From an uncultured Oscillospiraceae bacterium (GTDB lineage Bacteria > Bacillota > Clostridia > Oscillospirales > Oscillospiraceae), in NCBI GenBank assembly GCA_947626785.1, contig CANQTO010000032.1:1-33098 (forward strand): 33,098 bases of DNA, given 5' to 3'. Below the pieces are notes generated by a model. That model made no database searches. It had not been told where the DNA came from and saw only the letters and a list, made by a program, of their open reading frames with translations. Both the position numbers and the translations under genes were made by a program. Positions 1-33,098 of this stretch are shown piece after piece. Each line of letters begins with the position of its first letter. The stretch's first letter is position 1.

Positions 1-10
1 CAAAAAAGGA

Positions 11-42
11 GAGAGTTACCAAGGTCTTCCTTGGCAACTCTC
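11..42. terminator. Rho-independent terminator hairpin
   Basis: A 14-bp stem (11-24 with 29-42, one mismatch, TCTT loop) is flanked by an A-run on the left (2-7) and a T-run on the right. It can therefore stop transcription from either side. It is the last of three hairpins downstream of rnfB. Confidence 0.8.
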
Positions 43-85
43 TTCTTTTTTTCAGGGACTTTTTTCACAGCCCCTTTCAGCTTGC

Positions 86-152
86 AGACAAAGTTCTTTT
101 GGGTTTGTCTACAGTCTGAAAGGACGCCGTCTTATGACAGCGTCCTTTTTTT
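86..152. terminator. Two further hairpins downstream of rnfB
   Basis: Stem 86-92/104-110 (AGACAAA/TTTGTCT) and stem 122-131/136-145 (one mismatch, TTAT loop) lie between rnfB and the terminator at 11-42. The second has a T-run on the plus strand (146-152), so it reads best as a terminator of rightward transcription. On the minus strand it would be the first hairpin met after the rnfB stop. Apart from these hairpins I see nothing in 43-179. Confidence 0.55.
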
Positions 153-179
153 AAACCAGATGTAGACTGAGAGTCCGTC

Positions 180-974
180 TCAGCGCAGGCGGATGATCTT
201 GGAGGGGCACTTCTCGGCGCACTTGCCGCAGCCGGCACACTTGCTGTAGTCGATATGGGCCACGTCGTCGGTGAGGGTGATGGCGCCCTGCTCACACAGC
301 CGCGCGCAGAGGCCGCAGCCGATACAGCCCGCGCCGCAGACCTGCCGCACGATGGGGCCCTTGTCCTTGTTGCTGCACTGGACGGCGTAGGGGGCCTTGT
401 CGGGCACGATCTCGATCAGGTGCTGGGGGCAGGTGGCCACGCACTTACCGCAGGCCACGCACTTGGACCTATCCACCTTCGCCACGCCGTCCACCACGTG
501 GATGGCGTCGAACTGGCAGGCGGCCACGCAGCTGCCGTAGCCCAGGCAGCCGTGGGTGCAGGCCTTGATGCCCTTGCCCGGGATGGTCATGGCCGCCTCG
601 CAGCTCTCGATGCCCACGTAGCTGCACTTGGGCTTCTGCACGTCGCAGGTGCCGGCGCACTTGACGAAGGCCACCTTCTTCTCCCGCTCGGGGGCGGCCA
701 CCACGCCCATGACCACGGCGATCTTCTCGCCCACCGGCGCGCCGCCCACGGGGCAGCCGTTTACCGGCGCCTCGCCCTTGACGATGGCCGCCGCCATGGC
801 GTCACAGCCGGCAAAGCCGCATGCGCCGCAGTTGTTCCCGGGCAGGCACTCGCGCACCGCAGTCTCCCGGGGGTCCACCTCCACCTTGAAGGTCTCGCTG
901 GCGAACACCAGCAGCAGGCCCATCAACAGGCCCACCACGGCCAGCACGATCACCGTTGAAAGAAACATTACCAT
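180..974 (-). CDS. rnfB: Rnf complex subunit RnfB, multi-[4Fe-4S] ferredoxin-accepting subunit
   Basis: RnfB is the cytoplasmic entry subunit of the membrane-bound ferredoxin:NAD+ oxidoreductase. It takes electrons from reduced ferredoxin and passes them into the complex. The 264-residue protein starts with one membrane span (about 2-26). A C-x5-C-x2-C-x4-C cluster follows at Cys43/49/52/57, with Cys74 close behind, then a string of ferredoxin-type motifs (172-182, 217-227, 246-256) and extra cysteines at 106-153. There are 27 Cys in all, the long clostridial form. An AAGGAGGTG ribosome site precedes the ATG. It is the last gene of the rnfCDGEAB-order operon, 15 bases after rnfA, and is followed by a hairpin cluster. 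Confidence 0.95.
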   Translation of the reverse strand: MVMFLSTVIVLAVVGLLMGLLLVFASETFKVEVDPRETAVRECLPGNNCGACGFAGCDAMAAAIVKGEAPVNGCPVGGAPVGEKIAVVMGVVAAPEREKKVAFVKCAGTCDVQKPKCSYVGIESCEAAMTIPGKGIKACTHGCLGYGSCVAACQFDAIHVVDGVAKVDRSKCVACGKCVATCPQHLIEIVPDKAPYAVQCSNKDKGPIVRQVCGAGCIGCGLCARLCEQGAITLTDDVAHIDYSKCAGCGKCAEKCPSKIIRLR

Positions 975-989
975 TTCCGGCGCACCTCC

Positions 990-1571
990 TTAACCCAGGC
1001 TCAGGCCGCCGAAGCCGTAGAAGGCGATCGCCATCAGGCAGGCGGACAGCAGCACGATGGGCGCACCCCGGAAGGGCTTGGGGATGTCGTTGCCCTCGAT
1101 GCGCTCCCGGATCCCGGCCAGCAGGACGATAGCCAGGGTGTAGCCCACGGCGGTCCCGAAGCCGGCAAAGACGCTCTCAAAGAAGCCGAAGCCGTCGGTC
1201 ACGTTGTTCAGGGCCACGCCCAGCACCGCGCAGTTGGTGGTGATGAGGGGCAGGTAGATGCCCAGGGCCTTGTGGATGGCGGGCACCTGCTTTTTCAGGA
1301 ACATCTCCACCACCTGCACCAGGCCCGCGATCACCAGGATGAACACGATGGTCTGGAGGTAGTCCAGACCCAGCCGGTCCAGCACATAGGTGTAGATCAG
1401 GTTGGCTACGCCCGAGGCAATGGTGATGACGAAGATCACGGCCCCGCCCAGGCTGGCGGCGGTCTTGATCTGCTTGCTCACCCCCAGGAACGAACACAGG
1501 CCGAGGAACTGGCTCAGCACCACGTTGTTGACCAGGGCGGTGGTGACGATGACAAGCGCTAAGGATGTCAT
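990..1571 (-). CDS. rnfA: Rnf complex integral membrane subunit RnfA
   Basis: RnfA forms, with RnfE, the membrane core of the Rnf ion pump. In the homologous Nqr complex this pair of subunits holds an intramembrane [2Fe-2S] cluster. The 193-residue protein has about six membrane spans and the expected length. The likely cluster ligands are visible: Cys26 in the FLGLCSFLG segment and Cys114 in TTNCAVLG. The start ATG overlaps the rnfE stop in an ATGA, indicating translational coupling. It lies inside the Rnf operon. Confidence 0.95.
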   Translation of the reverse strand: MTSLALVIVTTALVNNVVLSQFLGLCSFLGVSKQIKTAASLGGAVIFVITIASGVANLIYTYVLDRLGLDYLQTIVFILVIAGLVQVVEMFLKKQVPAIHKALGIYLPLITTNCAVLGVALNNVTDGFGFFESVFAGFGTAVGYTLAIVLLAGIRERIEGNDIPKPFRGAPIVLLSACLMAIAFYGFGGLSLG

Positions 1572-2263
1572 ACCGTGGCCTCCTCTCTATTGACTTCTTC
1601 CTTGGGGTTTTCGCACTTCTGGGCGCAGGTGGCGCAGCAGCCGTCGCAGCCCTCCACCTTCTCGTTGGCCTTGTTGCTGATGCTGGCCCCATTCAGGAAG
1701 GCCACGATCAGCGTCAGCACCAGGAAGGCGCCGGGGGCGCTGGTGAAGATGCCCACCGGCTGATAGAAGGCGGGCATGACCTGAAAGCCGAAGACGGTGC
1801 CGGCCCCGAAGAGCTCACGGATGATGCCGATGACCGTCAGGCCCAGGGTGAAGCCCAGGCCCATGCCCAGGCCGTCAAAGATGCTCAGCACCGGCGGGTT
1901 CTTGCAGGCGTAGGCCTCCGCCCGGCCCAGGATGATGCAGTTGACCACGATCAGGGGGATGTAAATGCCCAGGGCCGCGTCCAGGAAGGGGATGTAGGCC
2001 TTGATGAGCAGCTGCACCACCGTCACCAGGGAGGCCACCACCACGATGTAGGCCGGCAGGTGCACCTGGTCGGGAATGAGCTTCCGGAGCAGGGAGATCA
2101 TCAGGTTCGAGAGGATCAGCACCGCCATAGTGGAAACGCCCATGCCGAAGCCGTTCATGGCCGAGGTGGTGACGGCCAGGGTGGGGCACATGCCCAGCAT
2201 CATGATAAAGGTGGGGTTTTCTTTTACAAGGCCGTTATACAGCCGTTCCATATTTGCGTTCAT
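1568..2263 (-). CDS. rnfE: Rnf complex integral membrane subunit RnfE with Cys-rich C-terminal tail
   Basis: RnfE is the partner of RnfA in the membrane core. The 231-residue protein has about six spans. Cys26 (MLGMCPTLA) and Cys109 (IVVNCIILG) match the cluster-ligand positions of the family. After the last span there is an unusual hydrophilic tail of about 30 residues carrying Cys206, 209, 210, 213 and 217 (pattern C-x2-C-C-x2-C-x3-C). I do not recognise this as part of the normal RnfE fold; it could bind a metal or cluster. The gene starts 15 bases after the rnfDG stop behind GGGAGG, and overlaps rnfA by four bases. Confidence 0.95.
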   Translation of the reverse strand: MNANMERLYNGLVKENPTFIMMLGMCPTLAVTTSAMNGFGMGVSTMAVLILSNLMISLLRKLIPDQVHLPAYIVVVASLVTVVQLLIKAYIPFLDAALGIYIPLIVVNCIILGRAEAYACKNPPVLSIFDGLGMGLGFTLGLTVIGIIRELFGAGTVFGFQVMPAFYQPVGIFTSAPGAFLVLTLIVAFLNGASISNKANEKVEGCDGCCATCAQKCENPKEEVNREEATV

Positions 2264-2278
2264 GTCTCTGCCCCTCCC

Positions 2279-3784
2279 TTACTTCAGAAATTCGTTGTAG
2301 AAGGCCAGCGCCGCGTTCACTGCGCTCACCACGGAGCTGGAGCTGACCGTTGCGCCGGAGACGCCGTCGATATCCGTCCCCAGCACCAGGGCGCTGGAGT
2401 TGATGCCGGCGAACTGGTCTTTGAAGGCGGGCTCGTCGCAGAGCATGCCCTTGCCCGGGGTCTCGTTGAGCTCGGTGAAGGCGATGCCCAGGATAGTCCC
2501 GTCCGGCGCGATGCCCACGGACACGCTCAGGGTGCCGTCGAAGGCCTGGGAGTTGGTCACGTTGATGGCGCAGCCCACGTTATTCCCGGAAGCGTCGGTG
2601 CCGACAACGGCCTCGTTGACGGTGTTGCGGCCGAACTCCGTGCCGTCCAGGCTCTCCAGAGCGGCGGAGACCTCGTCCTCATAGCCCACTTCCTCAGCCC
2701 CCGGCAGCACCGCCAGGTAGGAGGCGGCGTTGGCGGCCAGGGCCTGGGCCTCGATGGCCGGGGCCGTGACCATGTTCACAGCGCCCAGGGCCACGCCGGA
2801 GATCAGGGCGATGACCATCAGGGCCAGAGCGGCCTTGGGGAGCTTGGGCTTGGGCTTGCGCTTGTTGTCCCCCAGGCCGAAGGGCTTGGGAATGGCCACC
2901 CGGTCGATCAGAGGCACGGCCAGGTTGCACAGCAGGATGGAATAGCTCACGTTGTCGGCAGTGCTGCCATAGATGCGCAGGACCGCCGCCAGAAGGCCCA
3001 CGATGATCCCATAGGCCGCCTGGCCCCGCACGGTGACGGGACTGGTGACCGGGTCGTTTGCCATGAAGAAGGCCGCCATCAAAAGCCCGCCGCCGCAGAC
3101 CTCCGCCAGAAGGTACAGGGGGTGGAAGCCGCCCTCGCCGCCCAGGCCCATAGCCAGGGCGAAGCTGGCGATGACCGTCACGGGGATGTGCCAGGTGATG
3201 GTGCCGCAGAGGAGCAGGTAAAGCCCGCCGATCAGCAGGGCCGCCCCGCTGACGCCGATGACGCCGCCGCCGAAGCCCAGGAACATCTCCAGCACGTCCA
3301 CGGTCCCGCCGCCGTTGAGAACGGCCAGGGGCGTGGCGGAGGAGACGCCGTCCACGGCGAAATTGCTCATGGCGGAGCTGAAGGAGATCATCAGGAAGCA
3401 GCGGCCGGCCAGGGCCGGGTTCACCACATTCTGCCCCAGGCCGCCGAACAGGCACTTGACGAAGAGGATGGCGAACAGGGCGCCCAGATAGGGCACGTAC
3501 AGGGGCACGGTGGGGGGCAGGCTCAGGCCCAGCAGCAGGCCCGTGACCACGGCGGAGCCGTCGGACAGGGTGTTGGGCCGGTGGCAGAGAAAGTCAAAGA
3601 CGAACTCCGTGAGCACAGCCGTGACGACGCTGGCGGCCAGGATCAGGAAGGCGTGGAGCCCGTAGAGGTACACGCCGAAGACGGAGGCCGGCAGCAGGGC
3701 CAGGATCACGTCGTACATCACCTTGCCGGTGGTCAGGCGGCTGCGGATATGGGGCGCGGAGGAGACGTTCAGCAGTCCGTTCAT
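2279..3784 (-). CDS. rnfD-rnfG: Fused RnfD-RnfG, the two covalent-flavin subunits of Rnf in one chain
   Basis: One 501-residue ORF covers two subunits that are normally separate. Residues 1 to about 310 are RnfD: multiple membrane spans and an FMN-attachment-like motif, DGVSSATPLA, with Thr151 as the probable flavinylated residue. A basic, proline-rich cytoplasmic linker (NKRKPKPKLPKA) follows. Then comes an RnfG-type membrane anchor and an extracytoplasmic FMN-binding domain, with DGVSGATVS near the C-terminus (Thr479). The positively charged linker fits a cytoplasmic location, so topology would be preserved. The gene overlaps the rnfC stop by four bases and sits where separate rnfD and rnfG lie in other Clostridia. 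No internal stop or frameshift is seen at the junction. Confidence 0.93.
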   Translation of the reverse strand: MNGLLNVSSAPHIRSRLTTGKVMYDVILALLPASVFGVYLYGLHAFLILAASVVTAVLTEFVFDFLCHRPNTLSDGSAVVTGLLLGLSLPPTVPLYVPYLGALFAILFVKCLFGGLGQNVVNPALAGRCFLMISFSSAMSNFAVDGVSSATPLAVLNGGGTVDVLEMFLGFGGGVIGVSGAALLIGGLYLLLCGTITWHIPVTVIASFALAMGLGGEGGFHPLYLLAEVCGGGLLMAAFFMANDPVTSPVTVRGQAAYGIIVGLLAAVLRIYGSTADNVSYSILLCNLAVPLIDRVAIPKPFGLGDNKRKPKPKLPKAALALMVIALISGVALGAVNMVTAPAIEAQALAANAASYLAVLPGAEEVGYEDEVSAALESLDGTEFGRNTVNEAVVGTDASGNNVGCAINVTNSQAFDGTLSVSVGIAPDGTILGIAFTELNETPGKGMLCDEPAFKDQFAGINSSALVLGTDIDGVSGATVSSSSVVSAVNAALAFYNEFLK

Positions 3785-5151
3785 ACAGTTGCCGCCTCCT
3801 TTTCCGCGTTCTTGGCCGCCTGGACCGCCTCATTGTGGGCAATGGTGCCCTTGGTGAGCTTAAAGAGCTGCATCAGCGGCCGCTTGGCCGGGCAGATGTA
3901 GGTGCAGGCCCCGCAGCCCAGGCAGTCCAGCCCGTGGAGCTTGATGTAGCGGTCATAGTCCTTCCGCTCGGCGTAGAAGGCCAGCATCTGGGGCACCAGC
4001 CCCACCGGGCAGGCCCGGGCGCAGCGGCCGCAGCGGATGCAGTGGGTCAGCTGCCCGTCCGCCTTCTCCACCGGGTCCTCGGTCAGGCAGATGAGGGCGT
4101 TGTAGGGCTTGGCCACCGGCCGGTCCAGGTTGGTGATGGCCATGCCCATCATAGGCCCGCCGATGATGACCTTCTTGGGCTCGGCCTTCAGGCCGCCGGC
4201 GGCCTCCAGCAGCTCTCTGAGATTGGTGCCCAGCTTGACCATAAAGTTTCCGGGGTTCGCCACCGCGTCTCCGGTGACGGTGAAGCCCTTCTCCATCAGC
4301 GGCTCGTTCATGCACACCGCGTGGTAGACGGCCGCCAGGGTGGTCACGTTGTTGATGACGCAGCCTAAGTTCTCCGGCGTGTCGTCCGAGGCCATTTTCC
4401 GCCCGGTGACCGCGTGGACCAGGTTCCGCTCGCTGCCCTGAGGGTACTTCACCTTCAGGGGCATGACCTCGATGCGGCCGTTGCCCTTGATCTCGCTGCT
4501 GATGGCCTCGATGGCGTCTTTTTTGTCCGCCTCGATGGCGATAACGCCCTTGGCCTCCGGGAAGAGGCGCAGAGCGATCTTCAGGCCGCCCACGACCCAC
4601 TCCGGCTTCTCGGCCATGAGCTGCTCGTCGCAGGTGATGTAGGGCTCGCACTCGGAGCCGTTGGCGATGAAGTAGTCGATGTCCTCCGGGTGCGCCGGGG
4701 TCAGCTTCACGTGGGTGGGCACGCCGGTGACGCCCTGACCCAGGCCGATGACGCCGGCGTCCATGATCTTCTGGATGATCTCTTTGTCGGTGAGATCCTG
4801 ATAGTTGCAGGGGGTCCCGATGCCCTCGGCCAGGGTGAACTGCCCGTCGTTTTCAATGACGATGCACCTGTCTACAACGCCGGCGGTGGTCATGCGGGCC
4901 TCGATGGCTTTCACCTTGCCGGAGCCGGAGCTGATGATATTGGCGGAGTTGTAGCCGTCCGCTTTGGCGATCACCTGCCCCGCCAGGACAGGGTCGCCCT
5001 TCTTGACCACCGGGATCGCGGGCTTCCCGGTGTGTTGGCTCAGGGGGAAGACCAGGTCCCCCTTGGGCAGGTAGAACTGAATGGGCTTGCCTCTGGTCAG
5101 TTCCTTCCCGCCCGCGGGACGCACGCCTCCCCGAAAGGATTTCAGTGCCAT
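3781..5151 (-). CDS. rnfC: Rnf complex subunit RnfC, NADH-binding and Fe-S subunit
   Basis: RnfC is the peripheral cytoplasmic subunit carrying the NAD(H)/FMN site and two [4Fe-4S] clusters. The 456-residue protein begins with the typical GGVRP segment and a biotinyl-lipoyl-like hairpin region. The complex-I-51-kDa-like part contains NGSECEPYIT. Two ferredoxin motifs follow near residues 371-381 (CIRCGRCARAC) and 410-420 (CLGCGACTYIC). An AAAGGAGAG site precedes the ATG. It starts 33 bases after the reductase gene, so the two are very probably co-transcribed. Confidence 0.96.
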   Translation of the reverse strand: MALKSFRGGVRPAGGKELTRGKPIQFYLPKGDLVFPLSQHTGKPAIPVVKKGDPVLAGQVIAKADGYNSANIISSGSGKVKAIEARMTTAGVVDRCIVIENDGQFTLAEGIGTPCNYQDLTDKEIIQKIMDAGVIGLGQGVTGVPTHVKLTPAHPEDIDYFIANGSECEPYITCDEQLMAEKPEWVVGGLKIALRLFPEAKGVIAIEADKKDAIEAISSEIKGNGRIEVMPLKVKYPQGSERNLVHAVTGRKMASDDTPENLGCVINNVTTLAAVYHAVCMNEPLMEKGFTVTGDAVANPGNFMVKLGTNLRELLEAAGGLKAEPKKVIIGGPMMGMAITNLDRPVAKPYNALICLTEDPVEKADGQLTHCIRCGRCARACPVGLVPQMLAFYAERKDYDRYIKLHGLDCLGCGACTYICPAKRPLMQLFKLTKGTIAHNEAVQAAKNAEKEAATV

Positions 5152-5184
5152 AGTCTCTCCTTTCTTTTGCTGGGGCGGGTGGAC

Positions 5185-7242
5185 TTAAAGATGCGCGACG
5201 ATCTTGGCGGCGTGGCGGCCAAAGGTCATGGTGCGGCCGCAGGCGAGGCCCGTGAACAGGTTGGGATAGGTCTGGGCGAAGAAGCCGCCGGTGCAGTCGC
5301 CGGTAGCCCAAAGGCCCTCGATGGGCGTGCCGTCCTCCCGGATGACCTGCATGTCGGTATTGATGCGGCAGCCGTTGAGGGTGGTCAGATGCCAGGCGCC
5401 TACGCGCACGCCGTAGAAGGGGGCCTGGGTCACGGGAGTGATCCGGTGGGCCTCCTTGCCGTAGTCCTCGTCCACGCCGGTCTCGGCAAAGCTGTTGTAC
5501 CGCTCCACGGCGGCCACCAGGTTCTCAACGGGGATGTTCAGGCCCTTGGCCAGGTCCTCGATGGTGTCGGCCTTGACCACATAGCCCTCCTCCACGAACT
5601 GGCCGGTGAGCTGATCCCACACGCTGTCAAAGTCCCGGTTGGAGGGAGCGCCGTTGTCGAAGGGGAACAGGCGGCAGCAGCCCACCTCGTCGAACTGCTC
5701 GGCGTAGGCCTTGGCGTTGGAGTCAAAGATATCGCAGTATGTATGGTTCGGCTGCATATACATGCTGTGGAGCATGAACTCATAGGGGCCGGACTCGTTG
5801 CAGAAGCGCTTGCCGTTGAGATTGACCTTCATAAAGGGCTGCTCGCCGAACCAGAACATCTTGCCGTTGGTCTTGTACCCGGCGGTCTCGGTGGGCAGGC
5901 AGCAGGCCCGGTTGAACATCATGGAGGCGTGGGTGGGGTCGAGAGCCGCGCCCGCCCAGAGCATGGCCTTGATGCCGGAGCCGTCGCAGGTGGAGCCGGC
6001 GGGCAGGTTGATCTTCATGGCCAGGGTGTGGGGCTGAAGGGCCTGCATCATCTCGGTGTTGCTGGCATAGCCGCCGGCGCACATGATGACGCCCTTGGAG
6101 GCGTTGATGCGGATGTAGTGGCTGTCGGTCACGTCCTGGGCGATGACGCCGGTGACCTTGCCGTTGGCGTCCTGCTCCAACTTGACGAGCCCGGTGTTGC
6201 AGCGGAACTGCACGCCCATGGAGTCGCAGTACTGGCGGAAATAGACCTGGGTGTCCATCCCCTCGGGCGCGCCGGGCAGGGTCTCGGGGCTGTGGCCGCT
6301 GGCATAGGCCTTATCCCGGGCGTGGTCTTCGATGTTGCCCACGCCGGCCTCGTGATTCATCACGAAGTAGCCGCTGCCCTCCAGAATATCGGTGAGCCAG
6401 TCCACCAGTTCGCCGGACTCGTCCTCCCAGACCTTGATCAGGTCGGAGTCCACATAGCCGCCGCCGTAGCGGACGATGTCCTGCAGGGCCTCGGTCTTGT
6501 CGATGGCGTACTTGGGGTCCTTGGCGATGCTCTCCAGCTGCTTTTTGGAGCCGATGGAGCCGATATCGTGGCGGATGTTGGTAGTCTCCTCCCGCTTCTC
6601 GATGACCAGGACCTTGGCACCCTCTTCAGCGGCGGTCATGGTGGTGATCCAGCCGCCGGTGCCGCAGCCCACCACCAGGACCTCGGTGTCCAGGGTCTCG
6701 GTGATGTCGCTCTCGGGGATCTCCGGGGCGGTGCCCAGCCAATCGGAGGAGCCGCCGGCGGCAGCCTCGCCGCCGCCCAGGGTGACGGTGGTGCCGGAGG
6801 CCTGGGAGATGCAGTCCGCCGCGGCGGTCTTGATCGCGTCGCTGGTGACAGTCGCGCCGGTGACCCCGTCCACGTCTGCGGACTGGGCCTGGAGAATGGC
6901 GCTGGCCATCTGGTCGCCGATCTTGCCGCCGATATCCGGCGTCTCTCCGGAGACGTCGATCTGCACGTCGGTGATGCTCTTCTCGTCAAAGGTCATGGTG
7001 ACCTTCACGTCGCTGCCGATGCCTCTGGCGCTGGCCTCATAGGTGCCGGGGGTAAAGGTCAGGCCGGAGAGGGCCTCGGGGGGGACGATGGCGTCAACGC
7101 TGCCGCCCAGGGCGGGCTTGGCGGCCTTGCTGTCCTGCAGGGAGTACTCACAGCCCTGCAAGACGCCCAGGGTCGCCACGCTGACAGCGCCGGCGGCGAT
7201 TCCCTTGATAAATTCTCTGCGGGTGATTTCCGGTTTTGCCAT
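5185..7242 (-). CDS. Tat-exported flavoprotein reductase (FMN-binding + FAD_binding_2), substrate unknown
   Basis: A 685-residue protein of the fumarate/urocanate reductase-like family. A twin-arginine signal (TRREFIKG, Arg8-Arg9) and hydrophobic stretch end in LQGC (Cys31), so it may be a Tat-exported lipoprotein. Residues about 55-145 are an FMN-binding domain with DGVTGATVTS (Thr131 the probable flavinylated residue). From about 185 follows a flavin-binding Rossmann fold (VVGCGTGG). Compared from memory with Shewanella fumarate reductase, three classical residues look changed: the acid Arg of the ELTTRD segment aligns with Tyr in NESGPYE, the HHTMGG His is lost (TLNGC), and the NRLGGNA Arg is lost (YPNLFTGLACG). 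Fumarate and urocanate are thus unlikely substrates. The start is set at 7242 because GGAGGAG lies just upstream; an in-frame GTG at 7260 overlaps that site. It leads the rnf operon. Confidence 0.85.
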   Translation of the reverse strand: MAKPEITRREFIKGIAAGAVSVATLGVLQGCEYSLQDSKAAKPALGGSVDAIVPPEALSGLTFTPGTYEASARGIGSDVKVTMTFDEKSITDVQIDVSGETPDIGGKIGDQMASAILQAQSADVDGVTGATVTSDAIKTAAADCISQASGTTVTLGGGEAAAGGSSDWLGTAPEIPESDITETLDTEVLVVGCGTGGWITTMTAAEEGAKVLVIEKREETTNIRHDIGSIGSKKQLESIAKDPKYAIDKTEALQDIVRYGGGYVDSDLIKVWEDESGELVDWLTDILEGSGYFVMNHEAGVGNIEDHARDKAYASGHSPETLPGAPEGMDTQVYFRQYCDSMGVQFRCNTGLVKLEQDANGKVTGVIAQDVTDSHYIRINASKGVIMCAGGYASNTEMMQALQPHTLAMKINLPAGSTCDGSGIKAMLWAGAALDPTHASMMFNRACCLPTETAGYKTNGKMFWFGEQPFMKVNLNGKRFCNESGPYEFMLHSMYMQPNHTYCDIFDSNAKAYAEQFDEVGCCRLFPFDNGAPSNRDFDSVWDQLTGQFVEEGYVVKADTIEDLAKGLNIPVENLVAAVERYNSFAETGVDEDYGKEAHRITPVTQAPFYGVRVGAWHLTTLNGCRINTDMQVIREDGTPIEGLWATGDCTGGFFAQTYPNLFTGLACGRTMTFGRHAAKIVAHL

Positions 7243-7291
7243 GGTTCTTTTCTCCTCCACTCTTTAATTGATTGCTAAAACTAAGGAACAA

Positions 7292-7319
7292 GATATATGC
7301 GAAAAACGCCAGGGGTCAA
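7292..7319 (-). promoter_or_regulatory. Possible promoter of the reductase-rnf operon
   Basis: On the minus strand TTGACC (7314-7319) and TATATC (7292-7297) are 16 bases apart, upstream of the reductase start. The -35 lies in the loop of the hairpin after tatC. The match is partial, so this is tentative. Confidence 0.3.
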
Positions 7320-7359
7320 ACAGGCGTTTTTCTTTGCTCACCGATTTCCCACCGGTGAG
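7301..7359 (-). terminator. Hairpins between tatC and the reductase gene
   Basis: A perfect 10-bp stem (7301-7310 with 7323-7332, GAAAAACGCC/GGCGTTTTTC) carries its T-run inside the stem. A second 7-bp hairpin (7337-7343 with 7353-7359) abuts the tatC stop. Together they should end or attenuate the tat transcript before the reductase gene. Confidence 0.65.
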
Positions 7360-8112
7360 TTATGCGTGTTTTTTCCGCCCGAACAGGCGGCTGAGCAGGA
7401 TGCTCAGCTCATACAGGCCGATCATAGGCACCGCCACCATCACCTGGGATACCACGTCCGGCGGCGTGATGACCGCGGCCAGCAGGAAGATGACAACGAT
7501 CATGACCCGGCGGCCCTTCACCATCCACTCCGCCTTTAAGATCCCCAACACCGTCAGCAGCACGGAGATCACCGGCAGCTCGAACACGGCCCCGAACACC
7601 ACGAACACCGTCAGCAGGAAGCTCACATACTGCTGGATGCTGATGGAGGCGGCCACGCTCACCTGGGCGCTGAACTGGATGAGAAAGCGCAGCGTGAAGG
7701 GCAGCATGAGGGCATAGGCGAACAGCACGCCGCCGCAGAAGCAGAGCGTGCCGAAAAACAGCGCCCCCCGCACGAAGCTCTTCTCCCGGCGGGTCAGGCC
7801 GGGGCTGCAAAAGGCGTAGACGTGATAGGCGATAAAGGGGAAGGCCAGAGCCAGCCCTCCGGTCAGCGCGATGGACAGATACACCATCAGCAGCTCCTGG
7901 GGGGCGATGTACACATAGACATAGCCGTAGGCCACGCCCATATCCGTCAGCAGAGTCACCAGACGGGGGGCGCAGCTCAGGCACAGGGCAAAGCCCGCCG
8001 CCAGGGCGATCAGGCAGATGAGGCTCCGGTCCCGCAGCTCCTTCAGGTGGCCCGACAGGCTCATGCTCCCGTCGGGGTTGGCCTTGGCCCGGCGTTTTTT
8101 ACTCCTTGCCAT
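7360..8112 (-). CDS. tatC: Sec-independent protein translocase TatC
   Basis: TatC is the receptor core of the twin-arginine translocase and binds the RR signal of folded cargo. The 250-residue protein has a basic N-terminus, the conserved HLKELRDR entry motif and about six membrane spans, the normal size and layout. The start overlaps the end of tatA by 14 bases, so the genes are translationally coupled. It is the last gene of the tatB-like/tatA/tatC operon. The adjacent gene encodes a Tat-signal flavoprotein, its likely cargo. Confidence 0.95.
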   Translation of the reverse strand: MARSKKRRAKANPDGSMSLSGHLKELRDRSLICLIALAAGFALCLSCAPRLVTLLTDMGVAYGYVYVYIAPQELLMVYLSIALTGGLALAFPFIAYHVYAFCSPGLTRREKSFVRGALFFGTLCFCGGVLFAYALMLPFTLRFLIQFSAQVSVAASISIQQYVSFLLTVFVVFGAVFELPVISVLLTVLGILKAEWMVKGRRVMIVVIFLLAAVITPPDVVSQVMVAVPMIGLYELSILLSRLFGRKKHA

Positions 8113-8281
8113 CCTCGCTCTTGGCGTCCTTGTCCTTGCTCTCTTCCTCCTCGGCCATGCCGTCCTTGAAGCTCTTGACGCTCTTGCCGAACATCTTGGT
8201 CAGCTTGGGGATCTGGGTGGGTCCAAAGAGGACGATCACGATGATGAGAATGACGATAAGCTCGGTGGGTCCCAGTTTCAT
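8099..8281 (-). CDS. tatA: Twin-arginine translocase subunit TatA
   Basis: This 60-residue protein forms the size-adaptable pore of the Tat system. It has the family layout: a short N-terminal membrane span (about 6-19), the FGPTQIPKL hinge with the conserved FGP, an amphipathic helix (KMFGKSVKSFKDG) and a short acidic/lysine tail. An AGGAGAAAAGGT site precedes the ATG, which overlaps the upstream tatB-like stop as ATGA. It overlaps tatC by 14 bases. Confidence 0.93.
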   Translation of the reverse strand: MKLGPTELIVILIIVIVLFGPTQIPKLTKMFGKSVKSFKDGMAEEEESKDKDAKSEDGKE

Positions 8282-8691
8282 ACCTTTTCTCCTTCTGTCT
8301 GTTCCGTATTTTCTTCCGCCGGCGCTTCCGCCTCGGCGGGCTGTTCCTCTTCCGCTTCCGGCTTCGCCGCCTCGGCGGGGGCCGAGGGCGCCTTTTCCGG
8401 GGGTTTGGGTTTGCCGATGTTCTTGAATTCCTTCTCCAGGTCCTTCATATCCCCCCGGACCTGCTTGTCCAGCTCCTCCAGGGGCTCCAGGGCCTCCCGC
8501 AGGGGCTTCTGGGCCTCCTCCAGAGGCTCGATGACGCTCTCGCGCACGTCTTGGGTCACATCCTGGGACACCTTGCGAAATTCCCGCAGCGCCTGGCCCA
8601 GCTTCTGGGCGTAGGCGGGCAGCTTGTCCGGGCCGATGGCCAGCAGGGCCACGACAAATATCACCACCAGCTCCATAAAGCCGATCTTCAT
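8278..8691 (-). CDS. Second TatA/TatB-type translocase subunit (TatB-like)
   Basis: This 137-residue protein begins MKIGFMELVV, with one membrane span, the IGPDKLP hinge and a long amphipathic/coiled-coil helix (about 25-95) rich in charged residues. It ends in a Glu/Ala/Pro-rich acidic tail. The longer helix and tail resemble TatB more than TatA. The assignment is uncertain, since many Gram-positive Tat systems use only TatA-type subunits and a bifunctional TatA. The start is placed at 8691, nine bases after GGAGGA; an upstream in-frame start would add 20 Arg/Pro-rich residues with no family likeness. First gene of the tat operon. Confidence 0.85.
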   Translation of the reverse strand: MKIGFMELVVIFVVALLAIGPDKLPAYAQKLGQALREFRKVSQDVTQDVRESVIEPLEEAQKPLREALEPLEELDKQVRGDMKDLEKEFKNIGKPKPPEKAPSAPAEAAKPEAEEEQPAEAEAPAEENTEQTEGEKV

Positions 8692-8802
8692 AGGCGTCTC
8701 TCCTCCGCTCCTGGGCCGCCGGACCGGCCGCCGGAGGGCGGGGCCGGGCATTGCGGCTTATCTGCCGGAAACATGCAATATATTACTATATTAATAGCGT
8801 TA

Positions 8803-8832
8803 ATTATATGGCATTGTTCATAGTCTTGTCAA
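8803..8832 (-). promoter_or_regulatory. Consensus sigma-A promoter of the tat operon
   Basis: Minus strand: TTGACA (8827-8832), an 18-base spacer, TATAAT (8803-8808). Both boxes are perfect. The start point would be near 8796, giving a leader of about 105 bases before the TatB-like start. Strong constitutive expression is expected. Confidence 0.85.
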
Positions 8833-8920
8833 TATTTTTATGCGTTTTAGTTGAAAAAACGGACGGGTTTTAGGGTGACGGGACATAATCTACAAAAGAA
8901 GACAGGGGCGAAAGAGCAAA

Positions 8921-8958
8921 ACAGGGGGCACGGGAGCTCCCGTACCCTCTGTTTTTTG
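8921..8958. terminator. Terminator after the TetR-type gene
   Basis: A 16-bp stem (8921-8936 with 8937-8952, two weak pairs, almost no loop) is followed by a plus-strand T-run. A short A-run on the left gives a U-run for minus-strand transcripts. It separates the tetR-type gene from the tat promoter. Confidence 0.75.
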
Positions 8959-8974
8959 TATTTTCTTTCATCTG

Positions 8975-9589
8975 TCATTTACTGCCCTTTTTTCGGGAGG
9001 GCTCGTCCGGAAAGAAGGGGACAAGCCCCTCCTTCTTTTGCGGCTCCCGCTCCAGCAGCCGGCAGTGGACCAGGGCCGTGCGGTGGAACATCTCCCGGAA
9101 GAGCCGCACGAAGTCCTCCGGGGGCAGGGGCTGCTCCTGGGAGAGCCAGAGCACGAACAGATCGAAGCCCATGTTGCACTCGTGCTCCACATAGAAGTTG
9201 AACAGCTCCTCCGAGGAGAATTCCTCCCGGTAGTCCTTGCGGAGGATCTTGGTCAGATAACGGATCACGCAGGTGCGAAAGGAGTTTTGCCCGGTATAGA
9301 GAAAGGCGTTGAGGTAAAAGGCCCGGTCGCTGTAGAGCACGGCGGCGATATGGGGCATGTAGTCCCAGATGCTCCAGCCCTCGAAATGCTGGGTGTTCAG
9401 CAGGTAGTCGTGGTAGTAGATCCACTCCACCACCTCGTATTTGTCCCGGAAATAGCGGTAGAAATTCCGCCGGTTCAGGCCCGTCTTTCCGCAGATCTCA
9501 CTGACGGAGATCCGGTCGATGGTCTTCTCCCGCATCAGGTCCTTGGTCCCCTCCGCCACGGCGTTTTTGATGATGTCCAGATTTGCCAT
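8975..9589 (-). CDS. TetR/AcrR family transcriptional regulator
   Basis: A 204-residue one-component regulator. The N-terminal helix-turn-helix domain covers about residues 1-55, with the family signature ISVSEICGKTGLNRRNFYRYFRDKYEVVEW. A mostly helical C-terminal ligand/dimer domain follows. The tail is basic (EPSRKKGSK). The start is placed at MANLDII (9589), eight bases after GGGGGA; the longer frame to 9679 would place coding sequence over its own promoter. It is divergent from the EFR1/molybdoenzyme operon. The shared intergenic region contains two similar palindromes, one in each promoter, so auto-repression and repression of the neighbour operon are likely. The ligand is unknown. Confidence 0.88.
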   Translation of the reverse strand: MANLDIIKNAVAEGTKDLMREKTIDRISVSEICGKTGLNRRNFYRYFRDKYEVVEWIYYHDYLLNTQHFEGWSIWDYMPHIAAVLYSDRAFYLNAFLYTGQNSFRTCVIRYLTKILRKDYREEFSSEELFNFYVEHECNMGFDLFVLWLSQEQPLPPEDFVRLFREMFHRTALVHCRLLEREPQKKEGLVPFFPDEPSRKKGSK

Positions 9590-9616
9590 GCTCCATTCCC
9601 CCGTTCTGCCATCTCT

Positions 9617-9645
9617 ATTATAGTGGACAAAGGTCCTTTTTTCCA
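9617..9645 (-). promoter_or_regulatory. tetR-type gene promoter with palindromic operator in the spacer
   Basis: Minus strand: TGGAAA (9640-9645), 17 bases, TATAAT (9617-9622). The spacer contains the palindrome AAAGGACCTTT (9629-9639), six bases upstream of the -10. This is a classic position for a TetR-type repressor. Confidence 0.65.
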
Positions 9646-9719
9646 CAGAAACCTTTTGAAGAAATGTCACAAATAACAAAAAATGTGACCAACCGGCACA
9701 GCTTGAAAAGACTGCTCAC

Positions 9720-9748
9720 TATGCAGAAAGGAACTTTCCTTCTATAAT
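9720..9748 (+). promoter_or_regulatory. Promoter of the EFR1/molybdoenzyme operon with matching operator
   Basis: TATAAT (9743-9748) has a weak -35 (TATGCA, 9720-9725) at 17 bases. The spacer carries AAAGGAACTTT (9727-9737), five bases upstream of the -10. It is the same AAAG-N3-CTTT palindrome, in nearly the same place, as in the divergent promoter. An AGGAGG site follows at 9768-9773. Confidence 0.6.
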
Positions 9749-9781
9749 TTTTGTATATTAAAGAATTAGGAGGAATTTCTC

Positions 9782-10564
9782 ATGGCTGAAAACATCATCT
9801 ACTGCTACTCCGGCTCCGGCCACTGCCTGGGCATGGCCAAGACTATCGCCAAAATTTTAGGGGACACCGACATCGTCATGATGCGCAGCTTTCCCGCCAT
9901 CACCGACGCCAGCCAGGCCAAGCGGGTGGGCTTCATCTTCTCCTGCTTCGCCGGCGGGCTCCCCGGCGACGTGGAGAACTATGTCAAATCTATCCATATC
10001 GCCCCCGGCGCGTACAAGTTCGCCGTGGAGCAGTACGCCGGCTACCTGGGCTGCGGCCTGCGGAAGATCGACGACATCGTCCATCTGGACTACTGGGACG
10101 GCATCTCCAACCACTCCACCGCCATCTGGCTCATGCCCCACGCCCTGACCATCCCGCCCACGACGCCCAAAATGGCCCAGGAGCGGATCGACCGGAAGGC
10201 CAAGGAGATCGGCGCTGCCGTGCGGCTGGGCCAGCGCAGCGAGAAGCGCCCGCCCAAGGAGGCCGCCTTTGAACTGATGAGCAAGAGCCTCTCCAAATCC
10301 CACGCCAAGCGGATCAAGACCTTTGCCGCCAGCGACGCCTGCATCGGCTGCGGCACCTGCGAGAAGGTTTGCCCCCGGAACAACATCCGCCTGGTGGGCG
10401 GGAAGCCCAGCTTCGGCGAAAACTGCATCGGCTGCCTGAGCTGCGTGCAGCTGTGCCCCAAGGCGGCCATCGACATCGGAAAGGTCACCAAAAAGCGCCA
10501 GCGCTATCCCAATAAGCAGATCAGCCCCGCGGAGCTGACCGAGAAGGTCATCCATATCGACTGA
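9782..10564 (+). CDS. EFR1-type flavodoxin-ferredoxin fusion protein
   Basis: A 260-residue cytoplasmic electron carrier of the EFR1 family. The N-terminal half is flavodoxin-like, with a phosphate-loop-like SGSGHCLGMAK near residues 10-20. The C-terminal part carries two [4Fe-4S] motifs: CIGCGTCEKVCP from residue 187 and CIGCLSCVQLCP from 215. It could pass electrons between ferredoxin or flavin pools and the downstream enzyme. It starts behind AGGAGG and ends 13 bases before the molybdoenzyme start, so the two form an operon. Its promoter carries the probable TetR operator. Confidence 0.88.
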   Translation: MAENIIYCYSGSGHCLGMAKTIAKILGDTDIVMMRSFPAITDASQAKRVGFIFSCFAGGLPGDVENYVKSIHIAPGAYKFAVEQYAGYLGCGLRKIDDIVHLDYWDGISNHSTAIWLMPHALTIPPTTPKMAQERIDRKAKEIGAAVRLGQRSEKRPPKEAAFELMSKSLSKSHAKRIKTFAASDACIGCGTCEKVCPRNNIRLVGGKPSFGENCIGCLSCVQLCPKAAIDIGKVTKKRQRYPNKQISPAELTEKVIHID

Positions 10565-10577
10565 AAGAGGAGCTCCT

Positions 10578-12884
10578 ATGGGCGAGTGGAAGAAGACCTG
10601 GTGCAACCTCTGCGCCGTCACCTGCGGCCTGGAGATGGAGGTGGAGGACAACCGGATCGTCAACGTCCGGCCCGACCCCTCCAGCCCCCGCAGCAACGGC
10701 TACTGCTGCCGCAAAGGGCGGACGGCGAAATATTTCACGGAGAACCGGGACCGGCTGTACTATCCCAAAAAGCGGGTGGGCGACCACTACGAGCGCATCT
10801 CCTGGGAGCAGGCCTACCGGGAGATCGTCCAAAGGGCCAAGGCCATTATTCAAAAGCACGGCCCCCGCTCCGCGGCCTTTTTGGGCGGCGGGACCTACTC
10901 CATCACCACCCCCGCCGCTACCGCGCTGCCTTTGATGAAGGCCATCGGCACCCAGTATAATTTCAATCCGGTGGGCGTGGAGTTCATGGGCGACTGGTGG
11001 AGCCACGGGAGGATCTTCGGCTATCAGTTCCGCTTCCTGGAGCCGGACGACGAGAACAACGAGGCCATCGTCTACTGGGGCAGCAACGCCTATGTCTCCC
11101 ACCAGATGCCCAACGCCAAACGGACCATCCGCAGCTTTTCCAGGAGCGCGGACAAGATGGTGATCGTGGTGGACCCCCGGCTGTCAGAGACGGCCCGGAT
11201 GGCCGACCTGCACATCATGCCCGCCCTGGGGACGGACTCCCTGTTCCTGCGGGCCCTGATCGCGCTCATTATAGAGAAGGGCTGGCAGGACCAGGCCTAT
11301 ATCAACCGGTACACCAGAGACTGGGCGCGGGTGCTGCCCTGGTTCGTGGGCTTTGATATCGACGCCGCTTTGGCCGTCTGCCAGATCTCCCGGGAGCAGG
11401 CGGAGAGATTCGCCCGCATCCTCACCACCAAAAAGTGGGGTATGCACCGGGACCTGGGCCTCTTTTTCGGCCGGCACTCCACCACCAGCAGCTATCTGGC
11501 CATTTTGCTGGCCATCGTCTGCGGCCGGGCCCTGGTGAAGGGCGGCAGCGTCATGCCGGAGCGGGTCCTCTGCCTGGACAATTCCGACGAGAACGACCCC
11601 AAGGTCTGGCGTACGCCGGTGACGAACCGCTTCCCGGTGGTGGGCATCTACCCCGAGGGCGTCTTCCCCGACGAGGTCCTGGGGGACAACGAGGACCGCA
11701 TCCGCCTGGCCTTCAGCGTCCTGACCAACCCCGCCCGCTCCTATCCCGACTCCCAGAAGATGGAGGAGGCCCTGCGGAAGCTGGAGCTCTTCGTGGCGGT
11801 GGACTGCGTGGAGACGGAGACCACCATGCTGGCGGATTACGTGCTGCCCAGCATGAGCGCCTACGAGGCCAACGGGGATTTTGACATGTTCACCCTCAAC
11901 TACCCGGAGGTGGTCTTCGGCAGCCGCAAGCGCATCTTGGAGCCCTTCGGCGAGGCCAAGGAGGACTCGCTGATCTTTGCTGAGCTGACCCAGGCCATGG
12001 GCTATCTGCCCCCGCTTTCCAAGAGCCTCTACGACGCGGCCGAGGAGGCCGTGCGCACCGGCAACCGGATCAAGTACTTCCTGAAGGTGGTGGCCTGGAT
12101 CGGCAAGGGCGGCATGAAGTACTTTGACCAGGCGGCGACGATCATCGCCCTGACCCTGGGCAAGGCCATGGGCTCCGCCGGCCGGGCCATGAACTGGGCG
12201 GTGCTGCTCACCAGCCCCGTCTATAAAGTGGCCCTCCCCACCGTGCAGGCGGACACAAAGCTCCACCCGGTCCTCTCCAAGCTGCCGGTCTTCAGGGACT
12301 GGTGCCTGCTGGACGCGGCCTTTGACCTGGTGGACCACCATCCGGAGGGGGCGGTCATCGGCATGTCCGACACGGAGCGCATGATGGAAAAGCACATCAC
12401 CCACAAGGACGGGAGGATGCACCTCTGGTGCCGGGAGGTGGAGGACTATCTCTACAAATACATCACCCCCGAGGCCGAGCGGGAGAACGTGGCCCTAAAG
12501 GACGGGAACAACATGATCCTGTCCTCCGGCCGCCGGGACGAGGCCGGCGTGAACAACGCCATGCGAAACCCCGCCACCAGCCGTTTCCGGCAGATGTACA
12601 CCCTCTGGATCAACCCCGAGGACGCGGAAAGAATGGGGATCGCCGACGGGGAGACGGTCCGGCTCTCCACTGACCGTGGCTCCATCGAGATCCCGGTGGA
12701 GTACACCTGGCGGGCGGCCCACGGCTACTGCCTGATGCCCCACTACTTCGGCCTGCACTATCAGGGCCAGATGCGGGGCATGCACGCCAATTACCTGACC
12801 GACCACAGGGACCTGGACCCGCTGACCGGCAATTCCCACTGGCGGCACACCCCCTGCCGGGTAGAGAAGCTGCAAAAAGCCTGA
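10578..12884 (+). CDS. Molybdopterin-dependent oxidoreductase (DMSO reductase superfamily), cytoplasmic
   Basis: A 768-residue enzyme with the N-terminal [4Fe-4S] motif Cys9-x2-Cys12-x3-Cys16 and Cys43/44 followed by Arg-Lys-Gly, as in this superfamily. Long bis-MGD-binding domains follow (for example VIVVDPRLSETA, ALGTDSLFLRAL). A C-terminal molydopterin-dinucleotide-binding domain (about 620-768) includes INPEDAERMGIADGE. There is no Tat signal, so it is cytoplasmic. In the region where formate dehydrogenase-type enzymes place a Cys or Sec metal ligand (about 132-147) I read GVEFMGDWWSHGRIFG, without Cys, so Asp139 or Ser142 may take that role. No dedicated Fe-S or membrane subunit is present; the EFR1 protein upstream is the probable redox partner. 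Reaction and substrate are unknown. Confidence 0.9.
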   Translation: MGEWKKTWCNLCAVTCGLEMEVEDNRIVNVRPDPSSPRSNGYCCRKGRTAKYFTENRDRLYYPKKRVGDHYERISWEQAYREIVQRAKAIIQKHGPRSAAFLGGGTYSITTPAATALPLMKAIGTQYNFNPVGVEFMGDWWSHGRIFGYQFRFLEPDDENNEAIVYWGSNAYVSHQMPNAKRTIRSFSRSADKMVIVVDPRLSETARMADLHIMPALGTDSLFLRALIALIIEKGWQDQAYINRYTRDWARVLPWFVGFDIDAALAVCQISREQAERFARILTTKKWGMHRDLGLFFGRHSTTSSYLAILLAIVCGRALVKGGSVMPERVLCLDNSDENDPKVWRTPVTNRFPVVGIYPEGVFPDEVLGDNEDRIRLAFSVLTNPARSYPDSQKMEEALRKLELFVAVDCVETETTMLADYVLPSMSAYEANGDFDMFTLNYPEVVFGSRKRILEPFGEAKEDSLIFAELTQAMGYLPPLSKSLYDAAEEAVRTGNRIKYFLKVVAWIGKGGMKYFDQAATIIALTLGKAMGSAGRAMNWAVLLTSPVYKVALPTVQADTKLHPVLSKLPVFRDWCLLDAAFDLVDHHPEGAVIGMSDTERMMEKHITHKDGRMHLWCREVEDYLYKYITPEAERENVALKDGNNMILSSGRRDEAGVNNAMRNPATSRFRQMYTLWINPEDAERMGIADGETVRLSTDRGSIEIPVEYTWRAAHGYCLMPHYFGLHYQGQMRGMHANYLTDHRDLDPLTGNSHWRHTPCRVEKLQKA

Positions 12885-12899
12885 AAACACACATGTTTG

Positions 12900-12952
12900 A
12901 CGCCGGAAGTTCAAAACCCTGCGGTTCTGGACCTCCGGCGTTGTTTCTTCTC
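12900..12952 (+). terminator. Long-stem terminator after the molybdoenzyme gene
   Basis: A 19-bp stem (12900-12918 with 12923-12941, two mismatches and one wobble, CTGC loop) is followed by a T-rich stretch. It ends the EFR1/molybdoenzyme transcript. Confidence 0.75.
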
Positions 12953-12969
12953 TTTACCTGTGCTATACT
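12941..12969 (+). promoter_or_regulatory. Probable promoter of the DUF1349 gene
   Basis: TTGTTT (12941-12946), 17 bases, TATACT (12964-12969), with a further TATAAT-like string just downstream. The -35 is weak. A GGGAGAG ribosome site follows. Confidence 0.4.
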
Positions 12970-13000
12970 AATATAATATAAAAAGAACGGGAGAGCATCT

Positions 13001-13600
13001 ATGAGGATAGAAGACCTGAAATGGACCCGGGAGCCGGAAAGCTATACGATCCGGCCGGACCGGATCGAGATCACCACTGCGCCGCATACCGACCTCTGGC
13101 AGCGGACCTACTACCACTTCCGCAACGACAACGCGCCGGTGCTTCAGATGGAGACGGAGGAGAAGTATTTCTCCTTCATCGTAAAAACGGATTTTACGGA
13201 GAGCCATCACCGCTTTGACCAGTGCGGCGTGGTGATGTACCTGGACGCGGAGAACTGGCTGAAGGGCTCGGTGGAGTATGAGAACGAGAGCTTCCAGCAT
13301 CTGGGCTCCGTGGTGACGAACCACGGCTACTCCGACTGGGCGACCACGGCCATCCCGGCCGATGTGAAGACCATGTGGTACCGGTTCAGCCGCCGGGAGG
13401 ATGACTACTGCCTGGAGTGCTCACTGGACGGGGAAAATTTCACCCAGATGCGTATCTGCCACATGTGGGAGGGCAAGGAAAAGATCCGCTTCGGCATCTA
13501 CGCCTGCAGCCCGGAGGACTCCAGCTTCAAGGCGGTGTTTACGGATCTGCGCCTGGCGGACTGCGCCTGGAAGGCCCACGACGGGCAGCAGCCGGACTGA
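13001..13600 (+). CDS. DUF1349 domain protein (concanavalin-A-like fold)
   Basis: A 199-residue soluble protein without signal peptide or membrane span. The pattern of aromatic beta-strands (LWQRTYYHFRNDNAPVL; FDQCGVVMYLDAENWLKGSVEYE; FRIG-like end strands) fits the DUF1349/YesU-type jelly roll seen in small carbohydrate-associated proteins. Its function is not known. It has its own promoter and sits between two terminators, so it is a single-gene unit. The start follows GGGAGAG at normal spacing. Confidence 0.8.
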   Translation: MRIEDLKWTREPESYTIRPDRIEITTAPHTDLWQRTYYHFRNDNAPVLQMETEEKYFSFIVKTDFTESHHRFDQCGVVMYLDAENWLKGSVEYENESFQHLGSVVTNHGYSDWATTAIPADVKTMWYRFSRREDDYCLECSLDGENFTQMRICHMWEGKEKIRFGIYACSPEDSSFKAVFTDLRLADCAWKAHDGQQPD

Positions 13601-13615
13601 AGGAAAAAAATACAA

Positions 13616-13656
13616 AGACAGGCTATGCCGAGCTCTGGCATGGCCTGTCTTCCTTT
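13616..13656. terminator. Bidirectional terminator between DUF1349 gene and brnA
   Basis: Stem 13616-13629 with 13637-13650 (one wobble), A-run at 13604-13610 and a short T-rich run after. It serves the convergent DUF1349 (plus) and brnTA (minus) genes. Confidence 0.75.
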
Positions 13657-13690
13657 TCCGGCCAAAGAACGGGAATAAAACCGGCCCGTT

Positions 13691-13900
13691 TCAACTCCAT
13701 GAAAGCCGGAGCTGCTTTTTGTTGGCGCAGCAGTCAGCCAGATACAGGTTGATGAGAGTCTGATAAGGGATCCCGGTGGTCTCTGCCTGAGATTTGAAGT
13801 ATTCGACGGTATCCACATCCACATTGATGGTGATCTGCTTCTTCAGTTTTTTGGCATAGGGGTTCTTTCTGGCGTTGGAAAAATCGTATTCGTCTCGCAT
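13691..13900 (-). CDS. brnA: BrnA-type antitoxin, ribbon-helix-helix
   Basis: A 69-residue protein with a basic N-terminus and a CopG/BrnA-like ribbon-helix-helix: strand KKQITINVDVDTVEYFK, then helices in SQAETTGIPYQTLINLYLADC. In BrnTA systems the antitoxin neutralises BrnT by direct binding and represses the operon with it. It lies 10 bases after brnT and has a GAGGTG ribosome site overlapping the end of brnT. Toxin-first order is normal for this family. Confidence 0.82.
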   Translation of the reverse strand: MRDEYDFSNARKNPYAKKLKKQITINVDVDTVEYFKSQAETTGIPYQTLINLYLADCCANKKQLRLSWS

Positions 13901-13910
13901 GATCTACACC

Positions 13911-14195
13911 TCACATCCGGTATTGCTTTTCCTCAGATCTCGTTGCTTTTCTTGCAGATATGATCCGTATAACGGATTCGGACTCACGATAGCAATGACA
14001 CACCACGAGCAGATTGGCTTTCTTGCTGAAGCCGAGAATAATAAAGCGCTCCTCCTCTTGCGAATGCTCAGGGTCGTCAATTACTAAGGCCTCCTCGTCA
14101 TAAAACACAGTTTGCGCTTCCTCAAAAGAAATATTGTGTTTGGCAAGGTTGATCCGATTCTTGTTTTCGACCCATTCAAATCTCAGCGTTTCCAT
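13911..14195 (-). CDS. brnT: BrnT-type ribonuclease toxin
   Basis: A 94-residue BrnT family protein (RelE-like RNase fold). The family signature FEWVENKNRINLAKHNISFEEAQTVF is at the N-terminus. VIRIISARKATRSEEKQY, carrying the conserved basic and late Tyr residues, is at the C-terminus. BrnT toxins cleave RNA and stop growth until neutralised by BrnA. No Shine-Dalgarno precedes the ATG. The promoter boxes put the transcription start on the A of the ATG, so the mRNA appears leaderless. The family signature begins within six residues, so a start much further downstream is unlikely. Confidence 0.88.
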   Translation of the reverse strand: METLRFEWVENKNRINLAKHNISFEEAQTVFYDEEALVIDDPEHSQEEERFIILGFSKKANLLVVCHCYRESESVIRIISARKATRSEEKQYRM

Positions 14196-14201
14196 AATTA
14201 T

Positions 14202-14230
14202 ATTATAATTATTATATAATTATTTGTCAA
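14202..14230 (-). promoter_or_regulatory. Consensus promoter of brnTA, in AT-rich dyad sequence
   Basis: Minus strand: TTGACA (14225-14230), 17 bases, TATAAT (14202-14207). Both boxes are perfect. Only six bases separate the -10 from the brnT ATG. The spacer is pure A/T with overlapping dyads, a plausible operator for the BrnT-BrnA complex. Confidence 0.85.
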
Positions 14231-14278
14231 TGCCTTTAGAGTGCCAGCGGCCGGCTGTCCAAAAAATTCCGCGCTTCG

Positions 14279-14307
14279 TTGAATGAGTAAAGATTCCGTG
14301 GTATACT
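14279..14307 (+). promoter_or_regulatory. Promoter of the polymerase / OYE operon
   Basis: TTGAAT (14279-14284), 17 bases, TATACT (14302-14307), start about 14314. I see no LexA-type box overlapping it. Confidence 0.7.
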
Positions 14308-14330
14308 AAAAACGCGAAAGCGAGGGCGTT

Positions 14331-15578
14331 ATGGAGCGGCTGATCTTTCATGTGGATGTGAACAGCGCGTTTTTGTCCTGGGAGGCGGTGAGGCGCATTT
14401 CCCAGGGCGGGGACGATCTGCGCCTGATCCCCTCGGCTATCGGCGGGGACCGGGACAAGCGCACCGGCGTCATCTTGGCCAAGTCCATCCCCGCCAAAAA
14501 ATTCGGCGTCAAAACCGGGGAGCCCGTAGGGGCCGCCCTGCGCAAGTGCCCGGACCTGGTGCTGGCCAAGCCGGATTTCAAGCTGTACGAGCGGAATTCC
14601 CGGGCCTTTATGGACATCTGCCGCCTCTACGCCCCGGCAGTGGAGAAATTCTCCATCGACGAGTGCTTTCTGGACATGAGCGGCACGGGCCTACTCTACC
14701 CGGACCCGGCGGCTACGGCTCGGGAGATCAAGGACCGGATCAAAAACGAGCTGGGCTTCACGGTGAACATCGGTATCGCCCCCAACAAGCTCCTGGCCAA
14801 GATGGCCAGCGATTTTGAAAAGCCGGACAAGGTCCACACGCTGTTCTACGAGGAGCTGGAGAGCAAGTTCTGGCCCCTGCCGGTGGAGGACCTGTTTCTG
14901 GTGGGGCGGGCCACGGCGGAGAAGCTGAGCCGGGCGCATATCCGGACCATCGGGGACCTGGCCAGCGCGGACCTGAACACCGTCCAGCGGCTGACCGGCC
15001 GGAAGCTGGGGCAGCAGCTCTTAAACTTCGCCCGGGGGATCGACGACGCGCCGGTCCTCTCCCAGCCGGAGGAGCTGAAGGGCTACGGCAACTCCACCAC
15101 CCTGGCCGAGGACGTGACCACCGCGGAGGCGGCAGGCCGCATCCTTCTGGCCCTGACGGACAGCACGGCGGCCCGGATGCGGGCCGACGGGGCGAAGGCC
15201 GGCTGTATCTCCGTCACCGTCCGAGGAAACGACTTCAAGGACCGGTCCCATCAGCGGAAGCTGCCGGAGCCCACGGACATCACGGAGGAGATCTACGGCG
15301 TCGTCAAGCGCCTGTTCAAAGAATTGTGGGACGGGCGGCCCCTGCGGCTGCTGGGCGTATCCCTCTCAGAGCTCACAAAGGAGGACACGGAGCAGCTGTC
15401 CCTCTTTGCCGGCGAGAGCAGGGAGCGCTCCCGGAAGCTGGACCGGGCCCTGGACAGCATCCGGGGCAAATACGGCATGGACACCGTCGTGCGGGCCTCC
15501 ACCGTGCAGAGCGGCAAAAACGTGGGCCGCAAGCACAAGGCCCAGATCGAGCTGAGGACAGAGGAAAAGGAAGGCTGA
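14331..15578 (+). CDS. dinB: Y-family DNA polymerase (DinB/Pol IV type)
   Basis: A 415-residue translesion polymerase. Catalytic residues are in place: Asp9 (HVDVN), Asp110-Glu111 (SIDECFLD) and the probable steric-gate Phe14. Thumb (helix-hairpin-helix around LFLVGRATAEKLSRAHIRTIGDLA) and little-finger domains follow. QLSLF near residue 355 is a beta-clamp-binding motif, and the last 60 residues are basic. Such enzymes bypass DNA lesions at the cost of fidelity. The start has only a weak ribosome site (GCGAGGG). The OYE gene follows after 12 bases. Confidence 0.93.
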   Translation: MERLIFHVDVNSAFLSWEAVRRISQGGDDLRLIPSAIGGDRDKRTGVILAKSIPAKKFGVKTGEPVGAALRKCPDLVLAKPDFKLYERNSRAFMDICRLYAPAVEKFSIDECFLDMSGTGLLYPDPAATAREIKDRIKNELGFTVNIGIAPNKLLAKMASDFEKPDKVHTLFYEELESKFWPLPVEDLFLVGRATAEKLSRAHIRTIGDLASADLNTVQRLTGRKLGQQLLNFARGIDDAPVLSQPEELKGYGNSTTLAEDVTTAEAAGRILLALTDSTAARMRADGAKAGCISVTVRGNDFKDRSHQRKLPEPTDITEEIYGVVKRLFKELWDGRPLRLLGVSLSELTKEDTEQLSLFAGESRERSRKLDRALDSIRGKYGMDTVVRASTVQSGKNVGRKHKAQIELRTEEKEG

Positions 15579-15590
15579 GAGAAAAAAAGG

Positions 15591-16571
15591 ATGGAAAAGA
15601 GCATGTTATTAAAGGAACCGGCAACGGTCAATCATTTGGTGCTGAGAAACCGGATCGTCATGCCGCCGATGGCTACCGGGAAGGCGGAGCAGGGCGGGCC
15701 CAGTGCCGGACAGCTCGCCCATTACGCCGCCCGGGCCGGGGCGACGGCCCTGATCATCGTGGAGCACGCCTATGTCTCCCCCGAGGGCATGGCCCACCGC
15801 ACGCAGCTGTCCATGGCCAGCGACGAGCTGATCCCGGCCTACCGGAAGCTGACCGGGGCGGTCCACGAGCGCGGCGCCGCCGTATTCGCCCAGCTCAACC
15901 ACGCGGGGGCCCTGGCCCAGGACAGCGGACTTCCGGCGCTCAGCCCCAGCGGCCTCTCCGTCTGGGAGCGGGAGCCGGTGTCAAGGAGCATGACGGCGGA
16001 GGAGATCGAGGTTTTGAAAAGCCGCTTCGTGTCTGCCGCCCTGCGGGCGAAAGCCGCGGGCTTTGACGGCGTGGAGATCCACGGCGCCCACGGCTATTTG
16101 CTCAATCAGTTCTATTCGCCCCTCACCAATCACCGGGCCGGCGCATACAGCGGCGCCACGCTGGAGGGCCGGACGCGGCTACAAGCGGAGATCCTCCAGG
16201 CGGTCCGGGCGGCGGTGGGGCGCGACTATCCCCTGGCCTTTCGCTTCGGAGCCTGCGACTACCGGGACGGCGGCAGCCGCATGGAGGAGATCCCGGCGGC
16301 CTGCCGGATCTTCCGCGAGGCGGGGGCCGACCTGCTGGACATCTCCGGCGGTCTCAACGGCTATACGGTCAAGGGCGTCACGGAGCCGGGCTGGTTTTCC
16401 CTGCTGAGTGCTCTGGCAAAGAAGGGTGCCGGCGTCCCGGTCCTGCTCACCGGGGGCGTCACCACGGCGGCGGAGGCGGAAGCGCTGCTGCAAAGCGGAG
16501 CAGCCGACCTGATCGGCGTGGGACGCGCCATGCTGAAGACGCCGGACTGGGCCGCCCGGGCGCTTGCATAA
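15591..16571 (+). CDS. Old Yellow Enzyme family NADH:flavin oxidoreductase
   Basis: A 326-residue single-domain TIM-barrel flavoenzyme. The family active-site segment HGAHGYLLNQFYSPLTNHR runs from His164 (His164 and His167), and the phosphate-binding C-terminal strand motifs are VLLTGGVTTAAEAEALL and DLIGVGRAML. It lacks the Fe-S and FAD domains of long 2,4-dienoyl-CoA reductase-type members. It probably reduces an activated alkene with NAD(P)H and FMN; the substrate is unknown. It lies in an operon with the Y-family polymerase. Start choice is uncertain: an ATG at 15603 (MLLKEP) has a comparable upstream purine-rich site. Confidence 0.88.
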   Translation: MEKSMLLKEPATVNHLVLRNRIVMPPMATGKAEQGGPSAGQLAHYAARAGATALIIVEHAYVSPEGMAHRTQLSMASDELIPAYRKLTGAVHERGAAVFAQLNHAGALAQDSGLPALSPSGLSVWEREPVSRSMTAEEIEVLKSRFVSAALRAKAAGFDGVEIHGAHGYLLNQFYSPLTNHRAGAYSGATLEGRTRLQAEILQAVRAAVGRDYPLAFRFGACDYRDGGSRMEEIPAACRIFREAGADLLDISGGLNGYTVKGVTEPGWFSLLSALAKKGAGVPVLLTGGVTTAAEAEALLQSGAADLIGVGRAMLKTPDWAARALA

Positions 16572-16577
16572 AGCGAC

Positions 16578-16607
16578 AAGACAAGCGGATTTTCCCGGCT
16601 GTATAAT
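16578..16607 (+). promoter_or_regulatory. Possible promoter of spoVT
   Basis: AAGACA (16578-16583), 18 bases, TATAAT (16602-16607). In Bacillus spoVT is sigma-G controlled; I see no convincing sigma-G boxes here, so this vegetative-type match is tentative. Confidence 0.4.
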
Positions 16608-16664
16608 ATTCCTCTTTCTGCAAACACTATCACGGCAGAGAAAAACAGACAAAGGAGAGAGAAT

Positions 16665-17207
16665 ATGAAAGCGACCGGAATCGTGCGCAGGATCGACGAT
16701 CTTGGCCGGGTCGTGATCCCCAAAGAGATCCGCCGCACCATGCGCATCCGCGAAGGCGACCCACTGGAGATATTCACAGACAAAGACGGAGAGCTGATCT
16801 TTAAGAAGTATTCCCCCATCGGGGAGCTGGCGGACTTCGCCGGGCAGATCTGCGACAGTCTGCGCAGGTCCACCGACAGCATTGCCGCCGTCTGCGACCG
16901 GGACGCGGTGATCGCCATCGCCGGCGGGGCCAAAAAAGAGCTGCTGGACCGGCCCGTCAGCCCCCAGCTGACGGAGATCATGGACAACCGCTCCGCCTTC
17001 CGCCACGCCAGCGGCGGCAGCAGCCTGCCCGTGACCGCGGCGGACGAGAAATACTGCCTGTCGGTGGCGGCCCCTATCCTCTCGGAGGGGGACATCCTGG
17101 GCTGCGTCCTGTTCATCAGCCCCCGGGGCAGCGCTCCGGCCACAGAGCTGGAGTTCAAGCTGGCCCAGACCGTGGCCTCCTTCCTTGGAAAACAGATGGA
17201 AGGCTGA
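16665..17207 (+). CDS. spoVT: Stage V sporulation protein T (AbrB + GAF-like regulator)
   Basis: A 180-residue regulator of late forespore genes, almost the same length as the Bacillus protein. Residues 1-52 are an AbrB-type swapped-hairpin DNA-binding domain (KATGIVRRIDDLGRVVIPKEIRRTMRIREGDPLEIF). Residues about 56-178 form a GAF-like domain that probably senses a small molecule. GGAGAGAG precedes the ATG. This is the clearest sign that the organism can sporulate. It ends in a strong terminator shared with the convergent rny. Confidence 0.93.
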   Translation: MKATGIVRRIDDLGRVVIPKEIRRTMRIREGDPLEIFTDKDGELIFKKYSPIGELADFAGQICDSLRRSTDSIAAVCDRDAVIAIAGGAKKELLDRPVSPQLTEIMDNRSAFRHASGGSSLPVTAADEKYCLSVAAPILSEGDILGCVLFISPRGSAPATELEFKLAQTVASFLGKQMEG

Positions 17208-17222
17208 GGCTTCTGGCCACGC

Positions 17223-17256
17223 AAAAAGCAGCGAGGTTTTTCCTCGCTGCTTTTTT
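17223..17256. terminator. Bidirectional terminator between spoVT and rny
   Basis: Perfect 14-bp stem (17223-17236 with 17242-17255, T5 loop), with A-run and T-run built into its base. It ends both convergent genes. Confidence 0.92.
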
Positions 17257-17271
17257 GTGGTCTTATTTACT

Positions 17272-18813
17272 TTACTTGGCGTAATCCACGGCCTTGGTCT
17301 CCCGCAGGAGATGGACCTTGATCTGGCCGGGATAGGTCAGCTCGCTCTCGATCTTCTTGGCGATATCCCGGGCCAGCAGGACCATCTGGTCCTCGCTGAC
17401 CTCCTCGGGCTTGACCATGATGCGGATCTCGCGGCCGGCCTGGATGGCGTAGGAGCTGGCGATGCCGGGGAAGCTCTTGGAGACCTCCTCCAGCTTCTCC
17501 AGACGCTTGACATAGTTCTCGATGTTCTCGCGCCGGGCGCCGGGCCGGGAGGCGGAGATGGCGTCCGCCGCCTGGACCAAGCAGGCCTCCACGGTGTGGG
17601 GCTCCACGTCGCCGTGGTGGGCCTCGATGGCGTGGATGACGGCCTCGGACTCCTTGTATTTGCGGGCCAGGTCCACGCCGATGGTCACGTGGCTGCCCTC
17701 CACCTCGTGGTCGATGGACTTGCCCAGGTCGTGCAGCAGGCCGGCGCGCTTGGCCACGTTCACATCCACGCCCAGCTCGGAGGCCAGCAGACCCGCGATA
17801 TGGGACACCTCGATGGAGTGGTTCAGCACGTTCTGGCCGTAGCTGGTGCGATACTTCATGCGGCCCAGGAGCCGGACCAGCTCCGGATGGAGACCGTGGA
17901 TATTGGTCTCGAACACGGCGCGCTCGCCCTCGGCCTTGATGGTGGCGTTGACCTCCCGCTGGGCCTTGGCGACCATCTCCTCGATGCGGGCCGGATGGAT
18001 GCGCCCGTCCTGGATCAGCTTCTCCAGGGCGATGCGGGCCACCTCCCGGCGGACCGGGTCGAAGCTGGAGACGGTGATGGCCTCGGGGGTATCGTCGATG
18101 ATCAGATCGCAGCCGGTCAGGGTCTCGATGCTGCGGATGTTGCGGCCTTCGCGGCCGATGATGCGGCCCTTCATCTCGTCGTTGGGGAGGGGGACGACGG
18201 AGACGGTGATCTCACTGGCGTGGTCGGCGGCGCAGCGCTGGATAGCGGTGGCGATGATCTCTCTGGCCCGGTCGTCGGCCTCGTCCTTGGCCTGGGCCTC
18301 GATCTCCTTGATCTTGACGGCCATCTCATGGGTGACCTCGTCGCGCACGTTGGCGATCAGGTAGGCCTTGGCTTCCTCGATGGAGAAGCCGGAGATCTTC
18401 TCCAGCATTTCCAGCTGGCCTTTTTTGATGGACGCGATCTCCTGCTGCTGGGCCTCGATGGCGGCCAGCTTGTTGTTCAGGGTCTCGTTTTTCTTGTCGA
18501 TAGAGTCCAGCTTCCGGTCCAGATTCTCTTCCTTCTGCTGGAGCCGGCGTTCCTGCTTCTGGACTTCGTTGCGGCGTTCCTTGATCTCCCGCTCATTTTC
18601 CGAGCGGCTTTTGTGTATTTCTTCCTTTGCCTCCAGGAGGGCCTCTCTCTTTTTGGCCTCCGCGCTCTTTATTGACTCATTGATAATGCGTTTTGCCTCT
18701 TCCTCCGCGCTGGCGATCTCGCGCTCCGCGACCTTTTTACGGTAGAAGATCCCAAGCAAAAAGCAGAGTACAGCCACGACGGCTATAATGATGATCCATA
18801 AAATCGGTGGCAT
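17272..18813 (-). CDS. rny: Ribonuclease Y
   Basis: RNase Y is the membrane-anchored endoribonuclease that starts mRNA decay in many Firmicutes. The 513-residue protein has an N-terminal membrane span (about 2-22), a long charged coiled coil (about 25-165), a KH RNA-binding domain ([15 protein letters not shown]) and an HD domain with [10 protein letters not shown] and the EAHHGD metal site. Length is typical. The start is placed at MPPILW (18813), matching the short N-termini of the family; the GGAGGTG upstream is 14 bases away, rather far. An ATG at 18834 would add seven residues but would place that ribosome site inside the gene. Single-gene unit. Confidence 0.94.
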
Positions 18814-18834
18814 AGTCAGTAAACACACCTCCAT

Positions 18835-19053
18835 TCTTTCAAAATTTGTCGGTGGGTTACGTTTCTGCTTTATTTCTTATGAAATTATATGATATAAAGC
18901 AAGACGGGCGACCGGAACGGCGGCCCGGTTTCGTTGAAAAAGAATATGCGGGCAGAGCCTCCCCATGGTCCTGCAAGCATATCAGCTGTACTATTTTAGA
19001 CCCTCTCGGGTGTTATGTCAAGTAATTCTCCGAAAGAAAATGAACTTTTTCCA
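18835..19053. other. Intergenic region between rny and clpC
   Basis: AT-rich next to rny, with a minus-strand TATAAT-like box near 18885 but no good -35. The rest holds no ORF with a ribosome site. The rny promoter is presumably here, but I cannot place it. Confidence 0.4.
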
Positions 19054-19100
19054 CCGATACGAGAAAAGAGGCCGCATCCCGGCCTCTTTTCTCGTATCGG
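19054..19100 (-). terminator. Perfect 20-bp inverted repeat directly after clpC
   Basis: 19054-19073 pairs perfectly with 19081-19100 around a 7-base loop, beginning next to the clpC stop. Neither side has a proper T-run; U-rich bases are inside the stem (CTTTTCTC). It is probably the clpC terminator or a 3-prime stability hairpin. Confidence 0.7.
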
Positions 19101-19101
19101 G

Positions 19102-21375
19102 TTAAATCGCTACAGATAAACGGATCCCGTCCCCGGCGACGATGGCGGCGACGCTGTCCCCGGCCTTGGCCCGGCCCTCCAACAGCAGCTCCGCGGCGGC
19201 GTCCTCGATGCTGTGCTGCACGGCGCGCCGTAAGGGGCGAGCGCCGAACTTGTCGTCATACCCGGCCTGGGCCAGCCAGCGGGCGGTCTCCTCGGGCACC
19301 ACTAAGGTCAGCCCCAGGGTCTGGAAGCGCTCCTTGAGCCCGGAAAGCAAAGTCTGGGTGATGCCCAGCATATCCCCGGCGTCCAGGCGGCGGAAGACGA
19401 TGGTCTCGTCCACCCGGTTGAGAAATTCCGGCTTGAAGGTGCTCCGCAGCTCCTCCATGACCAGGCGGCGCAGCTGGCTCTCGTCCCGCTCCCCGCTGCC
19501 GAAGCCCAGGGGCGTCCGGTTGTCGGTGATGGCCTTGGCGCCGATGTTGGAGGTCATGACGATGACGGTGTTGCGAAAATCCACCGCCCGGCCCCCGGAA
19601 TCCGTGAGCCTGCCGTCGTCCATGATCTGCAGCAGGATGCTCCAGACGTCCTCGTGGGCCTTTTCAATCTCGTCGAAGAGCACCACCGACCAGGGCTTGC
19701 GCCGCACCTGCTCGGTGAGCTGGCCCCCGTCCTCATAGCCCACATAGCCCGGCGGGGAGCCGATGAGGCGGCTGACCGAGTGCTTCTCCATGTACTCGGA
19801 CATATCCAGCCGGATCATGGCCTGCTCGTCCCCGTAGACGGTGGCAGCCAGGGCCCGGCAGAGCTCGGTCTTGCCCACGCCCGTGGGGCCCAGGAACAGG
19901 AAGCTCCCCACGGGCCGGGCCGGATCCCGCAGGCCCACCCGGCTGCGCCGGATGGCCCGGGCCACGGCGGAGACGGCCTCGTCCTGGCCAATGACCCGCC
20001 GCCGGAGCTGCTCCTCCAGATTCCGCAGCTTCTCCGTCTCGTCCTTGTCCAGGCCGGAGACGGGGATATTGGTCCACTGGGACACCACCTGGGCCACCTC
20101 CGCCGCCGTGACGGACAGCTCCTTCCGCTCCCGGCTGTCGGCAGCCACGTGGAGAGCGGCGGCCGCCTCATCCAAAAGATCGATGGCCTTGTCCGGCAGA
20201 AAGCGGTCGCTGATGTAGCGGACGGAGAGCTCATAGGCGGCGGTCAGGGCGTCGTCCCGGATGCCCACGCCGTGGTGCTTCTCCAGGCCGGGCCGGAGCC
20301 CCCGGAGCATCTCCAGGGTCTGCTCCCGGTCCGGCTCCGAGACCTTCACCGGCTGGAAGCGCCGCTCCAGGGCCGCGTCCTTCTCGATATGCCGCCGGTA
20401 CTCCTCCGGGGTGGTGGCCCCGATGATCTGGATCTCCCCCCGGCCCAGGGCGGGCTTGAGGATGTTGGCCGCGTCGATGGCCCCCTCGGCGCTGCCCGCG
20501 CCGATGATGGTGTGCAGCTCGTCGATGAAGAGGATCACGTCCCCGGCCCGCTTCACGTCCTTGAGGACGGACTTGACCCGCTCCTCGAAATCCCCCCGGT
20601 ACTTGGTTCCGGCCAGCATGGCTGGGATGTCCAGGGAGACGATGCGCTTGCGCCGCAGCTCCTCCGGGGCCTCGCCCCGGGCCACCCGCAGGGCCAGGCC
20701 CTCGGCCACGGCGGTCTTGCCCACGCCGGGCTCCCCCACCAGCACCGGGTTGTTCTTAGTGCGGCGGGAGAGGATCTGCACGGCCCTTTTGATCTCGTCC
20801 CCCCGGCCCACCACCGGGTCGATGCCCCCGGAGGCGGCCAGCTCTGTCAGGTCCCGGCTGTACTGGTCCAGGATGCGGGTCTCGGCCCGGCGGACGGTGC
20901 GTCCGGCGGCCCCGGTCTGGGGGCGGCTGTTGGAGGAGGGGCTGCCGAAGACGGCCAGCACGTCGGTGTACAGATCGTTCAGCTCCAGGCCCAGGCCCTG
21001 GAGCACGGCGGCGCCGGTGCAGTCGCTCTGGCGGAGGATGCCCAGCAGCAGGTGCTCGGTGCCGATATAGCTCTGGCGCAGGGCGGCGGCCTCCTGGGCG
21101 GCCCGCTCCACGGCGATCCGGGCCCGGGCGCTGAGGCCCTGGACGGGCAGGCCCGGCGCGCCGGAGCCGTCGATCTCCAGGATCATCCGGCGCAGCTCCC
21201 GTTCGCAGACGCCCCGCTGGCTGAGGATACGGGCCCCCAGGCCGATATTTTCCGCCAGGATGCCCAGCAGCAGGTGCTCGGTCCCCACGGTGCTGTGCCC
21301 CAGCTCCCCGGCGGCGGCCCGGGCCTTTTCGATGGCCAGCTCCGCCCGCTGGGTAAATTTTTCGTTGCTCTTCAT
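19102..21375 (-). CDS. clpC: ClpC-type AAA+ unfoldase lacking the middle (UVR) domain
   Basis: A 757-residue two-ring Hsp100 ATPase. A double Clp-N repeat occupies about 1-145. The first AAA+ module has Walker A GEPGVGKT and Walker B VILFIDELHT. The second has GPTGVGKTE and VVLFDEIEKAH. The LGF tripeptide in TPLGFGSGE is a probable ClpP-docking loop, so it likely feeds ClpP. Between DEAAAALHVAADS and the second module there is only a short link (RERKELSVTAAEVAQVV), where Bacillus ClpC has its coiled middle domain for adaptors such as MecA. The missing stretch explains the roughly 50-residue shortfall against Bacillus ClpC. The start is at MKSNEKF behind AAAGGGGG; a longer frame to 21474 has no family likeness. 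No ctsR, mcsA or mcsB genes adjoin. Confidence 0.9.
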   Translation of the reverse strand: MKSNEKFTQRAELAIEKARAAAGELGHSTVGTEHLLLGILAENIGLGARILSQRGVCERELRRMILEIDGSGAPGLPVQGLSARARIAVERAAQEAAALRQSYIGTEHLLLGILRQSDCTGAAVLQGLGLELNDLYTDVLAVFGSPSSNSRPQTGAAGRTVRRAETRILDQYSRDLTELAASGGIDPVVGRGDEIKRAVQILSRRTKNNPVLVGEPGVGKTAVAEGLALRVARGEAPEELRRKRIVSLDIPAMLAGTKYRGDFEERVKSVLKDVKRAGDVILFIDELHTIIGAGSAEGAIDAANILKPALGRGEIQIIGATTPEEYRRHIEKDAALERRFQPVKVSEPDREQTLEMLRGLRPGLEKHHGVGIRDDALTAAYELSVRYISDRFLPDKAIDLLDEAAAALHVAADSRERKELSVTAAEVAQVVSQWTNIPVSGLDKDETEKLRNLEEQLRRRVIGQDEAVSAVARAIRRSRVGLRDPARPVGSFLFLGPTGVGKTELCRALAATVYGDEQAMIRLDMSEYMEKHSVSRLIGSPPGYVGYEDGGQLTEQVRRKPWSVVLFDEIEKAHEDVWSILLQIMDDGRLTDSGGRAVDFRNTVIVMTSNIGAKAITDNRTPLGFGSGERDESQLRRLVMEELRSTFKPEFLNRVDETIVFRRLDAGDMLGITQTLLSGLKERFQTLGLTLVVPEETARWLAQAGYDDKFGARPLRRAVQHSIEDAAAELLLEGRAKAGDSVAAIVAGDGIRLSVAI

Positions 21376-21423
21376 ACGGGAGCCCCCTTTGCATAGACTG
21401 TACAGAAGTATTATCACCCTTGC

Positions 21424-21456
21424 GGACCGCCAAAAGGGGCGAAAAACCCCGGCGGT
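21424..21456 (-). promoter_or_regulatory. Inverted repeat upstream of clpC
   Basis: GACCGCC (21424-21430) pairs with GGCGGTC (21450-21456) and, inside, GGGG with CCCC, leaving an AAAA bulge. It lies about 50 bases before the clpC start and could be an operator or leader hairpin. It does not match the CtsR heat-shock box. I could not place the clpC promoter itself. Confidence 0.45.
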
Positions 21457-21512
21457 CAGGAAAATTATCCCCAAACCGGGCGGGCTTTATAGGAGCTTAC
21501 GAAATTTTTCAA

Positions 21513-21540
21513 TTGATTTTTACAGCGGATGTGATACAAT
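21513..21540 (+). promoter_or_regulatory. Promoter of the small ferredoxin gene
   Basis: TTGATT (21513-21518), 16 bases, TACAAT (21535-21540). The start near 21547 gives a leader of about 70 bases that contains a perfect palindrome. Confidence 0.65.
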
Positions 21541-21559
21541 AAACATGACCATGTCTGAC

Positions 21560-21583
21560 TACCAAGGCCGGCCGGCCTTGGTA
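21560..21583 (+). repeat. Perfect 24-bp palindrome in the ferredoxin leader
   Basis: The sequence reads the same on both strands from 21560 to 21583: TACCAAGG, a GGCC-type centre, then CCTTGGTA. As RNA it would form a very stable hairpin some 20 bases before the ribosome site; as DNA it could be a dimeric regulator site. There is no T-run after it. Confidence 0.8.
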
Positions 21584-21616
21584 TGACGGCAAAAATATAC
21601 ATATGGAGGTAACACC

Positions 21617-21787
21617 ATGGCTTACGTTATCAGCGACGAGTGCCTGTCCTGCGGCTCCTGCGCCGCCCAGTGCCCCGCCGAAGCGATCGACATGGGCGAT
21701 CTGCACTACGAGATCGACCCCGAGAAGTGCCTGGACTGCGGCGCCTGCGCTGCGCAGTGTCCTGCTGAGGCGATCTCTCAGGCCTGA
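21617..21787 (+). CDS. 2[4Fe-4S] clostridial-type ferredoxin, 56 residues
   Basis: A small, acidic, soluble electron carrier with the two classic motifs CLSCGSCAAQCP (Cys9/12/15/19) and CLDCGACAAQCP (Cys38/41/44/48), each followed by AEAI. This is the low-potential ferredoxin that typically links fermentative oxidoreductases, hydrogenase and the Rnf complex. GGAGGT lies seven bases before the ATG. It has its own promoter and terminator, so it is a single-gene unit. Confidence 0.96.
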   Translation: MAYVISDECLSCGSCAAQCPAEAIDMGDLHYEIDPEKCLDCGACAAQCPAEAISQA

Positions 21788-21799
21788 GGCATCGCGGAG

Positions 21800-21829
21800 A
21801 AAAGGGGGGCGTTTTCGCCCTCCTTTTTT
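21800..21829 (+). terminator. Terminator after the ferredoxin gene
   Basis: 12-bp stem with one wobble (21800-21811 with 21816-21827, TTTT loop) running into a T-run. The methyltransferase gene starts 23 bases later, so some read-through may express it. Confidence 0.85.
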
Positions 21830-21851
21830 ATTTTACACGGAGAGACAGCCT

Positions 21852-22574
21852 ATGGACGGAAAAGATTTTGACGCGCTCTGGCCGGGCGGGCCGCTGTTTT
21901 CGCGGGGGGACGCGTTCCCCCTGAGCACAGACAGCGTGCTCCTGGCGGACTTCGCGCGCCCGGCGGGGGCGAAGCGGGGGATCGACCTGGGCTGCGCCTC
22001 GGGGATCCTGACGCTGCTGCTCCTGAGCCGGGCCCCCCGGCTGCACATGACGGGGCTGGAGCTGGACCCGCTGGCGGCGGAGGCAGCCCAGCGGAACATG
22101 GCGGCAAACGGCCTGACGGACCGGAGCCGCATCCTGACCGGGGATATCCGGCGGCACCGGGAGCTGTTCCGCCCGGGGAGCTTTGACCTGGCGGCGGCCA
22201 ACCCGCCCTATTATCCCCTGGGCCGGGGCCCTCTCCCGGCGGACCCGGCCCGGGCCGCCGCCCGGGGGGAGACGGACTGCACGCTTTTGGAGCTCTGCGC
22301 GGCGGCAGCCTGGCTTCTGCGCACCGGGGGCGCGTTCTGCCTGGTGCACAAGCCGGAGCGGCTGTCGGAACTCTTCTGCGCCCTGACGGCGGCGGGCCTG
22401 GAGCCCAAGCGCCTGCGCCTGGTCTGCGCCCGGCCCGGAGCCGCGCCCAGCCTGGCGCTGGTGGAGAGCCGCCGGGGGGGCCGGCCGGGATTAAAGATCG
22501 AGCCCTCCCTGCTCCTTTCAGAGCCGGACGGCTCCGAGAGCCCGGAGTACAAGAGGATCTATCACCGGGAGTGA
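21852..22574 (+). CDS. trmN6: tRNA1(Val) adenine-37 N6-methyltransferase family protein
   Basis: A 240-residue SAM-dependent methyltransferase. The Rossmann motif I is IDLGCASGILTLLLLSR, an acidic end strand follows (GLELDPLAAEAAQRN), and the adenine-N6 catalytic motif NPPYYP is present. These match the YfiC/TrmN6 family that methylates A37 of tRNA-Val; related enzymes may modify other RNA or protein. The start is set at MDGKDF, behind GGAGAG; the long upstream frame runs through the ferredoxin gene and is not coding. It may lack a promoter of its own. Confidence 0.87.
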   Translation: MDGKDFDALWPGGPLFSRGDAFPLSTDSVLLADFARPAGAKRGIDLGCASGILTLLLLSRAPRLHMTGLELDPLAAEAAQRNMAANGLTDRSRILTGDIRRHRELFRPGSFDLAAANPPYYPLGRGPLPADPARAAARGETDCTLLELCAAAAWLLRTGGAFCLVHKPERLSELFCALTAAGLEPKRLRLVCARPGAAPSLALVESRRGGRPGLKIEPSLLLSEPDGSESPEYKRIYHRE

Positions 22575-22590
22575 AAGACCGAAAAAAAGA

Positions 22591-22617
22591 TGAGCCGTTT
22601 TTCTGCTTCTTTGCGTC
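22591..22617 (+). promoter_or_regulatory. ECF-sigma-like promoter of the mini tail-protein gene
   Basis: TGAGCC (22591-22596) followed by GTTTTT, 11 further bases, then CGTCTTAA (CGTC at 22614-22617). The same boxes at the same 17-base spacing precede the large surface protein on the other strand (28652-28678). The AAC/T-run plus CGTC style resembles extracytoplasmic-function sigma promoters. Confidence 0.6.
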
Positions 22618-22650
22618 TTAACTTATAAAAGGACAAAAATGGAGGGAGCT

Positions 22651-22989
22651 ATGATGAAACGGGCGAGGAGGATCCTGGTATTTGCGCTGACGCTTCTGCT
22701 GCTCTTCAGCGGGATCGGCGTCTCCGCGGCGCTGGCCGCCGGGGACGAGGGCGCGGCCGCCGCGCCGGCCGCGCGGGCTGAGAGCGGCCTGATCGTGGTC
22801 GAGAACAACGACATCACCATTTTCGAGGAGAACGTCCCGCTGGCCGCCGGCCCGGAGGGACCCTGCTGCGTGCTGCACCTGCTGCTCCTGTCTCTGGCTC
22901 TGCTGGCGGAGCTGATCTGGACCGGCGACGACCGGAAGCTCCAGCGGGAGGAATTTGAGCTCCGCTCCCGGCTGAAAGAGCGGGGATAA
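22651..22989 (+). CDS. Mini surface protein: signal peptide plus the Cys-Cys/LHL membrane-tail cassette
   Basis: A 112-residue protein of unknown function. A signal peptide (about 1-30) is followed by only about 45 exported residues. Then comes the same C-terminal cassette as in the two large surface proteins: DITIFEENVPLAAGP, Cys-Cys-VLHL, a membrane span, and the charged tail DDRKLQREEFELRSRL. It is in effect the cassette without the repeat domains. It might act as a partner, spacer or decoy for the machinery that handles the large proteins. The start at 22651 is preferred because GGAGGGAG precedes it; an ATG at 22639 overlaps that site. It is convergent with the large-protein operon and has the ECF-like promoter. 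Confidence 0.8.
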   Translation: MMKRARRILVFALTLLLLFSGIGVSAALAAGDEGAAAAPAARAESGLIVVENNDITIFEENVPLAAGPEGPCCVLHLLLLSLALLAELIWTGDDRKLQREEFELRSRLKERG

Positions 22990-23007
22990 AAACAGAATAA
23001 AGATGCC

Positions 23008-23042
23008 AACGCCCCCGGACGGTCTGTCCGGGGGCGTTTTTT
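23008..23042 (+). terminator. Terminator after the mini surface protein gene
   Basis: Perfect 13-bp GC-rich stem (23008-23020 with 23026-23038, GGTCT loop) followed by a T-run on the plus strand. Confidence 0.92.
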
Positions 23043-23054
23043 GCGGCGCATGCC

Positions 23055-23240
23055 TTATGCCTTTTTCCCTTCGGGCTTGGGGGCATCGACGGCCTCGGCC
23101 AGCTCCTCCTCCAGCTCCTTCTGGCGCTTCTTCTGGTTGTGGATATGGACGATCAGAACAACGACCATGACCACAAAGACGATCAGGGCCAGCAGGTCCC
23201 AGAGGCAAAAGCCGAACGACGTGTGAAAATACTGGTGCAT
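23055..23240 (-). CDS. 61-residue single-span membrane protein, copy 1
   Basis: A small protein of unknown function that starts MHQYFHTSFGF, has one span from CLWDLL to about residue 33, and ends in a charged cytoplasmic tail HNQKKRQKELEEELAEAV plus a Lys-rich end. There is no signal peptide; topology is probably N-out, C-in. The Cys at the span entry and the H-x2-KKRQKE after it match the C-terminal cassette of the large protein encoded just upstream (HDRKKRQKEEFE), so the two may interact or share processing. GGAGGAG precedes the ATG. A second copy at 28991-29176 differs by only two residues near the N-terminus. Both copies follow a large surface-protein gene. Confidence 0.85.
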   Translation of the reverse strand: MHQYFHTSFGFCLWDLLALIVFVVMVVVLIVHIHNQKKRQKELEEELAEAVDAPKPEGKKA

Positions 23241-23278
23241 TTTTCTCCTCCTTTAATCCTTTGTTTTGACGGACGCCG

Positions 23279-23308
23279 CCCCTGCATGGCCAAAAGGCCA
23301 TGCAGGGG
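23279..23308 (-). promoter_or_regulatory. Conserved spacer hairpin between large and small genes, copy 1
   Basis: Perfect 13-bp stem (23279-23291 with 23296-23308, 4-base loop) without a T-run. The copy at 29207-29236 has a compensatory pair swap (T23287-A23300 versus A29215-T29228), which argues that the RNA fold matters. It could be a processing or stability element setting the ratio of the two products. Confidence 0.75.
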
Positions 23309-23361
23309 TGGGTCTGCTTAGATCATTTACCTATTTTTTCTGTTTTTGCCGGGCTTCGGCC

Positions 23362-26300
23362 TCAGACCAGCTGGAAGCGGGTCTCGAACTCCTCTTTCTG
23401 CCGTTTCTTCCGGTCGTGGGTGTAATAGATGGCGACCGTCAGAGCGCAGAGCATGATGATCAGGTGCAGGATGCAGCACTGGCCGATGGTAGGCGCGGCG
23501 GCCAGAGGCGTCTCGTCCTGGTCGATGGTCACTTCACCGGCGTCCTCATTCACCTGGAGATCCTGGGGGCCGGGGGCCAGAGGCACCGGGTCGTCGTCAA
23601 CGACGACACCGGCGGGGGCGGCAGGAGCCGCCGGAGCGGCCGGGGCCGCGGGAGCAGGAGCCGCAGGAGCCGGGGTGATGGTCAGAGTGCCGGGGACATA
23701 GGTCACGATGTAGTTGCCCTGGACCGCGTCGCCGACAGGCGTGACGGCGTAGGTGCCGGCAGCCTCGCCGGGAGCCCGGTCAAAGTCGTAGTCCAGCAGG
23801 TCCGCGGGGTCCTCGCCGTTGACCATACCGGTCACAGTGGTGGTGAAGCCGGGATCGCCCGCGCCGGCCGCCTTGGTGGCGTCATTGACGGTGACGGTGA
23901 CAGGGGCGGGGGTGATGGTCAGCTCAGCGGGGACATAGCTCACGGTGTAGTTGCCCTGGACCGCTTCGCCGGCGGGCGTCACATCGTAAGCGCCCACGTT
24001 CTCGCCGGGCTCACGGGTCACGTCGAAGGCAAGGACGCTCTCGTCGTCGCCGGCCACCAGACCGGCCACGGTCACATCGTCCCAACCGTCGGGATCAGCC
24101 GCGCCATAGACCTTGGTGCTGTCCGCCGCGGTGACGGTGACAGCGGCCGGGGTGATCGTCAGGGCAGCTTCTCCCACACGGACATTAAACTGGGCGGTAA
24201 CATCGTTGCCGTTGGGATCTGTCACCCTTGCGGTGCCGGTGACCGCTACGACGACCGTACCGGCGTTGGTGGCGCTGGCCCCGGCGGTCAGCCCGGACAC
24301 GGTGTATTCCACGCCGTTGAAGGTGAAGGTGGAGGCCTCAAAGCCGCTGACGCTGTGGGGGCCGCCGTCATAGGGGAAGGTCCCGCCGTTGGGCTGCATG
24401 GTGATCTCGAACCTCTCCGCATCGCTGCGGTCGGTGACGGTCAGGTCGCCGAACTCGGTGCTGATCTCATAATTGCCAATGACGCCGGTCGTCGTGCCCT
24501 CTTTCAGCGTATAGGTGAAGGCGTTTTTCGCGCTGCCGGGCAGCGTCTGGCTGCCGGAGAAGCTGTAGCTCTCCACGCCGTCTTCACCCACAAAGCCCAT
24601 ACCGCCGACAGTCACTGCCGCGTCGCCGTTGGTCAGCGCCGTGCCGTCGTAGGCCTTGCTCAGGGTCGCGCTGGTCAGGGTCACAGGCCGCGGGTCAATG
24701 TAGAGCCTGAGGGCTATTACGCCGGTGTAGTTGGCCGTGACGTCCTCGCCGGCCTTGTTTACGATGGTGACTAAGTGGACGGTCTCACCCTTGCGCCTAT
24801 CCCAGCCATTGGGGAACGAATTATTCCAGGAGCTATACCGGCCGATGGTCCTGTTTGTATCGGAATCAAACAGGGTCTCGCCATTGACATAGGTCAAATG
24901 GTCGCCATCGACAAGCTGCATATACACGGTCGTGTCAGTAGATTTCGGGTTCGGATCTTTTACAAGGTCCTCGAGGTTTTCCGCAGTGGCGGTCACCTGA
25001 TGCACCTCGCCGTCGTATATGAAGTGTTCCTCGGTGTAGAGGTAGATCGGGCGCTGGGTGATCTTATAGGTGCGCTCAACAGTGCCCTGATAGTTGCCCT
25101 CACCGGTGACGGTCACGGTGATCTTGTCGTTGGTTTTGTCTTTGTCTTTGAGGTTGTTGGCGTTCACGAAGTCATCGGTGCTGTAAGAGACCGAGTAATC
25201 CTTGCCCTCTTCCAGCGCAGCGCCGGTCTTGTCGGTGACTGTGGGCGCCCACTTGTGCTCCGTGCCGTCGTACATGGTATCTTCAGGATAGTCGACCACG
25301 AAAGCATCCTTGGCGTCCGCCCGGGTGATGGTGAGCAGGCCGTTCTTCTCGACGACCGTCACGTCATAGTTTTTAGAGCTGACAGTGAAGCCTTTGCCCT
25401 CAACGACTACCGGGTACTCGCCCTGGTTCGTGCCCTTGGCCACGATCTCATTCTGGCCGGGGCCCTTCAGCTTCATGTCGCCTTTCAGGCCATCCACCGT
25501 GTACCCGCTGATGCTCTGCTCTTTACCATTGTAGACCTTGGTATCGCTCACGCCGGTGACCGTCACGATCGCCGAGGCTTTGGTAACGACCAAATCTCCA
25601 CATTGGTTAGGAACTATTTGATAGTCGCTCTTCTTTGCGCTGCCATTCCAGGTGACAGTGATGCCGTTGCCTCTTTGTACTCTACCGACATTTGTTATGC
25701 TGATCTGCTGGGAGGTGAGGGTCACGGTCTCGCCGTCCACCAGGCCGCCTACACGGCCATCGGCAGGAACCTGATAATACGGCTGCTTATTTGGGTTATA
25801 CTCGGAATACTGGGCGTAGAAGTCGCTGTAGTCGCTGCCCACAGTGATCTCGCCGCCGGCCCACAGAGGCGTGCCGTCATAGACCTTCTCCAGTGTCGGG
25901 CTGACGAAATAGATGGGCCGGGGCAGCACCTGGAGGGTGCCCGGGTCATAATTGATGTCATAGTTGCTTTCCTTGCCCTTTACAACCACAGCGTCGAAAT
26001 CATTCGACTTGAAGCCCACGTGGATGAGATGCTCCGGCTCCCAAGTGGTATCGAGGTATTTCGAGGGGAATGTGTACTGGAGCTCGTCGCCTTCCACAAG
26101 GCCAAGGAAACCAACATTCTGGGCATACTCCGGCAAATCATTCCAGTTGATCTTGACGTCTGACCGATCGTTCCCAATGAAAATGTGCACATTGGGAGCT
26201 GTCAGTTCCGTGCCGTCATAAACCTTGGTAGCATCATCAGAGATCAGGTAGATGGGCCGCGGGTAGATCGTAAAGTTGACCTGCGCCGTCACTTCAGGCA

Positions 26301-28557
26301 GGTTGCCGGTAGCCTCCCAAGTGGCCCGAACTTTATAGTCATTCGCGTCTTTGGGCTCTTCCGTGGTCCATTCCGCGTTGTTTTTAACGGAATATTCTAT
26401 CTTTGGAGCGGCATAGCCTTCCGCGCCCGGGCCTTCAATGCCGGCGGTCACGTCGGGTTTCTTTTCGCCGTAGATCCAGCTCTCCTGGCTGACGGAGGGG
26501 GTGTAGTCGCTCGCCGGGGCGGTGATCGTCAGCTCGCCGGGGACAAATTTCACATAGTAATTGGAGAGGATCTGTTCGTCGACGGGAACGTCGCCGATAG
26601 CGCCAATGCCCGTGAATTTGCCCACTTTGAGGCCGCTGTTATTGTCGGCCACATAGAGCTCGTGCGTGCCGGGAAGCTCGCTGTCCTCCCCCGCCGCGCG
26701 GGCAATGTGGTGCCGGTCAAGAATTCCCTGGATAGCCTCGACCGTGTCTTCACCCTTCAGGCCGCTTACATCCCAGGAGAACGCGGGGTCACCTTCGCCA
26801 TATTTCTTTTCCGCATTCTGTACTGTGACGGTCGCCGTTGCGGGCACGACGCTTATAAAGATATTGGCGGTGATGGACAGGTTCATGGTCACGTCGCGCC
26901 CGGTTTCGTCGACGATCTTGACCTGATCCACGCCGATGCCGCAGCCCCTGGTGATGCCTGTCGGGGTGCGTCCATTTTCATCCCTGGTATTGGTAAAGGC
27001 GTCTTTTAGGGTCGCGCTCTCCGTCCACTTGGTGATCTTTCCCATCTGGGGGTCGGAGTTCTCCTCACTTATGACGTCCGTCAACGTGAGCCAGGGGATT
27101 GGAGTCGTAGCATCCTGGACCGTATACTCGCTCACATCTTTCCCGGGTATGTACGTGTGCGATTGGCCGTCATACTCATACTGCTTGGACGCGCACAGAG
27201 CTATGATCCAAGGCTGGATCTTATACGTCAGTATTGCAACATTGCCGTCATAGGCATCAATGCCTTTGACAGTGAACTTGAAGGTGCCCATGTCCGTGTA
27301 GAAATACTCCGGATCACTCTCTGGGCCGAACCAAGTAAAGTTCACATTCGCGTCCTGAAGGGAACGCACGCTGCTGGTCTTCTGGATATCTAATTCGTAG
27401 TCCGTCCCCTCAGTCAGAACTTCGCCTGTCTTCGAGTCCTTAACGACAGGGGTCTGTTTGTGCTCCTGATTGTCCCAGGTAAAGGTACTCTGCGCGAAGG
27501 GATCGACCGTAAAGGACGCTCCGCCGCCGAAATAGACTTTTATTTCAACGACCGTTCCCAACTGATCCTTTGTGAAGGGAAAGGACCAGGCAATGGCGGG
27601 CGAGCCGTCATACTTTACAGCCTCTGGTACCTCTTTCCCGTCAAGCTCCCACTTGATGACCGAATAACCATCTTCTGCGTTGGCGTTGAACTTGCACGAT
27701 GTCGAATCGTTGTTTCTAAACGAGCTCTCACCTATTACGTAAATAAGCTCTTTGCCTATGGTTTTCTTGTTATTAATAGTGTACTGCATCTGCCCCGGGC
27801 CTTCAGCGATCAGATGTACTAAAATCTGTTTGGTGTCTGCTATGCCATCGCCATTGGTGTCGGGGACGCAAACGGCCTTGACTGTGTGATTAGCACTGAT
27901 ACTATTAAAGTTTGCTCTCTGGTAGTTTTTGACTTCGCCGTCGATCGTCAAGGTCTCAAGAACATATCCCTCTTCAGGAGTGAACCTGATGGTAACAGAT
28001 TTTCCGGCTTTTACAGAGAACACTCCGTTGTCGTTGGGAATCTCGGATTTGTCGCTCTGCATTTCTCTGCTTGCCGTGCAGTGTTCAGTCTCGACCGTGA
28101 TAGTATAATACTCCTCCGCCGCCGGAGCAGGCTCATCCAGAGCCACTGCCACCGGCTCGCCGGCCGGAGCCTCGATGGTCGCCGGCTCGGCAGAGGGTTC
28201 CTCAGCAGGCTCCTCCGCGGGGACCTCTTCCTCCGCGGGCTCCGCCGGAGTCTCCTCCGGCTCTACCGGAGTTCCCGGAGGGGCTACAGGGACCGCTTCC
28301 GGGTCCGCCGGGGCTTCCTCCGCCGGGGCGGTCGCGGAAGGCTCATCAGAGCTCTGTTCTACAGAGCTCTGAACGGAGACGTCTCCGTTCGCCGCGCTCT
28401 CATCTTCTGTTTTCTGCTCCTCCGGGGCGGGCGCCTGCGCCTCGGCGACGGCCGGGTCCGCGCCGGCGTTGGCCGCCATGGCGATCGGACTGCCCAGTTC
28501 ACCGAAGAGCATCAGAAACACCAGGGCCAGGGCCAGAAAACGCTTTGCTGTTTTCAT
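23362..28557 (-). CDS. Giant MBG/YDG-repeat surface protein with Cys-Cys/LHL membrane tail
   Basis: A 1731-residue exported protein. A signal peptide (1 to about 29, ending near PIAMA) leads into a Pro/Glu/Ala-rich low-complexity stretch to about 150. A beta-rich region with a calcium-site-like DTNGDGIADT follows, then many Ig-like repeats with YDGT/VYNGK motifs (for example TKVYDGTEL, EKVYDGTPLW, SKAYDGTAL) and MBG-like units (TKVYGAADP, TKAAGAGDP). These fit the YDG/MBG families found in adhesins. A Pro-Ala linker (about 1628-1650) precedes the cassette: VTIDQDETPLAAAP, Cys-Cys-ILHL, a membrane span and HDRKKRQKEEFETRF. No LPXTG is present at the C-terminus. The start at MKTAKRF follows GGAGGAG. 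It probably forms an operon with the 61-residue gene downstream. Ligand unknown. Confidence 0.85.
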   Translation of the reverse strand: MKTAKRFLALALVFLMLFGELGSPIAMAANAGADPAVAEAQAPAPEEQKTEDESAANGDVSVQSSVEQSSDEPSATAPAEEAPADPEAVPVAPPGTPVEPEETPAEPAEEEVPAEEPAEEPSAEPATIEAPAGEPVAVALDEPAPAAEEYYTITVETEHCTASREMQSDKSEIPNDNGVFSVKAGKSVTIRFTPEEGYVLETLTIDGEVKNYQRANFNSISANHTVKAVCVPDTNGDGIADTKQILVHLIAEGPGQMQYTINNKKTIGKELIYVIGESSFRNNDSTSCKFNANAEDGYSVIKWELDGKEVPEAVKYDGSPAIAWSFPFTKDQLGTVVEIKVYFGGGASFTVDPFAQSTFTWDNQEHKQTPVVKDSKTGEVLTEGTDYELDIQKTSSVRSLQDANVNFTWFGPESDPEYFYTDMGTFKFTVKGIDAYDGNVAILTYKIQPWIIALCASKQYEYDGQSHTYIPGKDVSEYTVQDATTPIPWLTLTDVISEENSDPQMGKITKWTESATLKDAFTNTRDENGRTPTGITRGCGIGVDQVKIVDETGRDVTMNLSITANIFISVVPATATVTVQNAEKKYGEGDPAFSWDVSGLKGEDTVEAIQGILDRHHIARAAGEDSELPGTHELYVADNNSGLKVGKFTGIGAIGDVPVDEQILSNYYVKFVPGELTITAPASDYTPSVSQESWIYGEKKPDVTAGIEGPGAEGYAAPKIEYSVKNNAEWTTEEPKDANDYKVRATWEATGNLPEVTAQVNFTIYPRPIYLISDDATKVYDGTELTAPNVHIFIGNDRSDVKINWNDLPEYAQNVGFLGLVEGDELQYTFPSKYLDTTWEPEHLIHVGFKSNDFDAVVVKGKESNYDINYDPGTLQVLPRPIYFVSPTLEKVYDGTPLWAGGEITVGSDYSDFYAQYSEYNPNKQPYYQVPADGRVGGLVDGETVTLTSQQISITNVGRVQRGNGITVTWNGSAKKSDYQIVPNQCGDLVVTKASAIVTVTGVSDTKVYNGKEQSISGYTVDGLKGDMKLKGPGQNEIVAKGTNQGEYPVVVEGKGFTVSSKNYDVTVVEKNGLLTITRADAKDAFVVDYPEDTMYDGTEHKWAPTVTDKTGAALEEGKDYSVSYSTDDFVNANNLKDKDKTNDKITVTVTGEGNYQGTVERTYKITQRPIYLYTEEHFIYDGEVHQVTATAENLEDLVKDPNPKSTDTTVYMQLVDGDHLTYVNGETLFDSDTNRTIGRYSSWNNSFPNGWDRRKGETVHLVTIVNKAGEDVTANYTGVIALRLYIDPRPVTLTSATLSKAYDGTALTNGDAAVTVGGMGFVGEDGVESYSFSGSQTLPGSAKNAFTYTLKEGTTTGVIGNYEISTEFGDLTVTDRSDAERFEITMQPNGGTFPYDGGPHSVSGFEASTFTFNGVEYTVSGLTAGASATNAGTVVVAVTGTARVTDPNGNDVTAQFNVRVGEAALTITPAAVTVTAADSTKVYGAADPDGWDDVTVAGLVAGDDESVLAFDVTREPGENVGAYDVTPAGEAVQGNYTVSYVPAELTITPAPVTVTVNDATKAAGAGDPGFTTTVTGMVNGEDPADLLDYDFDRAPGEAAGTYAVTPVGDAVQGNYIVTYVPGTLTITPAPAAPAPAAPAAPAAPAAPAGVVVDDDPVPLAPGPQDLQVNEDAGEVTIDQDETPLAAAPTIGQCCILHLIIMLCALTVAIYYTHDRKKRQKEEFETRFQLV

Positions 28558-28651
28558 AGGCTTACTCCTCCATTTCTTCTGCCACAAAAAATTTTTCGTT
28601 CTTCAAGGGGCCCGGGAAAGATCCCGGCTTTTATCCTCTTCTACTTATTAA

Positions 28652-28678
28652 GACGAATAGAGGCGCAAAAACGGCTCA
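28652..28678 (-). promoter_or_regulatory. ECF-sigma-like promoter of the giant surface protein
   Basis: Minus strand: TGAGCC (28673-28678), GTTTTT, 11 bases, CGTCTTAA (CGTC at 28652-28655). It is identical in boxes and spacing to the promoter of the mini tail-protein gene. The transcription start would be about 28643, giving a leader of about 85 bases. Confidence 0.6.
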
Positions 28679-28715
28679 TTTTTTTCAAAAAAAGCTCAAT
28701 TTTTTGCTCAAAAAA

Positions 28716-28775
28716 TTAGAAATTCCGCCTCTGTGCGTAGTTTTCTTCGCAAGCCGAAAGCTTTTCCTTGCGCAT
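28716..28775 (-). CDS. Possible 19-residue leader peptide
   Basis: Minus strand: AAAAGGAGG (28787-28795), 11 bases, then ATG and an open frame of 19 codons (MRKEKLSACEENYAQRRNF) ending TAA. It lies upstream of the ECF-like promoter of the giant gene. The ribosome site abuts a 9-bp hairpin (28753-28761 with 28779-28787) that would enclose the start codon. Coding status is unproven; it may instead be part of a small RNA. Confidence 0.2.
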   Translation of the reverse strand: MRKEKLSACEENYAQRRNF

Positions 28776-28809
28776 GACGCTTTCGGCCTCCTTTTAAACC
28801 ACCGCTTGT

Positions 28810-28838
28810 ATCATACAGCGCTCCTTTCGAAAAATCAA
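28810..28838 (-). promoter_or_regulatory. Sigma-A-like promoter in the region upstream of the giant gene
   Basis: Minus strand: TTGATT (28833-28838), 17 bases, TATGAT (28810-28815). A transcript from here would cover the possible leader peptide and A/T-rich hairpins with three TGAGC copies (28674-28678, 28694-28698, 28706-28710) before reaching the giant gene. Confidence 0.45.
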
Positions 28839-28922
28839 GGAGAAGCTTTAAAAAATCTTTATAAATCTTGTAATTTCTGGAAATCCCGGCGGGCGGTGAT
28901 CTTCTGAAGCTCTCTTAAACGC

Positions 28923-28970
28923 AAAAAGGGGCAGCAGCTCGACCTTTCGTCTTGCTGCTGCCTCTTTTTT
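28923..28970. terminator. Terminator after small membrane gene copy 2
   Basis: Stem around GGCAGCAG/CTGCTGCC (28923-28937 with 28955-28970), with an A-run on the left and a T-run on the right. It is usable in both directions and closes the second two-gene unit. Confidence 0.8.
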
Positions 28971-28990
28971 TCCGGCTCATGTCTTGAACC

Positions 28991-29176
28991 TTATGCCTTT
29001 TTTCCTTCGGGCTTGGGGGCATCGACGGCCTCGGCCAGCTCCTCCTCCAGCTCCTTCTGGCGCTTCTTCTGGTTGTGGATATGGACGATCAGAACGACGA
29101 CCATGACCACAAAGACGATCAAGGCCAGCAGGTCCCAAAGGCAAAAGCCCAGGTTGGTATGAAAGTACTGGTGCAT
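28991..29176 (-). CDS. 61-residue single-span membrane protein, copy 2
   Basis: Nearly identical to the protein at 23055-23240 (MHQYFHTNLGFCLWDLL against MHQYFHTSFGFCLWDLL). The span and charged tail are unchanged. It lies directly downstream of the second large surface-protein gene, behind the same GGAGGAG site and the same kind of spacer hairpin. Conservation of the protein in both copies, while the large upstream proteins have diverged outside their C-terminal ends, suggests it works with the shared C-terminal cassette. An in-frame start further up would add 15 residues encoded by the hairpin region and is not favoured. Confidence 0.85.
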   Translation of the reverse strand: MHQYFHTNLGFCLWDLLALIVFVVMVVVLIVHIHNQKKRQKELEEELAEAVDAPKPEGKKA

Positions 29177-29206
29177 TTTTCTCCTCCTTTGTTTTGACGG
29201 ACGCCG

Positions 29207-29236
29207 CCCCTGCAAGGCCAAAAGGCCTTGCAGGGG
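29207..29236 (-). promoter_or_regulatory. Conserved spacer hairpin, copy 2
   Basis: Perfect 13-bp stem (29207-29219 with 29224-29236), the counterpart of 23279-23308 with one base pair swapped in a compensatory way. No T-run on either side. Confidence 0.75.
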
Positions 29237-29289
29237 TGGGTCTGCTTAGATCATTTACCTATCTTTTCTGTTTTCGCCGCATTCCGGAC

Positions 29290-32200
29290 TCAGACCATCT
29301 GGAAGCGGGTCTCGAACTCTTCTTTCTGCCGTTTCTTCCGGTCGTGAGTGTAGTACAGGGTGACCGTCAGAGCGCAGAGCATGATGATCAGGTGCAGGAT
29401 GCAGCACTGGCCGATGGTAGGCGCGGCGGCCAGAGGCGTCTCATCCTGGTCGATGGTCACTTCGCCGGCGTCCTCATTCACCTGGAGACCCTGCGGGCCG
29501 GGGGCCAGAGGCACCGGGTCGTCGTCAACGACGACACCGGCAGGGGCGGCAGGAGCCGCGGGAGCCGCAGGCGCGTCGGGAGCCGCGGGGGCCGGGGTGA
29601 TGGTCAGGGTGCCGGGGACATAGACCACGTTGTAGTTGCCCTGGACCGCGTCGCCGACAGGCGTGACGGTGTAGTCGCCGGCATCCTCGCCGGGAGCACG
29701 GTCAAAGTCGTAGTCCAGCAGCTCCGCGGGGTCCTCGCCTTCGACCATACCGGTCACGGTGGTGGTGAAGCCGGGATCGTCCGCGCCGGCCGCCTTGGTG
29801 GTGTCATTGACGGTGACGGTGACGGTGGCGGGAGTGATCCGGTAGGTCCGGGTCACGGTGCCGCCATAGTTGCCGGCGCCTTCGATGGTCACAGTGATCT
29901 CATGCACGTTGGTGAAGTCCTCGGTGTCGTAGCTGACCGTGTAGTCAACGCCTTCCTCCAGAGTCCTTCCGGTGACAGGATCGGTGACTGTCGGGGCCCA
30001 CTGGTGCGCGCCGCCGTCATAGACCACGTCGTCGGGGCTGTCGATCTGGACATCGCTGTAATAGGGCTGCTCGGGATCGATGGGCTGCTCCGGCTCATCC
30101 GGGTTTTCAGGATCGGTCCCGGGGACCTCCGGGTCGTTGGGATCGATGCTCTGCGGGGCGATGTTCAGGCCGCCGTCGGTGACATTCACGGTCACGTTGC
30201 GGAAGTCATTCTCGCCCACGGTGAAGTCGTCTGCCGTCAGGCCCATGGGATAGGAGCCCTGCTCAGTCTGGGTGACGCTGGCGGCGCCGGTGGTGATGCT
30301 CACGATATCCGTCGCGGCGCTCTCGCCATCCACGGTCACGGAGGTCACGTCGAAGCCCGCGGCGGTCTTAGGCGTGCCGTCATAGACATAGCTGGCGGTG
30401 TGGCCGGCCACATTGATGACCAGATCCTGCTTGTAGTCGGGGATATTGTCGCCGTTGTCGTCCTTAGCGAAGTGGGCGGTGTAGACGTAGATCATATCGC
30501 CTGCGGACTCGAAGCTCTGCTCCAGAGCCGCCTCGCTCTCGATCGCTTCGCCATTCAGATCCCAGTAATCGAAGGTGTAGCCCGTATTCGCAGTAGCGGT
30601 GGACTTGGCGTTCACGATGCCGCTCTCGGCGTTGTCCTCGAAGGTGGTCACGTAGCTGCCCTCGGGATCAACGCTGCCGTTGGCATCGGCCACGTAGCTG
30701 ACCTTCACCTGGTACTTATCGGGAGTGCCGTCGCCAGGATCGGGCTCGGTCGGGTCGGGATCGGTGGGATCGGTGGGTCCGATCTCATCCTTGGCGAAGT
30801 GGGCAACATAGGTGATGGTGGTGTCGCCCGGGACATTTTCCAGAATCTCGCTCAGCTCCGCGCCGGAGGCGATCCGCTCGCCGTCCTTGGTCCAGTAATC
30901 GAAGGCAAAGCCCTCAGCCGCAGACGCCACGGAGTGGACCTCAACGGTGCCGCTCTCGGCGTTGTCCGCGAAGGTGGTCACGTAGCTGCCCTCGGGATCG
31001 ACCGTGCCGTCGCCGGCGCTGGCGTAGACGACCTTCACCTGGTACTTATCGGGAACTCCGTCGCCAGGATCGGGCTCGGTCGGGTCGGGATCGGTGGGAT
31101 CGGTGGGTCCGATCTCATCCTTGGCAAAGTGGGCGGTAAAGGTGTAGGTCTCGCCGCCCTGGGCTGCAATGCTCGTCAGCAGGGACGCGCCATTAGGCAG
31201 CTTATCTCCGTTGAGATCCCAGAAGTCGAACGCGAAGCCGCTGTTCGGTGTCGCCTGGCCGTTGATCACCAGGTTGGTCTTCTCTTCGTAGTGGCCCTTA
31301 GTGCCGAGCGTCCAGACGTCGATGCCGGTCGGGGTGGTGGTGCCATTGCCGTCATCGGCAAAGATGATGGTCACCTGGTACTTATCGGGGATACCGTCGG
31401 GCTTGTTGTCGGGACCGATCTCATCCTTGGCAAAGTGGGCCGTGAAGGTGTAGGTGCTGCCGCCCTCGGCGGTGAAGCTCTGGTTCAGGGCCTCGCTGTT
31501 GGGATCATCGATCGTCACACCCTCGTCAGCGGTCCAGCCGTCGAAGGCATAGCCCTCAGCCGCCGCGGAGTTAGCGGAAGCGGTAACGGTGCCGTTGGTC
31601 TGCTTGTCGCCGGGGATGGTGAGCACTTCGCTGGTCTTGCTGACGCTGCCGCCCTCGACAGGATCAGCCACGTAGTTGATAGTTACCTGGTACTTGTCAG
31701 GAGTACCGTCGGGCTCGCCGTTCGGGCCCTTCTCGTCCAGGGAGTAGGTCACGGTGACTTCCTCGCCGTCTGCGTCCATCGTGCCGGTCACATTGCCGTC
31801 CACGGTATCCTTCGCATAGGTCTTGTCGCCAACCTCAATGCTGTCGGGGATCTGCTCGGTCACATCGTACGGGTCCTCGAACACGACGCTCTCCGTGTAA
31901 GGATCTTTGCCAAGGTCCGTTTCGTCGTCGGAAACAAACTTAACGGTGACGTTGAAGCTGTCCTTCACATAGCTGTAGGTGTAGACTTCGCCGTCCATGG
32001 ACTTCGTCACGGTGCCGGGAATTTCTTTATCCCAGTTGCCAGCCTTGTAGCCGGTGTCAGGATGATCGCCTGCGGTGGGAGCGTCGGTCGCAACGTCGGC
32101 CTTCGCGGTCCACGTGCCGTCCTCGGCCTGCTCAGCTATGGTGTAGTTCTGGGTGACCGTATTGCGGCTTTCATCGTTCCATGCGCCGTGCTCGACCTCG

Positions 32201-33098
32201 AAGGTCACGCTCACCTGGTACTTATCCGGCGTGCCGTCGGGCTCGTTGCCATCAGGTCCCTTCTCGTCCAGGGAGTAGGTCACGGTGACTTCCTCGCCGT
32301 CCGCGTCCATCGTGCCGGTCACCTTGCCAGCCACGGTCTCCTTCACATAGGTCTTGCCGTCAGGCGTCACTATGCTGCCGGGGATCTGCTCGGTCACATC
32401 GTACGGGTCCTCGAACACGACGCTCTCCGTGTAAGGATCTTTGCCAAGGTCCGTGCCGTCGTCGGAAACAAACTTAACGGTGACGTTGAAGCTGTCCTTC
32501 TCGAAGGTGTAGGTGAAAGCCTTGTCCCCGTCCTTGGTCACGGTAGCGGGAGTCTCGGGAGTCCAGTTGCCTCCGGTGTAGCCAGTGTCAGCCTGCATGC
32601 CGGTAGGAACGTGCTCCAGAATTACTTTGTTCTTCTCGACCCAGTTGCCGTTCTCGTCCTTCTCACCGAATACCACGTCCTCAGACTTCTGGGCCTTGTC
32701 GCTGCCGTCCCATGTGCCGTTTACTACGTCATAGGTCACGGTATCTTCGTACTTGTCGGGGATCTCGTTGTTGTCGTTGTCCGCGGTGTAGTAGACGTTG
32801 ATGGTGTCGCCGTTCTCGACGGTCCCGGGCGCCGGGCTCGGATCGACCTTCTCAAAGGTCCAGCCGTCGCCAAAATAGTTGTCGGTGTTGACGGAGCCAG
32901 CCTGTACGGTCAGGGTCGTCTGATCGGAGTTGACCCACACGTCCTCGGTGTAGTCTTGGCTGCTGACCTCTGCGCCATCCTGGAAGTACTTGACCGTGTA
33001 CTTCAGCTCCTTGGTCTGGCTCTCGTCCTTCACGTAGTACACGCCGATCACAGTCTCGTTATCAACCAGGCTGTCCTTCGCCGGTACGTCGGCCGGGT
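29290..33098 (-). CDS. Second giant repeat surface protein with Cys-Cys/LHL tail (5-prime end outside window)
   Basis: The frame stays open to the window edge, so the N-terminus and signal peptide are missing; at least 1268 residues are seen. From the visible N-side there are MucBP-like repeats (SFNVTVKFVSDD, with GKDPYTESVVFEDPYDVTEQ, seen twice). Divergent InlB-type repeats follow (GxVxPxGSYVTTF, then GFAFDYWTKDGE), separated by KYQV strands and Asp/Pro/Thr linkers such as PTDPTDPDPTEPDPGDG. A YDG unit (VVYDGGAHQWAP) and an MBG-like unit (TKAAGADDP) come next. The last 185 or so residues nearly match the first giant protein, including VTIDQDETPLAAAP, Cys-Cys-ILHL, the span and HDRKKRQKEEFETRF. 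Probable adhesin or surface-layer component; ligand unknown. Confidence 0.85.
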   Translation of the reverse strand, partial: PADVPAKDSLVDNETVIGVYYVKDESQTKELKYTVKYFQDGAEVSSQDYTEDVWVNSDQTTLTVQAGSVNTDNYFGDGWTFEKVDPSPAPGTVENGDTINVYYTADNDNNEIPDKYEDTVTYDVVNGTWDGSDKAQKSEDVVFGEKDENGNWVEKNKVILEHVPTGMQADTGYTGGNWTPETPATVTKDGDKAFTYTFEKDSFNVTVKFVSDDGTDLGKDPYTESVVFEDPYDVTEQIPGSIVTPDGKTYVKETVAGKVTGTMDADGEEVTVTYSLDEKGPDGNEPDGTPDKYQVSVTFEVEHGAWNDESRNTVTQNYTIAEQAEDGTWTAKADVATDAPTAGDHPDTGYKAGNWDKEIPGTVTKSMDGEVYTYSYVKDSFNVTVKFVSDDETDLGKDPYTESVVFEDPYDVTEQIPDSIEVGDKTYAKDTVDGNVTGTMDADGEEVTVTYSLDEKGPNGEPDGTPDKYQVTINYVADPVEGGSVSKTSEVLTIPGDKQTNGTVTASANSAAAEGYAFDGWTADEGVTIDDPNSEALNQSFTAEGGSTYTFTAHFAKDEIGPDNKPDGIPDKYQVTIIFADDGNGTTTPTGIDVWTLGTKGHYEEKTNLVINGQATPNSGFAFDFWDLNGDKLPNGASLLTSIAAQGGETYTFTAHFAKDEIGPTDPTDPDPTEPDPGDGVPDKYQVKVVYASAGDGTVDPEGSYVTTFADNAESGTVEVHSVASAAEGFAFDYWTKDGERIASGAELSEILENVPGDTTITYVAHFAKDEIGPTDPTDPDPTEPDPGDGTPDKYQVKVSYVADANGSVDPEGSYVTTFEDNAESGIVNAKSTATANTGYTFDYWDLNGEAIESEAALEQSFESAGDMIYVYTAHFAKDDNGDNIPDYKQDLVINVAGHTASYVYDGTPKTAAGFDVTSVTVDGESAATDIVSITTGAASVTQTEQGSYPMGLTADDFTVGENDFRNVTVNVTDGGLNIAPQSIDPNDPEVPGTDPENPDEPEQPIDPEQPYYSDVQIDSPDDVVYDGGAHQWAPTVTDPVTGRTLEEGVDYTVSYDTEDFTNVHEITVTIEGAGNYGGTVTRTYRITPATVTVTVNDTTKAAGADDPGFTTTVTGMVEGEDPAELLDYDFDRAPGEDAGDYTVTPVGDAVQGNYNVVYVPGTLTITPAPAAPDAPAAPAAPAAPAGVVVDDDPVPLAPGPQGLQVNEDAGEVTIDQDETPLAAAPTIGQCCILHLIIMLCALTVTLYYTHDRKKRQKEEFETRFQMV
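30701..31134. repeat. 330-bp-period tandem repeat in the second giant gene
   Basis: 30701-30804 recurs at 31031-31134 almost unchanged. It encodes the KYQV strand, the Asp/Pro/Thr linker and the start of the next InlB-like unit. Confidence 0.85.
31728..32500. repeat. Near-identical repeat pair encoding MucBP-like units
   Basis: 31728-31966 and 32258-32500 match closely, with differences concentrated in one short central segment. They encode successive units ending TYSLDEKGP. Confidence 0.85.

Follow-up and report, generated by a model that had tools for sequence, protein, structure and literature searches.

How are three proteins of very different size, all ending in the same cysteine-containing membrane tail, held at the surface of an uncultured Oscillospiraceae bacterium? 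They are encoded together in the window, that is, the whole stretch of 33,098 nucleotides analyzed here, which comprises bases 1-33098 of contig C32 in an assembly of 2.75 Mb and 98 contigs. Other genes in the window encode Fe-S proteins, a molybdopterin oxidoreductase, an ImpB/MucB-type DNA polymerase, a flavin oxidoreductase and a methyltransferase.

Three surface proteins share a Cys-Cys tail

P1 (22651..22989, plus strand) spans 112 residues from its second ATG, or 116 from an alternative start at 22639, and contains little beyond a signal peptide and the tail. P2 (23362..28557, minus strand) is a surface protein of 1731 residues from its ATG, and P3 (29290..33096, minus strand) represents the C-terminal 1268 residues of another; both carry MBG_2 domains (E = 6.4e-47 for P2), to which P3 adds InlB-like repeats. 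The N-terminal part of P3 apparently lies on contig C73, since a frame there exits the contig end within the residues that open P3. P3 is treated here as a 1268-residue fragment of a longer protein.

The original prediction, made from these letters alone, held that the three proteins end alike, and all of them do: the tails of P1 (22810..22977, plus strand; DITIFEENVPLAAGP..CCVLHL..RKLQREEFELR), P2 (23365..23535, minus strand) and P3 (29293..29463, minus strand) align with 24 invariant columns, those of P2 and P3 being 95% identical. The proposed ending RK-x-Q-x-EEFE-x-R is literal in P1, whereas P2 and P3 read KK-R-Q-K-EEFE-T-R. A profile built from the three tails scored them at 123 (P1), 145 (P2) and 146 (P3) bits. 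When CC-[IVM]-[LF]-H-[LF] was sought as a DNA pattern across the 2.75-Mb genome, all three matches fell in these tails and the reversed-pattern control gave none, and we rejected a chance origin on this ground.

A sortase-like linker precedes an unmatched terminal module

P2 and P3 scored 29.9 and 30.8 bits on the NCBIfam model NF033073 (LPXTG_double), against a cut-off of 48, and P1 did not match it. When P3 was split, its isolated PLAP linker gave 24.9 bits on this model, again below 48, and its remainder, from Cys-Cys onward, matched none of 18950 NCBIfam models at E <= 1. The linker thus looks sortase-substrate-like and the terminal module looks like something else. Likeness to NF033073 lies in a doubled acidic-PLAP linker ahead of a C-terminal helix, read in P2 and P3 but not in every tail; the match is mostly linker, and the CC-helix-charged end of P3 falls outside it. 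These scans agree with the earlier suggestion that the PLAA-P segment is akin to the linker of LPXTG-type anchors. PLAA cannot be counted within a strict core, as had been proposed, since tails from two other genomes (G497 and G499) lack it directly before CC-I-LHL.

An LPXTG-like pentapeptide before the helix was absent from the tails that we read directly; with the core also unmatched, we rejected a plain sortase signal, and a classical lipobox was rejected because the tail cysteine precedes the helix. The genome encodes seven sortases on six stretches. Six of them, on five of the stretches, share their stretch with a protein ending in an LPXTG-like signal, and the remaining one, on contig C2, sits on a stretch without a clear example. 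Our genome-wide enzyme search was confined to sortases; among the frames neighboring the tails, mostly read by eye, we noticed no dedicated protease, acyltransferase or transpeptidase of the kind that the original prediction anticipated.

We regard the tail as a C-terminal anchor outside the classified families. To our knowledge, the dedicated C-terminal tails LPXTG, PEP-CTERM, GlyGly-CTERM and MYXO-CTERM are all paired with an enzyme. GlyGly-CTERM (with rhombosortase) and PEP-CTERM (with exosortase) resemble the present module in being dedicated tripartite C-terminal tails, but their signature is another one and neither family appeared among the NCBIfam matches.

A small membrane protein is encoded beside the tails

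Two weak hits of the tail profile (E = 0.02 and 0.03), one shortly after P2 and one shortly after P3, lie in two further genes, small-B (23055..23240, minus strand; 109 bits), downstream of P2, and small-A (28991..29176, minus strand; 106.5 bits), downstream of P3. Each has 61 codons with a GGAGG stretch ahead, and the 61-residue product reads MHQYFHTxxGFCLWDLLALIVFVVMVVVLIVHIHNQKKRQKELEEELAEA.... Members of this FHT/GFC family, 57-84 residues long with a single predicted helix, carry the signature MHxYFHTxxGFCxWDLL...QKKRQ. Small-A and small-B differ at 12 nucleotides that cause two residue changes, and all pairwise comparisons among 10 of the 15 small genes gave 653, 352 and 1016 differences at codon positions 1, 2 and 3; the gene is therefore conserved as a protein. 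It is easily overlooked: at several loci a listing by longest frame picked the antisense frame that overlaps it.

No NCBIfam or Pfam family reached its cut-off in the three small proteins scanned, and we found no relative of the small protein in viral contigs and plasmids. Solved structures yielded no useful relative, the match to the designed repeat protein 7udk (E = 6.6e-7) covering 21 residues of the charged helix. Searches of open-licence papers showed nothing on either element, the strings CCILHL, CCVLHL and GFCLWDLLAL being absent from them. When the profiles of the two elements were compared, they aligned over just 14 columns, located in the charged segment (probability 72.5, E = 3.2e-5), so tail and small protein are not clearly homologous.

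The tail seems to have, in the small protein, a tiny membrane partner of its own. Of the options raised earlier for the tail, docking to a cytoplasmic partner comes closest; a tiny protein does recur beside it, but is predicted to lie in the membrane and not to be soluble in the cytoplasm.

A perfect 13-bp hairpin separates each large gene from its small neighbor, at 23279..23308 between the P2 stop and the small-B start (minus strand; z = -5.6 for the 121-nt region) and at 29207..29236 between the P3 stop and the small-A start (minus strand; z = -4.4, 113-nt region). The two hairpins differ by one compensated base pair, lack a T-run and could set the ratio of large to small product. A GC-rich inverted repeat with a T-run, terminator-like when read by eye, lies between the convergent P1 and small-B genes (23010..23042, assigned to neither strand).

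The two elements are rare, co-occur and lie in more than one lineage

The tail recurs beyond these paralogues, as anticipated, in large exported proteins of other genomes: profile searches brought the total to 16 tails in seven genomes (P1-P3, two each in G079 and G001, one each in G497, G499 and G546, and six in G498, a MAG named Gemmiger). Within the window's genus, the tail search gave six matches at E <= 0.05 among 101 genomes. Those in G069 and G082 were judged chance after reading, and the one in G103 has a PLAA linker but a different end. The small-protein search gave six matches at E <= 0.001 among 102 genomes, of which three weak ones (L103-L105) were dropped after a motif check. Convincing tails and convincing small proteins were found in the identical three genomes of the genus, G000, G001 and G079.

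Among named genomes, a scan for the small protein returned six loci in five MAGs, two of these loci being G079 again (listed as G495 and counted as G079). A pattern scan for the tail confirmed no relative among 233 stretches. The isolate names of all five MAGs begin with 'Lapin', the French for rabbit, from which we infer a rabbit-gut source; one is recorded as Gemmiger sp. and the rest as Oscillospiraceae or Clostridia bacterium. All five encode small proteins and four encode tails (two, one, six and one), G496 having the small gene and no tail at E <= 0.01. One of the G498 tails ends a P1-like mini protein of at most 125 residues. In the family of G498 (396 genomes, E <= 1e-5), the small protein occurs in G498 and G546; a candidate in G680 was set aside as a PYTGD-type tail without cysteine. 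G546 was found through its divergent small protein alone, and the upstream neighbor of that gene then matched the tail profile (iE = 1.4e-11, 42 bits), ending in ...PLAGPARHEDCVMHHLILLAAFVLELIYL....

At the level of the order, we searched 394 evenly drawn genomes. The tail profile matched in 15 at E <= 0.01, and the 14 loci besides G000 (L048-L061) were discarded for containing no CC-x-[LM]-H or GFC-x-W string; ten of them were read, and some appeared YajC-like by eye. The small-protein profile matched in 54 genomes at E <= 0.01. Here the verdict rests on 29 loci (L071-L099), which together with L103-L105 yielded no tail or small protein in any of the 32, three stray CC-x-[LM]-H strings occurring in two of these loci; the motif checks are blind to cysteine-free members of the G001 type. 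Among the loci checked in the order samples, only G000 convincingly has a tail or small protein. Given the results at genus, family, order and named-genome level, the system is rare and patchy, and it is present in more than one lineage by record names.

Where both elements occur, their genes are usually neighbors. A small gene adjoins 11 of the 16 tails and a tail adjoins 11 of the 15 small genes, in adjacent same-strand pairs at P2, P3, both G079 loci, both G001 loci, G497, G499 (contig C4), G546 and G498 (the first tail on C6, and C10). On G498 C10 the order is reversed, the small gene preceding the tail gene with a promoter motif (described below) between them. The five tails without an adjoining small gene are P1, whose 3' end faces small-B, and four of G498 (on C39, two on C58 and the second on C6), and each of their genomes has a small gene elsewhere. 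G001 has two small genes. On the stretches examined, standalone small genes were found on contig C3 of the window's own genome, in G496 (a 5-kb contig), on G498 C20 and on G499 C12.

A candidate promoter precedes several units

The upstream regions of P1 and P2 have in common ATGAGCCGTTTTT..GC.TCT.T.CGTCTTAA, for which shuffled sequences gave an expectation of 0. The element takes the form TGAGCC-N17-CGTC at 22591..22617 (plus strand) before P1 and recurs at 28652..28678 (minus strand) before P2, with the spacing of ECF sigma promoters. In relaxed form it has six sites in the window's own genome, against none for the reversed-pattern control, and four of the six head a tail or small unit: they precede P1, P2, the apparent start of P3 on C73 and the small gene on C3, the other two lying before an SLH-domain protein on C3 and a predicted 213-residue frame on C31.

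Across the gene set, TG[AC][GA]CC-N16-18-CGTC lies before 10 of 25 genes examined, nine of them with TGAGCC; the C variant was admitted after we had seen the G498 C20 gene. Without P1 and P2, the source sequences of the motif, the count is 8 of 23. Shuffling the bases of each upstream region 200 times gave 5000 control sequences, of which 11 contained the motif. Many of the genes that lack it come second in their unit. The examined genes of G001, G496, G497 and G499 showed no such motif upstream, nor, by the strict pattern, did those of G546.

Tail and small protein have matching cysteines and predicted orientation

By hydropathy scan, the helix has a cysteine at its N-terminal end, predicted to face outward, in 14 of the 16 tails and 13 of the 15 small proteins; the sixteenth tail (that of the large protein on G498 C58) was scored by reading. 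The four chains without an outer cysteine are both tails and both small proteins of G001, and both of these tails and one of the small proteins have a cysteine further into the helix. This joint lack is the best hint of contact between the two chains, and it comes from one genome. The full CC pair is present in 12 of 16 tails and invariant in one set of seven aligned tails; the tail of G546 carries a single cysteine instead, and CDHH stands in one of the G498 tails.

Charged residues flank the helices in the same sense in both families. Of the 15 small proteins, 14 have neither lysine nor arginine in the 15 residues that precede the helix, and all 15 have at least four such residues in the 15 that follow it; the tails have 0-2 before and at least three after, in the 15 computed. 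Positively charged residues tend to remain on the cytoplasmic side of a membrane helix (the positive-inside rule), so the small protein probably has its N-terminus outside and lies parallel to the tail. AlphaFold2 predicted one long helix in the tail fragment (residues 17-56; mean pLDDT 80.7), and in the small protein a short helix (2-8) followed by a long one (11-49; mean pLDDT 82.5).

Distances among the tails correlate with those among the small proteins (r = 0.79 for nine chosen pairs, 30 of 20000 permutations), in a set that excludes P3/small-A, as a near duplicate, and the second of the G001 pairs. Without the two divergent pairs the correlation falls to r = 0.46 (1457 of 20000 permutations), and shared ancestry alone could lie behind it.

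A proposed paired membrane anchor and its alternatives

We put at about even the odds that the tail stays in the membrane as an anchor and pairs there, helix to helix, with the small protein. Large exported surface proteins would keep the tail, with the N-terminus outside, a single helix and a charged cytoplasmic helix. The tiny FHT/GFC protein, co-produced with them, would present a single helix, predicted to be oriented as the tail helix is, with a cysteine level with that of the tail, and a charged cytoplasmic helix resembling the tail's own. The two helices would associate within the membrane, so that the surface protein would be stabilized or held by the paired anchor and not by a sortase bond; the cysteines may serve an inter-chain disulfide, a metal site or shared acylation. 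The observations behind this reading are the existence of two families of genes, the proximity of their members, their co-occurrence within the genus, the promoter motif upstream of some of them and the cysteine, present in both chains or, in one genome, in neither.

The main rival, which we judge improbable but well ahead of the others, is a MYXO-CTERM-like, cysteine-directed sorting signal, in which an enzyme would acylate the cysteine at the membrane surface and an intramembrane protease would then remove the helix, leaving the small protein as a chaperone or second substrate. According to the published account, MYXO-CTERM combines a signature with an invariant Cys, a helix and a cytoplasmic end rich in arginine; two cysteines stand side by side in its substrate TraA, and cleavage requires myxosortase, a CPBP protease (PMC11980579). 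This is the nearest described layout, with a C-terminal Cys signature, a helix, a charged cytoplasmic end and, in TraA, a Cys pair to set beside the CC that is invariant in seven aligned tails; of the 16 tails here, 14 have cysteine and helix. The cytoplasmic end, however, is a longer, conserved helix of mixed charge and not just a basic cluster, the hosts of MYXO-CTERM belong to a Gram-negative phylum, and here a tiny membrane protein recurs beside the tails. The P3 core is unmatched in NCBIfam, and P1-P3 and that core gave no NCBIfam match to TIGR03901 at E <= 1, provided that the release includes this model. Weakly against this rival, too, no such enzyme was noticed around the tails, by eye or in Pfam and NCBIfam scans of selected proteins.

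Less probable again is a surface sensor, in which tail and small protein would signal the state of the extracellular protein to an ECF sigma factor that transcribes these genes. The ECF-like motif before several units fits such a circuit, as does G546: upstream of its tail gene lie a frame for an ECF sigma factor, with regions 2 and 4 but interrupted by an in-frame stop, and a protein in which we saw, by eye, a single hydrophobic stretch. But a sigma gene stands beside the tail in only that genome, sigma genes near a G498 unit may be unrelated, and no signaling family reached its cut-off in the three small proteins scanned.

We also consider it very doubtful that the small protein is part of a type IV pilus or type II secretion machinery on which the tails dock. 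The standalone small gene of G496 precedes transglutaminase-like and T2SSF genes (Pfam), that of G499 does likewise by eye, and a T2SSE gene lies ~5 kb away in G498; a link of standalone small genes to pilus-like machinery is conceivable from the neighborhoods in G496 and G499. No such genes were noticed near the standalone copy in the window's own genome. The GFxLWDLL segment echoes the pilin signature G-F-x-x-x-[DE]-L-L, and the hydrophobic start resembles that of a type IV pilin, but curated profiles gave small-A scores far below their cut-offs (ComGE, 20.5 of 49 bits; ComGC, 15.1 of 75). The predicted orientation is also opposite to that of a prepilin, with its cytoplasmic basic leader and outside C-terminus, the lysines and arginines here following the helix.

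An ordinary stop-transfer anchor of duplicated adhesins, with the small gene as an unrelated hitch-hiker, is equally hard to credit: P2/small-B and P3/small-A are near duplicates and few genomes of the genus have the set (3 of about 100), but against it stand adjacency in seven genomes, a G498 unit in which the small gene comes first, the two small genes of G001, standalone small genes with the same promoter motif and the joint lack of cysteine in G001.

Returning to the paired membrane anchor, we propose tentatively, and with less confidence than the pairing itself, that it may constitute an undescribed two-part device, in which the C-terminal helix of giant adhesins would be recognized by a 60-residue membrane protein rather than by a transpeptidase or protease, facing cysteines would join or co-modify the chains, and a common ECF-type regulon would control a module portable between gut lineages. 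A Cys tail that pairs with a tiny membrane protein would differ from the enzyme-paired tails known to us. Two short sequences, a predicted contact between facing cysteines and a candidate promoter make the locus open to experiment, and small constructs would suffice to examine partnership as well as lipidation. If true, the paired anchor would give gut commensals one more way of retaining giant surface proteins.

Signal-peptide-plus-tail mini proteins, barely longer than these two elements and accompanied by the ECF-sigma-like promoter motif, occur in two genomes: that of the window (P1, 22651-22989) and a MAG named Gemmiger (locus L128, 2339-2716; each locus has its own coordinates). The same motif is present with the apparent N-terminal part of the large tail protein P3, found on contig C73 of the window's own genome (L028, 1-4189). 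In genome G546, a frame with ECF sigma regions 2 and 4 lies 5′ of a tail gene and is split by a single in-frame stop (L136, 4971-5531).

Standalone copies of the small gene, which encodes a single-helix FHT/GFC membrane protein, are followed by transglutaminase-like and T2SSF genes in two genomes, G496 (L065, 1692-4591; Pfam) and G499 (L133, 2400-5375; by eye). Elsewhere, a tail gene of G001 adjoins a protein with many Cys-rich CTETGL/CSVCGE-like repeats (L036, 6540-8288), and in the window's own genome LPxTGG-like proteins accompany sortases in several pilus-like clusters (L030, L031, L032 and L033, on contigs C59, C65, C47 and C31, respectively).

Within the window, the gaps between large and small genes each contain a perfect 13-bp hairpin (P2/small-B, 23279-23308; P3/small-A, 29207-29236; both on the minus strand). 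Both copies lack a T-run, and one base pair is compensated between them; these hairpins could possibly serve as an attenuator or processing site.
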